Assembly (NCBI RefSeq): GCF_000013565.1
Contig: NC_007802.1
Span: 3,658,001-3,722,000, forward strand
Length of the DNA: 64,000 nt
Direction of reading: 5' to 3'
From: Jannaschia sp. CCS1
GTDB taxonomy: Bacteria; Pseudomonadota; Alphaproteobacteria; Rhodobacterales; Rhodobacteraceae
In this document: one piece after another, positions 1 through 64,000 of the stretch
Layout: each line of letters opens with the position of its first letter
Numbering within the stretch: the first letter of the stretch is position 1
The notes under the pieces: generated by a model
Seen by the model: the letters and a program-made list of their open reading frames with translations, nothing else
The model's database searches: none
Told to the model about the DNA's origin: nothing
Program-made: the position numbers and the translations under genes

Positions 1-2
1 GG

Positions 3-263
3 AACCTCGTGGATGTTCGCAACTGGCGACATATCAGCCGCGCTTTCGAGGTTGAAACGCGCGTGACGTTTGAGAGGGAATTCATAACGAAAATCCATCG
101 GCACACGGATACCGACGGTAAGATCTTTGAGGACCCGGTCAAGATCAAGGCCACGCATCTGGGAATAGATAACGATACGACCACAATTACCGATATGCTG
201 TTCCATATTCTGGGCGGACAGGCCCCCATTCCCGTCCAGATCGACGATTTGTCCGGATTTTGA
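3..263 (+). CDS. hypothetical protein, probably 5'-truncated by the window edge
   Basis: The reading frame is open from the left edge of the window to a TGA at 261-263. A GTG at 9 could start an 84-residue protein, but no convincing ribosome binding site precedes it, so this may be the C-terminal end of a longer protein. The sequence is polar and rich in Thr and Asp, with no signal peptide or membrane segment. Its codon use is more AT-rich than its neighbours. It ends 17 bases before the ATG of the protease-nuclease gene, so the two are probably co-transcribed. I do not recognise the family. Confidence 0.55.
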   Translation, partial: NLVDVRNWRHISRAFEVETRVTFEREFITKIHRHTDTDGKIFEDPVKIKATHLGIDNDTTTITDMLFHILGGQAPIPVQIDDLSGF

Positions 264-280
264 CCCGAGGGAGGACCTCC

Positions 281-2386
281 ATGGACCATCAAGCGCAACA
301 GCAGCTCAAGGCCTATCTTGAAGGGCTGATCCCCGAGGCGAAGCTGGACGCCATGGCCGACGATTCCGAGGCGCCGATGCGCATGGCAGGCACGCAGGAG
401 ATCAAGAAAACCAAAGCTGCCCGCGCCCAGGCTGCCTTGCAGAAACTCGCCAGCAACCGCGACATCAACGACGAGGAGCAGTTCCTGATCGAGGCGATCA
501 TCCTGCCCGACAAGCGCCCTGTCATCGATATCCGTAACGGCGGCTTCTCGGTCCAGCACCCGCTGTGGCTGAAATACAATGTCGACAAGGCGGTGGAAGA
601 TAACATTGAGCGCGCCATTCGGGGCGTGGGCCGGATCGAGGTGCCGATGCATCCCCAGATCCCCTATGCGGGCACCGGCTTTCTGGTGGGTCACAACCTG
701 ATGATGACCAACCGCCACGTGGCGCAGCTGTTTGCAGAGGGGTTGGGCGATGGCCCGCTTCGGTTCCAGGATGGGCAGACCGCCGCCATCGACTTCGTGC
801 AAGAGGTGGGCAATGCGACCGCCCATACGATGCAGGTCACGCGTGTCCGCATGATCCATCCGTTCTGGGACATGGCCGTGTTGGAGGTCGAAGATGTGCC
901 GCAGGGTGTGGAGCCGCTGGCCCTCAGCCTTACCAATCCCGCCAATCTGCAGGGCCGCGATATCGCGGTCATCGGCTATCCGGCGTTCGATCATCGCAAC
1001 AACGTCGCCGTGCAGAATGAGGTCTTTCGCGGCATCTACAACGTGAAACGCTTGCAGCCAGGCCTCCTAAAACCACGCGCCGTGGTGTCGAGCTTCGGCA
1101 ACCGTGTGGATACCGTGACCCACGATGCCTCCACCCTTGGCGGCAATTCCGGCAGTTGCGTTCTGGATGTGACCAGCGGAGAGGTCGTGGCCCTCCACTT
1201 TGCGGGGCGCTACAAGGTCGCCAACTACGCCGTGCCCACGTTCGAGCTGTCCCGCGACGCCCGCGTGGATGCCCTCCAGCTGGAGTTTGGCGAGGACGCC
1301 ACAAGCAATGTGGAAGATCCGGACCCCTGGCAGCCCTTCTGGGACACCACCGAAGCTGCGCGCCAAGGCGACGCGGGGTCCAGCGCGATCACCGTGCAAA
1401 CGCCCACTGGGGCCGCAACCGGCGCGCGCTCCGTCTCCGTGACCATTCCTGTCACCGTCACCGTGGATATTGGCGCGCCGTCGCACGCCACAGCCGCAGT
1501 TCCGATGCCCGCGACCGAGCGGATGGTGGAGCCAAAGCATGACCCGGACTACGCCCGCAAACCCGGCTATGACGCAGACTTTCTGGGCCTCGCCGTCCCG
1601 ATGCCCAAACCCACCAACCCGGACGATCTGTCGACGCTGGATGATAGCTCAACGGTGCTTGACTATGTCCACTTCTCGCTCGTGATGAACAAACGCCGCC
1701 GCTTGGCGCAGATCTCCGCGGCCAATGTGGACGCGAGCCCTGCCCGGGTCCGGCCCGAGCCGGGGCGCGATTATACCCGTGGCGGATTGAACGGCTTCAC
1801 CTCCGGAAATGACCGTGAGCGGTGGTTCACCGACCCCCGAATCCTAGGGCAGCACCAACTGCCCGACAGGTTCTTCACCAGGGATCGCACCGCATTTGAC
1901 AAAGGCCACATCGTGCGTCGCAACGCGATTGTCTGGGGCGACACCTATGCAGAGGTGCAGAATGCTAATGGCGACAGCTTCCACGTCACCAATTGCTCGC
2001 CGCAGGTGAAGGGCTTCAACCGGTCCAACCTCGGCGGGCTCTGGGGCAGGCTGGAGAATGTCGTGCTGAAAGAGGCCGCGACCGAGCGGCTATGCGTCTT
2101 CGCGGGACCGATCCTGAAAGACGACGATCCGGTCTTTGTCGGGGTCGATGATGTCGGCGTGGCCGAGGTCCGCATCCCCCGCGCCTATTGGAAGGTGATC
2201 GTGGCCGAGAGCGACGGCGCGCTTCAGGCGTTCGGGTATCTGCTGGAACAGGATCTCTCGGACGTGGATTTCGAGCTTCAGCTAGCCCCGGAATGGCAGC
2301 GTCGGCTGACCCCCCTGGACAAGCTGCAAGACCGCATCGGAACGGTCACGTTCGACCCCGTGATCCTCGCCGCCGATCAGGCGTAA
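281..2386 (+). CDS. trypsin-like serine protease / DNA-RNA non-specific endonuclease fusion
   Basis: The 701-residue protein starts at ATG 281 behind GAGGGAGG; a TTG at 260 is less likely. An N-terminal helical region of about 120 residues has no signal peptide, so a cytoplasmic location is inferred. A trypsin-like domain follows, with His146 (TNRHVA), Asp197 (FWDMAV) and Ser290 (GGNSGS) forming an intact triad. A Pro/Thr/Val-rich linker at about 355-430 leads to a NucA/NUC1-type nuclease whose DRGH motif appears as D540-K-G-H543, followed by an Asn-rich NCSPQ...NRSNLGG block. Protease plus nuclease in one non-secreted chain resembles effectors of bacterial conflict systems, but that role is inferred. 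The gene ends 2 bases from the convergent ychF stop. Confidence 0.88.
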   Translation: MDHQAQQQLKAYLEGLIPEAKLDAMADDSEAPMRMAGTQEIKKTKAARAQAALQKLASNRDINDEEQFLIEAIILPDKRPVIDIRNGGFSVQHPLWLKYNVDKAVEDNIERAIRGVGRIEVPMHPQIPYAGTGFLVGHNLMMTNRHVAQLFAEGLGDGPLRFQDGQTAAIDFVQEVGNATAHTMQVTRVRMIHPFWDMAVLEVEDVPQGVEPLALSLTNPANLQGRDIAVIGYPAFDHRNNVAVQNEVFRGIYNVKRLQPGLLKPRAVVSSFGNRVDTVTHDASTLGGNSGSCVLDVTSGEVVALHFAGRYKVANYAVPTFELSRDARVDALQLEFGEDATSNVEDPDPWQPFWDTTEAARQGDAGSSAITVQTPTGAATGARSVSVTIPVTVTVDIGAPSHATAAVPMPATERMVEPKHDPDYARKPGYDADFLGLAVPMPKPTNPDDLSTLDDSSTVLDYVHFSLVMNKRRRLAQISAANVDASPARVRPEPGRDYTRGGLNGFTSGNDRERWFTDPRILGQHQLPDRFFTRDRTAFDKGHIVRRNAIVWGDTYAEVQNANGDSFHVTNCSPQVKGFNRSNLGGLWGRLENVVLKEAATERLCVFAGPILKDDDPVFVGVDDVGVAEVRIPRAYWKVIVAESDGALQAFGYLLEQDLSDVDFELQLAPEWQRRLTPLDKLQDRIGTVTFDPVILAADQA

Positions 2387-2388
2387 CC

Positions 2389-3486
2389 TCAGCCCCCGTG
2401 CAGGAAGTGCAGCACGTCGCCATCCTTGACGACATACGCCTTGCCTTCCGCGCGCATCTTGCCCGCGTCCTTGGCCGGGTTTTCGCCACCCAATTCCACG
2501 TAATCGCCATAGGCAATCGTCTCGGCGCGAATGAACTTGGCCTCGAAATCCCCGTGGATCACGCCCGCCGCTGCCGGGGCCAGCGTGCCCTCCTTGATCG
2601 TCCAGGCGCGCGCCTCTTTCGGGCCGACAGTGAAATAGGTCTGTAGGTTCAGCAACTCGTAGCCTGCCCGTATTAGGCGGTCCAGCCCCGGCTCCTCCAG
2701 CCCCAGTTCCTCCAGGAACATCTCGGCATCGTCGGACTCAAGCTGGCTGATATCTTCCTCGATCTTGGCGGAAATCACGACGTGGGAATTGCCCTGGGCT
2801 GCCGCCATTTCGGCCACACGGGCGGATTCCGCATTTCCAGATCCCGCATTCTCTTCCTCAACATTACAGACATAAAGGATCGGCTTGGTCGTCAGAAGTT
2901 GTAGCATCTTCCACGCCTTGGCGTCTTCACCCGCCACATCCACGGTACGCGCGGGCTTGCCATCTTCCAGCGCCGCCTTGGCCGCATTCAACAAACGTTC
3001 CTGCTGCACCGCCTCCTTGTCGCCGCCGCGCACCTTGCGCACGAGGTTGACCATGCGCTTCTCGATGCTTTCCAGATCGGCCAGCATCAACTCCGTCTCA
3101 ATCGTCTCGGCATCGGCAATCGGGTCCACGCGGCCGTCGACATGGACGACATCGCCGTCCTCAAAACAGCGCAGCACGTGGGCGATGGCATCCGTCTCGC
3201 GGATGTTGGCCAGAAACTGATTGCCCAAACCCTCGCCCTGCGATGCCCCCTTCACCAGCCCCGCAATATCCACAAAGGTCATGCGGGTGGGGATCACGCT
3301 CTTGGACGCAGCAATTGCGGCCAGCTTGTCGAGGCGCGCATCCGGCACCGCCACATCGCCCACATTCGGTTCGATCGTGCAGAACGGAAAGTTCGCCGCC
3401 TGTGCCGCCGCCGTGCGGGTCAGCGCGTTGAACAGGGTCGATTTGCCGACATTCGGCAGGCCCACGATGCCCATTTTGAAACCCAT
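2389..3486 (-). CDS. ychF: redox-regulated ATPase/GTPase YchF (OLA1 family)
   Basis: This 365-residue protein has the normal YchF length. The P-loop is GLPNVGKS at residues 9-16, the switch region reads DIAGLVKGASQGEGLGN, and the C-terminal TGS domain begins near LQTYFTVGPKEARAW. YchF/OLA1 proteins are ribosome-associated P-loop NTPases that prefer ATP and take part in translation and stress responses. A GGAG lies 8 bases upstream of the ATG. The gene often sits next to pth and rplY; here those genes are on the same strand but 8-11 kb upstream. Confidence 0.97.
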   Translation of the reverse strand: MGFKMGIVGLPNVGKSTLFNALTRTAAAQAANFPFCTIEPNVGDVAVPDARLDKLAAIAASKSVIPTRMTFVDIAGLVKGASQGEGLGNQFLANIRETDAIAHVLRCFEDGDVVHVDGRVDPIADAETIETELMLADLESIEKRMVNLVRKVRGGDKEAVQQERLLNAAKAALEDGKPARTVDVAGEDAKAWKMLQLLTTKPILYVCNVEEENAGSGNAESARVAEMAAAQGNSHVVISAKIEEDISQLESDDAEMFLEELGLEEPGLDRLIRAGYELLNLQTYFTVGPKEARAWTIKEGTLAPAAAGVIHGDFEAKFIRAETIAYGDYVELGGENPAKDAGKMRAEGKAYVVKDGDVLHFLHGG

Positions 3487-3651
3487 GTGACGTACTCCGC
3501 GATTGCTCTTGAAATCAAGGGCGCATGTAGGTCGCGCGGGGGGCGAAGGTCAAGGCGTCTGCCCGCTGCGGCGGGCGTCAGCTTGTCACCCCAAGGCCAT
3601 CTCTGTCAGGAGGCCGATTGACTCGGCCCTCCACAGGCGTAGACGGGCGAT

Positions 3652-4968
3652 ATGACGACCGCCATTCTCCCCTCCGCAAAGGCCGAACTCGCGCCTCTGA
3701 TCCGTCTGTCGGTGCCCCTGATGGTCGGCCTGACGGCTGCGCTTTTGATCGGTGTGGTGGACACGGTCATGATCTCGCCGCTCGGGACCGTCCCGCTTGC
3801 GGCGGCAGGCGTGACGACGGCGGTGCTGATCATCCTGATCTCGGCCCTTTGGGGGCTGCTCACGGTGATCTCGGTCCAGATCAGTCAGGCCGATGGCGCG
3901 GCTGACCCGGCGCGCGTGGCGCTTGCGGTCCGCTCCGGTCTGCTGCTGTGCCTGATCGGAGGAGTCCTGGGCGCCGGTCTCATGCTGGCGGTCTACCCGC
4001 TCCTTCGTCCCCTGGGCCAACCGGAAGAGGTGCTCGCCATTCTCCTGCCCTACTGGGCGGCGATGGCGCTCTGGATCGTGCCCTTCACGCTGTTTTTCGG
4101 CCTCAAAGCCCTGTTCGACGCCGTCGACTGGCCGTGGACAGCCGTCGGCCTCAGCTACATCGGGGTGCTGGTGAACATCCCCGCGAACTACACCTTCATC
4201 CATGTGCTGGATATGGGGCTACTGGGGGCGGGCTTGGCCTCCATTCTGTCGCAAAGCCTCTCGCTGCTGGCCGCCTGGCTGGTCTTCACCCGGGCGCCGG
4301 GTCTGGCCGCGTATCGCCAAAAGGTGGCCGTTGCCTGGGCCGACGTGCGCGCGCAGCTGAAGGACAGCGCGCCTCTGTGCTTGGGGTACGCAGGCGAAGG
4401 CGGGGCCTACGCGATGATCGGTCTGATGATCGGCTGGATCGGGGCGGAGGCGCTGGCCGCCCATCAGATCGTCAACGCGCTCGGCGGGGTGGCCTATGTC
4501 ATCCCGCTCGGCATGGCAGGGGCCGTGTCGATCCGTGTCGGCAACGCCGTCGGTGCGGGCCAGATCGCGCGTCTGCGTTCGATCCTGAAGGCCTCATTCC
4601 TGATGGTGGTGCTTTGGCAGGCCCTGGCCGCGTTGGTGTTCATATTCGGCGGACGGATCATGGCCGAGGCGATGTCATCCGACCCCGCTGTCATCCAATT
4701 GGCCGCAACGTTATTTATCGTGATGGCGATGATGCAGATCGCCGACGGTATTCAGGGCACGTCGCTCGGGGCGCTGCGTGGCATGTCCGACATGATCCGC
4801 CCGACGACAATCACGTTGATCGCCTATTGGCCGCTCGCCTTGCCTGCAAGCTACCTGCTTGGCATCACGCTGGACTTCGGCGCGATTGGGATCTGGCTGG
4901 GATACACGCTCGGTCTGGCGGTCGCGGCTGTCGCCTTGCCGGTGCGGTTCTGGCGTCTCACTGCTTGA
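3652..4968 (+). CDS. MATE family efflux transporter
   Basis: The 438-residue protein has about 12 hydrophobic segments and the MATE (NorM/DinF-type) layout of two six-helix halves, beginning LIRLSVPLMVGLTAALLIGVVDTVMIS. Such proteins exchange H+ or Na+ for organic cations, drugs or metabolites across the inner membrane; the substrate cannot be read from the sequence. No strong ribosome binding site precedes the ATG, so the start is moderately certain. It is the first of two MATE genes in the window; the other, at 49599-50990, belongs to a different subgroup. Confidence 0.9.
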   Translation: MTTAILPSAKAELAPLIRLSVPLMVGLTAALLIGVVDTVMISPLGTVPLAAAGVTTAVLIILISALWGLLTVISVQISQADGAADPARVALAVRSGLLLCLIGGVLGAGLMLAVYPLLRPLGQPEEVLAILLPYWAAMALWIVPFTLFFGLKALFDAVDWPWTAVGLSYIGVLVNIPANYTFIHVLDMGLLGAGLASILSQSLSLLAAWLVFTRAPGLAAYRQKVAVAWADVRAQLKDSAPLCLGYAGEGGAYAMIGLMIGWIGAEALAAHQIVNALGGVAYVIPLGMAGAVSIRVGNAVGAGQIARLRSILKASFLMVVLWQALAALVFIFGGRIMAEAMSSDPAVIQLAATLFIVMAMMQIADGIQGTSLGALRGMSDMIRPTTITLIAYWPLALPASYLLGITLDFGAIGIWLGYTLGLAVAAVALPVRFWRLTA

Positions 4969-4989
4969 GATCGGCCCTGCGCCGCGCCC

Positions 4990-5175
4990 CTACCCGCGCT
5001 TTTCGCGGCGCTCAAAGATTACGAACCACGCCAGCAGAATAAACATCGGATGCGTCAGCCCGCCCGAGAAAATCAGAGCCAGGATCCAGATCGGGGCAAT
5101 GATGATCCCGAGGATGACCCGCCCCGCAAGGAAGATCGACAACGGGGGCAACAGGAGTGCGAGTACATAATTCAT
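4990..5175 (-). CDS. small Pmp3/YqaE-like membrane protein
   Basis: This is a 61-residue protein with two hydrophobic segments. The N-terminus, MNYVLALLLPPLSIFL, matches the LxxxLPPLxxFL signature of the Pmp3/YqaE (UPF0057) proteolipids, and the tail is short and basic (ERREKRG). Family members are stress-related plasma-membrane peptides that influence membrane potential. The frame is open further upstream, but the family signature begins at this ATG. It is convergent with the MATE gene and divergent from trpA. Confidence 0.7.
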   Translation of the reverse strand: MNYVLALLLPPLSIFLAGRVILGIIIAPIWILALIFSGGLTHPMFILLAWFVIFERREKRG

Positions 5176-5308
5176 GCCCCATACATGGGCACGCCCCCGC
5201 GCCGGTTCCAGAGCTTTCGGGAAAAACCCACGCCCTTTCCCCCCATTGATTTCCCTCTGCCCTTGCGCCAAACCAGCGCCCACATCGCCCAGTTGAGAGC
5301 CTGCATCC

Positions 5309-6100
5309 ATGACCCGTATCGACGACACTTTCGCGCGCCTGTCCGCATCCGGCAAAAAGGCCTTCGTCTCCTACATCATGGCGGGCGATCCGGATTACGC
5401 GACCTCGCTTGAGGTCATGCGGGGTCTGCCCGCTGCCGGCGTCGACATCATCGAATTGGGGCTGCCATTCACGGACCCGATGGCCGACGGCTCCACCATC
5501 CAGCTGGCCGGGCAACGCGCCCTCGACGGTGGCATGACACTGGACAAGACGTTGCAGATGGTCCGCGATTTTCGCGCCGGGGACGACACGACGCCGATTG
5601 TGCTGATGGGCTATTACAACCCGATCTATTCGCGCGGCGTGGACCGGTTCCTGACCGACGCAAGGGAAGCGGGCATTGACGGGCTGATCGTCGTCGACCT
5701 GCCGCCCGAGGAAGATGAAGAGCTGTGCATTCCCGCCCAGGCCGCTGGTCTGAACTTCATCCGGCTGGCCACGCCAACCACCGACGACGCCCGCCTCCCG
5801 GCCGTGCTCAGCAACACGTCGGGGTTTCTCTACTATGTCTCCATCACCGGCATCACTGGGGCCGCCGCGCCCCAGGCCGCTGACGTGGCCCCCGAAGTCG
5901 CTCGCATCAAATCCGCCACCGACATACCGGTGATCGTGGGCTTCGGCATCACCACATCCGAGGCCGCCCGGACCATCGCAGGTGTGGCCGATGGCTGCGT
6001 CGTCGGATCAGCGATCGTGTCCAGGATCGCAGAGGGCGAGCCCGTGGCCGATGTTCTGGCCTTCGTCAAAAGCCTCTCGGACGGGGCGCACGCGGCCTGA
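5309..6100 (+). CDS. trpA: tryptophan synthase alpha subunit
   Basis: The 263-residue protein is a complete TIM barrel. The catalytic residues of the alpha reaction are present as Glu49 (IIELGLPF) and Asp60 (DPMADG), with the same numbering as in E. coli. The subunit cleaves indole-3-glycerol phosphate to indole, which is channelled to TrpB. It lies about 2 kb upstream of trpB (8152) and 1 kb upstream of trpF, separated from them by ihfB and a lapA-like gene, so the trp genes are near each other but probably not one operon. Confidence 0.97.
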
Positions 6101-6376
6101 CGGACGGCGGCGCGCTGCGGCACGCGGTCTCAGGGCCGTTTTCCGGTCAATTCCATCCTGGACCGCTCTGCGAATCGCTATCGCCTCGCCCGGCGCATTG
6201 GGCGGATATTGGGGTGCGATATACTTCATCAACAGCGAAATCCTGCTTGGAAACAGGTATTTGGCGGCTTCTTGCTGCAGAAAATGTCGGCTTTGGAGTG
6301 TTCACCTGCGTGTGATGTGCTTATAGTGACAGGCTATCGGCCTACTTATGCCACGAACGATCCTGGGGGATGATCT

Positions 6377-6664
6377 ATGATACGCTCCGAGCTGATTCAA
6401 AAGCTTTCCGACGAAAACCCGCACCTCTATCAGCGTGACGTCGAACGGATCGTGAATTCGATTTTCGAAGAAGTTATCGATGCCCTCGCGGCGGGGGATC
6501 GGGTGGAATTGCGCGGCTTCGGGGCGTTTTCGGTCAAGAAACGCGACGCCCGTATCGGCCGCAACCCGCGGACGGGTGAAAGTGTCTCGGTGGAAGAAAA
6601 GCACGTGCCTTTCTTCAAGGCTGGGAAACTGCTACGCGACAGACTAAATGGTCACGAAAGCTAA
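6377..6664 (+). CDS. ihfB: integration host factor subunit beta
   Basis: This 95-residue DNABII protein starts [17 protein letters not shown] and carries the beta-arm region around [12 protein letters not shown], including the Arg-Asn-Pro that intercalates into DNA. IHF is a heterodimer that bends DNA sharply in transcription, replication and recombination. A strong upstream gap of 276 bases (6101-6376) probably holds its promoter; TTATAG at 6321-6326 is a candidate -10, but I see no well-spaced -35. rpsA, the frequent upstream neighbour, is absent. Confidence 0.96.
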
Positions 6665-6717
6665 ACGGCTCGGTCCTTGTTGGCCGCTTGGCCGCAAGCG
6701 ACGTCGAGGGGGATGCT

Positions 6718-7086
6718 TTGAAAATTCTGCGATATATCAAACTGCTGTTCCTAGCGCTGGTTCTTCTGGCGCTGGTGTTCCTGTTTTTTGCAAACAATGA
6801 ACCGGTCACCCTGAACCTGATGCCCGATGCCATGGCCAACGCCATGGGGATGCGGAACGAATGGACCTTCCCGTTGTTTCTGGTCGTGACGGTTGCGCTG
6901 TTGATCGGCATCATCGTGGGATACGTGCTGGAATGGTTGCGCGAACACCGGTTCCGGGCCGAAGCCAAGACACAACGCCGCGAAGCGAACCGCCTGAACC
7001 AGGAAGTGGCCGCCATGAAGGGCCGCAAAAGCGACAGCCAGGATGATGTGCTGGCGATCCTGGACGACGCAGACACCGCGCGCTGA
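6718..7086 (+). CDS. LapA-family (DUF1049) inner-membrane protein
   Basis: I chose the TTG at 6718, which follows GAGGGGG at 6706-6712, giving 122 residues beginning MKILRYIK; a TTG at 6688 would add ten residues. Two transmembrane helices (about 5-25 and 45-68) flank a short loop containing [10 protein letters not shown], and a charged, coiled-coil-like tail follows. This is the lipopolysaccharide assembly protein A / DUF1049 layout. It lies 53 bases after ihfB, a common arrangement in Rhodobacterales, and just ahead of trpF. Confidence 0.8.
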
Positions 7087-7090
7087 TTCC

Positions 7091-7738
7091 TTGTCTGAGG
7101 TGGCAATCAAGTTCTGCGGACTGAGCCGCCTGGAAGATGTGTCTGCCGCGGCAGAGGCCGGCGCGCGCTACGTGGGCTTTGTGTTCTTCCCAAAATCACC
7201 GCGCAACGTGTCCATCCCGCAGGCGCGAGAACTGGCTCTGGCCGTGCCCCTCGGGATCGCCAAAGTGGCCCTCGTGGTGAATGCCGATGACGCGTTGCTT
7301 GACGAGATTGTTAGCCAGGTGCCGCTCGATATGCTGCAGCTCCATGGGTCCGAGACGCCGGAGCGGGTGGCAGAGATCCGGGCGCGTTATGGCCTTCCCG
7401 TCATGAAAGCCATCGGTGTGGCCGAGGCCGCAGACCTGGACGCCATCGACCTATATGCTCCGGTGGCCGATCAGCTTCTGATTGATACCAAGAAGCCCAA
7501 GGGGGCCGAGCGCCCGGGGGGCAACGGCGCGACGTTTGATTGGTCGCTACTGGCGGCGCGGAAATATTGGACTGTGCCCTGGATGCTGGCGGGCGGTCTG
7601 ACCGCCGATAATGTAACTGACGCAGTCCGCACCACGGGCGCGCGGCAGGTGGACCTCAGCTCCGCCATTGAAAGCGCGCCGGGTGTGAAAGATGCGGCGC
7701 GGATGCAGGCTTTTTCGGCGGCGTTAACTGACGGATAA
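7091..7738 (+). CDS. trpF: phosphoribosylanthranilate isomerase
   Basis: The enzyme carries out the Amadori rearrangement of phosphoribosylanthranilate in tryptophan synthesis. The catalytic Cys is in IKFCGLSR near the N-terminus and the general acid Asp in [10 protein letters not shown]. The barrel ends with GGLTADNV and the phosphate-binding segment around [14 protein letters not shown]. The start is uncertain: TTG 7091 gives 215 residues and GTG 7100 gives 212, neither with a clear Shine-Dalgarno. The gene begins 4 bases after the lapA-like stop, which suggests translational coupling. Confidence 0.93.
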
Positions 7739-7761
7739 CCAAGTCGCGCCTAGGCTACGGC

Positions 7762-8025
7762 ATGGCATATCAACTTCCAGACCACCTTACCCCTGAAATC
7801 TGGCTGAGCCAGGTCCTGTCATCTCGGGAAGCCCAGGGCGGCGGCATCGTGAAGCGACAGGTCCGGGATGTGGAGCGGCTCGTGGGACGCGACGCGTTTC
7901 TGGAAGAGGCAGAGCGGCGCGGGTTCCAGGTGGTGCAGAACAACCGCCATTTCGTGATCTTCTGCAACGCGTTGCCGATCCGCCGGGTCCGGGCGGATTG
8001 CGGGCTTTCGAAAGCCCGCCCTTAG
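7762..8025 (+). CDS. conserved small protein between trpF and trpB
   Basis: This is an 87-residue soluble protein with no signal peptide, lying 23 bases after trpF. The body (MAYQLPDHLTPEIWL through RGFQVVQNNRHFVIFCN) looks like a compact alpha/beta domain. The last residues (CGLSKARP) are encoded by the first of four strong palindromes, so the 3' end may have been modified by acquisition of that element. A small ORF in this position is common in Rhodobacteraceae trpFB regions. I do not recognise a function. Confidence 0.7.
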   Translation: MAYQLPDHLTPEIWLSQVLSSREAQGGGIVKRQVRDVERLVGRDAFLEEAERRGFQVVQNNRHFVIFCNALPIRRVRADCGLSKARP

Positions 8026-8091
8026 GCCCGCGCGCGCGGGCCGTTCACGCGGTTTGAAAACCGCGTGCGTCAAGGCCTTTCGAAAGGCCTT
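8000..8091. repeat. four consecutive near-perfect palindromes
   Basis: Four inverted repeats lie head to tail: 8000-8019 (perfect 20-mer, centre TTCGAA), 8025-8042 (perfect 18-mer, GC only), 8046-8067 (10-bp arms, 2-base loop GA) and 8072-8091 (perfect 20-mer, centre TTCGAA). The first overlaps the last codons and stop of the preceding ORF; the last ends 60 bases before trpB. No T-run follows, so simple intrinsic termination is unlikely. They may be binding sites, RNA-processing hairpins or a small mobile palindromic unit. Confidence 0.9.
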
Positions 8092-8151
8092 CCCCTTGCC
8101 CCGCCCACATCCGCGCGCTACCCCTCCACCCGTCGCAAGGGGGAGATCACG

Positions 8152-9381
8152 ATGCCAGACGATCTATTGAACAGCTTCATGACGGGACCCGATGAAAAGG
8201 GCCGGTTCGGTGATTTCGGCGGGCGGTTTGTGTCGGAGACGCTGATGCCGCTGATCCTTGAGCTGGAGCAGCAATATGAGCACGCAAAGACCGACGACAG
8301 CTTCTGGGCCGAGATGCAGGACCTCTGGACCCATTATGTGGGTCGCCCCTCTCCGCTCTATTTCGCGAAACGTCTGACCGAGCGTCTGGGCGGCGCGAAG
8401 ATCTACCTCAAACGCGATGAGCTGAACCACACGGGCGCCCACAAGATCAACAACGTGTTGGGCCAGATCATCCTGGCGCGGCGCATGGGCAAGACCCGCA
8501 TTATTGCTGAGACAGGAGCGGGCCAGCACGGCGTGGCCACCGCCACGGTCTGCGCGAAGTTTGGCCTCAAATGCATCGTCTACATGGGCGCGACGGATGT
8601 GGAGCGTCAGGCCCCCAACGTGTTCCGCATGAAGCTTCTGGGCGCGGAGGTCGTACCGGTGACCTCCGGGCGCGGCACACTCAAGGACGCGATGAACGAC
8701 GCCCTGCGCGACTGGGTCACCAACGTGCGCGATACCTTCTACTGCATCGGCACGGTCGCAGGTCCCCACCCCTACCCCGCCATGGTCCGCGATTTTCAGG
8801 CGATCATCGGCAAGGAGACACGCGACCAGATGATGGCCGCAGAAGGCCGCCTGCCCGATACGCTGATCGCCGCCATCGGCGGTGGCTCCAACGCCATGGG
8901 CCTGTTCTTCCCATTCCTGGACGACAAGAGTGTGAACATCATCGGGGTGGAGGCCGGCGGCCACGGCGTCAATGAGAAGATGGAACATTGTGCATCCCTG
9001 ACCGGGGGTCGCCCCGGCGTGCTGCACGGCAATCGGACGTATCTGTTGCAGGATGAGGATGGACAGATCCTTGAAGGGCATTCGATCTCGGCCGGTCTGG
9101 ATTATCCCGGGATCGGACCGGAGCACGCCTGGCTGCACGAGATCGGGCGCGCGCAATATGTCTCCATCACGGATCGGGAAGCGTTGGACGCCTTCCAGCT
9201 GTCATGCGAGACTGAGGGTATCATCCCGGCGCTGGAACCGTCCCACGCGCTGGCCCACGTGTGCAAGATTGCGCCCGATATGCCCCGCGATCATCTGCTG
9301 GTGATGAACATGTGCGGACGCGGCGACAAGGATATCTTCACCGTCGCCCGGGCCCTCGGCTGGGATATGGACGGGGCCTGA
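8152..9381 (+). CDS. trpB: tryptophan synthase beta subunit
   Basis: The ATG at 8152 follows AAGGGGGAG at 8138-8146 and gives 409 residues; an in-frame GTG at 8065 lies inside the palindrome cluster and is less likely. PLP-binding Lys98 lies in HTGAHKIN, and the phosphate-binding loop GGGSNAMG and the activation region around [13 protein letters not shown] are intact. The enzyme condenses indole with serine to make tryptophan. It is the last gene of the trpF-orf-trpB group. Confidence 0.98.
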
Positions 9382-9388
9382 GGAACCT

Positions 9389-9456
9389 GCCGGGAGACAC
9401 CCGGCGTGCCTACGGGCAAAGTGGCTGAATGGCTCCGGTTGCAAGGTTGCAACCGG
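9389..9456 (+). other. two hairpins downstream of trpB
   Basis: A 5-bp GC hairpin (9389-9403, loop AGACA) is followed by a 10-bp perfect stem at 9435-9456 (CCGGTTGCAA, loop GG, TTGCAACCGG). They lie just after the trpB stop. No U-tract follows on either strand, so the second hairpin is more likely an RNA-stabilising or rho-assisted 3' end than a classical intrinsic terminator. Confidence 0.5.
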
Positions 9457-9512
9457 GGGCTATACCCCTGATAATAAAGGAAATACCGAATACTGGCTTT
9501 TCAAAAAATCCG

Positions 9513-9899
9513 TCACTTCACAGCACCCAAGGCGTGCGCTTCCAACATCTCCAACGGAATGATCTCCAGCGCCCGCTGGTGCGTGGCATCCAGCTTTACC
9601 AACGGCGCCGCACCCTCTTCCGCCGCCTGCATCCAGCGGCTGGCGCACACGCACCATCCGTCACCGGGTTTGAGGCCCGAGAAACTGTGTTCCGGCCGGG
9701 GCGTGGATAGGTCATTGCCCACGTATTTCGAGAACGCCAGAAACTCTGCCGTCATCACGCAGCACACGGTATGAGATCCGCGATCCTCTGCGCAGGTTTC
9801 GCACGCGCCATCTCGGAAGAACCCGGTCAGAGGGTCCGATGAGCACGTCTCAAGTGCCTCTCCAAAAACGTTGAGAGAGGGGGCTTTGTCGAACGTCAT
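9513..9899 (-). CDS. DUF2237 family protein
   Basis: The 128-residue protein starts at ATG 9899 (MTFDKAPSLNVFGEALETC). It has the DUF2237 pattern: DPLTGFFRDG, GSHTVCCVMTAEFLAFSKYVGNDLSTP and GLKPGDGWCVCASRW, with several conserved cysteines. Function is unknown. The gene follows the DUF2332 gene on the same strand by 38 bases and may share its transcript. Confidence 0.85.
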   Translation of the reverse strand: MTFDKAPSLNVFGEALETCSSDPLTGFFRDGACETCAEDRGSHTVCCVMTAEFLAFSKYVGNDLSTPRPEHSFSGLKPGDGWCVCASRWMQAAEEGAAPLVKLDATHQRALEIIPLEMLEAHALGAVK

Positions 9900-9937
9900 G
9901 GTCTGGTGCCTCCGGTCGTGTGGAGGTCGTTCACGCG

Positions 9938-11008
9938 CTAGCCTAAGCCCATTGGGCCATCGGGCGAAAGGCCATTCTGCCACTCGATCCACGCGCCGTG
10001 AAAGTCGACGCGGGCGAGAGTGGTCACGACAGGCGGTCCTCCAGCCCAAAGCGATGCGGTCAGAGCCGCACCGCGCCGGACATCATCGGCTTCCATTGCA
10101 AGGTGGAGCAGCGGAGCCTTGGGCGTCGCGTTGGCTCCGTGGGTCGCCAGATTCTCAGCAATATCCCTTACAGTCTTAGCTGAAAAATACTGCGCGGCGA
10201 TGGTCGTGTAGACAACGTGGAGCCCGACCCAGGGATCGGCCAGCCGTTGCGCCAACCACGGCGCCGCATCGTCGGCATCGACGCGCGTGTCAGACAAGGC
10301 AATGGCCGCGCGGGTCCGCGCCATCCGCTCGGGCTGATCGGGCCAGATGTAGGCCAGCAACCGCAGCGCATCTGTTGGATCTTTGGGGTCAAGCGGCGAC
10401 AGGTCGACGCCCGCGCGGGTCGTGACGTGGATGGGATGTGGGCGGACAAATGGCCCGGTCCAGTCAGGCTTCAATCGCACCGAGCTTTGCGGCGCGACAT
10501 GGAGACCGCGGCCCATCGACAGGGCGAACCGGTCCAGCGACAGGTTGAGGCCCGCGCTGGCCCCCAACTCGGTCAGGATCACGGGGGTCTGGCCGACCTG
10601 ACCCAGCGCCCACCAGATGCCCGCGATCACCGCCGCCGCGCGCCGCACCTCGTTGGTTTGAGGCGGACGGTCGAGCCAGTCCATGATCCGAGCCTCATGG
10701 GTGGTCAAACTCTCCAGAACTGCCTGCCACAGCGTATCGTCATCGACGGTGTTTGGTGGATAAGCGGCAGTAAGGCGGGCATCGGTGCCGTCGAGGACCA
10801 ACCCATGAAGGGCACCTGCAAGTCGCAGAGGCACGGATTGACCCGCTGCGCTGACGTCGCCATCCCACGCCAGACAGCGATGACCGACGGCCGTGCTATC
10901 GTCCAGGTTTTGGCCGATCAGGGGCATCAGACGCGCCATGAAGGGCGAGCCCAATTTGGCCGTTGCGCGCCCTTGAGAGGCGAATGCCGCGCGCAAGCGC
11001 GCGCTCAT
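9938..11008 (-). CDS. DUF2332 family protein
   Basis: The 356-residue protein has the DUF2332 core, including the motif around VILTELGASAGLNLSLDRF, which resembles the nucleotide-binding start of a Rossmann-like methyltransferase fold. Function is unknown. Its ATG overlaps the pth stop (ATGA type, 4 bases), so translation is probably coupled to pth. Confidence 0.85.
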   Translation of the reverse strand: MSARLRAAFASQGRATAKLGSPFMARLMPLIGQNLDDSTAVGHRCLAWDGDVSAAGQSVPLRLAGALHGLVLDGTDARLTAAYPPNTVDDDTLWQAVLESLTTHEARIMDWLDRPPQTNEVRRAAAVIAGIWWALGQVGQTPVILTELGASAGLNLSLDRFALSMGRGLHVAPQSSVRLKPDWTGPFVRPHPIHVTTRAGVDLSPLDPKDPTDALRLLAYIWPDQPERMARTRAAIALSDTRVDADDAAPWLAQRLADPWVGLHVVYTTIAAQYFSAKTVRDIAENLATHGANATPKAPLLHLAMEADDVRRGAALTASLWAGGPPVVTTLARVDFHGAWIEWQNGLSPDGPMGLG

Positions 11009-11724
11009 CGAAACTTGTCCGCCAGTTTCTGCAAAGCGCTGCGCGTGTCTTCGGGCCGTGCCTCCGGGGGCGTCCTGGTTTCAGACCGCTCCTCCGCTGC
11101 TTGCGCAGCGTCCTCGCGGTTGTCTTGAGCCTTCGGCTTTGAGGTCGACGACCGTGGCGGCGCGACCCGCAAGGCCACTGCGTTGAGGAATTTGCCGCCA
11201 TCCCCCCGGGCCAGATGCGGTGCGCCGTCCGACACCCCGCGCAGCACGTCGTCAAGCCAGCCCGCATCCGCCTTGGCAAAATCGCTCAGCACGTAGCCCG
11301 GCACCCGATCCTTGTGACCGGGATGTCCCACACCCAACCGCACGCGATCATAATGTGGCCCGATGTGCTGGTGAATGGAGCGCAAACCGTTGTGACCCGC
11401 ATGACCGCCGCCCGCCTTCACGCGGATCTTGGCGGGGGCCAGATCGATCTCATCATGCCAGACGGTCACGTCGGTGCTGTCCAGCTTGTAGAACCGCATC
11501 GCCTCGCCCACCGATTGACCGGAGAGGTTCATGAACGTGGTGGGCTTGAGCAACAACACCTTCTCGCCATCCAGCACACCCTCGGACACCTCACCCTGAA
11601 ACTTAGCGCGCCACGGGGCAAAGCCGTGATCTTCGGCCACGCGATCCACGGCCATCCAGCCGATGTTGTGGCGGTTGCCCGCATATTTTGCGCCCGGATT
11701 GCCCAGGCCCACCCATAGCTGCAT
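11005..11724 (-). CDS. pth: peptidyl-tRNA hydrolase with C-terminal extension
   Basis: Pth releases tRNA from peptidyl-tRNA that has dropped off ribosomes. The 239-residue product starts MQLWVGLGNPGAKYAGNRHNIG; catalytic His20 lies in NRHN, and the conserved KPTTFMNLSGQSV and GHNGLRSI segments are present. The family is usually 190-200 residues; here a tail of about 45 residues, charged and Pro/Glu/Arg-rich, follows FLNAVALRV. The downstream DUF2332 gene overlaps its stop codon. Confidence 0.96.
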   Translation of the reverse strand: MQLWVGLGNPGAKYAGNRHNIGWMAVDRVAEDHGFAPWRAKFQGEVSEGVLDGEKVLLLKPTTFMNLSGQSVGEAMRFYKLDSTDVTVWHDEIDLAPAKIRVKAGGGHAGHNGLRSIHQHIGPHYDRVRLGVGHPGHKDRVPGYVLSDFAKADAGWLDDVLRGVSDGAPHLARGDGGKFLNAVALRVAPPRSSTSKPKAQDNREDAAQAAEERSETRTPPEARPEDTRSALQKLADKFR

Positions 11725-11817
11725 GGCGATCCTCCTTGGTCGCCTTCTGATATGGTCTGGGTTGCGGTTTGCCAAGGCGTCGGGGCCTGTGGCAGGCTGA
11801 CCGTGAAGGGAACGACA

Positions 11818-12834
11818 ATGGATAACCTGCCTGACACGATGCGCGCGCTGATGCTGCACGGGCCCGGAGACCGGCTGTCGCTGGAGGACGTGCCGCGCCC
11901 CAAACCCGGTGCGGGAGAGGTTCTGGTGCGAATTGCGGCCTCCCCCATCAACCCGTCGGACCTTGCGATGTTGGCGGGGGAATATGGGCTGCGCTGGCCC
12001 TATCCCCTGATCCCCGGGCTTGAAGGCTCCGGCGTTGTCTTGGGGGCAGGCAGTGGCGTGATGGGCCGCGTCGTGATGGGAAAAAACGTGGCTTTGGTGG
12101 GCGAGAAACAGGGGCTTTGGGCTGACTACGCCGTGGTGCCTGCAAGCCGCGTCCTGCCGCTGCCAAAGGACATGCCCCTGGGGGCCGGGGCCAGCAGCTT
12201 CGTGAACCCGCTGACCGCCATCGCGCTTGTCGGCGAGGTGCGCCGGGCCAAGCAATGGTGCGCAATCTCCACCGCCGCCGGAGGGGCCCTGGGCGCGATG
12301 ATCCGCAGGCGCGCGAAGGAGAAAGGCGTCAAGATCATCAACATCGGCCGCAAGCATGCGCAGGTGGAGGCGTTAAAGGCCGAGGGCGCGCGGTTCGTGC
12401 TGGATGAGGCCGCCGCCGATTTCGACGCGGATCTGGCGGCGCTGTGCAAGGACCTGCGGTGCCGGATGGCCTTTGACGCCGTTGGTGGGCAACTGACCTT
12501 CCGCGTGGGCCAGGCGTTGCGCAGCGGCGGACAGATTCTTGTTTACGGCGGACTGTCGGGCGCACCGGCAAGCGTCCATCCCGGCACGATGATCTTCAAG
12601 GGTCTGACCGTGAAGGGATTCTGGCTGTCGCAATGGTTGGCCAAAAAGACCGCGCCGCAGATGTTGCTGATGACGCGCGAGGTCACGAAAGGTCTGCAAT
12701 CGGGCTTCGCGCAAACCCAGGTCGCGCGTCATGTTCCACTGGAATTGGCCGCAGACGCACCAGACGACTACGCCCGCAACATGAGCGGTGGCAAGATCCT
12801 GATTTCCACCGGAGCTTACCCTTTGGGGCTATGA
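11818..12834 (+). CDS. zinc-free MDR family oxidoreductase (quinone reductase/enoyl reductase-like)
   Basis: The 338-residue protein starts at ATG 11818 after GAAGGGA. It has the medium-chain dehydrogenase/reductase layout: an N-terminal GroES-like domain (PGAGEVLVRIAASPINPSDLAMLAGEYG) and a Rossmann domain with the nucleotide loop AAGGALG. The structural and catalytic zinc Cys/His residues of alcohol dehydrogenases are missing, so it fits the quinone oxidoreductase or enoyl-ACP reductase (MECR-like) side of the superfamily. The substrate is unknown. It is divergent from pth. Confidence 0.85.
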   Translation: MDNLPDTMRALMLHGPGDRLSLEDVPRPKPGAGEVLVRIAASPINPSDLAMLAGEYGLRWPYPLIPGLEGSGVVLGAGSGVMGRVVMGKNVALVGEKQGLWADYAVVPASRVLPLPKDMPLGAGASSFVNPLTAIALVGEVRRAKQWCAISTAAGGALGAMIRRRAKEKGVKIINIGRKHAQVEALKAEGARFVLDEAAADFDADLAALCKDLRCRMAFDAVGGQLTFRVGQALRSGGQILVYGGLSGAPASVHPGTMIFKGLTVKGFWLSQWLAKKTAPQMLLMTREVTKGLQSGFAQTQVARHVPLELAADAPDDYARNMSGGKILISTGAYPLGL

Positions 12835-12898
12835 TCGCGGCGGCGGTGAGGCCCTCAAATCGCCAAAATCCCACGCTATGGCCTGAGGCACGACAGAC

Positions 12899-13612
12899 AT
12901 GACGCCACCTCCAACGCCTTCGTCCCAGGACATGGATCCGGTCTATCGCCTGAATGGCGTCGACCTGGCCGTGCCCGATGGGCTGGCCAACGCTTCGATC
13001 ATCGAGAAATTGGCCAACGGCACCTACGAGGAGGACGAAGCGCGATCCGTGGACCGCTGCGTGCGATCCGGCTTTCGGGTGTTGGAGCTGGGGGCTGGTC
13101 TTGGGTATGTCGGCACGCTGGCCGCCCGGAAGACCGAGCCCGGCAATGTGCTGTCGGTGGAGGCCAACCCGGACTTGATACCTGTGATCCGGTCCAATCA
13201 CGCCCGCAACGGCGTGGAGGATATCAGCCTGATGCACGGCGCTGTCGTGGGCTACGCAGAGGAGGCTGCCACCGCGAGCTTCCATATTGCGGACGGTTTC
13301 ACCGGTTCGCGCCTTGGGGCGCGCGGCGGGCGCCAGGTAGAGGTGCCGCTGATTGGGTTCCATGAGCTGATCCGCGCCCACCGCCCCCATGTGGTCCTGA
13401 TGGATGTGGAGGGGGCAGAGGCGGCGTATTTCGACCGGTCCTGGAAATGTCCGCTTCGGTTTTGCGTGATGGAAATCCATCCCAAGCAATACGGCGCGGA
13501 GGTGATCAAGAAAATCATCGACCGGATGAGCGCTATGGACATGACCTATGATCCGGTCACGTCACGGGGCAAGGTGCTTGGCTTCCGCAAGGTCTGGAGC
13601 GAGGGGACGTAG
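12899..13612 (+). CDS. FkbM family methyltransferase
   Basis: The 237-residue protein has the SAM-binding motif VLELGAGLGYVG at residues 61-72, the acidic ribose-binding strand LSVEANPDLIP, and the FkbM signature VLMDVEGAE. Members methylate sugars, polyketides and other small molecules; the substrate here is unknown. It follows the MDR oxidoreductase by 64 bases on the same strand. Confidence 0.88.
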   Translation: MTPPPTPSSQDMDPVYRLNGVDLAVPDGLANASIIEKLANGTYEEDEARSVDRCVRSGFRVLELGAGLGYVGTLAARKTEPGNVLSVEANPDLIPVIRSNHARNGVEDISLMHGAVVGYAEEAATASFHIADGFTGSRLGARGGRQVEVPLIGFHELIRAHRPHVVLMDVEGAEAAYFDRSWKCPLRFCVMEIHPKQYGAEVIKKIIDRMSAMDMTYDPVTSRGKVLGFRKVWSEGT

Positions 13613-13690
13613 CCCCGCCCCAAGGCGGTCCCGATTTGGTCGCAATGGCGGGGTTCACCTCGCCCTACGGCTGGGTCGATTACGTTTTCT

Positions 13691-14158
13691 TCAGCCCCGC
13701 TCGATCAGCCCCGCATAGCATCCGTGCCCCGCATTATGGGCGTGGATGTAGCGGATCTTGTCGTTGTCCAGCATGTCGCGGATCGTGGCGTCGGCCTCCG
13801 CGCCCGGCACAACGCGCCCGTCCTCGATCTTGTCGACGGCGTTGAACCCACGCAGGGACAGAAGGCGATGGGACATGACGGGTGGGATCTCATCAATGGC
13901 GCAATAGGTCGTCTCTGCACCTTCCAGGACAAAGATCGCATGGCTCGACTGGTAGGGGGACGACGCGGGTTGGTGCTGGTAGTTCAGCAAAAGCAGGCTT
14001 TCGCCCACCTCCGCATCGCGCATGGTGATGCGGTCGGGATAGCAATTTGGCGCGTCGGCGATGACACGCTCGGCACCCTGGGCGGCAAGCGCGGCGTCGG
14101 ACAGGCCGAACAGGGACGTGAAAGGGGCCGGCGACAGGCCGGTGATACGATAGGACAT
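13691..14158 (-). CDS. DUF1203 family protein
   Basis: The 155-residue protein starts MSYRITGLSPAPF and carries the DUF1203 block CYPDRITMRDAEVGESLLLL followed by YQSSHAIFV. Function is unknown. An upstream in-frame start (14251) would add 31 residues, but the family N-terminus begins here. It is convergent with the FkbM gene and lies downstream of rplY beyond a terminator. Confidence 0.85.
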   Translation of the reverse strand: MSYRITGLSPAPFTSLFGLSDAALAAQGAERVIADAPNCYPDRITMRDAEVGESLLLLNYQHQPASSPYQSSHAIFVLEGAETTYCAIDEIPPVMSHRLLSLRGFNAVDKIEDGRVVPGAEADATIRDMLDNDKIRYIHAHNAGHGCYAGLIERG

Positions 14159-14271
14159 GGGGGCACCTCTGATCTGTGATGCCGACAACATGCCGGGCGA
14201 AACCGCTTGAGGCGACCCGGATGGTGCGGGAACGGACGCGCTGTTCGACACTCCACCGACGGGCCCCCACG

Positions 14272-14301
14272 AAAAACGCCGCCCGGTCTCCCGGACGGCG
14301 T
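14272..14301 (-). terminator. intrinsic terminator of rplY
   Basis: Read on the minus strand, an 11-bp GC-rich stem with one mismatch (14276-14286 with 14291-14301, loop of 4) is followed directly by five T residues (complement of 14272-14276). It lies 29 bases after the rplY stop codon. Confidence 0.8.
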
Positions 14302-14329
14302 ATCAAATCTTGCAACGTCAGCGCTGAGC

Positions 14330-14980
14330 TTACTCTTCGCTGACCTCAGTTGCGGGAACTTCGTCGGCCGCCGGGGCGTCTTCGTCCTCTTCGCTCTCGG
14401 CGCTGACAAGGCCGGACGGCGCTGTCAGATTGGCGATCACGAAATCGCGGTCGATGGTGGCCTTCGCGCCAGCGGGCAGCTCGACCGAGCTGATCGTGAC
14501 GGTGTCGCCAATCTCAAGGCCCGTCAGATCAATGGTGATCTGCTCGGGGATATCGCCTGCGGTCACGCGCAGCTCCACCTCGGGGCGGACCATGGTCAAC
14601 ACACCGCCCTTCTTGAGGCCGGGGCATTCCTCTTCGCCAATCACTTCGACGGGGATGAAGAGTGCGATCTTCGAGGTCCGCTTCAGACGCATGAAATCGA
14701 CATGCGTCGGCAGATCCTTGACGACATCGCGCTGCACATTGCGGCAGATCACGCGGACATCGTCCTGGCCTTCGACCTTCATGTTGAAGAGCGTCGACAG
14801 AAAGCGACCGTCTTTCAGGCGCTTGAGCAGAACGTTGAAGGGGATATTGATCGCAAGCGGATCGATGCCGCCGCCATAAACGATACCGGGCACGTTACCT
14901 TCACGGCGTGCTTGACGAGCGGCCCCCTTGCCTGTCCCCGTCCGTGCCTCAGCGATAAGATCAGGAATCTCACCAGCCAT
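14330..14980 (-). CDS. rplY: 50S ribosomal protein L25 (CTC/TL5 form)
   Basis: The 216-residue protein starts at ATG 14980 behind AGGAG. The N-terminal L25 domain binds 5S rRNA ([21 protein letters not shown]), a second TL5/CTC-type beta domain follows, and the tail is strongly acidic ([13 protein letters not shown]). This two-domain form is usual outside the gammaproteobacteria. Confidence 0.96.
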
Positions 14981-15123
14981 TGGAATTCTCCTAGAGTTAT
15001 GGGCCGCCTCCAAGGGTGTCGGCCCGGGTCAAGTCTCACCGCACGGGTCGCGTGCGAAGAAGTCGCGCGTATAGGCTGTACGCGGCGTTTTGAAAAGCCC
15101 CCTCTTGCACCTCTCTTGCGGCC

Positions 15124-16287
15124 ATGACAGCGGTTGCACCCATGTCGATCCTGTCCGCCCTGTCCCTGTCCCGCCGTCCACTGGTCGCCTTCATGATTGT
15201 AGGCACCTTCTGGGGCTGCTTTGCGGCGCAGGTTCCCGTCCTGAAGGCAGGAATTGGCGCAACGGATGCGCTGTTCGGCCTTGTTCTTCTGGGGACGTCG
15301 GTAGGCTTGATCACCACGATGTGGCTGGCCCCCCTGTTTGACCGCTGGTTGGGCGCATGGGCCATGCCTGTGGCCGGATGTATCTTCGCTGCCGTAGCGC
15401 TTGGCCCGTCGCTGGCGGGCTCTCCCTGGATGTTCTTTGTCGCCATGGTTTTGGCGGGTTATTGCTCGGGCATCCTCGACGTCGTGATGAATGCGCGCGT
15501 GTCCGAGTTGGAGGCCCGCCACGACCGCAGCCTGATGAACGCCAATCACGCCATGTTCTCCGTGGCCTACGCGATCTCTGCCGTGATGACCGGCGTCGCA
15601 CGGGAGGCGGGGTGGGATCCGGTCCAGATCTTCAGTGTCGTGGCTGTGTTGATCGCGGCCATGGCCGTGGGTCTGCGGATGGAGGTGGAGCCTATTGATG
15701 AGACCGCACGCCGCGCCAACCGGTTCCCTTGGGGCGTCGTTCTGGTCTGTGGTGGCATCGTTTTGGCCGCGTTCTTTGTGGAGGCGACCGTGGAGGCCTG
15801 GTCAGCGCTTCATATTGAGCGGACCTTGGGCGGGCGGGCTGCGGAAGGCGCGCTGGGACCCGCCGTTCTGGGCCTGACCATGGCGATTGGCCGGTTCTCG
15901 GGCCAGGCCCTGACGGAACGGTTTTCCGAGCATGCAATCATCGTGATCGGAACAGGCATGGCAAGCGTCGGGGCATTAATCGCAGCGGCGGCCGGAACGC
16001 CACTGATGGCTTACATAGGCTTCGGGGCCATGGGCTTGGGGATCGCCGCCGTGGGGCCGGTTGGGCTTGCCATCGTTGGGCGGATGGTACGACCCGAGCA
16101 CCGGACAGCCGCTGTGGCACGGGCGGCTGTGATCGGTTTCATGGGCTTTGTGCTGGCGCCGTCACTCATGGGGTTCGTCTCTGGTGCGGTCGGTTTGCGG
16201 TGGGCCTTTGCCGCTGTCGCGGCGGCGGCCCTCCTCGCTCCGCTCCTCGCAGCCTATCTGCGGCGGACTTACTCCCAATCCCCCTGA
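15124..16287 (+). CDS. MFS transporter
   Basis: The 387-residue protein has 12 predicted transmembrane helices in two halves, with an early loop SVGLITTMWLAPLFDRWLG at the usual motif A position, although that motif is degenerate. It resembles the YbjJ-like sugar/drug MFS group. A start at ATG 15142 is also possible, and neither start has a strong ribosome binding site. The 3' end overlaps the convergent lldD by 19 bases. Confidence 0.88.
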   Translation: MTAVAPMSILSALSLSRRPLVAFMIVGTFWGCFAAQVPVLKAGIGATDALFGLVLLGTSVGLITTMWLAPLFDRWLGAWAMPVAGCIFAAVALGPSLAGSPWMFFVAMVLAGYCSGILDVVMNARVSELEARHDRSLMNANHAMFSVAYAISAVMTGVAREAGWDPVQIFSVVAVLIAAMAVGLRMEVEPIDETARRANRFPWGVVLVCGGIVLAAFFVEATVEAWSALHIERTLGGRAAEGALGPAVLGLTMAIGRFSGQALTERFSEHAIIVIGTGMASVGALIAAAAGTPLMAYIGFGAMGLGIAAVGPVGLAIVGRMVRPEHRTAAVARAAVIGFMGFVLAPSLMGFVSGAVGLRWAFAAVAAAALLAPLLAAYLRRTYSQSP

Positions 16288-17432
16288 AATCCCTTCGGGA
16301 TCAAAAGGTTGGCGCGACTGAGGTTGGCAACGTCCCGCTCACCACACAGGCCCATGGAGGTCGACAGCTCCTTCTGGATCACCTCCAACGCGTCCGTGAC
16401 ACCCTGCTGACCTCTGGCCCCAAGGCCGTACACATAGGCCCGCCCGATCATCGTGCCTGTGGCCCCCATGGCCAGCGCTTTCAACACGTCCTGTCCGGAG
16501 CGAATACCACTATCGAGATGAACCTCGATCTTGTCCCCGACCGCATCCATGATCTGCGGCAGCATCCGGATGGAACTTAGCGCACCGTCCAATTGCCGCC
16601 CGCCGTGGTTTGACACGACAATCGCGTCCGCGCCCACATTTATCGCCTCTTTCGCATCCTCGACATCCAAGATGCCTTTCAGGATCACGGGGCCATCCCA
16701 CCAACTGCGGAACTCCTTGATCCGCTCCCAATTGAGTGAGGGATCAAATGCCTCCGCCGTCCAGGAGCTAAGCGATCCGGGGTCCGTCACACCAGCCGCG
16801 TGACCCACGATATTGCCGAAGAACCGGCGTTTGGTGCCCAACATCTCCATCCCCCAGGGCACTTTGGTGGCCATGTTGGCGATGGATTTGACCGTCAGTT
16901 TGGGCGGGGCAGAGAGGCCATTTTTGATGTCCTTGTGCCGCTGCCCCATGATCTGGAGGTCCACGGTGATCACCAGGGCATGGCACTTCGCGTCCTTCGC
17001 CCGGGCAAACAGGCGCTTCATGAAATCGTCGTCCTTGAGCGTGTAGACCTGAAACCAGAACGGCTTCTGCGTATGCTCGGCCACATCTTCGATGGAGCAG
17101 ATGGACATGGTCGACAATGTGTAAGGCACGCCAAACCGCTCTGCCGCGCGGGCGGCCTTAATCTCTCCATCGGCCGATTGCATGCCAGTGAGGCCCACGG
17201 GCGCAAGGGCGACTGGCATGGAGACCTCCTGGCCAACCATCTTGCCCGCTGTCGTCCGCCCGGCCATATCCCGCGCGATGCGTTGGCGCAGGCGGATCAG
17301 GTCGAAATCCGAGGAATTTTCACGGAACGTTTGCTCCGTCCAACTGCCCGATTCCGCATAATCGTAGAACATCTTTGGGACACGGCGCTTGTAGATCCGC
17401 TTAAGGTCTTCGATCTCGGTGATGGGGGGCAT
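16269..17432 (-). CDS. lldD: FMN-dependent L-lactate dehydrogenase / alpha-hydroxy-acid oxidase
   Basis: The 387-residue protein is a complete FMN alpha-hydroxy-acid dehydrogenase. Visible family features are the N-terminal DYAESGSWTEQT, the FMN-binding PVALAPVGLTGM, ILKGI containing the FMN-contacting Lys, the catalytic SNHGGRQLD, and DSGIRSGQDVLKALA. It oxidises L-lactate to pyruvate and passes electrons to the quinone pool. A related hydroxy acid could be the substrate; overall similarity favours LldD. Confidence 0.9.
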   Translation of the reverse strand: MPPITEIEDLKRIYKRRVPKMFYDYAESGSWTEQTFRENSSDFDLIRLRQRIARDMAGRTTAGKMVGQEVSMPVALAPVGLTGMQSADGEIKAARAAERFGVPYTLSTMSICSIEDVAEHTQKPFWFQVYTLKDDDFMKRLFARAKDAKCHALVITVDLQIMGQRHKDIKNGLSAPPKLTVKSIANMATKVPWGMEMLGTKRRFFGNIVGHAAGVTDPGSLSSWTAEAFDPSLNWERIKEFRSWWDGPVILKGILDVEDAKEAINVGADAIVVSNHGGRQLDGALSSIRMLPQIMDAVGDKIEVHLDSGIRSGQDVLKALAMGATGTMIGRAYVYGLGARGQQGVTDALEVIQKELSTSMGLCGERDVANLSRANLLIPKGFQGDWE

Positions 17433-17590
17433 GGGGTCGTCTCCGCGATGTGGTAAGAAATGTTTACCAATGTTGCGTGGCGGAGTCTATGGGCCGTGGA
17501 TTCCATCTTGCCTGACCCGCTTTGGCGGGATTGAAGACCTCACCAATCGGGGCAAGCGCCGCACGTTCGTTGGACAAAATAAGAGACGCT

Positions 17591-17667
17591 GGCGGGCCCT
17601 GAAGGACTCGAACCCTCAACCTGCCGATTAGAAGTCGGCTGCTCTATCCAGTTGAGCTAAGAGCCCG
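17591..17667 (-). tRNA. tRNA-Arg (anticodon TCT)
   Basis: The minus strand gives a full cloverleaf: acceptor GGGCTCT paired with AGGGCCC, D-arm TTAGCTCAACTGG, anticodon loop CTTCTAA, and T-arm GAGGGTTCGAGTCCTTC. A genomically encoded CCA is at 17591-17593. The anticodon TCT reads AGA, a rare codon in this GC-rich genome. Confidence 0.97.
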
Positions 17668-17709
17668 CGTAACCGGCGGTTTAGCGACTGTGGCCCGGTG
17701 CGTCCACGC

Positions 17710-18168
17710 TCAAAGTGCGCATTCCATGAAGGTGGATGCTGCTGCCGACGAATAAGCGCCAAATGGACCGCGCTGCGAGAACCCCATGCGCGTATAAAGG
17801 GCGCGAGCAGGAGCGGCGTAGGTGTCCGTGCCGGCCTCTAGTAATAAGTGTGAGACGCCTGCCGCCTTGGCATCCGCCATCAAGTGGCCCATCAAGGCCT
17901 TGCCGGCCCCCAATCCGCGTGCGCCCGGATCAGCATAAACGGATTTCACTTCGGCGACCGCCTCGCCAATCAGTTTATAGCCGCCAATCGCGATGACTTT
18001 GCCGTCATGGGATGCCGCGAACATGCGGGTCGCGGCGTCCGCCAACGCGTCAGCATCTTCAGAGTGGCAATCTTCAGGAGCGTAGTGCAGGCGCGCCGCC
18101 GCTTGATGTGCTTCGATCAGGGCAGCCACGGCCGGGTCCGATGGCTGCACCTGCGCGACAGTGACCAT
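17710..18168 (-). CDS. GNAT family N-acetyltransferase
   Basis: The 152-residue protein starts at ATG 18168, one base after the TGA of the upstream NDUFS4-like gene (TGATATG), so translation is probably coupled. The acetyl-CoA-binding motif A is clear: EVKSVYADPGARGLGAGKAL. The C-terminal ALYTRMGFSQRGPFGAY is typical of small-molecule GNATs. The substrate is unknown. Confidence 0.88.
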   Translation of the reverse strand: MVTVAQVQPSDPAVAALIEAHQAAARLHYAPEDCHSEDADALADAATRMFAASHDGKVIAIGGYKLIGEAVAEVKSVYADPGARGLGAGKALMGHLMADAKAAGVSHLLLEAGTDTYAAPARALYTRMGFSQRGPFGAYSSAAASTFMECAL

Positions 18169-18169
18169 A

Positions 18170-18481
18170 TCAGTGGGTCCAAGCGCCGCGCCGATTGGTG
18201 GCAAAATTCTCACCGTAGCCACCCGCGCGGATGTTGGGCTTGCGCGACTTTGGCTTCAGGACGACCGCCTCGATGCCATTCGCCTTGGCGTAATCTTTAG
18301 CGGCCTCGGCCGTCTCAAACCGCAGGTGAACCTGGCTGTCCATGTCCGAGGAAGACGTCCAGCCCATCAGCGGATCAATCGCGCGGGCCTGGGACGGCAG
18401 AAATTCCAGCACCCAGTCCTTCGTTTTCGCGGTGCCCGAGGACATCGCGGTTTTGGCGGGTTTATAAATGCGTGCGCTCAT
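18170..18481 (-). CDS. NDUFS4-like complex I accessory subunit
   Basis: The 103-residue protein starts [16 protein letters not shown] after GGAG. The pattern WVLEFLP...[21 protein letters not shown] and the C-terminal [16 protein letters not shown] match the ETC complex I conserved region (NDUFS4 / 18 kDa subunit) found in alphaproteobacteria and mitochondria. It is expected to sit on the peripheral arm of NADH dehydrogenase, although the nuo genes are not in this window. Confidence 0.9.
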
Positions 18482-18547
18482 GGGGCGGTCTCCGGTCAAC
18501 TTGGGCGTGTTATGGGCGAGTGCGAGGGCCAAATCAATGTGCCAAAA

Positions 18548-19708
18548 TCACCCCGGTGGTGTGATGGTCACGGGCATGCGGATCAGGTCGCGGTCCAAGT
18601 CGCCGGACCCGAAGTTGAGGCGAGTGAAGTAGAGATAAGCCTCTGCCCCCGTCGTTTCAAAATTCACGCTGTCACTGCCGTGGTCAATGAGGGTTGGATA
18701 GAGGTACACCGTCTGCCGCCCCGTCGCCCGCCATGGCAGACGCACCTCCAAAAGGGGCACGCGCATGGACCAGGTGATCAGATCGTCGGACAACGCATAG
18801 TAGAATCCGAAGGGGTTGGGCGTGCGAGAGGGGTCGCTGCTGGTGCCGATCAGAACGAACTGCTCCAATTCGGTGTTCCAGGTCACGCCCTCATACATCT
18901 GCGCAATCTCCGGCAAGGCGACGGGCGTGCAGGTGGTAGCCCGCAATGCCCGCAGATCGTCCCGGTAGGGGTCGGCAAACTGGCCGTTGAAACCGACACC
19001 GTCAAAGAAGCGCCAGCTGTCCGGGTCCTCCAGCGTCGCGGTGCGCATCAAGCAGGTGTGTTGGGTGCCAAGAGGGTAGGTTTGCGCCTTGAAGAAGGCA
19101 TGGAAATAGCCGTCATGCGCGATGATATTGGACGGGCCGAACGCGCCGAAGATGCCTTCATCCGGCCTATAGCGCTCGGGGATGGAGGCCACGAGGTGCG
19201 CGGGCGGCGCGACGGGATAGCCAAACGAGGCCCCGCCATCATCGGACCGGGCGTAGGTGATCGTGTTATACCAACAGCTGAAATAATCAGCCGTGGCGCA
19301 TTCCGGGTAGCGGTTGCCCTGGTACTCGTTGTGCAAAAGCGCATGGATCGTGTCACCTTCGGCATATGTGGCCGCAATCCATTCCGTGTTGGTGAATGTA
19401 GCCGGGTGACGTGCGGATGTGGATGGCAGCAGGATATCGCATTCAACGGCAAGGTTATCGAAGTCCGGACCGCGCATGCGACGTGTCACGTCATGGCTCA
19501 GGATAAGGTTGATCCCGTCGCCATCGCGGAATGCGCGCACCGACAGATCTGCAAAATGGTGATCGGCGCAACGGTCCGTGGTCCAGTCAAACACCACCTC
19601 CGCCGGACCACTGACCTGCACTGGACCTTCGCCGAACACCCGCGGCGGATCCGCATCGGCAAGTGCGGGTGAGGACAGGGCGAGGACAAATGCGAACGTA
19701 GCGCGCAT
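18548..19708 (-). CDS. secreted protein with glycosidase-type beta-propeller features
   Basis: The 386-residue protein has a signal peptide (MRATFAFVLALSSPALADA) and is inferred to be periplasmic or secreted. Repeated blade-like segments such as ITYARSDDGGASFG, DPDSWRFFDG and FGFYYALSDDLITWS, with a C-terminal AYLYFTRLN, resemble five-bladed propellers of GH43/GH32-like and DUF4185 proteins. No catalytic triad could be assigned with confidence. There are many cysteines (at least five pairs possible). It stands alone, with no polysaccharide-utilisation genes beside it. Confidence 0.7.
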   Translation of the reverse strand: MRATFAFVLALSSPALADADPPRVFGEGPVQVSGPAEVVFDWTTDRCADHHFADLSVRAFRDGDGINLILSHDVTRRMRGPDFDNLAVECDILLPSTSARHPATFTNTEWIAATYAEGDTIHALLHNEYQGNRYPECATADYFSCWYNTITYARSDDGGASFGYPVAPPAHLVASIPERYRPDEGIFGAFGPSNIIAHDGYFHAFFKAQTYPLGTQHTCLMRTATLEDPDSWRFFDGVGFNGQFADPYRDDLRALRATTCTPVALPEIAQMYEGVTWNTELEQFVLIGTSSDPSRTPNPFGFYYALSDDLITWSMRVPLLEVRLPWRATGRQTVYLYPTLIDHGSDSVNFETTGAEAYLYFTRLNFGSGDLDRDLIRMPVTITPPG

Positions 19709-20086
19709 GGCAGACAGCTCCGGCAAAACAAGCGGAAGCGTAGCACGGATTGGGCGAAACGTGAGCAGTGATGTGAAGGGGGGAGAAGTGGATTGCCAGC
19801 CCGGGCCGGTGGAGCGAGGGGTGGGTGGGTACGGCCTGGGCCGGCAACCGCTTCTGCTGCTTGCCCGTTCTTCTTACGTTCTCACGCCTGATAACGCAAA
19901 ACCAATATACACGTAATTTCCCTTATTTTGTTAACCAATTCGCCCATATTCCCTGACAAAAACTTAACATGCATCAGCACCCCAATGACAGCCTCCTGAC
20001 ACCATGCTGTCACCAGCTGACAAGACGCCCCCTTGCAGCTTCGGTCGACGGCTCCATTCTATGACGTGACACTGGAGACGTAAGAG
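19709..20086 (+). other. intergenic region carrying the uvrB promoter
   Basis: This 378-base stretch without a gene lies between divergent genes. Its left part is G-rich; the part from about 19880 to 19990 is AT-rich (TTTTGTTAACC, AAAAACTTAAC), as expected for a promoter. It contains a LexA-type box at 19867-19881. The leader between that box and uvrB is about 205 bases with no ORF that I support. Confidence 0.6.
19867..19881. promoter_or_regulatory. LexA (SOS) box, GTTC-N7-GTTC
   Basis: GTTCTTCTTACGTTC is an exact match to the alphaproteobacterial LexA recognition pattern GTTC-N7-GTTC. It lies 205 bases upstream of uvrB, a standard SOS gene, in the divergent intergenic region. Confidence 0.75.
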
Positions 20087-22282
20087 ATGCACAACAATTC
20101 GCCCGAACAGATGCCTGACACGGGCCGCGCCGTGGACGCGCTGCGCGCACAATTGAAAATGGAGGGTGGCAAAGCCTTTGTCCTCCAGACCGAGTTTGAA
20201 CCGGCAGGCGATCAGCCCACCGCAATCGCAGAATTGTCCGAGGGGATTCGCGAGGGTGAACGGGACCAGGTGCTCCTTGGCGCAACGGGAACTGGTAAGA
20301 CCTTCACCATGGCAAAGATGATTGAGGAAACGCAGCGCCCCGCCATCATTCTTGCGCCCAACAAGACGTTGGCCGCGCAGCTTTATGCGGAGTTCAAGAA
20401 CTTCTTCCCGGAAAACGCCGTCGAATACTTCGTCAGCTACTACGACTATTATCAGCCCGAGGCCTATGTGGCGCGGTCCGACACCTACATCGAGAAAGAA
20501 AGCCAGATCAACGAACAGATCGACCGCATGCGCCACTCGGCCACGCGGGCCCTGTTGGAACGGGACGACGTTATCATCGTGGCATCCGTGTCGTGTATCT
20601 ACGGCATCGGCAGCGTGGAAACCTACGGTGCGATGACCCAGGATCTGCACGCAGGCCGGGAATATGACCAACGCAAGGTCATCGCCGATCTGGTGGCGCA
20701 GCAATATCGCCGCAACGACGCCGCCTTTCAGCGGGGGTGTTTCCGCGTGCGCGGTGACAGTCTGGAAGTCTGGCCCGCCCACTTGGATGATCGCGCCTGG
20801 AAGCTGTCGTTTTTTGGGGAAGAGCTGGAAAGCATCACCGAATTCGACCCCCTGACCGGTCAGAAGACGGACACGTTCGAGAAGATCCGCGTCTACGCGA
20901 ATTCCCACTACGTCACGCCGCGCCCCACGATGCAGCAGGCCATGAAGGGCATTAAGTCTGAGCTGGCGATGCGCCTGAAACAGATGATTGACGAGGGCAA
21001 GCTGCTGGAGGCCCAGCGGCTGGAACAACGCACCAACTTCGATCTGGAGATGCTGGAAGCCACCGGCGTCTGCAACGGGATCGAGAACTACTCCCGCTAT
21101 CTGACGGGCCGCGCGCCGGGTGAACCGCCCCCCACCCTGTTCGAATACATCCCCGATAATGCGATTGTTTTCGCCGACGAAAGCCATGTTTCCGTGCCGC
21201 AGATCGGCGGGATGTACCGCGGCGACTACCGGCGCAAATTCACGCTGGCAGAACACGGCTTCCGCCTGCCCTCCTGCATGGACAACCGCCCCCTGAAGTT
21301 TGAGGAATGGGACGCCATGCGGCCGCAATCCGTCTTCGTATCCGCCACACCCGCCGCGTGGGAGTTGGAGCAGGCGGGCGGCGTTTTCACCGAACAGGTC
21401 ATTCGCCCAACAGGCCTGATCGACCCGCAGATCGAGATCCGACCGGTGGATATGCAGGTCGATGATCTGCTGGATGAGGTCCGCAAAGTGGCCGCCGATG
21501 GTTATCGCACGCTGGTCACGACGCTCACCAAGCGCATGGCCGAAGATCTGACGGAATACATGCACGAACAGGGCATCCGCGTGCGCTACATGCACTCGGA
21601 TATCGACACACTGGAACGGATCGAAATCCTGCGCGACCTGCGGTTGGGCGCGTTTGACGTGCTGATCGGGATCAACCTGCTGCGCGAGGGTCTCGACATT
21701 CCGGAATGCGGGTTGGTGGCCATTCTGGATGCCGACAAGGAAGGCTTTTTGCGGTCCGAGACGTCCCTGATTCAGACCATTGGGCGGGCCGCGCGCAACG
21801 CCGACGGTCGCGTGATCATGTATGCGGACAAGATCACCGGCTCCATGGAGCGCGCCATGCGCGAGACCGAGCGGAGACGGGTCAAGCAGTTGGCGTATAA
21901 CGAAGAACACGGCATCACGCCCGCAACGATCAAGAAGAATGTCGATGACATCCTGATGGGCGTCTACCAGGGTGACACCGACCAAAGCCGCGTCACGGCC
22001 AAGGTCGACAAACCGCTTGTGGGCGCGAACCTTGCGGCGCATCTCGACGGCCTGCGCGACAAGATGCGCAAGGCGGCGGAGAACCTGGAGTTTGAGGAAG
22101 CTGCGCGCCTGCGTGATGAGGTCAAGCGGTTGGAGACGGTGGAACTGGCCATCGCCGACGACCCGCTGGCCCGCCAGTCAGCGGTGGAGGCGGCGGTGGA
22201 AGATGCGTCAAAGGCCAGCGGCCGGTCAACGGCAGGTCGGGGCGGTCAACGGGGTGGGAACGTCAAGCGGCGGAAGCGGTAG
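20087..22282 (+). CDS. uvrB: excinuclease ABC subunit B
   Basis: The 731-residue protein is the damage-verifying helicase of nucleotide excision repair. The Walker A motif GATGTGKT is at residues 65-72, the beta-hairpin region contains [22 protein letters not shown]-type sequence, the helicase motifs include FADESH and QTIGRAARN, and the C-terminal UVR domain ([18 protein letters not shown]) contacts UvrC. The C-terminus ends in a basic tail ([10 protein letters not shown]). Start ATG 20087 follows a GGAGACGTAAGAG stretch. Confidence 0.98.
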
Positions 22283-22299
22283 GTCGACATTTTGTGCGC

Positions 22300-22905
22300 T
22301 CACGCCCGCAGGGCCGCGTCTTCAAACCAAGGCGTGCCCTCAGTGAAGCCGCCGCGGATCAACAGCCCCGGTGCGGCCACTTCGGGAAAGTCGCGGACCC
22401 AGTCGCGGAAGCGGTCATTGCTGACGATCTTCGCCTTCAGGTCACGGGCCGCAGACAGGATCGTCGGATCTGCGGGCTCTCCCTTGTTCACAACCATGAC
22501 GCGGTTGCGTGGAAGACCCAAGAGCTTCGCGAAGTCGCGGTCGCTCAGGTAGCGGTCGCAAAGTTTGTAGCCGGCATTGGCGTCAAAGACGACGCCGGTC
22601 TGGCAGCCTCCGGCGTGCAGCGTCGCTATCACGTCCTTCAACGCGGCCAGTCGCGGCTCCTCGCCATCCCAATGCATCACGTTAAAGCCGTCGATGACGA
22701 CCTGGGGCTTCGACCCGCCAGCCGTCCGCGCAGTGCGTCCTGGCCCCTTGGTTCCGCGCAGCAGGGCGGTTGCCACAAGGATTACAGCGGCCGTCGCAGC
22801 AAGAAGCGACACGGCCAGCGGAAGGGTCAAGCTTGGCCCGCCGATCACGAAGCTTCCACCGGCGGAGGCGAGAGAGGTCAGAAGTAGAGACAAGGGAAGC
22901 TGCAT
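22300..22905 (-). CDS. membrane-anchored NYN (Zc3h12a-like) ribonuclease
   Basis: The 201-residue protein has two hydrophobic N-terminal segments (about 1-25 and 28-50) followed by a NYN/PIN-type nuclease domain. The acidic residues expected for metal binding are present in VVIDGFNVMH, GVVFDANAGYK and IVSNDRFRDW. Zc3h12a-like RNases cut structured RNA. The membrane anchor is unusual compared with the soluble eukaryotic members. It is convergent with uvrB, 17 bases away. Confidence 0.8.
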   Translation of the reverse strand: MQLPLSLLLTSLASAGGSFVIGGPSLTLPLAVSLLAATAAVILVATALLRGTKGPGRTARTAGGSKPQVVIDGFNVMHWDGEEPRLAALKDVIATLHAGGCQTGVVFDANAGYKLCDRYLSDRDFAKLLGLPRNRVMVVNKGEPADPTILSAARDLKAKIVSNDRFRDWVRDFPEVAAPGLLIRGGFTEGTPWFEDAALRA

Positions 22906-23080
22906 CAGATCGTCCTGGTTGCATGTGCTCCCTCTGGATCAGATTTCAGGATGGCAAATCTGTGGCATCCTTGGGCAAAAGCTGTGCCAGACCCACTCGG
23001 GCCAGAGTTTTGGCCCACCGGCGGATCACCGGCAGGGGCCGGACACTCGCCATTCTGCCGCGCCGGTCTACCTGTCTGCC

Positions 23081-23518
23081 ATGAGAAAACTGTCTACTGC
23101 TTTGATCCTCGTGCTCTCTTCCGGTCCAGTCGCGGCGTGGGACGCGGGTGTCGACGGCCCGCTTTGCACGCTGACTTATGAGGAGAACGCATCATCGGTG
23201 CGGCTCACCTATGATCCCGGCGTGCCGCTCTACACGATCTCGGTCACTGGTGCAGAAGCCTGGGACGTGGCCCCGCAATTCAGCATTACCTTTGACGGTC
23301 CCCGGCCCAACACGATCCGCACGGACCGGCATGTATTGTCGTCGGATCTCAGGACCTTAAGCGTCTCGGATCGGGGCTTCGGGAACGTGCTGGACGGGTT
23401 GCAGTTCAATGCGACCGCCACGGCCACCAGCGGTGCCACAGTGATCCTGATCTCCCTTGACGGCGCCGCGTCGGAGGTGGAGGCCTTCCGCGCCTGTGGC
23501 CAGGTTCCTTCGGCTTGA
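23081..23518 (+). CDS. secreted hypothetical protein
   Basis: This 145-residue protein has a cleavable signal peptide (MRKLSTALILVLSSGPVAAWDA) and a beta-rich mature part with two cysteines (PLCTLTYEE and FRACGQ) that could pair. It is probably periplasmic. I chose ATG 23081 because it places the signal peptide at the N-terminus; the frame is open far upstream over the antisense RNase gene. The family is not recognised. Confidence 0.65.
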   Translation: MRKLSTALILVLSSGPVAAWDAGVDGPLCTLTYEENASSVRLTYDPGVPLYTISVTGAEAWDVAPQFSITFDGPRPNTIRTDRHVLSSDLRTLSVSDRGFGNVLDGLQFNATATATSGATVILISLDGAASEVEAFRACGQVPSA

Positions 23519-23566
23519 AAGGACATTGGTAACCGACCGTTAACGGGAATCGGGTGAGCCTTGGAT

Positions 23567-24145
23567 ATGCCCAATGACATGTCCCCCTTCCCCGCGTCTG
23601 ACCTTGCCGCCACCCTAACGGCGCGAACACAACGATATTGCGCCCGGGCCAGTGCACTGGCCGTTGATCCTGCCTTGACACAGGTCGGTGCGGTCAACGC
23701 ATTGGATCATCTGTCGAGCCTTCAAGAGGACATCCGCGCCACACGATTGCACCAAAGCGCTGCCATCCGTGCCGAGCGTCGGCAGATGGAAGCACCGTTC
23801 AAGACGCTTGAGACCGACTTGGCAAACGCGCGCAGCGCGCTGTCGGAGGCACTTCTGCGCGCAGCACCCGATCCGACGTCCGGCTATGGCTCCGTCGCGC
23901 AAAAGACCGTCTGCACCACGCCTGACGGGCCATCAACAGACGTCAGCCTGACCTCCGGCGCACCGCAGGCGGTATCCGCCAGTCGCGCGCTCCTCGATCT
24001 GGAGGCGCTCCGCCCGTATCTCAGCGACACGGCCCTGCGCGATGCGCTTGAACGATACACCAAAGACGGCGGCAACCATGATGTTGCGGGCGTGGCCTAC
24101 GCGGTTCTACCCGCTTCAGCCCAACTGCCCTGCGCGATCTACTAA
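23567..24145 (+). CDS. hypothetical protein with helical N-terminus
   Basis: The 192-residue protein starts MPNDMSPFPASDL. Residues 45-100 are a long amphipathic helix (LSSLQEDIRATRLHQSAAIRAERRQ onward). The tail (LEALRPYLSDTALRDALERYTKDGG...GVAYAVLP) loosely resembles proteins found beside RecT-type genes in alphaproteobacterial prophages, where such a helix precedes a short C-terminal module. No other phage gene is nearby. Function is unknown. Confidence 0.55.
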   Translation: MPNDMSPFPASDLAATLTARTQRYCARASALAVDPALTQVGAVNALDHLSSLQEDIRATRLHQSAAIRAERRQMEAPFKTLETDLANARSALSEALLRAAPDPTSGYGSVAQKTVCTTPDGPSTDVSLTSGAPQAVSASRALLDLEALRPYLSDTALRDALERYTKDGGNHDVAGVAYAVLPASAQLPCAIY

Positions 24146-24649
24146 CCGGTCTCATCTAACAAGAGGTCTGAACCTTGTGCAGTGGCGTTCTGTCGACCGG
24201 AGACACTCGCCTTCGATTGGAGTGGTCGGGCACCCAACCCACAGTTAAGACAACCACCTGTAACCCGAGCGTCGAAATGAAGTGGCCCCCGAACAAGCCT
24301 TACTCATTGCGATCTACGCCTCCCCGGGGCATCTCACGTGCCGCGGCAGATCCACCTCCAGCCTCAACAACCGGGCGTGGGCATGATCTGAGAGTTCCGA
24401 CCGACCAACAACCAAATCCACCTCACGAGGCTTTGTTTTGAACGTCTGATACGGGGACGGGCTAAAGTGACCGCCACAAGGGGCACATCGTCATCTATGC
24501 AGATGTCCCAGGGACACGGTTGCGCGCTGCGCAAACAGCCAACGGACATTCGAACCCAGTATCAGGTTGTGTCTTGTCGGATGAGGCCCTTTGATCATGC
24601 ACAATGAACGACGGCCCGGCGGCGCGTCGGTGCCAGGGGAAAACAAACG
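24146..24649. other. 504-base stretch without a supported gene
   Basis: All frames carry only short ORFs with atypical composition and no ribosome binding sites. The base composition is less GC-rich than the flanks. No tRNA, terminator or inverted repeat of note was seen. It may hold the phosphatase promoter or the remains of a decayed gene. Confidence 0.4.
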
Positions 24650-25390
24650 ATGACGCAGTGGAAAGCGCCCGCCCCGGAGGATGTCGTCTACGTCATTGGC
24701 GACATCCATGGCAGCATCGAAAAGCTAGACGTTTTGCTGTCGAAGATCGACGCCGACATCTCCACGAGCCCGGGCGTCAGCGGGAAGGTGGTCTTTGTCG
24801 GGGATTACATCGACCGAGGGGATGCGAGCGCGGATGTGCTTCGGTTCGTGGCCCATATCACCACCACATATCCGGACCGCCTGATCGGATTAATGGGCAA
24901 TCACGAGCGGATGATGCTGGACTTCTTGGCCAACCCCACGGGCCCCGCCAAGCGATGGATCCGCTTTGGGGGGTTACAGACCATGGCCAACTTCGGTGTC
25001 GGCGCGGATGTTATCATGGACAATCCACACGCTGAGGATCTGTTGGATGCCGCCGGTGACCTGATGGAGGCCATGGGGCAGGATCTTGTTGACTGGCTCA
25101 ACAATCTACCGCTCTCGTGGTCGTCGGGCACACTTTGGGTGGTGCATGCAGGGGCCAAGCCGTCTGTCGCAATGGACGCGCAGCTTCCCAAAACGCTTCT
25201 GTGGGGGTCAGATCGCTTCATGAAGCAGGAGCGTGATGACGGCCAATGGGTGGCTTTCGGACATCAGCCGTTCGACACACCGTTCGCAAAGGATGGTCGC
25301 ATTGCCGTGGACACGGGGGCCGTCTACGGCGGGCCATTGACCGCCGCGCGCGTGGATCCGTCGGGCGATGTGAGGTTTCTGACCAGTTAG
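24650..25390 (+). CDS. metallophosphoesterase (PP2A/bis-tetraphosphatase-like)
   Basis: The 246-residue protein has the calcineurin-like metal motifs in order: GDIHGS, GDYIDRGDAS, GNHERM, a later His in VVHAG, and GHQPF. This spacing fits bacterial serine/threonine phosphatases of the PrpA/ApaH type. Likely substrates are phosphoproteins or dinucleoside polyphosphates; the sequence does not decide. Confidence 0.9.
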   Translation: MTQWKAPAPEDVVYVIGDIHGSIEKLDVLLSKIDADISTSPGVSGKVVFVGDYIDRGDASADVLRFVAHITTTYPDRLIGLMGNHERMMLDFLANPTGPAKRWIRFGGLQTMANFGVGADVIMDNPHAEDLLDAAGDLMEAMGQDLVDWLNNLPLSWSSGTLWVVHAGAKPSVAMDAQLPKTLLWGSDRFMKQERDDGQWVAFGHQPFDTPFAKDGRIAVDTGAVYGGPLTAARVDPSGDVRFLTS

Positions 25391-25549
25391 CGATGGACGG
25401 CGGGCAAACGCGGCCGGTGCACGGATCGCGCATCGTCAGTCGCCGCCCCCGGTTTGGACAACAGCCAACGTGCAGCGCACAATCCACCGACGCGAGAACG
25501 CAGCCGCGCGGGATGTCGATCTGTTAGACCGCCTCGCCGCACACGCCCC

Positions 25550-25798
25550 TCAGAAGTCGAAGATGTCGTCCAGAAACGAGCCGCGTTTCTTGCGGCGCGG
25601 CGCGTCGGAGTAGCCGCCGCGTGAGGGTTGGGGCGCCGGTGCTGCCGGGGCTGCGGGCGCCGCCGGGGCCGAGCGTTCGATGATCTTGTCCAGTTCGCCC
25701 CGGTCCAGCCAAACGCCGCGACAGCTGGGGCAATAGTCGATCTCCACCCCCTGGCGGTCAGACATCACAAGGGTGGTTCCATCGACTGGGCATTGCAT
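25550..25798 (-). CDS. TFIIB-type zinc-ribbon protein
   Basis: This 82-residue protein has CPVDGTTL at the N-terminus followed by YCPSCRGVWLDRGELDKI, the zf-TFIIB pattern with two Cys pairs for one zinc. The rest is an Ala/Pro linker (PAAPAAPAAPAP) and a basic/aromatic tail ending GSFLDDIFDF. Such proteins are common in alphaproteobacteria and have no assigned function. Confidence 0.85.
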   Translation of the reverse strand: MQCPVDGTTLVMSDRQGVEIDYCPSCRGVWLDRGELDKIIERSAPAAPAAPAAPAPQPSRGGYSDAPRRKKRGSFLDDIFDF

Positions 25799-25881
25799 TG
25801 GCGGCTCTCCTCGCTCGGGTTATATCAGCGTCTTCTGACGGGATATGTAAGGGCCCACAGGCGCATCTCAACCTTTCAGGA

Positions 25882-26202
25882 TCATTCCCCACCGCTCACT
25901 GCCGCATCAATCTGTCGGGCAATCTGCGCGGACCATTCGCCGATGATGGGCAGGAACTCGATCTGACTCAACGCCCAGATAATGACCGACAACAGAACCG
26001 TGGCGCCGATGACGGTGCCAAGGCCAACCGCCATGCCCACCGCGAACCGAAACATCAGAACGCGGGGCACCGATTGATGGATCAGGAACATGCGATGTTG
26101 ACGCAGAAACGTCAGTTCCTGGCGCAGCGCGCGCACCTCTGCCTCCAAGCTCAGCTGGTCAGGTGGCTCAGGAGGTTTTGGATCGGTCTTGGGTCGTGGC
26201 AT
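25882..26202 (-). CDS. DUF5665 membrane protein
   Basis: The 106-residue protein has a proline-rich start, a coiled-coil-prone segment (LEAEVRALRQELTFLRQHR), one long transmembrane stretch (about 50-85), and an FLPIIGEW motif near the C-terminus. This matches the DUF5665 family. Function is unknown. Confidence 0.7.
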   Translation of the reverse strand: MPRPKTDPKPPEPPDQLSLEAEVRALRQELTFLRQHRMFLIHQSVPRVLMFRFAVGMAVGLGTVIGATVLLSVIIWALSQIEFLPIIGEWSAQIARQIDAAVSGGE

Positions 26203-26316
26203 CGCCGGTGCTTTCCAATCGGTCTACAGAGCTTGAGACTAGGCAAACCTATAGTACATCCCGCGCAGATCCAGTCGCAGGTGGCAAGGACAGCCGCAGT
26301 GTCGAGTCAGTCCTGC

Positions 26317-26568
26317 CTAGTTGATCGGGGATGGATCGGGATCCGGGGCGACGACCACAGGTGCGTTCGCAGCCATTGTGTCGAAATCGCTATTGATCTC
26401 ATAGGTTTCCATGAACGTGCCGGCTGCGATTCCATTTTCCTCGACCGAGCCGGAAATGAGCGCGATCGTCCCCAACGCAAGAGACATGCAGGCGGCGGTC
26501 AGGACGACCCAACTGACCGTACTTGCCCCGTGCTCGTCGGCGAGAAATGATTTGAACGTGGCGACCAT
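26317..26568 (-). CDS. Flp-pilin-like small membrane protein
   Basis: The 83-residue protein has a short charged leader (MVATFKSFLADEHGAS) followed by a hydrophobic helix beginning TVSWVVLTAACMSLALG and an Asp/Pro-rich tail. The DEHGA(S/T) junction before the helix is the layout of Flp/Fap pilins and TadE-like pseudopilins, although the canonical Glu five residues into the helix is not clear. No tad genes are in the window. Confidence 0.55.
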   Translation of the reverse strand: MVATFKSFLADEHGASTVSWVVLTAACMSLALGTIALISGSVEENGIAAGTFMETYEINSDFDTMAANAPVVVAPDPDPSPIN

Positions 26569-26692
26569 GCGAGGCTCCTCAGAGGTGAATATGCGATCTG
26601 CTTCAGGGGTGCTGCACCTCGAATGGGGCGGATTGACGGCAGATACTTGGAGTTGTCTTGCGGTTTTGGCATATGGCTCAAGGCGATACGCG

Positions 26693-27151
26693 TCAGACCA
26701 GGAAGCTGCGCATCGCCTGATAGATCACTGCCGTGGCGGCGTTAGAGAGGTTGAGGGACCGGATGTGAGGCGAACGCATGGGCAGATGGAAGGTGCGATG
26801 TGCCCGTCCGTTCAACACCTCTGATGGCAAGCCCTTGGTCTCTTTTCCGAAGATCAGATAGGCATCGGACGGATAGTCCGGCTCATAGACGGAACCCCCT
26901 TCTCCGCCGTTCTCGAACAAGAATACCTGATCCTCCCGCGGCGCACGAGCCTCCAGAAACGCAGTCCAGCTGTCGTACTCGCTGAGGCGGACGTGTTTCC
27001 AATAGTCCAGGCCCGCCCGGCGCACTGATTTTTCCGAGATATCAAAGCCGAGGGGATGGATCAGGATCAACTCCAGGTCCAATGCGACGCAGGTGCGCCC
27101 GATGGTGCCCGTATTGCCGGGGATCTCTGGGTGAACCAGAACGACCTTCAT
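26693..27151 (-). CDS. trmL: tRNA (cytidine(34)-2'-O)-methyltransferase
   Basis: The 152-residue SPOUT methyltransferase starts MKVVLVHPEIPGNTGTIGRTC after a GGTGG site. The SAM-binding trefoil knot is represented by LIFGKETKGLP and the C-terminal LPMRSPHIRSLNLSNAATAVIY. The enzyme 2'-O-methylates the wobble base of tRNA-Leu. An upstream in-frame start (27235) would overlap the neighbouring gene and is unlikely. Confidence 0.94.
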   Translation of the reverse strand: MKVVLVHPEIPGNTGTIGRTCVALDLELILIHPLGFDISEKSVRRAGLDYWKHVRLSEYDSWTAFLEARAPREDQVFLFENGGEGGSVYEPDYPSDAYLIFGKETKGLPSEVLNGRAHRTFHLPMRSPHIRSLNLSNAATAVIYQAMRSFLV

Positions 27152-27185
27152 GTCCACCTGGCCCGGTTGGGGCCGAGACATCTCG

Positions 27186-28022
27186 TCAGGCATGGGGCCT
27201 GTCACGCCCGGTGATCGCGCTCCAACGGCCCACATTCAGCTTCGCGGCCCGGGCATGTCGGGCCAATTGCGCCTGAACGGCATTCCGCCACGGCCCTTCA
27301 AGGCGTGTCGTGGCGAACCTGTCGGCCCATTCGAGGATGTCTTCCGCATCGCCCGGTCGCAGTCGCAATGCGCCTTCAATCAACGTCTGGACAGACCCCG
27401 CGGGCGTATACCACCGGTCCTGCATGTCCCGCAGCCGCCCGGGCAGGACCTTGCCCAGACCACGGACCAGACCATTGTCGGCAAACCTCTGGATCAGATG
27501 CCCCATCTCATCGCGGCTGTAGGAGATCAGCGGCGGGAACGTATCCAGGAACAGCGGCCCGTCGTCGTCCATACCGAACCGCTCGATCTGCGCATGGAAG
27601 CCGACGCGCTCGGGGCGTTGGGCAACGCGGCGCCAGAACTCGGCCACATCGGTGGCCACGCGGTCCAGCAGGTCGATGGCCGCCTCGGGACTGGCGTTGA
27701 GGATCAGCGGCCCCAGCATCATCTCTTCGGGCACGGCCTTTTGGACGATCACCGGGCGCTGCATGCCCGCCTCGTCAAGCAGGCGAAGATGTGTGTCGGG
27801 CACGCGCACCCCGGCCAGACGCAGGCAATCGATGTAGGAATCATGCCGACGGGCCAAAAGCTCTTGCACCTCGGGGTCGCGACCGCCGCGATAAACGGCC
27901 AGAATATGCCCTTCCAGCGGGCCGGTGAGGGGCCGCATAGGGATCCCAAACGTCCGTTTATCGCTGGCGACCGTGCCACCGTCAGCCAAGGCTGCGCGGA
28001 TGCTGGACGTCAGATCAGACAT
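27186..28022 (-). CDS. uncharacterised conserved protein
   Basis: The 278-residue soluble protein starts MSDLTSSIRAALADGG, after an upstream extension that lacks family-like character. Segments such as RPVIVQKAVPEEMMLGPLIL and DDDGPLFLDTFPPLIS suggest an ATP-grasp or kinase-like acidic pocket (an FLDTFPP region in the place of a DFG-like site), but this is weak. It precedes trmL on the same strand by 34 bases. Confidence 0.6.
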   Translation of the reverse strand: MSDLTSSIRAALADGGTVASDKRTFGIPMRPLTGPLEGHILAVYRGGRDPEVQELLARRHDSYIDCLRLAGVRVPDTHLRLLDEAGMQRPVIVQKAVPEEMMLGPLILNASPEAAIDLLDRVATDVAEFWRRVAQRPERVGFHAQIERFGMDDDGPLFLDTFPPLISYSRDEMGHLIQRFADNGLVRGLGKVLPGRLRDMQDRWYTPAGSVQTLIEGALRLRPGDAEDILEWADRFATTRLEGPWRNAVQAQLARHARAAKLNVGRWSAITGRDRPHA

Positions 28023-28200
28023 CGGTTCCCACAACGGGTGATCCGGCTCTGTCTGTGTCTCTCTGCAATTGGCGCATACTGGCCAAAACGGCGATCCCCC
28101 CGAATCTATAATGTGGCAGGTCTCAAACATGGCTGCTCGAATGCGACACGGGCAAGGCGCGTTAGGGATTTGTTAACCATAGGTGGGTCTAATATGAGAC

Positions 28201-28926
28201 ATGCGTTGCGCGGGGGTCACGGTTTTGGGTCTTGGCATGGTGGTGGGCCTTTTCGGCGCGCCTGCCAGTGCCGGTCCGTGGGCGCGAAGTGTCGGCGATG
28301 TGTTCGTGTCGTTTCAGGTCTCGGCCGAGGAAGCGCCCTCTGACGTGATGGCCGGTCTGTTTGAGCCGGAAACCTACCTAAGTGCGTATGGAGAGGTCGG
28401 CCTTGGCCGCAGCCTGACCCTGGGCGTCGATCTGGGCCGGGGCGAACTGAGCCGCCAAGCGGTGGGCTTTTTGCGCTATTCTCTCAGCCCACCGGATGCG
28501 ACCTGGCAATTTGCCCTGGATGCAGGGCTGGGTGTCCGCCGATTGGGCGAAGAGGACGCCCATGGTCTGGTCCGTGTCGGTGCGTCCATCGGGCGTGGGT
28601 TCGGCGGCGGAGGGGACGCATGGTATATGCCCCTGCGCCATGAAGGGGGATGGGCCACGCTCGATCTGACGGCGCTCTATGACCTGGAGATCGAAGAGCC
28701 GATCCTGCAGGCCGAGGGTACATTGGGCTTCAGCCTGACCGACCGCGCCTCAATGGTGTTTTCGGTCAAAGCCGAAGAATGGCCCGATGCGGACCTGTTG
28801 GTCACTGCCTCCCCCTCCTTCGTTTTTCAAGTTTGGGAGGGGACCTCGCTGCGTCTTGGGGCGCGAGGGGCGCTGACCGGGAGCGATACTATCGGCATCT
28901 CACTCTCGCTTTGGCAGGAGTTCTAA
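28201..28926 (+). CDS. outer-membrane beta-barrel-like protein
   Basis: This 241-residue protein has a signal peptide (MRCAGVTVLGLGMVVGLFGAPASA) and a mature part of alternating amphipathic strands with many Gly and aromatic residues. It ends in Phe (SLSLWQEF), the outer-membrane protein C-terminal signature. It probably forms a small barrel; ligand and partner are unknown. Confidence 0.65.
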   Translation: MRCAGVTVLGLGMVVGLFGAPASAGPWARSVGDVFVSFQVSAEEAPSDVMAGLFEPETYLSAYGEVGLGRSLTLGVDLGRGELSRQAVGFLRYSLSPPDATWQFALDAGLGVRRLGEEDAHGLVRVGASIGRGFGGGGDAWYMPLRHEGGWATLDLTALYDLEIEEPILQAEGTLGFSLTDRASMVFSVKAEEWPDADLLVTASPSFVFQVWEGTSLRLGARGALTGSDTIGISLSLWQEF

Positions 28927-29026
28927 ACCTACCCATTGCGTGCGGCACGCGGGCCAAAAGCCCTTCGCCTGCGCCCGACCCGCACTCGCACTCGCCCCGG
29001 ACGATATCGGCTGCTATCGTATCCCC

Positions 29027-29494
29027 ATGACAGACCCCATCCGCCCCACCGATGATGACGCCCGCACCCTCGCGCGCACTCTGATCGCAGCCGCGCGTTT
29101 CGCCGCCCTTGCCGTGCTTGACCCCGTCCGCGGCGCGCCCGTTGTCACCCGGATCGCGCTTGTCCCGGGCCCGGATTTCCGTCCATTGACCCTGATTTCC
29201 ACGCTGTCGACCCACACCACTGCGCTGGCCGCAAATCCCGTTTGCTCACTTCTGATCGGAGAGCCCGGCCCCAAGGGGGATCCCCTCACCCACCCGCGCC
29301 TGACGCTGCAAGCGCGCGCCACTGCCGCGGACAAGGACGGCCTGCGGGACCACTACCTCAGCCACTACCCCAAGGCGCAACTCTACTACGATTTCGCAGA
29401 CTTTCAGCTGACCCGGTTTGCCCCTGAAAGCGGTTTTCTAAACGGTGGGTTCGGCAAGGCCTTCCACCTGACGGCGTCTGACCTTCTGGCATGA
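29027..29494 (+). CDS. pyridoxamine 5'-phosphate oxidase-fold (HugZ-like) protein
   Basis: The 155-residue protein starts MTDPIRPTDDDARTLARTL and has the split-barrel flavin-binding pattern (AALAVLDPVRGAPVVTRIAL, then LSTHTTALAANPVCSLLIGEPGPKGDPLTHPRL). This resembles HugZ and related FMN or heme-binding proteins. The C-terminal FLNGGFGKAFHL matches the segment after the barrel in these families. The exact substrate is unknown. Confidence 0.85.
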   Translation: MTDPIRPTDDDARTLARTLIAAARFAALAVLDPVRGAPVVTRIALVPGPDFRPLTLISTLSTHTTALAANPVCSLLIGEPGPKGDPLTHPRLTLQARATAADKDGLRDHYLSHYPKAQLYYDFADFQLTRFAPESGFLNGGFGKAFHLTASDLLA

Positions 29495-29563
29495 TGGTCC
29501 CCGATCGCCCTCCGGGGCGCTTCTTCAATAGGCAGCACGAAATTTCCGTGCCATTCTGAGGAT

Positions 29564-30094
29564 ATGATTCAAACCGCAATCGACTCCACTTTGATCGGTA
29601 TCTGGCTCCTGCCCGGGCAGCCGCAGACCTACGAGATCACCGAGGACGGCAGCTATTACATCGCCGAAGCCGATGAAGCGCTGAGTTTTCAGGACGGCGG
29701 CGCCCAGATGATCTGGGGCGGGCGTACATATACCCGCGTCATCGGCGAGGGGCTGACCCCCGTGGGCACATGGCGCGAGGACAACACCGGGGACGGCTGG
29801 GACTTCACCGATGATCGCGCCTACACAATCCTGAGCGCCACCGATGAGACCGGGGAAACCTTCACCGGTATCTGGGCCCTTCGCAATGAGGGCACCAGCC
29901 TTTGGACCTGTGAAAAACAGGCCGATATCGAAACAGACGGCGCGCATATCACCTTCGTGACACCCTTGGGCGAGCGGTTCACCTATGGCTACGGTGTGGA
30001 TGACGGCATTCTGACCCTGCTCGACCCGGACACCTGGCAGGAGCTTACCCGCTACATCAGCGCGGAACGGATGGTGCGCAGCGCCGCCGGATAA
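29564..30094 (+). CDS. hypothetical beta-rich protein
   Basis: This 176-residue acidic protein has no signal peptide or membrane helix. The sequence is full of short strands (GIWLLPGQPQTYEITEDGSYYIA, TYTRVIGEGLTPVGTWRED, FTGIWALRNEGTSLWTCEKQ), suggesting a lipocalin- or META-like small barrel. The family is not recognised. It lies 69 bases after the split-barrel gene. Confidence 0.6.
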   Translation: MIQTAIDSTLIGIWLLPGQPQTYEITEDGSYYIAEADEALSFQDGGAQMIWGGRTYTRVIGEGLTPVGTWREDNTGDGWDFTDDRAYTILSATDETGETFTGIWALRNEGTSLWTCEKQADIETDGAHITFVTPLGERFTYGYGVDDGILTLLDPDTWQELTRYISAERMVRSAAG

Positions 30095-30114
30095 GTGGCC
30101 GCCGACCGCGCCCG

Positions 30115-30585
30115 CTACCAGTGCATCGTGCCCATCGCGCCCTTGATCCTGCCCGTCAGGTTCGGGGTCACCCAACCGCCATAAAAGTCACCGGGCTGGG
30201 GCGCGACGCGAACCTGGCCCACATAAGCCTCATCCAAGGATGTCGCATAAAAGGCGATGTGATCGCGCAACCCCTCAAACCGGGCGGTTGGCGCGGGGTA
30301 GCTCCAGGCCGCTCGCCGGGCGCGGCGTCCGTTGACCACAAGATCGAAATAGACCGCCCGGCCCTTCCATTCGCAAAACGTCTCAAAGCCCACGGGAACG
30401 AGGGCGGAGGTCAGGATATCGGCAGGTGGGATGTAATAGGTGGGCGCGTGATGCGTTTCCAACACGCGAAGGCCGGTATCGGTATCGGCCACAGGCACGC
30501 CATTGAAGATCGCGCGCAGGGGATACGCGGCAGGCTCCAGCGCGGGCGGGCGCGGATAATCCTGGACATCTTCGACAGGTAGCAC
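30115..30585 (-). CDS. DUF427 family protein
   Basis: I chose the GTG at 30585 because GAGGAG lies 5 bases upstream, giving 156 residues; a TTG at 30651 would extend it over the DUF4864 stop. The DUF427 motifs are clear: TYYIPPADI, FCEWKGRAVYFDLVV and AWSYPAP...LRDHIAFYA. The fold is a small beta barrel of unknown function. Confidence 0.82.
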   Translation of the reverse strand: MLPVEDVQDYPRPPALEPAAYPLRAIFNGVPVADTDTGLRVLETHHAPTYYIPPADILTSALVPVGFETFCEWKGRAVYFDLVVNGRRARRAAWSYPAPTARFEGLRDHIAFYATSLDEAYVGQVRVAPQPGDFYGGWVTPNLTGRIKGAMGTMHW

Positions 30586-30647
30586 GCGGGCTCCTCGTTC
30601 ACTGTCCACCTCGGGCGCGGCTGAGGCCTGCGCGACCGAGGTAGGTC

Positions 30648-31091
30648 TCAAGCTCCTAAAGACGGCGCGCGCAGGATTTGCACCCCGTTGATCCGCCAGC
30701 CTGCATCGGTCTCCACCATCGCATAGCCAAGGTAGTGCAGGTTGCCCGCCTGATCCACCACCTCCACCCGTTGCACGACGATTGCGCCGAAGGTTTGCAG
30801 GTCTATGAAATCAACTTCCCCCGGCTGCCACACCATCGGAAAGGCCTGTTCCACCATGCGGCCGAAGTTCTGCACATCTCCGAACTGGCCCTGAATATTC
30901 GGGCTGGCATATTGCCAGGCGTCCAGCAGCGCGCCCTCTCGGAAGGCATCGAACTGGTTGCCTATGACCGCCTCGATGTCGGGATTGGCGGGCAACACCT
31001 CTTGCGCCGCAACCGGGCGGGGCGCGACGAAGGCGGCCACGACGGCAAGGCTGAGGGCCAGGAAAACGGACAGGGCAACGGCACGGGACAT
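30648..31091 (-). CDS. DUF4864 secreted protein
   Basis: The 147-residue product starts at ATG 31091, six bases after AAGGAG; the earlier ATG at 31097 is too close to that site. It has a signal peptide (VALSVFLALSLAVVAAFVAPRPVAAQE). The mature part matches DUF4864 (VIGNQFDAFREGALLDAWQYASPNIQ), an NTF2-like fold. It precedes the DUF427 gene on the same strand. Confidence 0.82.
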   Translation of the reverse strand: MSRAVALSVFLALSLAVVAAFVAPRPVAAQEVLPANPDIEAVIGNQFDAFREGALLDAWQYASPNIQGQFGDVQNFGRMVEQAFPMVWQPGEVDFIDLQTFGAIVVQRVEVVDQAGNLHYLGYAMVETDAGWRINGVQILRAPSLGA

Positions 31092-31163
31092 GGGCATCTC
31101 CTTCTGGCGCTGGCGGGCGCGGGGCTTCACGCCAGAACACACGTAGCGCGTCATGGGAAAGTT

Positions 31164-32810
31164 TCAGCCGATCAATCGCCCTGCCAAGCCATCCTCAATC
31201 AGTTTCACCGTCTCATCGATCCCATAGAGCGCGATAAACCCCCCGAACCTTGGGCCCTGGGACGCGCCCAGAAGCACCTCGTACAGGCCAGAGAACCACG
31301 CGCGCAGCGGGTCAAAGCCGTGGGTTTTGCCGATGGCAAAGACAATGCTCTGCAGGAATTCGTCATCCTGCCAATTGACCGCTGGCAGTGGCATGTCCTT
31401 GCCCTCCTGCGCATTCTTGCGCGCAATCACGTCCAGCGCTTTCTCTGCATCGCGCAAACACACAACCAACTCTTCCATCGCGGCGCGTTCCTGATCAGTG
31501 GCGGCCCGGAACTGACGCGTTGGCTTAACGAAATCGTTGTAGTAGCGGATCGCGAAACCTGCCGCCTGATCCAGATCGGGGTTCTTTTCGGGACTGGCGT
31601 CGGGCGCATAGCGGTTGATGAACCCCCACAGCTTCTCTTTCTCCTCCGCGCCCGAGACACTGGCGAGGTTCAGAAGCATTGCAAACGGCACCACCATCGT
31701 GGAGGCAGGCACATTGTGCCCGTGGATATGGAAGACCGGGTTGGCCAACCGCTTGGCCGTGTCCTGATCTGCATAAGCACGCAATTGCTGGTGGTATTCA
31801 TCGACGGCCTTTGGGATCACATCGAAGTGCATCCGCTTGGCCGTCTTAGGCTTGGCGTACATGAAATAGGACAGGCTTTCCGTCGAGGCATAGGTCAGCC
31901 ATTCGTCGATACTGATCCCGTTGCCCGAGGATTTGGAGATCTTCTGGCCGTGTTCATCCAGAAACAGCTCGTAGGAGTAGGTCTCCGGCGCTTTCGTCCC
32001 GAGGATCTCGCAAATGCGCGAGTAAATCGGCGCATTGGTTGAGTGATCTTTGCCAAACATCTCAAAATCGACACCCAACGCAGCCCACCGCGCCCCGAAG
32101 TCCGGCTTCCATTGCAACTTCACATGGCCGCCAGTGACAGGCAGCGTCCATTCACGACCCTCCTCGTCATCGAAGGTGATCGTGTGGTCCGCTGAGTTGA
32201 CAGACTTCATCGGCACATACAGAACCCGCCCGGTTTCAGGATGGATGGGAAGAAAGATCGAATAGGTCTGCTGACGCTCATCGCGCAGGGACTTCAGCAT
32301 GACCTTCATAATGTCATCATACCGTTCCACGGCAAGCTTCAGGATCTCGTCAAACTGGCCGGACGCGTAGAATTCCGTGGCTGAGATGAAGTCATATTCA
32401 AACCCGAACGTGTCCAGGAATCGGCGCAGCATGGCGTTGTTGTGGTGGCCAAAACTCTCGTGCGTTCCGAACGGATCAGGCACGGACGTCAGCGGCCGTT
32501 GCAAATGCTCGGCCATCATGCCGCGGTTCGGCACATTGCCCGGCACCTTACGCATACCGTCCACGTCATCGGAGAAGGAAATCAGCTTCGTGGGGATATC
32601 TGAAATCACCTCGAACGCGCGGCGCACCATTGTTGTACGCAACACCTCGCCGAATGTGCCGATATGCGGCAGACCGGAGGGGCCATAGCCCGTCTCGAAC
32701 AGCACATAGCCTTTTTCGGGCGGGGCTTTCTCATACCGTTTCAACACGCGCCGCGCCTCTTCAAAGGGCCAGGCCTTGGAGGTCATCGCAGCGTCGCGCA
32801 GATCGGTCAT
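31164..32810 (-). CDS. lysK: class I lysyl-tRNA synthetase
   Basis: The 548-residue protein charges tRNA-Lys. It is the class I (archaeal-type) enzyme that replaces class II LysS in many alphaproteobacteria. The HIGH-type motif is LPHIGTFGE and the KMSKS-type motif KISKSSGN. An ATG eight codons later (MTSKAW) is an alternative start. It is divergent from terB. Confidence 0.97.
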
Positions 32811-32927
32811 CTCATCTCATCCCATGGAAACGGGGCCAAATTGCCCAAAAGTTAATCCAGGGCCACGCCCTATTGTCTGGGACGCTCCTCGTCAATAAAT
32901 GACACCCCAGCACAGGAGAGTTGGCAA

Positions 32928-33344
32928 ATGTCCGATCACAGTTTCACCCCCGAAGACAGCCTCGTGGCCGTGATGGTTGGGATGTCCGTATCCGATGAGA
33001 CGATCCGCACCGAGGAGTTGCTGTCCATTGAGCAGATGGTGAACTACCTGCCCGTGTTCGGCGGATATGACATTGACCGGATGCGACGGGTGGCCAGCAC
33101 GGTGCTGGAGCTTTTTGAGGTTGAGGACGGGTTGGACGCGTTCTTTGGCCTGGTGAAGGCGGATCTGCCCGCGCACCTCTTTGAAACGGCCTATGCCCTG
33201 GCCTGCGATGTCGCCGCTGCCGATGGCAAATTGGCCCAGGCGGAACTGCGGTTCTTGCAGGAGCTACGCGATGAACTTGAGATCGACCGCCTCCATGCCA
33301 GCGCCATTGAACGCGGGGCGCGGGCGCGGCATCAGACGGTTTGA
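32928..33344 (+). CDS. TerB-family protein
   Basis: The 138-residue helical protein has the TerB pattern: acidic metal-binding clusters around ETIRTEELLSIEQMV and ACDVAAADGKLAQAELRFLQ. TerB-like proteins are cytoplasmic or membrane-associated and are linked to tellurite and other stress responses; here it stands alone. GGAGAG precedes the ATG. The 3' end overlaps the convergent gene by 13 bases. Confidence 0.88.
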   Translation: MSDHSFTPEDSLVAVMVGMSVSDETIRTEELLSIEQMVNYLPVFGGYDIDRMRRVASTVLELFEVEDGLDAFFGLVKADLPAHLFETAYALACDVAAADGKLAQAELRFLQELRDELEIDRLHASAIERGARARHQTV

Positions 33345-33895
33345 CGGGTTAGCAGCGCCAGACTTTCGTCCACAAAGGCCCTCTCTTCGCGGGTCAGAAT
33401 AGTTGCCCGGGGATAGATCGGATTTGAACGGTCGTTTCGGATCGGGTGATGCCACCCCCCTGTCGTTTCAAAAAATGCGGTCGCGCCCGCCGCGCCGAAC
33501 TCCTGCAGATAGCCTTGAATGACCGTATCGAGGTAGCTCAGCAGGATCGGATGGTCCGTTGTATCCACGTGCCGCTGCTCGACCGCGTAAATCTGTACGT
33601 CAACGCCCGACGGCAGATCCGCAGGTGCCCCATGGCGGATGTCGGTCACACGGTGGCGCGCATACGCGGCCTCGCGCAGATCAAGCGCCGCCCAATCGGC
33701 ACCGGGCACCTCAGCGATCAGGCCGGTGATCTCTCCACCCGAATCAGGTTCAGCGGTCAGGAACGCAACGTCTCGGAGGGCCGTCCCCCTCCAGATGCGC
33801 CGCCAGCCTGTCACATGGGCCGGAAACGTTCGGGGGTAGGCGTGGGTTTTGCGGTTCACGAGGCTGCCATAGCCAAAGAAATACGGGTCTTTCAT
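33332..33895 (-). CDS. gamma-glutamylcyclotransferase family protein
   Basis: The 187-residue protein starts MKDPYFFGYGSLVNRKTHAYP, the GGCT-like YGSL substrate-binding loop. The catalytic Glu position probably corresponds to the segment LREAAYARHRV. Such enzymes release 5-oxoproline from gamma-glutamyl amines or glutathione. It is divergent from the glycine riboswitch. Confidence 0.85.
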   Translation of the reverse strand: MKDPYFFGYGSLVNRKTHAYPRTFPAHVTGWRRIWRGTALRDVAFLTAEPDSGGEITGLIAEVPGADWAALDLREAAYARHRVTDIRHGAPADLPSGVDVQIYAVEQRHVDTTDHPILLSYLDTVIQGYLQEFGAAGATAFFETTGGWHHPIRNDRSNPIYPRATILTREERAFVDESLALLTRQTV

Positions 33896-33977
33896 GTATT
33901 CGGGATGCGCCAGTTCGCGATCCCCGGCAACCCCTCTTGATCCGCGCGCGGCTCTCTGTATTCTGCCGCACGCAACC

Positions 33978-34149
33978 GTAGGGAGACTCTTGGGCGCGCA
34001 AACCACGCGCACCCCAGGGCCGAAGGAGCAACCGCCCCGGTAAACTCTCAGGCAAACGGACCTGTGGTTGTGGACATAACTCTGGAGAGTGAGGGCAGTG
34101 CCCCTCCGCCGAAGGGATAACGATCTCAGGCCGAAGGACAGAGGGGGCA
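33978..34149 (+). ncRNA. tandem glycine riboswitch
   Basis: Two glycine aptamers lie in series before gcvT. The first (about 33978-34068) contains GGGAGACTC, GCCGAAGGAGCAA and AAACTCTCAGGCAAACGGACC. The second (about 34080-34149) contains CTGGAGAGTG, GCCGAAGGGATAACGATCTC and AGGCCGAAGGACAGAGGGG. Glycine binding is known to turn on the glycine cleavage operon in this arrangement. The gcvT ribosome binding site is about 60 bases downstream. Confidence 0.95.
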
Positions 34150-34220
34150 TCAGGAGGGCGCAGCGGAGGGCTGCGTTTGCATGATGCCGGGCCACACGCG
34201 TCCCGGATAAGGAGGCGGCG

Positions 34221-35321
34221 ATGGCCGACGGCGATCTGAAGACACTGGCCTTGGCCGATCTGCATAAGGAGCTTGGCGGCAAATTCGTCGGCTTTGCGGG
34301 CTATTCCATGCCCGTCCAATACCCAACCGGCGTCATGGCCGAGCATCTGTGGACACGCGAAAACGCCGGCCTGTTTGACGTCAGTCACATGGGCCAAGTC
34401 GTGCTGCCCGCCGATGCGGATCTTGAGGCGCTGGTGCCGGTGGATGTGCTTGGCCTTGCAGAGGGTCGCCAGCGATACGGTTTTTTCACAAATGACACGG
34501 GCGGTGTGCTCGACGATCTGATGATTGCACGCGGTCCTGATGGATTGTTCCTGGTTGTGAATGCCGGGTGCAAAGCGGCCGACATTGCCCATCTACGCGC
34601 GCATATGAACGGGGTGGAGGTGATCGAGGACCGCGCCCTTCTGGCCCTGCAAGGGCCCAAGGCAGATGCGGCGCTGGCCAAGCTGATCCCCGGTGCCGCC
34701 GATATGCGCTTCATGGATTCCACGCGGATGGCGTGGGACGGGGCGGAGCTGTGGATCAGCCGATCCGGCTACACCAGCGAAGACGGGTTCGAGATATCGA
34801 TCCCGGATAAGCGGGCTGAGGCCTTTGCGCGCGCGTTATTGGCGGACGACCGTGTCCAGCCCATCGGTCTTGGGGCGCGGGACTCGCTCCGTTTGGAAGC
34901 GGGCCTGCCGCTTTACGGCCAGGACATGACACCGTCCATCAGCCCCGTCGAGGCCGGACAGGCCTGGGCCATCGGCAAGGTCCGGCGCACAGGCGGTGAC
35001 CGTGCCGGCGGGTTCCCCGGTGCGGAGGTCTTGTTGGATCAACTGGCTAATGGCGCGCCCCGTCGCCGCGCGGGTCTTTTGCCAGAAGGTCGCGCGCCGA
35101 TGCGCGCAGGCGTGGAGATTTTCGCGAGCCCGGACACACAGACACCCATCGGCGTTGTCACGTCCGGCGGCTTTGGCCCAACCCTCGGCGCGCCCATGGC
35201 GTTGGCGCTGATCGCCGCCGACACGCCCAAAGACATCCCCTTGTTTGGTGACGTGCGCGGCAAACGCCTGCCCGTCGCACAGACCAAACTTCCTTTCACA
35301 CCCCCCGGCTACAAACGCTGA
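34221..35321 (+). CDS. gcvT: glycine cleavage system aminomethyltransferase (T protein)
   Basis: The 366-residue protein transfers the methylene group from the H-protein aminomethyl-lipoate to tetrahydrofolate. It starts behind AAGGAGG. Family features are GFAGYSMPVQYPTGVMAEH, the catalytic FDVSHMGQV, RSGYTSEDGFEI and DSLRLEAGLPLYGQD. It is the first gene of gcvT-gcvH-gcvP under the glycine riboswitch. Confidence 0.98.
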   Translation: MADGDLKTLALADLHKELGGKFVGFAGYSMPVQYPTGVMAEHLWTRENAGLFDVSHMGQVVLPADADLEALVPVDVLGLAEGRQRYGFFTNDTGGVLDDLMIARGPDGLFLVVNAGCKAADIAHLRAHMNGVEVIEDRALLALQGPKADAALAKLIPGAADMRFMDSTRMAWDGAELWISRSGYTSEDGFEISIPDKRAEAFARALLADDRVQPIGLGARDSLRLEAGLPLYGQDMTPSISPVEAGQAWAIGKVRRTGGDRAGGFPGAEVLLDQLANGAPRRRAGLLPEGRAPMRAGVEIFASPDTQTPIGVVTSGGFGPTLGAPMALALIAADTPKDIPLFGDVRGKRLPVAQTKLPFTPPGYKR

Positions 35322-35348
35322 CATCGACGAAACACGACGGAGACACCG

Positions 35349-35711
35349 ATGAAATTCACTGAAGACCACGAATGGCTGAACGCCGACGGCGACGTTATCA
35401 CTGTTGGCATCACCGAACACGCCGCCACGCAACTGGGCGATGTCGTCTATGTCGAGTTGCCCGAGGTGGAAACCAAAGTGTCCAAGGGTGACGAAATTGT
35501 GGTGATCGAGAGTGTCAAAGCCGCTTCCGACATCATCGCGCCGCTGGATGGTGAAATCGTGGAGGTCAACGACGCGCTCGCCGACAAACCCGCCCTCGTC
35601 AACGAGGACGCCATGGGCGCGGCCTGGTTCTTCAAGATCAAGGTCGAGAGCGCCGACGCGTTGGACGACTACATGTCCGAGGACGAATACAAGGATCTCG
35701 TCGGGGACTAA
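35349..35711 (+). CDS. gcvH: glycine cleavage system H protein
   Basis: The 120-residue lipoyl carrier has its lipoylated Lys57 in [10 protein letters not shown] and the typical [20 protein letters not shown]. It shuttles the aminomethyl group between P, T and L proteins. It lies 27 bases after gcvT. Confidence 0.98.
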
Positions 35712-35814
35712 GGGGCCAGCCTCCAACCGGGGGCATTACTGCCCAATTTCCCGCGGTTTTTTTGACAAGATGACAGCGCAAGACCTCAGACAGGTATTGC
35801 CGATGGAGTGACCG

Positions 35815-38646
35815 ATGCCCTGGACGACCACCGACTACGATCCCACCGATTTCGCCAACCGCCGCCATATCGGCCCGTCCCCCGCCGAGATGGCGGAGAT
35901 GCTGGAATTCGTCGGCGCGGACAGCCTTGATGCGCTGATCGACGACACCGTCCCGGCCTCTATCCGGCAGGCAGGCGCGCTAGACTGGGCGGCGATGTCA
36001 GAGGCCGAGCTGCTGGATCACATGCGGGCCATTGCGGACAAGAACAAGCCCATGGTCTCGATGATCGGTCAGGGGTATTTCGGCACCCATACGCCGCCCG
36101 CGATCCAGCGTAACGTGCTGGAGAACCCGGCGTGGTACACGGCCTACACTCCGTATCAGCCCGAAATCGCACAGGGGCGGCTGGAGGCGCTCCTGAACTT
36201 CCAGACCATGGTGGCGGACCTGACGGGTCTGCCGGTGGCCAATGCCTCGCTGCTGGATGAGGCGACGGCGGCTGCCGAAGCGATGGTCATGGCGCAGCGT
36301 GCCTCCAAATCCAAGGCGCGGACGTTTTTCGTGGACGAGACCTGCCACCCCCAAACAATCGCCGTGATCCAGACCCGGGCCGAGCCTTTGGGCATTGAGG
36401 TTCGTGTGGGTGATGCAGCCATGCTGGACGCCGACGCCGTGTTTGGCGCAATCTTCCAGTATCCGTGCACGTTTGGGGGCCTGCGCGACCCCTCGGCCCA
36501 GATCGAGGCGTTGCACGAGGCCAAGGCCATCGCGGTCGTGGCGACGGACCTCCTGGCGCTGACCGTCCTGAAGGAACCCGGTGCCATGGGCGCGGATATC
36601 GCCGTGGGATCCGCGCAACGCTTCGGCGTGCCTTTGGGATATGGCGGCCCCCACGCCGCGTTCATGTCTTGCCGTGACGCGCTGAAACGCTCTCTGCCCG
36701 GGCGCATCGTGGGCGTCTCTGTTGATAGCCATGGTCAGAACGCTTACCGCCTGTCGCTGCAAACGCGCGAACAGCACATCCGCCGCGAAAAGGCGACATC
36801 GAACGTCTGCACAGCCCAGGCCTTGCTCGCCGTCATGGCCAGCTTCTACGCGGTTTTCCACGGCCCCAAAGGCCTGCGGGCCATCGCGGAGCGGGTTCAC
36901 ATGCGCGCCGTCCGCCTTGCGGCGTCACTGTCGGCGGGGGGCTTTGCGCCGGACAACGACACGTTTTTCGACACGCTCACCGTGCATGTGGGCGACAAGC
37001 AATCGCGCATCATGGCCGCCGCCGTGGCCCGCGGGATCAACCTGCGCGATGTGGGCGCGGACCGCATCGGGATCTCTGTCGATGAGGTCACGACCGACGC
37101 TCATATCGAGGCCGTCTGCCGTGCCTTCGGGGTCCTCAAGGCCCCGGCTCCAAAAGCGCCTGCGATCTCCGATGACCTGCTGCGCATGTCGGATTACCTG
37201 ACCCATCCGATCTTCCACATGAACCGCGCGGAATCCGAGATGATGCGCTACATGCGTCGCCTGTCGGACCGCGACCTGGCGCTGGACCGCGCGATGATCC
37301 CCCTGGGCTCCTGCACCATGAAGCTGAATGCGGCGGTGGAGATGATGCCCATCACCTGGCCCGAATTTGGCAACCTGCATCCCTTCGCGCCCGCCGATCA
37401 GGCGGAAGGCTACGCCGAAATGCTGGAAGACCTCTCTGCCAAGCTCTGCGACATCACCGGCTATGACGCGATGTCGATGCAGCCGAACTCGGGCGCGCAG
37501 GGCGAATACGCAGGCCTCCTGACGATTGCCGCCTATCATCGCGCGCGCGGGGAGACGCGTAACATCTGTCTGATCCCCGTCTCGGCCCATGGCACCAACC
37601 CGGCCTCCGCCCAGATGGCGGGCATGCAGGTCGTCGTGGTGAAATCCCAAGAGGACGGCGATATCGATCTGGTCGATTTCCGTGCCAAGGCCGAGGCGGC
37701 GGGCGACAAGCTGGCGGCCTGCATGATCACCTACCCCTCCACCCACGGCGTGTTCGAGGAAAGCGTGCGGGAGGTTTGCGAGATCACCCATGAATTAGGT
37801 GGGCAGGTGTATCTGGATGGCGCGAACCTCAACGCCATGGTGGGGCTGTCGAAGCCGGGCGAATTGGGCGCGGATGTCAGCCACCTGAACCTGCACAAGA
37901 CCTTCTGCATCCCCCACGGCGGCGGCGGTCCGGGCATGGGACCGATCGGCGTAAAGGCACACCTCGCGCCACATCTTCCGGGCCATCCAGAGACTGGCGG
38001 TACGCAGGGTCCGGTCTCTGCCGCGCCCTATGGCTCAGCCTCAATCCTGCCGATTTCCTATGCCTACGTGCACCTCATGGGCGGCTCCGGCCTGACCCAG
38101 GCGACCAAGGTCGCGATCCTCGGCGCCAACTACATCGCCAAGCGGTTGGAGGGAGATTACGGCGTCCTTTTCAAAGGCAAGACCGGGCGCGTCGCCCATG
38201 AATGTATCCTCGACACCCGCCCCTTCGCCGAGGCCGGGATTACCGTTGACGATATCGCGAAACGACTGATGGATCACGGCTTCCACGCGCCCACAATGAG
38301 CTGGCCCGTGGCGGGCACCCTGATGGTGGAGCCCACGGAGTCGGAGACAAAGGCCGAACTTGACCGCTTCATCACCGCAATGCAGGCGATCCGGGCCGAG
38401 ATTGCCGAGGTAGAGGACGGTTTGCCCGCAGGCGACAGCCCCCTGCACCACGCACCCCACACGATGGAGGATCTGGTGCGCGACTGGGACCGGGCCTACA
38501 CCCGGGAACAGGGTTGCTTCCCGCCGGGCGCGTTCCGCGTCGACAAATACTGGCCACCCGTGAACCGCGTGGACAATGTGGCGGGCGACCGAAACCTGAT
38601 CTGCACCTGCCCACCGTTGGAGGAATATCTGGACGCTGCCGAGTGA
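35815..38646 (+). CDS. gcvP: glycine dehydrogenase (decarboxylating), P protein
   Basis: The single-chain 943-residue P protein decarboxylates glycine with PLP; the PLP-binding Lys lies in [18 protein letters not shown]. The start follows GGAG. It is separated from gcvH by 103 bases containing a run of seven T at 35757-35763 that lacks a clear stem, so a partial internal terminator is possible but unproven. Confidence 0.98.
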
Positions 38647-38762
38647 GGGCTAAGGTCCCGTATCGCGAACTGTGCTCCGGGGCTTTTCCATTTCACCCAT
38701 TTGGCCGTCAAGAATGTGTCGACAAAACAGCCCGCGGACCTGCCAAGCCTTTGTCCTGTACT

Positions 38763-39308
38763 CTACCGGGACCGCCCGAACCGCTGGTACAGGTCGTCGA
38801 GCGTGTAGATTTCAGCCACCGGCCCATGCTCTTCCGGGAAGAAGTTTGGATCGACCGGCAAGCACTCCCGCCCGCACGCCTGCACCATGGTGCCCGTCGT
38901 CCCATTGACGTACCACAGCCGCCCCCCGGGTGTGCCAATCCACCCGTTGACGCCGAAGCGCATGTCGCCCTCAACATCTTGAATAGATGGGACTTCTCCG
39001 TCATAGCCCAAGCCCCAGGCCGCATGGGTATGCCAAGACGACACGGCTCTTTGCCCCGGCTCCAACGGCAGGGATGCGCAGCTGGCCTCACCGCCCCAGG
39101 AGGCCTTGGTGGACGTGTAATTGCCCTCGGCATCTTGCAGGATGAAGCCGCAAACCTCGCGATTGAACCGCACCGAAAGCTGGTTCATCGACTCCATCAA
39201 TCCCTGCACGAACTCCAGTTCCGCTGCATCCTGCGCATGGGCCGATGGCGCTGCAAAAAGCGCTGTTGCGGTGAGGAGGGAGGCCAGTCTGATCGAGATC
39301 GAACGCAT
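38763..39308 (-). CDS. secreted DUF4329 (JAB/MPN-like) protein
   Basis: The 181-residue protein has a signal peptide (MRSISIRLASLLTATALFAAPSAHA). The core has the DUF4329 pattern: EVCGFILQDAEGNY, then SSWHTHAAWG (HxH) and a later Glu-Pro-Ser...Asp, reminiscent of the JAMM metalloprotease site. Six cysteines may form disulfides in the periplasm. DUF4329 also occurs as a toxin C-terminal module. Activity here is unproven. Confidence 0.75.
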   Translation of the reverse strand: MRSISIRLASLLTATALFAAPSAHAQDAAELEFVQGLMESMNQLSVRFNREVCGFILQDAEGNYTSTKASWGGEASCASLPLEPGQRAVSSWHTHAAWGLGYDGEVPSIQDVEGDMRFGVNGWIGTPGGRLWYVNGTTGTMVQACGRECLPVDPNFFPEEHGPVAEIYTLDDLYQRFGRSR

Positions 39309-39450
39309 GCTTTACACGGCTCCTGTGTGACGAGTGAAGGGCAAGCGTAACGAAGATTGCGCGGCAGGCAACGCGAAACATACTCTGGCACGGTGGAAAC
39401 CGGCGCGACATACTCTACGTGTTATAAGCAGAGCAAACGTGGAGGCCGGT

Positions 39451-39636
39451 ATGGCACGCTTTGAGGACATGATGAGGGATCGGGTCGACGCGATCGCGAA
39501 GGGCACGAAGATCGAGGCTATGACCGACGATCCGGACGTGCGCGAGTGGTTGGTGTTCGGTCGCATCGCCATGATCGCAACGATCTGGATGGCGATGTTG
39601 TCCGCCGTGGCTTTGGTGATTTCGGTCCGGTTCTAG
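39451..39636 (+). CDS. small single-helix membrane protein
   Basis: This 61-residue protein starts at ATG 39451 after GGAGG. The first 35 residues are soluble and charged (MARFEDMMRDRVDAIAKG), then one hydrophobic helix (about 38-58) ends at the C-terminus. No family is recognised. It is convergent with the micro-ORF pair. Confidence 0.6.
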   Translation: MARFEDMMRDRVDAIAKGTKIEAMTDDPDVREWLVFGRIAMIATIWMAMLSAVALVISVRF

Positions 39637-39712
39637 CTTGGCCAACGCTTGGGCGTCTTGGGCTTCATGCTTGGGTCGCCACGAAAAAGCAGCTGAAACA
39701 AGACAATAGACC

Positions 39713-39796
39713 TCAGATTGCGGCCCAGTCCGTGAACTTGAACGGCTGTGGGCGCGGCTTGCGTTGCGTGTGTTTGGGCTGGCGAGGGGGCATCAT
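39713..39796 (-). CDS. micro-ORF A, 27 residues, paralogue of micro-ORF B
   Basis: ATG 39796 lies 5 bases after AAAGGAG. The peptide is basic and Pro/Gln-rich with the C-terminus PFKFTDWAAI then TGA. The same ending, PFRFTDWASI, is found in the ORF just upstream (39871-39966). The two differ at several synonymous codon positions, which argues for selection on the peptide. There is no signal peptide or hydrophobic helix. Confidence 0.7.
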   Translation of the reverse strand: MMPPRQPKHTQRKPRPQPFKFTDWAAI

Positions 39797-39870
39797 GTCA
39801 TCTCCTTTACGATCACAACTCTAAGGTATCGCGCGGGTGTCGTCTGTGGATGATCCACTGACTTGACAGC

Positions 39871-39966
39871 CTAGATGGAGGCCCAATCGGTGAAGCGAAA
39901 CGGCGTGGGTGCAGGTTTGCCGGGGATGGGGTTTGGCTGGCGGCGAGGCTGTGCGGGGCGGGTCAT
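39871..39966 (-). CDS. micro-ORF B, 31 residues, paralogue of micro-ORF A
   Basis: ATG 39966 is preceded by AAAGGA at a spacing of about 6. The peptide has an Arg/Gln/Pro-rich start (MTRPAQPRRQP) and ends PFRFTDWASI, then TAG. It lies 74 bases upstream of micro-ORF A on the same strand. A shared aromatic/acidic tail on a basic proline-rich linker suggests a short binding peptide. No known family is recognised. Confidence 0.7.
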   Translation of the reverse strand: MTRPAQPRRQPNPIPGKPAPTPFRFTDWASI

Positions 39967-40198
39967 CGTGTTTCCTTTTGGGGTGTGTGATTGAACTGGG
40001 TCGAACATGGCCAACCAGCCCCCTGTCACACAAAATCGCCGCGCTGATATCCGATAGCTTTGGAACTTTCCCGCGCCATTTCAGTCCCTTGGCGGAAACA
40101 TGCCTAACGGGCCTGTGCGTCGGCAGGAAATAGCGGATCTGTGATAAACTCTCCCCACTGGCGGGTCAAAACCGCCCTCAAATCACAGGGAGATCACC

Positions 40199-40402
40199 AT
40201 GAGCGTCGCTCGTATTACAGAAATCATCGCGTCATCTGACAAGGCATTCGACGATGCCGTCGAGAAGGGCGTGGACCGGGCCTGCAAGACCCTCAACAAC
40301 GTGCAGGGCGCCTGGGTCCAGGATCAGAAAGTTACGGTGAAGGACGGCAAGATTGACGAATACCGCGTCACCCTGAAAGTGACCTTCGTGCTTGACGATT
40401 AA
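40199..40402 (+). CDS. dodecin family flavin-binding protein
   Basis: The 67-residue protein starts after GGGAGATCACC and reads MSVARITEIIASSDKAFDDAVEKG, with the later conserved VQGAWVQDQKVTVKDGKI. This is the dodecin fold, whose dodecamers store FMN or riboflavin; the Trp in the middle stacks on the flavin. Confidence 0.92.
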   Translation: MSVARITEIIASSDKAFDDAVEKGVDRACKTLNNVQGAWVQDQKVTVKDGKIDEYRVTLKVTFVLDD

Positions 40403-40421
40403 CCAGTTCGCTCCGAAGCGG

Positions 40422-40443
40422 GGTATATCAATGGTATATCAAT
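40422..40443. repeat. 11-base perfect tandem duplication after dodecin
   Basis: GGTATATCAAT occurs twice in direct succession (40422-40432 and 40433-40443), 20 bases after the dodecin stop codon, in an otherwise GC-rich region. Confidence 0.85.
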
Positions 40444-40468
40444 TTGCCAGCGCCCGCGTGGCGGACAC

Positions 40469-40500
40469 AAAAAAGGCGCGTCCGTGGAACCGGGCGCGCC
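40469..40500 (-). terminator. intrinsic terminator of the cold-shock gene
   Basis: On the minus strand a 9-bp GC-rich stem (40475-40483 with 40492-40500, one G-U pair) is followed by six T residues (complement of 40469-40474). It lies 31 bases after the csp stop. Confidence 0.8.
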
Positions 40501-40531
40501 ATCGTCAAATCAGCGGGTGCTGAGGCGTCGT

Positions 40532-40738
40532 TCAGACGGCCTTCAGGTTCACTGCGCTCTCGCGACCGTCACGGCCAGCTTCGAGGTCGTAGGTCACCTT
40601 CTGGTTGTCGGCGAGGCCGGTCAAACCAGAGCGCTCAACAGCAGAGATGTGCACAAACACGTCCTTGCCGCCCGTCTCGGGTGCGATAAAGCCGAAGCCT
40701 TTAGTAGAGTTGAACCATTTCACGGTGCCATTGGCCAT
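40532..40738 (-). CDS. cold-shock protein (CspA family)
   Basis: The 68-residue protein has both RNA-binding motifs, KGFGFIAPE (RNP1) and DVFVHISAV (RNP2), on a single cold-shock domain. It starts behind TAGGAG. The upstream gap of about 240 bases (40739-40979) is enough for the long structured 5' leader usual for csp genes, though no specific element was recognised. Confidence 0.95.
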   Translation of the reverse strand: MANGTVKWFNSTKGFGFIAPETGGKDVFVHISAVERSGLTGLADNQKVTYDLEAGRDGRESAVNLKAV

Positions 40739-40979
40739 CGTGTGTCTCCTAGATTGTAGTCCCGCCCGCGTGCCTGCGGCGGTGTGGCGTCAGTTGGGTA
40801 GCAGATCGAGACTGAGGCCTTGGTAGAGGAGACAGCGGACGAGGTGCGGTAACGGTCGCAGGCGTGATATGGCGCAGATGGGGGTGGAAATCAAGGGGAA
40901 GGGTTGGGGCAACGTCGATAGAGAACGCCTATGGCAAGCACTCGCCGACATGCGTCATCTTCTCGCCCCAAGGTACGTC

Positions 40980-41815
40980 CTACACACGTTTCAGCGCGAA
41001 ATTTGATGCTAACTCTTCTATGCAGGCCAAATTGTGATGCTTGGCATGAAGCGAACCCCGCCCTGCTTCAATCGCCGTGACTAGTGAGTCGTACCAATAG
41101 GCCAGCAAGGCACGGCGAACGCCAGGCAACGTCAGAAATTCAGACGCGTCGCTTAAACCTCCCTCAAACTCAACACACTGCAACCTTTCCAAGGCGGAAC
41201 GATAACCGCCTTTCGCAACTCGCCCGGCCCGCGCGCGAAGCCACCTTCGTGTAGGCTTGTAATCTGAGATGAGCGGGTCGACGGCGAACATGAACACGGA
41301 AGGCGCGCCTGCACGAGGCAGTGAGGCGTATGCGACCTCATGCCGGTCAATGTTCATGGTGTAGTAGCGGCCACCCGCCGTGCTTGGAAACATCGACAGG
41401 CACCAAATCCCCTGTTGCTCCAAAAAGTTGTTGATCCCGGTGGTCCAAAGAAGCGACCGCAGCAAGTCTTGTAACTCGCCATCAGTTTGCAGCCGAGCGG
41501 CTTTGTCATAGCCTCTGATCTGTGCAGTCGGCAGAGAGCTAAGCAACTCCAACGCCTCTGACGGTGAAAGATCAAAGAGCTCTCGACAGGGCGGCATATG
41601 ACTTACGTGCGATGCGCGTACCGAACGGTGAAGAAAAGTCTCGGCTGCCATACAGTCCTCAACCTCCAGGTAGCTAACGATCTTCCATGGCGCGAAAAGG
41701 CCACAACCGAGATCTCTATCCAACTCTGCGATTCTGCGATATGGCAACGTAATGCTACGCCCGATTTTGACATAGGGACATGTCTCAGAACGCAACGCAT
41801 AGACGTAACCTCGGC

Positions 41816-41819
<4 letters not shown>
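40980..41819 (-). CDS. T5orf172/GIY-YIG-like protein, translationally coupled to ettA
   Basis: The 279-residue protein begins at a GTG that overlaps the ettA stop (GTGA). The N-terminal 100 residues (GYVYALRSETCPYVKIGRS...RIAELDRDLGC...EDCMAAETFLHRSVRASHV...RELFDLSPSEALELL) match the T5orf172/MUG113 module of the GIY-YIG superfamily, seen in phage and mobile-element proteins. The remaining 180 residues are unrecognised. Base use is less GC-rich than in ettA, hinting at acquisition. Confidence 0.75.
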
Positions 41820-43471
<1,652 letters not shown>

Positions 43472-43549
43472 GGGTCCACTCCGTCTGAAACAAGGCTGTT
43501 GCGCCTCTCTCTTAGAGGGGTGGAACGGGATCGGCAATCGGGGGGTGCA

Positions 43550-45502
43550 TCAGCCGGCGCAGGCGAGTGCAGTCTGCTCGGACGGGATCGTAATCGGCGA
43601 ACCGTCAGCGATCAGCGAGATCACGGCATTGCGGTCCATGGGACGGGCAATGCCGAAGCCTTGCAGGCGGTAGCAGCCGTTCTGCATCAGAAAATCCGCC
43701 TGCTCAGCGGATTCGATACCTTCAGCCAGGGTGCCCACGCCAAGTTCGTCACACAGACGCAGGATCGACGTTGTGATGATGCGGGCCGAGCGATCATGGG
43801 TGACGTTGGCAATCAGGGAGCGGTCGAGCTTGACGCCGCTGACGTCCAGCTTGCCCAGATGCGACAGCCCCGCATAGCCGACACCGAAATCATCAAGGTA
43901 CACAGCGAAGCCTTTTTCCCGCAGTTCTACAATGCGGGCAGCGGCGGCGTTGTCCGTGGTATCGGCGCCAAAAAACGTCGTTTCCAGCACCTCGGCCACC
44001 AGCGATTGCGTGTCCAGACCCGCCTCCCGGGCCTCGAACTCCAGCCGATCCATGAAGCCGGGATGCGCGAGAGCCTCGGACGACGTATTGAACGCGCCGC
44101 GAACGTCGTACCCGTCGGATTGCAGGTCGGACACCAACGCGGTCGTCGCGCGGATGGCGGCAAAGTCGATGTCCGCCATTCGGTTGAGACGCGCGGCGTA
44201 GGGCAGGAACTGGTCGGGGGCGATGACCTCACCGGTTTTACGGCGCCATCGTGCCAAGGTCTCGAACGAGCGGATTTTGCCGGTCCGTCCGTCCATGATC
44301 GGCTGAAACATGAAGCGGATACCGTCATTGTCGAGCGTCTCGACAAATTCCTCCATCAGCGCGTTTTCCTCGACTTGGCGTTCGTGCAGGACGGCGTCGT
44401 ATCGGGCGATGCGCGGCGCACCGGGGGTCTTGGCCTCGTACAGCGCGAAGTCGGCGGAGCGGATCAGATCCTCCGCCGTCATCCGCTCTCCATTGCTGAG
44501 CGCGATGCCAATGGACGCACCGCAAACAAGGGTCAGATCCGCCCAGTGGATCGGCGTGCGAATCCGGTCCAGGAGCGCATCGGCGATGTGTTGCAGTTCG
44601 TCGAAACTCGCCACGCCGGGGCACGCCATCACAAACTCGTCGCCCCCCATGCGACACAAAAGGTCTTGCTCACGGGCCGTGTCGCGCATGGCATCGGCCA
44701 CATGGACCAACAACTGATCGCCGGCCGCATGACCATTGCTGTCGTTGACAGCTTTGAAGTGGTCAAGGTCGATGTAGATCAGGCCAAGTTGACGCGTCTC
44801 TTCGTCATCCGTGGTCAGGATGGCATCGGTTTCGGTCAGGAAGGCCGCACGATTGTTGAGCGCGGTCAGCGCGTCGTGGTGGGCGGCATGAAACAGATAG
44901 GATTGCGCTTCTTTCAGCTCTTCCTCGCGCGCCACCTGAGGCGACACGTCACGGGTGGCAAGGATGACGTATTCCTCCCCCTCCTGCGTTTCAAAGACGG
45001 AAAGGTTGAATTCGTGCCAGAACCGTTCGCCGTTCTTGCGGACATTGAGACGGCGGGTCAGCGTCTGAAACTCCTCATCTTCAAGATCGAAAGCAAAGTT
45101 CTCGATGTCATCATCGCTTGGTTTCAATTCGGGCGGGAAGCAAAATTCCTGCGGGCGGCGACCCCGCATGTCTTCCAGAGTGCGCCCCATGGTGCGGCAG
45201 TAGGCCGGATTGGCCCACAAGATCCGTGCGCTCATATCCAGATAGACCAAGCCGTCGCTGGCGTGCTGGACGACGGCACGCATGATCGCTTCCTGGGCGG
45301 AGACATCATTGAGGGTTCTTTCAACCTCCTCCAACGCCTCCTTCGCGGATTTCGACACATGGACCTTGACCCAAAGGACCGCGAGGGTGAGCAAAAGCAG
45401 GATCGCGAGCGTAACCTCCATCACGACGAAGGCTGCCACACCGTTAATGGCCAATGCATGCATCGCCCAGGCCTGCGAAGTGACCATTGCCAGAGTGCTC
45501 AC
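43550..45502 (-). CDS. PAS-GGDEF-EAL signalling protein
   Basis: I chose GTG 45502, which follows GGAAAGGG, giving 650 residues; a GTG at 45532 and ATG 45487 are alternatives. An N-terminal transmembrane helix (AFVVMEVTLAILLLLTLAV) precedes a PAS domain (about 60-165), a GGDEF domain with intact GGDEF near residue 287, and an EAL domain. EAL catalytic residues are mostly kept (ETLARW with the metal-binding Glu, FNTSS, LDDFGVG, AEGIES, LQGFGIARP), although the EAL core reads ETL. It probably makes and/or degrades cyclic di-GMP in response to a PAS ligand. Confidence 0.93.
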   Translation of the reverse strand: MSTLAMVTSQAWAMHALAINGVAAFVVMEVTLAILLLLTLAVLWVKVHVSKSAKEALEEVERTLNDVSAQEAIMRAVVQHASDGLVYLDMSARILWANPAYCRTMGRTLEDMRGRRPQEFCFPPELKPSDDDIENFAFDLEDEEFQTLTRRLNVRKNGERFWHEFNLSVFETQEGEEYVILATRDVSPQVAREEELKEAQSYLFHAAHHDALTALNNRAAFLTETDAILTTDDEETRQLGLIYIDLDHFKAVNDSNGHAAGDQLLVHVADAMRDTAREQDLLCRMGGDEFVMACPGVASFDELQHIADALLDRIRTPIHWADLTLVCGASIGIALSNGERMTAEDLIRSADFALYEAKTPGAPRIARYDAVLHERQVEENALMEEFVETLDNDGIRFMFQPIMDGRTGKIRSFETLARWRRKTGEVIAPDQFLPYAARLNRMADIDFAAIRATTALVSDLQSDGYDVRGAFNTSSEALAHPGFMDRLEFEAREAGLDTQSLVAEVLETTFFGADTTDNAAAARIVELREKGFAVYLDDFGVGYAGLSHLGKLDVSGVKLDRSLIANVTHDRSARIITTSILRLCDELGVGTLAEGIESAEQADFLMQNGCYRLQGFGIARPMDRNAVISLIADGSPITIPSEQTALACAG

Positions 45503-45699
45503 GATTGCCCTTTCCAAAGGTATTGGGCACACCCTATCGCGCGCAAGGCAAATGCCCCGTTAACGCGTCCGGCACTCGCCTGAAAATTTGTCGCGGATTT
45601 TAGTTAGATTTGCCGGAACTGGGTTCAGGCGGCGCGGGGCATGGTAGATTGACAGCCTGCCCCCTCCCCCCCCATCAAAGCGCCCGAGAGGGGCTGGAC

Positions 45700-46299
45700 T
45701 TGCGTCACACGCTGCCATTTGCAATGCCAGGCCAGACTGTCGGCCTGTTCGGAGGATCATTCGATCCGCCGCACAAAGGCCATGTGCACGTGAGCCGTGA
45801 AGCCCTGAAGCGGTATGGTCTGGACCGCGTGTGGTGGCTGGTATCGCCGGGCAATCCGCTCAAGGCACGGGGGCCCGCAGCACTGGACCGCAGATTGCAG
45901 GCGGCACGCGCACTGGTGCACCATCCCAGCGTCGAGGTCACGGACATCGAGGCCCATCTTGGCACGCGCTATACAGCACAGACGATTGAGAGGTTGCAAA
46001 CGCTCTACCCCGGCGTTCGGTTCGTCTGGCTGATGGGGGCCGATAACCTCGCGCAGTTCCATCGGTGGCAGCGGTGGGAATGGATCATGCGATCTGTTCC
46101 GGTGGGGGTGCTGGCCCGGCCCGGAGAGAGGATATCGGCCAGAACATCGGTTGCGGCACAACGGTTCAGAGATGCCAAGATGCCCGCCAGCGCGGCGCAG
46201 CTATTGGGCCGCTCGGACGCGCCAGCCTGGTGCTTTCTCAACGTGCCGATGCTGGACGTCTCAAGCTCGGACATCCGCGCCCGGGGAGAATGGGGTTAG
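45700..46299 (+). CDS. nadD: nicotinate-nucleotide adenylyltransferase
   Basis: NadD adenylates nicotinate mononucleotide in NAD synthesis. TTG 45700 follows GAGAGGGG and gives 199 residues starting [19 protein letters not shown], the usual Rhodobacterales N-terminus; ATG 45724 is the alternative. The nucleotidyltransferase HxGH motif appears in DPPHKGH and the C-terminal SSSDIRARG replaces ISSTxIR. It is convergent with the DMT transporter. Confidence 0.93.
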
Positions 46300-46316
46300 G
46301 CGGCGCGTCGCACCCT

Positions 46317-47177
46317 TCATCTCCTCCGGACCGCAAGAGATGCAAAGCCCGACACCAGCAAAAGCGCAATGCCAGTCAAGGCCCAGATGTCCGGTACCGC
46401 TCCGAACAATACGGCTCCTAGCAGCGTGGCCCAGATCAGCTGCGTGTAAACGAACGGCGCCATGCGGCTGGCTTCCGCCGTCCGATACGCCATGATCAGC
46501 AAGAGATTGCCAAGCATGGAACAGGTCGCAGAGACGATGGTGAGCGCCGCGACCGGAAGCGTGGCCGGCGGCATGGCCGATACGCCCGGCACAGCCAGAA
46601 CCACGGCGCCGATCACCAGTTGCGAGAATAGCATCGCGCGGGGACGCGCCACGTCGGCCATCGCGCGGCTCATCACCAGATACGCGCCATAAAATAGCCC
46701 TGCAAGCACCGCAAATCCCATGCCCGACGTCATGCCGAAGCCCGGTTTGACGACCAGCATGACCCCAACAAACCCGAGGCAGATCAGGCCAAAGCGGAGG
46801 ATCGAAAACGGTTCGCGCAGCAGCCAAACGGACAGGAGCCAGGACAGGATGGGCCCGACAAAGAACGCCCCGAATACGTTGGCGATGGGCTCGGTGCTGA
46901 GCGCCGTCAGGATCGACGTGATGCCACCGGCCAACATCAGGCCCCGCAGCCAGATGCGCCAATCCGCGAACAGGCGGGGCTTGACCAGGCGCAGGACGAA
47001 CGGCGCGATAAAACCCGCGCCCAGGGCAAACCGGCTCCAGGCGACAAACACCGGTGCGACGCCCTGGCCCCCATCAAGGGGGGCTGCGGTCAGCAATTTG
47101 CCCGCCGTATCGCCCAAAGGGATCAGCGCCATGGCCACCAGCATCAACGGCAGCGCGCGAAGTGTTGTGCTATCCAT
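46317..47177 (-). CDS. DMT superfamily (EamA) transporter
   Basis: The 286-residue protein has ten hydrophobic segments and two EamA repeats, the second starting near ARPRAMLFSQLVIGAVVL. Members export amino acids, nucleotide-related compounds or drugs. The start at ATG 47177 follows GAGGTGG; an upstream in-frame extension to 47279 lacks a signal-like N-terminus. The substrate is unknown. Confidence 0.87.
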   Translation of the reverse strand: MDSTTLRALPLMLVAMALIPLGDTAGKLLTAAPLDGGQGVAPVFVAWSRFALGAGFIAPFVLRLVKPRLFADWRIWLRGLMLAGGITSILTALSTEPIANVFGAFFVGPILSWLLSVWLLREPFSILRFGLICLGFVGVMLVVKPGFGMTSGMGFAVLAGLFYGAYLVMSRAMADVARPRAMLFSQLVIGAVVLAVPGVSAMPPATLPVAALTIVSATCSMLGNLLLIMAYRTAEASRMAPFVYTQLIWATLLGAVLFGAVPDIWALTGIALLLVSGFASLAVRRR

Positions 47178-47324
47178 CGCCACCTCGCCTATCGCGCTTG
47201 TCTGTGCGGGGAAAGCCCTGTGGACGCGGACGCGCGCAATGCACAAAACCGTGTCGCCTCGGGGGGTTGAGCGTGACACCTCCGGCGGGGTACTCTGCCC
47301 CCAGCTGCCAAGTGATTTGAAAAC

Positions 47325-48806
47325 ATGATTCCCAGACGTCTCTTTTTGAGTGGGCTTCTTGCAAGCACCGCGCCCGGAGCATGGGCCGCCGCGCCCGAAC
47401 GCTCGCTGCGCCCGCTTGCGCGTCCGGCGGGGTTCTTGCTGCGCACCATCCCCGAAGCGGCCGAGATTATCCGCGATGCCGGTCTTGGCGGGCGGGTTGG
47501 ATTTGCCGTCGCGGACGTCGCCACCGGAGAGATCCTGGAGGTGGTCAACCCCCTCTACCCGCTGCCACCCGCATCGGTCGCCAAAACCGTAAGTTGCGCC
47601 TACGGGCTGGATCGTTTGGGGCCGAATTATCGCTTCCGCACACGGCTTGTATCAAACGGGGTTCTGGCCGACGGACGGCTGGACGGAGACCTGTGGCTGG
47701 TGGGCTCAGGCGATCCGCTGTTTGACACCGACGCGCTGGCCGCCATGGCCGATGATCTGGTCAATATGGGCCTGCGCGAGGTCACGGGGCGGTTCATGGT
47801 CGCCACCGGCGCGCTGCCCGAGATTTGGCAGATCGATCCCAGCCAGCTACCCCATGTGGGGTACAACCCGGCCATTTCTGCCCTGAACCTCAACTTCAAC
47901 CGGGTTCATTTTGAGTGGGAACGGGTGGGCGAGGATTATACGATTTCCATGGATGCGAGGTCTGCGTCCTTGCGACCCGCGGTGCAGGTCGCCCGCATGC
48001 GGGTGGAGGAGCGGACAACACCGGTCTACACCTATTCCGACGCCGAAAGCCACGACGCCTGGACGGTGGCCCGGGGCGCGTTGGGCGATGCCGGATCCCG
48101 CTGGCTTCCGGTGCGCCGACCCGCCGCTTACATGGCCGAGGTGTTCCAGACATTGATGGGCCGCCACGGCGTGCGCCTGCCGTCCCCGACCTACGAATTG
48201 AGCGCGCCGGAGACAGCTCTGGTGCTGGCCGAACACGTCTCGGACCCGCTGGACGAGATCCTGCGCGGGATGATGCGCTGGTCGACCAACCTGACGGCGG
48301 AGGTAGTTGGGCTGATGGCCACCCAGGCGACCGGGCAAAGCGCATCAAGCCTGCCCGAATCAGGCGCCGCGATGACCGCCTGGATGCAAGAGACCCTGGG
48401 GGCCCGCAACGCCACCTTCGTCGATCATTCCGGTCTGGGGGTCGGCAGCCGGATCAGGCCCCAGGACATGACCCACGCGCTGGTCTCGGCAGGCTCCGAC
48501 AGCCTTCTGCGGGACCTGATGAAAGACATCCCGATGCGCGACCGGGACGGGAACGTGATCCAGGGCCATCCGATAGAGGTGGTTGCCAAGACCGGCACGT
48601 TGGATTTCGTTTCCGCCCTGGCGGGCTTTGCACGCATGCCCTCGGGCCGCGATCTGGCATTTGCGATTTTCAGCGCTGATCTGGACCGGCGGGAGGCCAT
48701 CCCTGACGATCAGCGGGAGCGGCCAACCGGCACGCGCACTTATAACCGGGCCGCCAAACGCATGCAGCAGGCGCTGATCGAGCGTTGGGGCGCCGTTTAC
48801 GCATGA
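47325..48806 (+). CDS. dacB: D-alanyl-D-alanine carboxypeptidase/endopeptidase (PBP4 type)
   Basis: The 493-residue protein belongs to peptidase family S13. The active-site motifs are SVAK (Ser84), S-T-N in RWSTNLTAE, and KTG in AKTGTLD. A signal peptide (MIPRRLFLSGLLASTAPGAWA) carries RRLFLSG, a possible Tat motif. It trims peptidoglycan cross-links in the periplasm. The next gene begins 10 bases after its stop. Confidence 0.94.
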   Translation: MIPRRLFLSGLLASTAPGAWAAAPERSLRPLARPAGFLLRTIPEAAEIIRDAGLGGRVGFAVADVATGEILEVVNPLYPLPPASVAKTVSCAYGLDRLGPNYRFRTRLVSNGVLADGRLDGDLWLVGSGDPLFDTDALAAMADDLVNMGLREVTGRFMVATGALPEIWQIDPSQLPHVGYNPAISALNLNFNRVHFEWERVGEDYTISMDARSASLRPAVQVARMRVEERTTPVYTYSDAESHDAWTVARGALGDAGSRWLPVRRPAAYMAEVFQTLMGRHGVRLPSPTYELSAPETALVLAEHVSDPLDEILRGMMRWSTNLTAEVVGLMATQATGQSASSLPESGAAMTAWMQETLGARNATFVDHSGLGVGSRIRPQDMTHALVSAGSDSLLRDLMKDIPMRDRDGNVIQGHPIEVVAKTGTLDFVSALAGFARMPSGRDLAFAIFSADLDRREAIPDDQRERPTGTRTYNRAAKRMQQALIERWGAVYA

Positions 48807-48816
48807 GATTGCCGTG

Positions 48817-49278
48817 ATGTCCGGCCCGGTCGAGCGCTATAGCCCGCGTCGCGTCACCTATCTGGGCCTGTGGGAAGCCGGTCCCCTGCGGATGAAGGCC
48901 TACGGTCTGGAGGCCCGGGGCCACAACGTCAGCGAGGACGTGATCGCCCGCGCCCGCACGCTTCTGGACCACGATGTGACGTCAGCGGTCCGCGCAATGG
49001 GCGACAGCAATAACGTGGGCTTCGTGATCATCCACCCCGGAACGCTGGGTGTGTCCATTTCCAGCTATTGGTGGGTTCAGGGGTCTGTCCTGTGCCACCA
49101 CATGGTCCGGCAACTCTACAGCGCGCCGCAGCCGATGGAAACGGCCAGCCGTCCGGTGATCGGTTGTGTGTGGGAGTTAGAGATCGTTGCGGCAGAGCAG
49201 GCCGCCTTCAAACGACACATGATGGGGCCGGACCACGACAGCGATGGGTATGTTGCGTCCAGGATCGCTGAGAGCTGA
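48817..49278 (+). CDS. conserved hypothetical protein downstream of dacB
   Basis: The 153-residue protein starts at ATG 48817, or one codon earlier at GTG 48814, and is probably in an operon with dacB. No signal peptide or helix is seen. Motifs such as MKAYGLEARGHNVSEDVIARAR and GFVIIHPGTLGVSISSYWW are distinctive, but I do not recognise the family. Confidence 0.65.
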   Translation: MSGPVERYSPRRVTYLGLWEAGPLRMKAYGLEARGHNVSEDVIARARTLLDHDVTSAVRAMGDSNNVGFVIIHPGTLGVSISSYWWVQGSVLCHHMVRQLYSAPQPMETASRPVIGCVWELEIVAAEQAAFKRHMMGPDHDSDGYVASRIAES

Positions 49279-49285
49279 ATGCAAA

Positions 49286-49314
49286 AAGGCCACCCAATCG
49301 GGCGGCCTTCTTTT
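49286..49314. terminator. bidirectional intrinsic terminator
   Basis: A 10-bp stem (49286-49295 with 49100-type partner at 49300-49309, loop of 4) has T residues after it on the plus strand (CTTTT) and five T on the minus strand (complement of AAAAA at 49283-49287). It lies between two convergent genes. Confidence 0.75.
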
Positions 49315-49331
49315 GATGTATCAGGCAGTGC

Positions 49332-49520
49332 CTACACGTTGATCGAGTTGCCGCCTTTGGGGCCAGCGATCAACCAGGCGATGAAGCCCAGGACCGGCAG
49401 GACCAGGATAACGACAGTCCAGATGACCTTCGCGAGCGTCGAGGCCGCGGACGTCCAGGTCTTGAAGATCGCGTAGATGTTGGCGATCAGAACGAGCAGG
49501 CCGATAATACCATATTCCAT
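49332..49520 (-). CDS. PLDc_N-type small membrane protein
   Basis: The 62-residue protein starts at ATG 49520 behind AAGGAG. Two transmembrane helices flank a short loop (IFKTWTSAASTLAKVIW), and the end (LPVLGFIAWLIAGPKG) matches the PLDc_N (phospholipase D nuclease N-terminal) membrane domain found in small stand-alone proteins. Function is unknown. Confidence 0.8.
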   Translation of the reverse strand: MEYGIIGLLVLIANIYAIFKTWTSAASTLAKVIWTVVILVLPVLGFIAWLIAGPKGGNSINV

Positions 49521-49598
49521 TGGATGTCTCCTTGCTTTGGTGCGTTGGAGATACAACGGACGATGGCCGATAAGGTTCCGAAGTTTTTTGTGCGCGGG

Positions 49599-50990
49599 TC
49601 AGCGGTGCCGGTGAAACAGCGCCATCAGACGTGCATGGCGGGCGAACGGCTCCTGCGTCGGGGCGTCCGTGGCTATCGCCATGATCCGGCGCACCAGAAC
49701 GAATGACAGGAGACCGAACACGATGCCGCCGAAGGCCTGCCCGATCAGCACGCCTTCCGCCCCCAGCCATGCCGAGAAGGCGAGGATTGGCAAGATGGTG
49801 CCAAGCGTGTGACGCCCCCAGTTCACCCAGGTTGAGGTATAGGGATAGCCGATATTGTTGAGGCTGGCGTTGGACACGAAGATCATCCCGTTGAAAAAGA
49901 ACGCGAGCGCCAGGGGCCCGCAGAACAGGAAGACCAGCGACCGCGCCTCCCCCGTCGCGGAGAAGAGCGCGACAATGGGCTCGCGCAGGAAGAACAGCAC
50001 GGCGCTGACAACGAGGACAACAAGGGCCGTGAAGGCCATTGCCTCAACATAGGTGCGCTTGACCCGCTCCTGTTTTCCGGCGCCGAAGTTCTGCCCCACG
50101 ATGGGCCCCACGGCCCCGGACAGCGCGAAGAGGACACCGAAAGCCACTGGCGTCAGGCGGCCGATGATGGCCATACCGGCCACGGCGTCTTCGCCATATT
50201 GCGCCATGGAGCGGGTGACGATGGCCTGCCCCACGGGCGTGGCCAGCTGCGTCAGGATCGCAGGCGCCGCCAGCGCAAGGATCGGCGACAAATCCAGCCG
50301 AAGGTCCGGCAGGGACGGACGCGCCAGGCCACCATGGTGCCGGAAGATCGGGATCAAGGCGACGGCGGCAATCGCGACGCGCGCGCAGACGGAGGCGATC
50401 GCGGCCCCCGTCAGCTCCAGGTTGAGGCCGAAGATCAGGATTGGATCGAGGACGGCATTCACCAACCCGCCGATGATCGTGGCCATCATGGCACGGCGCG
50501 CATCGCCATGGGCGCGCAGGATCGCGCCACCGACCATACCCACCAAGAGCAGCGGGAGGGAGGGTATGATGATCCGCAAGTATCCCACCGCAAGGTCCTG
50601 CGTGGCATCGCTGGCCCCCAACAGCGCCACGAGTGTCGGAAGGTTCACCCAGACGAGTGCCGAAAACAGGCTCCCGATCAGCACGCCGTAAAATAGCGTC
50701 GTGCCCGCGCGACGACGGGCCAGCGCCTCATCGCCCGCGCCAAGGGCCCGCGCCACCAATGCGCCCCCTGCAATCGCCATGCCAATGCCGAACGACGAGG
50801 TGAAGAACAGGATCGCGCCTGCATATCCAATGGCTGCCGCCAGCTCCTCCTTCCCCAGCATGGAGATGAAGATCATGTCGACGAAGTCCACCAGGAACAC
50901 CGCCATCAATCCGACCGAGGAGGTCAGGGACATGACCGTTATGTGCTTGAAGAGGGAGCCTTCAAGAAAGACCGCTTGCGAGTTTGCCAT
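49599..50990 (-). CDS. MATE family efflux transporter
   Basis: The 463-residue protein has 12 hydrophobic helices with the MATE core, including the conserved GALVARALGAGDEALARRR and GQNFGAGKQERVKRTY at the loops of the two halves. It is the second MATE gene in the window and is longer than the one at 3652-4968. The substrate is unknown. Confidence 0.9.
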   Translation of the reverse strand: MANSQAVFLEGSLFKHITVMSLTSSVGLMAVFLVDFVDMIFISMLGKEELAAAIGYAGAILFFTSSFGIGMAIAGGALVARALGAGDEALARRRAGTTLFYGVLIGSLFSALVWVNLPTLVALLGASDATQDLAVGYLRIIIPSLPLLLVGMVGGAILRAHGDARRAMMATIIGGLVNAVLDPILIFGLNLELTGAAIASVCARVAIAAVALIPIFRHHGGLARPSLPDLRLDLSPILALAAPAILTQLATPVGQAIVTRSMAQYGEDAVAGMAIIGRLTPVAFGVLFALSGAVGPIVGQNFGAGKQERVKRTYVEAMAFTALVVLVVSAVLFFLREPIVALFSATGEARSLVFLFCGPLALAFFFNGMIFVSNASLNNIGYPYTSTWVNWGRHTLGTILPILAFSAWLGAEGVLIGQAFGGIVFGLLSFVLVRRIMAIATDAPTQEPFARHARLMALFHRHR

Positions 50991-51059
50991 GGCAAGATCG
51001 TGTCACGCGATGCGCATCAAGACCAGAGTCTGCGTCGCCGAATTGGCGTCGGGAGCAGT

Positions 51060-51431
51060 CTAGGGGATAATTTGGCACACCGACATGACGCTCGGCTGCG
51101 TCGTCCACCATTGGCCTGTCCAAGTCCCGCGAATAGAGGCCGCGAGTCTTGGGCACACTTGGTTGGCATGGTTCTGGTTCCAGATCGGGCCAGCCTCAAC
51201 CGCAATTGCGGGGGATGCGACCTGCACCTGGCACACCGACATCTGGTTGGGAACCGTCGTCCACCAATGCCCCGTCCAGGTGCCGCCATGGGACGCCGCG
51301 ACTGCGGGGCACACCTGGTTGGCATGGTTCTGGTCCCAGATCGGACCCGCGTCAAACGCCTGTTGCGCAGAGGCGGCGGACGCAAGACTGGCGAGGGCAA
51401 GGGCCAGGCAAAAGGGGCGAAAAAGGGTCAT
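51060..51431 (-). CDS. secreted MVL-type mannan-binding lectin with two tandem repeats
   Basis: The 123-residue protein starts at ATG 51431 (AGG lies 9 bases upstream). A signal peptide (FCLALALASLASAASA) is followed by two repeats with a period of 52 residues: AGPIWDQNHANQVCP...GTWTGHWWTT...MSVCQV (28-69) and AGPIWNQNHANQVCP...GTWTGQWWTT...MSVCQI (80-121). Each has two cysteines. This is the repeat of Microcystis viridis lectin (MVL), which binds Man-GlcNAc2 cores. It is predicted to be exported; the target is unknown. Confidence 0.85.
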   Translation of the reverse strand: MTLFRPFCLALALASLASAASAQQAFDAGPIWDQNHANQVCPAVAASHGGTWTGHWWTTVPNQMSVCQVQVASPAIAVEAGPIWNQNHANQVCPRLAASIRGTWTGQWWTTQPSVMSVCQIIP

Positions 51432-51639
51432 GGCAATCATCCTGAACTAAAGAGGCGTTCCATATACATAGCAGCCAAAACCAGCCTGCGTCAGCACCGG
51501 ATTTCCTGCCATATGTCCTGCCATTCGCTCACAACCTCGTCGCACGTTCCCAATCGCGCCGAAGGCGCTGGTCCGAGCGAAGCGAGGCGTGGACGGCCCG
51601 TCAGGGCCGGCGCCAAGGTGGTCGAAGGGCGAAGCCCCG

Positions 51640-52989
51640 TCAGAGCGTCGGTTTGACCTGCATCAGGCGCATCACATCGGCCATTTCAGGTCCGCGCTCC
51701 CGCCCTGTCACCGCCTTGCGCAGCGGCATGAACAATCCCTTGCCCTTCCGCCCCGTGGCCTCTTTCACAGCCGAGGTCCAATTGCTCCACGTCGTCTCAT
51801 CATAGGGCAGATCCGGCAGCATCGCGAAGGCCTGCGCGACAAACTCCCGGTCCTCATCGGCGACCAAAGGTGTGGCTCCGTCGCGGAAAAGCGCCCACCA
51901 ATCGGCAATTTCCGCCCGCTTGCCAATGTTGGCGCGCGCGACCTCCCAGAATGCAGGCGCGATGTCTGCGGGCACGCCCAAAGCGGCAATCTCTCCGGCC
52001 ACATCTTCAAACGCCGTGCCGTGCAACACGCTGGCCGTCAGGGGCCAAAGGTCTTCCACGTCGAACTTGGTGGGCGCGGAGCCAAAGTGGTTCAGGTCGA
52101 ACCCTTCGGCCAACTCCTCCACCGATCCCGCCAGTTCCACCGGCTGCGAGGACCCGATCCGCGCCATGTGCGACAGCAGCGCCATCGGCTCCATCCCTGC
52201 CTCACGCAGATCACGCAGCGCCAATGTGCCAAGCCGCTTGGACAGCGCCTCGCCCTGCGGGCCGGTCAGCAGCGAGTGATGCGCGAAGGACGGCGCGGAT
52301 TTGCCCAACGCCTCCATGATCTGGATTTGCGTTGCCGTGTTGGTCACATGGTCAGAGCCCCGCACCACATGGGTAACACCCATATCCGTGTCATCGACCA
52401 CGGAGGCAATCGTGTAGAGAACCTGACCGTCCGCACGGATCAGCACCGGGTCCGACACAGAGGCCGCATCAATCGACAGATCGCCAAGGATGCCGTCGGT
52501 CCATTCAATCCGCTGGTGATCCAGCTTGAAGCGCCAGACGCCCTGCCCCCGCTCAGCCCGCAACGCCTCTTTCTGGTCGTCCGTCAGCGCCAGCGCCGCC
52601 CGGTCATAGACCGGGGGTTGGTGCATGTTCAGTTGCTTCTTGCGCTTCAGATCCAGCTCAGTCGGCGTCTCCCACGCCTCATAGAACCGGTTTTTCGCGC
52701 GCAATTCATCGGCGGCAGCGGCGTAGCGGTCAAAGCGGTCCGATTGCCGCTCGATCCGGTCCCAGGTCAGGCCCAGCCACTCCATGTCTTCCTGGATCGC
52801 ATCGGCAAAGGCTTGCGTCGACCGCTCCGGATCCGTGTCATCAAGGCGCAGGATGAACTCTCCGCCCGCCTTCTTCGCGATCAGGAAATTGAACAGCGCC
52901 GTGCGCAGGTTGCCTACGTGCAGGAACCCGGTGGGCGATGGGGCGAAGCGGGTGACGACAGATGTGGACGCGGACATGGGGGCAGACAT
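51640..52989 (-). CDS. gltX: glutamyl-tRNA synthetase
   Basis: The 449-residue class Ic synthetase has PSPTGFLHVGN (HIGH) and ALSKRLG (KMSKS). It charges tRNA-Glu and in many alphaproteobacteria also tRNA-Gln. ATG 52989 follows AAAGG at about 9 bases; ATG 52977 is an equally plausible start, because the first residues (MSAP-MSAS) repeat. It is divergent from the minimal zincin. Confidence 0.95.
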   Translation of the reverse strand: MSAPMSASTSVVTRFAPSPTGFLHVGNLRTALFNFLIAKKAGGEFILRLDDTDPERSTQAFADAIQEDMEWLGLTWDRIERQSDRFDRYAAAADELRAKNRFYEAWETPTELDLKRKKQLNMHQPPVYDRAALALTDDQKEALRAERGQGVWRFKLDHQRIEWTDGILGDLSIDAASVSDPVLIRADGQVLYTIASVVDDTDMGVTHVVRGSDHVTNTATQIQIMEALGKSAPSFAHHSLLTGPQGEALSKRLGTLALRDLREAGMEPMALLSHMARIGSSQPVELAGSVEELAEGFDLNHFGSAPTKFDVEDLWPLTASVLHGTAFEDVAGEIAALGVPADIAPAFWEVARANIGKRAEIADWWALFRDGATPLVADEDREFVAQAFAMLPDLPYDETTWSNWTSAVKEATGRKGKGLFMPLRKAVTGRERGPEMADVMRLMQVKPTL

Positions 52990-53059
52990 GGGGGCGGGCC
53001 TTTCGGGGAATGCGCGCCTTCCTCTTTCATGTGCGCCCGATTTTGTCCATATCGTGCAC

Positions 53060-53461
53060 ATGCACGCCGACCTCACCGCCCCCGATCTGGCCGCGATTGA
53101 AACCCTCGCCTACGCCGCCCGCGACGCGCTGCAAGAGCCGTGGGCGACGCCGGCCCGCGCCGTGGTTATCCGGGTCGAGGATGTCGCCGATCCGCAGATC
53201 CTGGCCGAGCTGGAGATGCAGGATCCGTTTGAGCTGACCGGGCTCTATGATGGCATCCCGATGACCCAGAAGTCGGTGATGGACATGCCCGAGCAGCCCG
53301 ACACGATCTGGCTCTTTCGCCGGGCGATCCTGGATGAATGGGCTGATCGGGGCAACGTGACCCTGTCTGAGCTGGTGACCCATGTGTTGGTGCACGAGTT
53401 TGCCCACCATTTCGGCTGGTCTGATGATGACATCGCCGCCGTCGACCGCTGGTGGGACTGA
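53060..53461 (+). CDS. minimal zincin metallopeptidase (DUF1025 family)
   Basis: The 133-residue acidic protein ends with the zinc-binding HEFAHHFGWSDDD (HExxH) typical of the minimal MPTase/PF06262 group. It has no signal peptide, so it is a cytoplasmic peptidase of unknown substrate. The frame is open upstream over gltX, but the family start is here. Confidence 0.88.
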   Translation: MHADLTAPDLAAIETLAYAARDALQEPWATPARAVVIRVEDVADPQILAELEMQDPFELTGLYDGIPMTQKSVMDMPEQPDTIWLFRRAILDEWADRGNVTLSELVTHVLVHEFAHHFGWSDDDIAAVDRWWD

Positions 53462-53621
53462 GCGTTCAGGCACGCGCGCCCCAACATTCAGCACGTGTGA
53501 TGAGCGGGTTTTCGCAAGCCATTCCAAGTGTCCGGGTATTGCGGGTCCGTCGCAACGGGTTGTTAACTCTAGGCCGATAGTTCTGTGGCCATAGACCGGG
53601 CGAAACTTCAAGGCACAGAGC

Positions 53622-54788
53622 ATGATATTCGATGAAAACAAGGTTACCGGCATGTCCCTGGAGCGTCTGATCGCCTGGGTCGACGGCATCGACCTGCCGA
53701 TGTTCGTGCTGCAACTTTTGCCCGGCGACCGCCTGGAATTCGTCCACGCCAATGCCACGCTCGGCCGTGTCGCGGGCACTCCCACTACGATCTTCAAAGG
53801 CAAGAGCGCGACGGAAATCTTTCCCGCGCGAATGGCTGAGCGCCTGGAGGGCAATTACCGCAAATGCCTGGCGACGGACGTGCCCTATTCCTACGAGGAA
53901 TGTCTAATGATTGAAGGGCGGGAAACGTGGTGGCAAACGACCCTGTCCAAGCCTGTGGGTTTCGGCGGACAGGTGGTCCTCGGCGTCAGCTCCAGCGTGA
54001 CGGAAGCGAAGGATCGTGAATTCGCCGCCGCGCAATCCCTGGCCAATCTGACAGAACGTCTGGACGAAATGCGCCTGTTCTCGACCATGGCCGCCCATGA
54101 TGCGCGGGGTCCGTTGGCAACCGTCTCCAGCCTGATTGAACTGGTTCTCGAAGATTTCTCCGACCTGGGCGATGGCAAGGCGGATTTGTTGCGGATGGCA
54201 TCCAACACCGTGGACGAGGCCCTGACGCAAATCTCATCCACGCTGGAGCGCGCGCGCAATATGCAAACCGATGAAGAGGTGCGAACACAGGTTGATCTGG
54301 GCAGGTTATGCGCCGATATCGCCGCTATGGTGGACCCGGAAAAGCACCTGGCCATCGAACTGCCCCAGATCCAGGTCGAATGCGACGAGGTGATGGTTCA
54401 AATGGGAGTGCGCAACCTGATGTCGAACGCGGCAAGGTTTTGCCAGCACCACATAACAGTCGATGTGTCAGAGGATCGTGATCGCGGCATGCTGATGATC
54501 GGTGTCTCAGATGACGGCCCCGGCCTGCCGGAAGGGATGACCCTCCAGGATCTGGCGCAGAAGGGTGAGGCGCGCAAAGGTGTGCATGGCTTCGGGCTCA
54601 GCGCGATCGCCAAACTCATCAACAGTCGCGGTGGCACGTTTGAAGTTGTTCCGACAGAGACGGAGGACGGCATGCACGGCGCCAAATTCCGAATGGTGCT
54701 GCCCGGCGGAATAGTTGGCGATGGCGCGCCAATCCAATCCGCAGACAAGGCGAACTTGGGCTACACGGAAACCGTCGCGGCGCAGTAA
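53622..54788 (+). CDS. PAS-domain sensor histidine kinase
   Basis: The 388-residue protein lacks membrane helices. An N-terminal PAS-like sensor region (about 20-130) is followed by a coiled dimerisation helix; the phosphoacceptor is His159 in MAAHDARGP. The ATPase domain has the N-box (NLMSNAARF), G1 (SDDGPGLP) and G2 (HGFGLSAI). The response regulator is not adjacent. The TAA stop lies 5 bases before the octanucleotide array. Confidence 0.88.
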   Translation: MIFDENKVTGMSLERLIAWVDGIDLPMFVLQLLPGDRLEFVHANATLGRVAGTPTTIFKGKSATEIFPARMAERLEGNYRKCLATDVPYSYEECLMIEGRETWWQTTLSKPVGFGGQVVLGVSSSVTEAKDREFAAAQSLANLTERLDEMRLFSTMAAHDARGPLATVSSLIELVLEDFSDLGDGKADLLRMASNTVDEALTQISSTLERARNMQTDEEVRTQVDLGRLCADIAAMVDPEKHLAIELPQIQVECDEVMVQMGVRNLMSNAARFCQHHITVDVSEDRDRGMLMIGVSDDGPGLPEGMTLQDLAQKGEARKGVHGFGLSAIAKLINSRGGTFEVVPTETEDGMHGAKFRMVLPGGIVGDGAPIQSADKANLGYTETVAAQ

Positions 54789-54793
54789 CGCCC

Positions 54794-54920
54794 GTGAGGC
54801 CGTGAGGCCGTGAGGCCGTGAGGCCGTGAGGCCGTGAGGCCGTGAGGCCGTGAGGCCGTGAGGCCGTGAGGCCGTGAGGCCGTGAGGCCGTGAGGCCGTG
54901 AGGCCGTGAGGCCGTGAGGC
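54794..54920. repeat. octanucleotide tandem array, GTGAGGCC x about 16
   Basis: The 8-base unit GTGAGGCC repeats without error from 54794 to 54920 (15 full copies and 7 bases). It lies between the convergent histidine kinase and DUF1801 genes. On the plus strand every frame soon hits TGA; on the minus strand all frames stay open and encode repeats of GLTASRPH. Slippage would change copy number. No gene is interrupted by it. Confidence 0.97.
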
Positions 54921-55000
54921 ACCGCAAACGAAATGGAATCAACCCCCGATCCGCTCCTGCGGCCACACATCGACCAAGGCGCAGTCGATCAAAACGCCTC

Positions 55001-55435
55001 TCACTCCGGCTGTACCGGCCAGATCGCATCCAGATCCCGTAGGCCCGCGCGGATGATGTCTTCCAATACACTCACATCAATATCGGCCAACTTGTTCACG
55101 TACAGGCAAGACACCGCCTTTTTGTGTTTGCCCAACCGCTCCAGCATCTCACCGTAATCCGCATATCCGGGCATGATGTGGATCGACAGGTTCGCCTTGC
55201 GGGGGCTGAAACCCGTCGCAAGAAACGATCCCGACCGACCCGACTTGTACGTGTAATCATATCGCCCGTAACCCACGAGCGACGGACCCCACATGCGGGG
55301 GGCAAAGCCGCTGACCCTTCGAAACACGGCATCCAGCGCCAAACCGTCCGCGCGGCGAGTGGGGTGGTCCACCGCCTCCAGAAAGGCGGTCACATCCGCC
55401 TCGGTGGCTTGGGTCTTGTTTTCGGGTTGGGCCAT
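55001..55435 (-). CDS. DUF1801 family protein
   Basis: The 144-residue protein starts at ATG 55435 after AAGGAAG; ATG 55450 would overlap the upstream stop (ATGA). DUF1801 features are VGYGRYDYTYKSGRSGSF and FSPRKANLSIHIMPGYADYGEMLERLGKHK. The fold is a small YdhG-like alpha/beta domain of unknown function. Confidence 0.85.
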   Translation of the reverse strand: MAQPENKTQATEADVTAFLEAVDHPTRRADGLALDAVFRRVSGFAPRMWGPSLVGYGRYDYTYKSGRSGSFLATGFSPRKANLSIHIMPGYADYGEMLERLGKHKKAVSCLYVNKLADIDVSVLEDIIRAGLRDLDAIWPVQPE

Positions 55436-55446
55436 TGGAGCTTCCT

Positions 55447-55890
55447 TCATTCGGGCAAACGACGCACCGATGATAGCAGATCAAGCGCAATCTCAAAATC
55501 TGGTGCCCCTTCGGCCTGCCGGTAAGCGATCAATGCAAGGAGCGTACCGTCGTCAAGTTGCCGTCTGGCACGAAGCTCATGAACAGGTCCGCCCGACCCT
55601 GCGCCACCGGTGTCGCGGACGGTGAAGCGGATGTCCGCAACCCTGTTGGCAACCCATGTCCGGTGCAGGGAAAAGTGCGGATCAACGCGGAGGGTTGCGG
55701 ACAAGGGTGCACGCACCGCCTCCGTTTGGGAAACGCGCAGGAGATCTCCATCAATCTGCGCGGCGAACCCCCGCGGAATATCGACCAATAGCCCGCTGGC
55801 AAACGTCACAGGCCCCTCAGCATGAGCGGGCGTGGCCAACGCAAGCCCGCCGATAATCAGCGCGCGGCGGGACAGAAAACTCGACACCAT
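55447..55890 (-). CDS. exported hypothetical protein
   Basis: The 147-residue protein starts MVSSFLSRRALIIGGLALATPAHA, a signal peptide with twin arginines (SRRALII), so Tat export is possible. The mature part is beta-rich with no cysteines. It lies between the photolyase and DUF1801 on the same strand, with a stop-start overlap to the latter. The family is not recognised. Confidence 0.65.
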   Translation of the reverse strand: MVSSFLSRRALIIGGLALATPAHAEGPVTFASGLLVDIPRGFAAQIDGDLLRVSQTEAVRAPLSATLRVDPHFSLHRTWVANRVADIRFTVRDTGGAGSGGPVHELRARRQLDDGTLLALIAYRQAEGAPDFEIALDLLSSVRRLPE

Positions 55891-55929
55891 AGCGGCAGAA
55901 TAATGCCGCAGACCGTCCGCGAGCAAGCC

Positions 55930-57459
55930 TCAGACCTTCGCGCCCCGATCCAATTTCGCCAGAAACGCATCGGCACTCGCCAGTGTATCGGCCTGTTTGC
56001 TGTCATCCATCCGCGCGAAGGTGCGGTACATCTGCGCCATGCGGGGGTTCTTGGCGAAGCGGTCCTCGTGGCGCATCAGGAAATGCCAGTAGAGCGCATT
56101 GAACGGGCACGCGCCCTCCCCCGTTTTTTCCTTCACCGAATAGGCGCAGGATTTGCAGTAATCCGACATCTTGTTGATGTAGTTGCCGCCCGACACGTAG
56201 GGTTTGGACCCGACCACGCCACCGTCGGCAAACTGGCTCATGCCGATCACATTGGGGGCCTCCACCCATTCGTAAGCGTCCGCGTAGACGGCCAGATACC
56301 ATTCGTGAACCTGATGAGGATCGACGCCTGCCAGAAGCGCGAAATTGCCCGTGACCATCAGGCGCTGGATGTGGTGGGCATAGGCCTCCTCGCGCGTCTG
56401 GGTGATGGCCTCCGACAGGCACAACATGTCGGTCTCACCCGACCAGTAGAAGCCGGGCAGATCCCGGGTATGTTTAAGCGTGTTGCGGGACGTGTAGTCC
56501 GGGCCCTCAAGGAAATAGATACCACGCATATATTCGCGCCAACCGATGATCTGGCGGATGAAGCCCTCGACGGCATTCAGCGGCGCGTCACCGTCGCGGT
56601 AGGCCTGCTCAGCCGCGTCGCAGATCTCACGCCAGCCCAGAAGGCCCGCGTTCAGATACATAGAGATGATAGAGTGATAGAGGAACCGTTCCCCCTGCAT
56701 CATCGCATCCTGAAAATCGCCGAACCGGGGCAACGCCGTCTTGACCCAATGGGCCAACGCACGGCGGGCCTGGCCCGTGTCGGTGGCAAACCAGAACGGC
56801 GTAAGCGTCCCGAAGTTGTTATGGAAGCGGGATGCCACCAGGGTCAGGACCTCTTCGGTCACGTCATCCGGTGTGAAGTGCATTGGCGCGGCATCGACGG
56901 ACCCGGGGGGCGGTTCGCGGTTGTCGTGGTCATAGTTCCACTTGCCGCCTTCGGGCTTGTCCCCGTCCATCAGAAGGCCCGTTTTGCGGCGCATCTCGCG
57001 GTAGAACCACTCCATCCGCAATTCCTTGCGGCCTTCTGCCCAGGCCGCAAATTCGGCGTGGGAGCACAAAAATCGGTCATCGGGGAATTGGTGGACAGGG
57101 ATCGGCATGTCTTCCAGCGCCGCGATCAGGCGGAATTCGCCGGGCTCGGTGGCCAGAACCTCGGCCGCACCGGTGGCCTCACAGGCCCGAAGGATTTCGC
57201 CGGGGATGGAGCCGGCATTCTCGGCGTCGTCCAGCTTGGTGTAGCGCACTTGCCAGCCGTCATCGCGCAACGCGGCGGCGAATTTGCGCATGGCGGCGAA
57301 CAGGAAGGCGATTTTCTTGGGGTGGTGCGGGACATAACCGGCCTCCTCCGCAACCTCGGCCATCAGAACGACGTCACGATCACGGTCGGCTTCACGCAGG
57401 GCAGCACCATCGCGGCAGAGTTGGTCACCAAGGATGAGGACAACGCGCGGCTTCACCAA
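55930..57459 (-). CDS. FeS-type bacterial cryptochrome/photolyase
   Basis: The 509-residue protein belongs to the FeS-BCP/CryPro group (Agrobacterium PhrB, Rhodobacter CryB), whose members are (6-4) photolyases or light sensors. A DUF523-like N-terminal Rossmann domain (VVLILGDQLCRDG) is followed by a helical FAD domain (WREYMRGIYF, HHIQRLMVTGNFALL, WYLAVYADAYEWVEAPNVIGMSQFADGG). The 4Fe-4S cysteines include YCKSCAYSVKEKTGEGACP and an upstream DMLCLSE. It overlaps the SDR gene by 7 bases. Confidence 0.92.
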   Translation of the reverse strand: MVKPRVVLILGDQLCRDGAALREADRDRDVVLMAEVAEEAGYVPHHPKKIAFLFAAMRKFAAALRDDGWQVRYTKLDDAENAGSIPGEILRACEATGAAEVLATEPGEFRLIAALEDMPIPVHQFPDDRFLCSHAEFAAWAEGRKELRMEWFYREMRRKTGLLMDGDKPEGGKWNYDHDNREPPPGSVDAAPMHFTPDDVTEEVLTLVASRFHNNFGTLTPFWFATDTGQARRALAHWVKTALPRFGDFQDAMMQGERFLYHSIISMYLNAGLLGWREICDAAEQAYRDGDAPLNAVEGFIRQIIGWREYMRGIYFLEGPDYTSRNTLKHTRDLPGFYWSGETDMLCLSEAITQTREEAYAHHIQRLMVTGNFALLAGVDPHQVHEWYLAVYADAYEWVEAPNVIGMSQFADGGVVGSKPYVSGGNYINKMSDYCKSCAYSVKEKTGEGACPFNALYWHFLMRHEDRFAKNPRMAQMYRTFARMDDSKQADTLASADAFLAKLDRGAKV

Positions 57460-58112
57460 GGCACCGTCGCGCCGGAGTAGTCGACAAAGGTGCCCGTCGT
57501 CTCCAACCGCTCCATCACATCGCAGAGCATTGCCGCCGTCTCATCGGCAGGGACAGTTTTATGGCCGCCCGCGTAATCTGCGGTGAACGGCGTGGCCACA
57601 GTGCCGGGATGCATCGCGGTGACAAGGGCGTTCTTGTGGGTGCGGGCAAGCTCAATCGCAGCGCCGCGGATCAGCATGTTAGCCGCCGCCTTGGAGGCCC
57701 GGTAGCTGTGCCAGCCGCCGATCCTGTTGTCCGCGATGGAGCCCACGCGAGCCGTCAGCACAGCGGTGACCGACCGACCTGTCTTGGGCAGAAGGCGCGG
57801 CAGGTGGCGCAAAATGTTGGCTGTGCCCATGGTGTTCACTGCAAAGACCTCGGCCATGGCATAGGGGTCAATCGCCGATAGCTGCTTCTCGGGCGCGCCG
57901 TTGTCTGGCGCCAAAATACCCGTGGCCACGAAGACGGTCTGGAATGTCTGCTCCAACCCGCCCAGAATGCGATCCACGCTGTCGGCATCGGTCACGTCCA
58001 ACCCATCGGCGCTGCGCGACAAAGCGGTGACGTTGCCGCCCCGCCCGCGCATCTCTGAAACCATTGCGTCACCGATTCCGCCCGACGCGCCTATCACAAG
58101 TGCATTTATCAT
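57453..58112 (-). CDS. short-chain dehydrogenase/reductase
   Basis: The 219-residue SDR has the NAD(P)-binding GASGGIG near the N-terminus and the catalytic YRASK with an upstream Ser. Its 3' end overlaps the photolyase start, so the two are probably one operon. The substrate is unknown; related SDRs next to photolyase genes are common in alphaproteobacteria. Confidence 0.9.
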   Translation of the reverse strand: MINALVIGASGGIGDAMVSEMRGRGGNVTALSRSADGLDVTDADSVDRILGGLEQTFQTVFVATGILAPDNGAPEKQLSAIDPYAMAEVFAVNTMGTANILRHLPRLLPKTGRSVTAVLTARVGSIADNRIGGWHSYRASKAAANMLIRGAAIELARTHKNALVTAMHPGTVATPFTADYAGGHKTVPADETAAMLCDVMERLETTGTFVDYSGATVPW

Positions 58113-58206
58113 CTGCCGCGACGTAGACGCCCATCCGCAACGGTCAACTGTCTGGCGGCGATTTAGGGGTTTTCAAACGGGTCCGGATCGGTCATTTCTT
58201 CTTTCC

Positions 58207-58290
58207 ATGATCAAGCACCCTCATATCGTTCCTGTTGCAGCCCCCGCTGCACGCGACCTGCTTGGTCTCCTCCTCCTTAGCCGCCTCTGA
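58207..58290 (+). CDS. leuL: leucine-rich leader peptide of leuA
   Basis: The 27-residue ORF (ATG 58207, TGA 58288-58290) ends LLGLLLLSRL: seven Leu codons in the last ten coding positions (CTG CTT, CTC CTC CTC CTT, CTC). This is the hallmark of a leucine attenuator. It lies 75 bases upstream of leuA, and its stop codon lies inside a strong hairpin. Confidence 0.88.
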   Translation: MIKHPHIVPVAAPAARDLLGLLLLSRL

Positions 58291-58358
58291 GCGTGCCTTT
58301 CGGCGCGACCGCTCAGGGGAGACACCGCGCCGGAGACACCTCAATCTACCGCTAAGGA
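58274..58358 (+). promoter_or_regulatory. leuA attenuator/translation-control region
   Basis: Three alternative pairings are visible. Hairpin A is 58284-58293 with 58310-58319 (10 bp, one G-U). Hairpin B is 58301-58307 with 58326-58332 (7 bp) and excludes A. An 8-bp perfect match between the leucine codons at 58274-58281 (TCCTTAGC) and 58351-58358 (GCTAAGGA) would bury the leuA Shine-Dalgarno. No T-run follows A or B, so control may act on translation or through rho. The structures are inferred by eye. Confidence 0.65.
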
Positions 58359-58365
58359 ACACGAC

Positions 58366-59924
<1,559 letters not shown>

Positions 59925-59925
<1 letters not shown>

Positions 59926-60521
59926 TGCGCGGGGCGTCTTTTGTCGCCACGGGCTTCTGCGTCGGATTAGGGGGAATGGCCGTGCATGCGGCCTGCCCCA
60001 CCGTCGCCGATCTGGATGGTGGGATCGCGTTGATCCGCACAGACCCATTCTATTCCAACGTCATGACGGCCACCGCCACCGGGCTCACCGAAGCGCGGGT
60101 CTTGGAGCGCGATGGCGTGCCGGAGGCCGTGTCATCCACCTACTCCCATGGCCTGACGGTCACGCGGCGCGACGGCGGCAATGGCGTGCTGGAACTGACG
60201 TATGACGACTACACAGGGGCGTTGGACCGCTTGCCACAGATCGGGTCATGGACAACGGACGTTACGTTGATCTCGGACGGCACAGTGACGAACACAGGCA
60301 CCTATACGGCACGTTTCATGGATATGTATCCACTCGATCTGGGCCCTTGCAGCTATGAGACATGGCACGTCCGGACGTCTCTTGCTTTGGAAGGGCGGGA
60401 TCCGATCCTGATGGATCGCTACTTTGCTCCTACTCTTGGGATCAGCCTTGCATCCGTAACGTTAGATGCCGATGGCAACGCCGTCAGCGGCGTTGTCTTC
60501 GACCAGATTGAGCCGCGCTAG
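59925..60521 (+). CDS. exported hypothetical protein coupled to leuA
   Basis: The 198-residue protein begins at a GTG that shares one base with the leuA stop (TAGTG). A signal peptide (ASFVATGFCVGLGGMAVHAACP) precedes a beta-rich mature part with cysteines at CPTVADLD and LGPCSYETW. No known function; its coupling to leuA appears positional. Confidence 0.65.
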
Positions 60522-61706
<1,185 letters not shown>

Positions 61707-61743
61707 CACCCAGCGTTGCGACCGTTTCCCCGAAAGGCGACCG

Positions 61744-62679
61744 ATGGCCCGGGACACCTACGACGATTCCTATTCCCGCCCCGTCCGGCGTCTGCTGCTG
61801 GCGGTGCTGGTGCTGTTTTTGTTGTCACTTGTGCTGATCTGGCGGATCGACAATCCGCGCGTTGAACGCATCCGCGCCGCGATTATCGACCGGTATGTGC
61901 CCAACATGGAATGGGTCATGGCTCCCGTCACCGGCATAGCGCGGATGGCGGAAGACTTCCAAAGCTACACGCGGCTGTTCGAGCAGAACCAGGAACTCCG
62001 CCGCGAATTGCAACAGATGCGAGCCTGGCGCGAGGCGGCGCTGCAGCTGGAACAGGAAAACGCGCGTCTGTTGGACCTGAACCGCGTGCAATTGGACCCG
62101 GAACTGACCTTCGTGACCGGGATCGTGCTGGCGGATTCGGGCTCGCCCTTCCGGCGCTCGGTACTGCTGAACGTGGGCGCGCGCGATGGCATCCTGGACG
62201 GATGGGCCACGATGGACGGGCTCGGCGTCGTGGGCCGGATCTCGGGCGTGGGCGACCGCACCAGCCGCGTTTTGTTGCTGACGGATGCCGCCAGCCGCAT
62301 TCCGGTAACGATCCAACCCTCCGGCCAGCAGGCCCTGTTGATGGGCGATAATACCGGCACGCCAATCCTCGATTTCATTGACGATGATGAAGATGTAGCC
62401 GCAGGCGACCGCATCGTGACGTCCGGCGATGGTGGCCTGTTTCCGCCCGGTCTTCTGGTGGGACAAGTGGTCTTCACGTCCGACAGGCGCATGCGTGCGC
62501 GCATGTCTGCGGACCTGCAACGCCTGAACTTCATGCGGGTGATGCGCAGCCATCCGGGCACGACGCTCGACAGCCCCGCCGACCTCATTGGTCCGCCCTG
62601 GCCGCCGGAAGGTATGGAGCTGGATGACGAGGGTGAGTTGATCCCACTCGACAGCGCGCGCGCATTGGTCACAGAATGA
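61744..62679 (+). CDS. mreC: rod shape-determining protein MreC
   Basis: The 311-residue bitopic protein has one N-terminal transmembrane helix, a coiled-coil (LFEQNQELRRELQQMRAWREAALQLEQENARLL) and the beta-rich periplasmic domain (RRSVLLNVGARDGILDGWATMDGLGVVG). MreC links MreB to PBP2/RodA. Its stop overlaps mreD by four bases. Confidence 0.96.
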   Translation: MARDTYDDSYSRPVRRLLLAVLVLFLLSLVLIWRIDNPRVERIRAAIIDRYVPNMEWVMAPVTGIARMAEDFQSYTRLFEQNQELRRELQQMRAWREAALQLEQENARLLDLNRVQLDPELTFVTGIVLADSGSPFRRSVLLNVGARDGILDGWATMDGLGVVGRISGVGDRTSRVLLLTDAASRIPVTIQPSGQQALLMGDNTGTPILDFIDDDEDVAAGDRIVTSGDGGLFPPGLLVGQVVFTSDRRMRARMSADLQRLNFMRVMRSHPGTTLDSPADLIGPPWPPEGMELDDEGELIPLDSARALVTE

Positions 62680-63203
62680 GCGCGTTTTCCGCCCGCCACA
62701 TCTGGACCTATCGCGCCGTCTTCTTCGGACTGAGCCTTGGCATGATCACCCTGAAACTTTTGCCATTGAACCTCGCGGCCAGTGGCATCCCCGGCCCCGA
62801 TATCCTTGTGGCGATGGCGATGGCCTGGATGGTGCGCCAGCCTGCGCTTGTGCCCATCGGGCTCTTGCTCGTCGTCTTTTTGTTGGCCGATTTCCTGTTC
62901 ATGCGCCCTCCCGGCCTTTGGACCGCGCTTTTGCTGATCGCGGCAGAGGCATTGCGCCGACGTCGGCTGACCATGGCAGAACTGCCGTTTCTGGTGGAAT
63001 GGAGCACGGTCGCCGTCCTGATCATGGGCATGGTTTTGCTCAACCGTCTGATCCTTTGGATGCTGCTGGTGGATTTGAACTCGCTGGGTCTTACGTTGGC
63101 CCACGGAATCGTGACAATCGCAATCTATCCGATCGTCGTCGCCGTCTCGAAATTCGTGTTCGGAGTCCGTAAACTGGGCCCGACCGAGCTGGAAGCCCTG
63201 TAA
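62676..63203 (+). CDS. mreD: rod shape-determining protein MreD
   Basis: The 175-residue protein has five or six transmembrane helices and overlaps mreC (ATGA). MreD sequence is poorly conserved, but position and topology (LLLVVFLLADFLFMRPPGL) fit. It is part of the elongasome. Confidence 0.92.
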   Translation: MSAFSARHIWTYRAVFFGLSLGMITLKLLPLNLAASGIPGPDILVAMAMAWMVRQPALVPIGLLLVVFLLADFLFMRPPGLWTALLLIAAEALRRRRLTMAELPFLVEWSTVAVLIMGMVLLNRLILWMLLVDLNSLGLTLAHGIVTIAIYPIVVAVSKFVFGVRKLGPTELEAL

Positions 63204-63211
63204 GAGCCGCT

Positions 63212-64000
63212 ATGAAACGCACCGCCAAAGAGATTGAGGACAGCACGCGCCAGATCGGCCGCCGCAGCCTTATCGTGGGCGGCCTCTTTGGGGGCACCGC
63301 GGCGGTTCTGGCCGGACGGATGCGGTATTTGCAGGTGGAGCGGGCCGATGATTTTCGGCTTCTGGCCGAGGACAACCGCATCTCTATCCGGCTTCTGCCG
63401 CCTGAGCGTGGACTGATCTTTGACCGCACGGGTGTGCTTCTGGCGGGCAATGAGCCGGTCTACCGGATCACCTTCGTGCGCGAGGACGCAGATGACGTGG
63501 ACGCGGTGTTGGAGCGGCTCAGCCAGATCGTGACGCTCGACATGGCATCCCTTGAGCGGACCCGCGAAGAAATATTCGCGCGCCGTCCCTGGGTGCCTGT
63601 TACCATCGCCGACCGCATTTCGTGGGAAGAGATGTCGTCGGTCGCCGTCAACGCCCCCGCCCTTCCGGGTGTGAACCCCGAGGTTGGCCTGTCGCGCGCC
63701 TATCCCATGGGCGCGGATTTCGCCCACGTTGTGGGCTATGTGCGCAATGTCCCGGAGAGCTATCAGGAGCGGACGGGCGACACGGACCCTGTCCTCAGCA
63801 TCCCCGATTTTCAGGTCGGCCTTCTGAACGTGGAAGAGGGGCTGGAGACGACGCTAAGGGGCCAGGCCGGCACCAAACGCGTGGAGGTCAATGCCAATGG
63901 CCGCGTGATGCGGGAGCTGGATCGCGACCCGGCGGTGCCCGGCGGCGATGTGCAGCTGACAGTGGATGCAGGCCTACAGAATTACGTCGAGGCGCGGCTG
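63212..64000 (+). CDS. mrdA: penicillin-binding protein 2 (MrdA), 5' part
   Basis: The frame starts at ATG 63212, eight bases after mreD, and stays open to the window end (263 codons seen). A transmembrane anchor (IGRRSLIVGGLFGGTAAVLAG) is followed by LLPPERGLIFDRTG and the PBP2 pedestal sequence (LEGLETTLRGQAGTKRVEVNANGR-type). The transpeptidase motifs lie beyond the window. It is the elongation-specific transpeptidase of the mre operon. Confidence 0.93.
   Translation, partial: MKRTAKEIEDSTRQIGRRSLIVGGLFGGTAAVLAGRMRYLQVERADDFRLLAEDNRISIRLLPPERGLIFDRTGVLLAGNEPVYRITFVREDADDVDAVLERLSQIVTLDMASLERTREEIFARRPWVPVTIADRISWEEMSSVAVNAPALPGVNPEVGLSRAYPMGADFAHVVGYVRNVPESYQERTGDTDPVLSIPDFQVGLLNVEEGLETTLRGQAGTKRVEVNANGRVMRELDRDPAVPGGDVQLTVDAGLQNYVEARL

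Follow-up and report, generated by a model that had tools for sequence, protein, structure and literature searches.

An apparently undescribed family of Rhodobacteraceae microproteins ending in a conserved C-terminal tail, with two tandem members at a cspA/dodecin locus

The window analysed here, a stretch of 64,000 nucleotides, carries on its minus strand two small open reading frames in tandem, 74 bases apart and each with its own ribosome binding site (RBS), both present as an earlier note on this DNA had claimed. The upstream copy, ORF1 (39871-39966), has 31 codons and encodes the microprotein MTRPAQPRRQPNPIPGKPAPTPFRFTDWASI, with AAAAGGAAA as its RBS and CAAAAGGAAACACG as the sequence of the RBS region (39967..39980, minus strand), and the downstream copy, ORF2 (39713-39796), has 27 codons, encodes the microprotein MMPPRQPKHTQRKPRPQPFKFTDWAAI and uses AAAGGAG as its RBS. 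The true length of ORF2 is probably 26 codons, given that two ATGs stand side by side at its start and its relatives begin at the second Met. Both frames finish with a conserved C-terminal tail directly followed by the stop codon, PFRFTDWASI in ORF1 (39871..39903, minus strand) and PFKFTDWAAI in ORF2 (39713..39745, minus strand), and this shared tail, PF[KR]FTDWA[AS]I, counts 10 residues and not the eleven previously assigned to it. The spacer between the two frames (39797..39870, minus strand) contains the block TGTCAAGTC-GTGGAnCAnCCACAGAC, conserved in the genus Roseicyclus, besides the RBS of ORF2, and judging from this sequence it is probably ORF2's own control region, either operator or promoter; an unusual fold was looked for in the spacer RNA and none was found (z -0.92). 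Upstream of ORF1, at approximately 40030..40063 on the minus strand, a further conserved block, CTATCGGATATCAGCGCGGCGATTTTGTGTGACA, is a candidate promoter or operator, and a TATCGG-N11-CCGATA inverted repeat is seen in this block in several relatives. Rfam at its gathering threshold gave no match at the window locus. The gene order around the pair, here called type A, is ettA, cspA, dodecin(-), microORF(s), small membrane protein(-), DUF4329 and gcvP(-). The small conserved membrane protein, MARFEDMMRDRVDAIAKGTKIEAMTDDPDVREWLVFGRIAMIATIWMAMLSAVALVISVRF (39334-39636), is convergent to the ORF pair and is kept at type-A loci, with no Pfam match. In the window's genome, a T5orf172 (GIY-YIG-like) protein (40980-41819) forms an insertion between ettA and cspA, and a glycine riboswitch aptamer lies on the plus strand at 33970-34073, upstream of the glycine cleavage region.

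The tandem pair is found in 13 of 13 Roseicyclus genomes, one of which has three copies in tandem. The strict pattern F-T-D-W-A-x-I-stop matches all 13 genomes, twice in 12 of them, with 0 matches for the control, and in the thirteenth the second copy ends in FSDWAAI; this occurrence of tail plus stop in the genus is far beyond chance. Purifying selection is concentrated on the tail of the two window ORFs, with a pN/pS across the genus of 0.14 for ORF1 and 0.08 for ORF2 in the tail vs. 0.39 and 0.35, respectively, in the body, and the bodies evolve freely in the genus, insertions included. The variable tail columns are distributed over codon positions 1/2/3 as 2/1/8 in ORF1 and 3/2/9 in ORF2. 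The synonymous bias formerly noticed between the two copies is therefore real, with tail changes mostly at the third codon position genus-wide, and, given that both the codon-position counts and the pN/pS values show substitutions strongly biased to synonymous sites, the selection on the peptide proposed in the earlier note stands. In the wider family, the serine at position -2 is written as AGY in 28 cases and as TCN in 33, a mixture most readily explained by selection acting on the amino acid and not on the DNA. A third paralogue, MPTHKPKPAKGQTPKKELPTPVRFSDWASI, is present at a separate locus in the window's genome (C2:1813376-) and is matched in 13/13 genomes of the genus, lying directly upstream of a TfoX_C gene in the copies read.

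Members in other genera were found by profile search, and a named sequence collection gave 27 loci from Jannaschia, Roseibacterium, Frigidibacter, Maritimibacter, Rhodophyticola, Roseovarius and others. The pattern [FY]-x-D-W-A-x-I-stop is present in 119 of 395 Rhodobacteraceae genomes, that is, in 118 of 394 genera, at about 150 places, vs. 1 place for the reversed pattern. Outside the family, among 289 genomes across the class, the few pattern matches are near chance level and look like chance matches, with read-through into W, overlong frames or the lack of a plausible start. After reading 121 loci, we kept 107 curated members with a median length of 43 aa, and a recognisable RBS precedes 97 of them. 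Start codons with an RBS close by were preferred, a choice biased towards short calls such as the 106/107 called at <=75 aa; the stop-to-stop frame, independent of the start choice, is <=100 codons in 87 of the 107. Their bodies are of low complexity, built from P/Q/K/R/A/T with few order-promoting residues and without a folded domain, as judged from composition and from an AlphaFold model with no helix or strand elements (pTM 0.17). The earlier description of the body as basic and Pro/Gln-rich holds for the latter part (17.5% P and 14.6% Q in the curated set), but basicity is not a general trait, with net charges from -8 to +13. The two window ORFs, having fewer than about 80 codons and ending in Phi-x-D-[WFY]-A-[SAM]-[IL] plus stop, are genuine small genes of this large family, which is conserved with its tail in more than 100 genera, is selected as peptides, consists of independent genes with their own RBS, is restricted to Rhodobacteraceae, and has several paralogous loci per genome. 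Of the two findings that the earlier note named as grounds for refutation, a lack of homologues with a conserved tail in related genomes and a lack of synonymous bias, neither was obtained.

Could these frames instead belong to a conserved DNA or RNA element that merely happens to be open? Conserved non-coding blocks do flank both ORFs, but the third-position bias, the AGY/TCN serine mixture, the three different stop codons used in the family and the RBS in nearly all curated members make this explanation scarcely credible. The broader motif of the family, Phi-x-D-[W/F/Y]-A-[S/A/M]-[I/L]-COOH, is apparently undescribed, and the previous remark that no described family has this ending still holds: eight members searched against the Pfam and NCBIfam HMMs gave 0 families at E<=1, and a literature search for the tail letters returned unrelated papers only, none with the tail as a peptide. 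Searches of viral contigs gave no confirmed relative, and tblastn of plasmids with two members gave no match. A subfamily of the form MTFCTAH...PLAERR...IFTDWASI, read at six loci, has a second conserved N-terminal stretch; this form, ending in FTDWASI, is locus type C, and three of the six copies lie beside ATP synthase b-type genes (names assigned by eye).

As a safeguard against circularity, we also used a motif-free anchor, taking 30 TfoX_C loci identified by Pfam and all RBS-bearing small ORFs in the 400 bases before tfoX. Of these small ORFs, 16 out of 23 end in Phi-x-D-[WFYL]-A-[SAL]-[IL] vs. 1/168 of the small ORFs at other positions of these loci, the single exception being a true member located where tfoX was not parsed. 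The anchor set widens the motif (ITDYASL, IRDFASI, VDLASI), with D(-5) and A(-3) remaining invariant, and therefore the pattern-based counts are lower bounds. Across 126 loci, the recurrent neighbours are TfoX_C (73), Ndk (55), ABC-F (55), CspA (14), an Rrf2 regulator (13) and a metal-ATPase-like gene (13), and the commonest arrangement, type B, is microORF, tfoX, ndk(-) and a uup-like ABC-F gene. A linkage to ABC-F genes, with EttA near type A and Uup near type B, was considered and discarded, given that several type-B loci, for instance in Jannaschia, have no ABC-F gene nearby.

The frequency of tfoX among these neighbours, together with the microORF found upstream of it at 17 of the 30 sampled tfoX loci, is what one would expect if the microprotein were the dedicated partner of the adjacent TfoX_C protein. 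We consider this quite unlikely: in types A and C the microORF is distant from tfoX, tail microproteins exist in genomes with no detectable TfoX_C (two examples were noted), and the presence of the tail pattern and of tfoX shows no association among 61 genera (12/16 vs. 33/45), this lack of co-occurrence being the reason why an obligate TfoX partnership was rejected. The same neighbourhood bears on a second alternative, in which the tail, as with TnaC, would act at termination from inside the exit tunnel of the ribosome, controlling a downstream gene or the mRNA as a nascent-chain arrest peptide whose released product has no function. The invariant residues are indeed the last seven before the stop codon, preceding them the body is variable, the tail is carried by short ORFs only, and tfoX is the next gene on the same strand at 69/126 loci. 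Nevertheless, at about 30/126 loci the first downstream gene is convergent, both the window pair, which has no gene to regulate directly downstream on its own strand, and the MTFCTAH type being included; several copies without tfoX are retained at ndk or DUF4112; the gap between microORF and tfoX varies in length and sequence; and tandem duplicates exist, besides the ordinary fold of the window spacer already mentioned. The copies without tfoX and those facing convergent genes mean that the family members are not simply leaders, and for the same reasons a tfoX leader peptide was dropped as a general explanation. On balance, arrest remains unlikely as an account of the family, and the association with tfoX could reflect cis-regulation at that particular locus.

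The upstream regions of 105 loci share a tandem 11-bp repeat, YGCC(M)CAWTTY, whose EM log-likelihood is 362 vs. 112-142 for shuffles, and the GCC-N8-GCC spacing occurs 70 times vs. 28 expected, with the other GCC spacings near expectation save for a lesser excess of N9 (42 vs. 26). These two results, the shuffle test and the spacing spectrum, are the independent support for the element. Given that the position weight matrix was trained on the same pooled upstream sequences, its counts by locus type are descriptive: 44 of 64 tfoX-type loci lie above the 99% null, and 1 of 9 csp-type loci does. The GCC-N8-GCC direct repeat is thus a feature of the promoter region of tfoX-type loci. In Roseicyclus, it is also found before chvI (between pckA and chvI) and before genes for a repeat-rich surface protein, an outer-membrane-protein-like product and an ExoD-like product (names by eye), and the putative GCC-N8-GCC regulon there, which includes the microORF-tfoX operon, was read at 13 loci. 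The ChvI consensus reported for S. meliloti is N-GCC-N8-GCC (PMC9731502), and CenR recognises TGA-N8-TGA (PMC9275681); CenR was therefore set aside as the regulator, with ChvI fitting the element better. Because the repeat matches this published consensus and precedes chvI itself, we place the tfoX-type microORF in a predicted ChvG-ChvI envelope-stress regulon, a placement that does not cover the window pair: the latter has no ChvI-type site (best PWM score of 7.8 bits upstream of ORF1 vs. 9.7 for the 95% null), and the GCC spacing in Roseicyclus type A is N7, not N8. SOS box, CtrA, FnrL and RpoH promoter motifs were not enriched upstream of the microORFs.

A degron or protease-adaptor signal for ClpXP, Lon or FtsH would also agree with the C-terminal exposure of the tail, its hydrophobic last residue and the stress-type element in the promoter of the common locus; the microproteins would then be stress reporters with a short lifetime, or substrates competing for the protease. 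This we regard as distinctly improbable, given that C-terminal degrons, as generally known, are less specific than the D-W-A core and that the tail is restricted to one family, in contrast to these near-universal proteases. With somewhat better than even confidence, the best explanation for the whole body of data is that these microproteins act in trans, each by docking its free C-terminal tail into a partner. What favours such docking is that the linker is disordered, that the motif is C-terminal and carried by microproteins only, that the paralogues are dispersed under different promoters, and that all of this is confined to one family; against it, a general docking motif should sometimes end longer proteins, and no recognisable long protein ending in the tail was found among the curated cases. 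The body would be intrinsically disordered in a cytosolic microprotein of about 20-75 aa with no evident signal sequence, and would serve as a tuneable linker, while the free carboxylate and the W/I/F side chains would fit, in trans, a groove on a single conserved protein of the Rhodobacteraceae and so modulate that protein, by either inhibition or tethering. The ChvG-ChvI envelope-stress system would probably raise expression through the predicted sites at the locus type found most often, that before tfoX, and the window pair is a branch duplicated in tandem beside cspA/dodecin, under a control other than the ChvI type. The translation level, the docking, the partner and the effect are what we infer from these features, and the possibility raised in the earlier note, that of a peptide binding a partner by its tail or of a small regulatory protein, stands on the same footing.

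A more tentative extension, which we hold to be possible but on the whole doubtful, is a Rhodobacteraceae-specific signalling layer in which dozens of microproteins, both paralogues and orthologues, with differing promoters and linkers and one C-terminal code (Phi-x-D-W-A-S-I-COOH), would converge on a single hub protein. If true, different stresses, i.e., the ChvI-type envelope stress, that of the csp/dodecin locus and that of the ATP-synthase-linked copies, would report to the same target. More than 100 genera in a family of marine and photosynthetic bacteria that matters both ecologically and biotechnologically appear to carry a class of proteins absent from the annotation libraries and literature searched. 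The partner could be fished for with the invariant free tail, the conditions worth examining are indicated by the predicted ChvI sites of the common locus, and Ribo-seq or proteomic data already in existence can be screened with the search pattern.

By analogy, the microproteins would work like other proteins made of a linker and a C-terminal motif, while being members of none of the systems compared. SSB has a disordered Q/P/G-rich linker and a conserved acidic-hydrophobic C-terminal motif that docks its partners; its tip resembles the microproteins in having a variable, low-complexity, disordered linker, a short conserved motif and a hydrophobic C-terminal residue, but SSB differs in its OB-fold domain and its DIPF-type tip, where the microproteins lack any folded domain and end in D-W-A-S-I. 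Arrest or leader peptides of the TnaC and ErmCL type share with them the short ORF and the conserved residues directly before the stop, and differ in that many microprotein copies have no same-strand downstream gene and that the paralogues are both tandem and dispersed. The ChvG-ChvI (ExoS-ChvI) regulon is alike in the GCC-N8-GCC direct repeat upstream of tfoX-type loci and of chvI, but the published regulons cited here come from other orders, the Rhodobacteraceae sites are predicted, and the window pair is without the element. The DUF1127 proteins (CcaF1 of Rhodobacter sphaeroides) are likewise small Rhodobacteraceae proteins, tied to stress and to sRNAs with CCUCCUCCC loops, and some type-B loci are preceded by similar hairpins; however, the microproteins have no Pfam match to DUF1127, and both composition and conserved part differ. 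Rfam at its gathering threshold gave no match at nine type-B loci, these upstream hairpins included. The hairpins are in tandem with CCUCCUCCC-type loops and directly precede the type-B microORF in Jannaschia (L073:4780-4870) and in a Roseobacter (L096:4745-4865), and we take their loops to resemble those of the CcsR/'cuckoo' sRNAs of Rhodobacter; the Roseobacter hairpins end in a terminator-like T-run.
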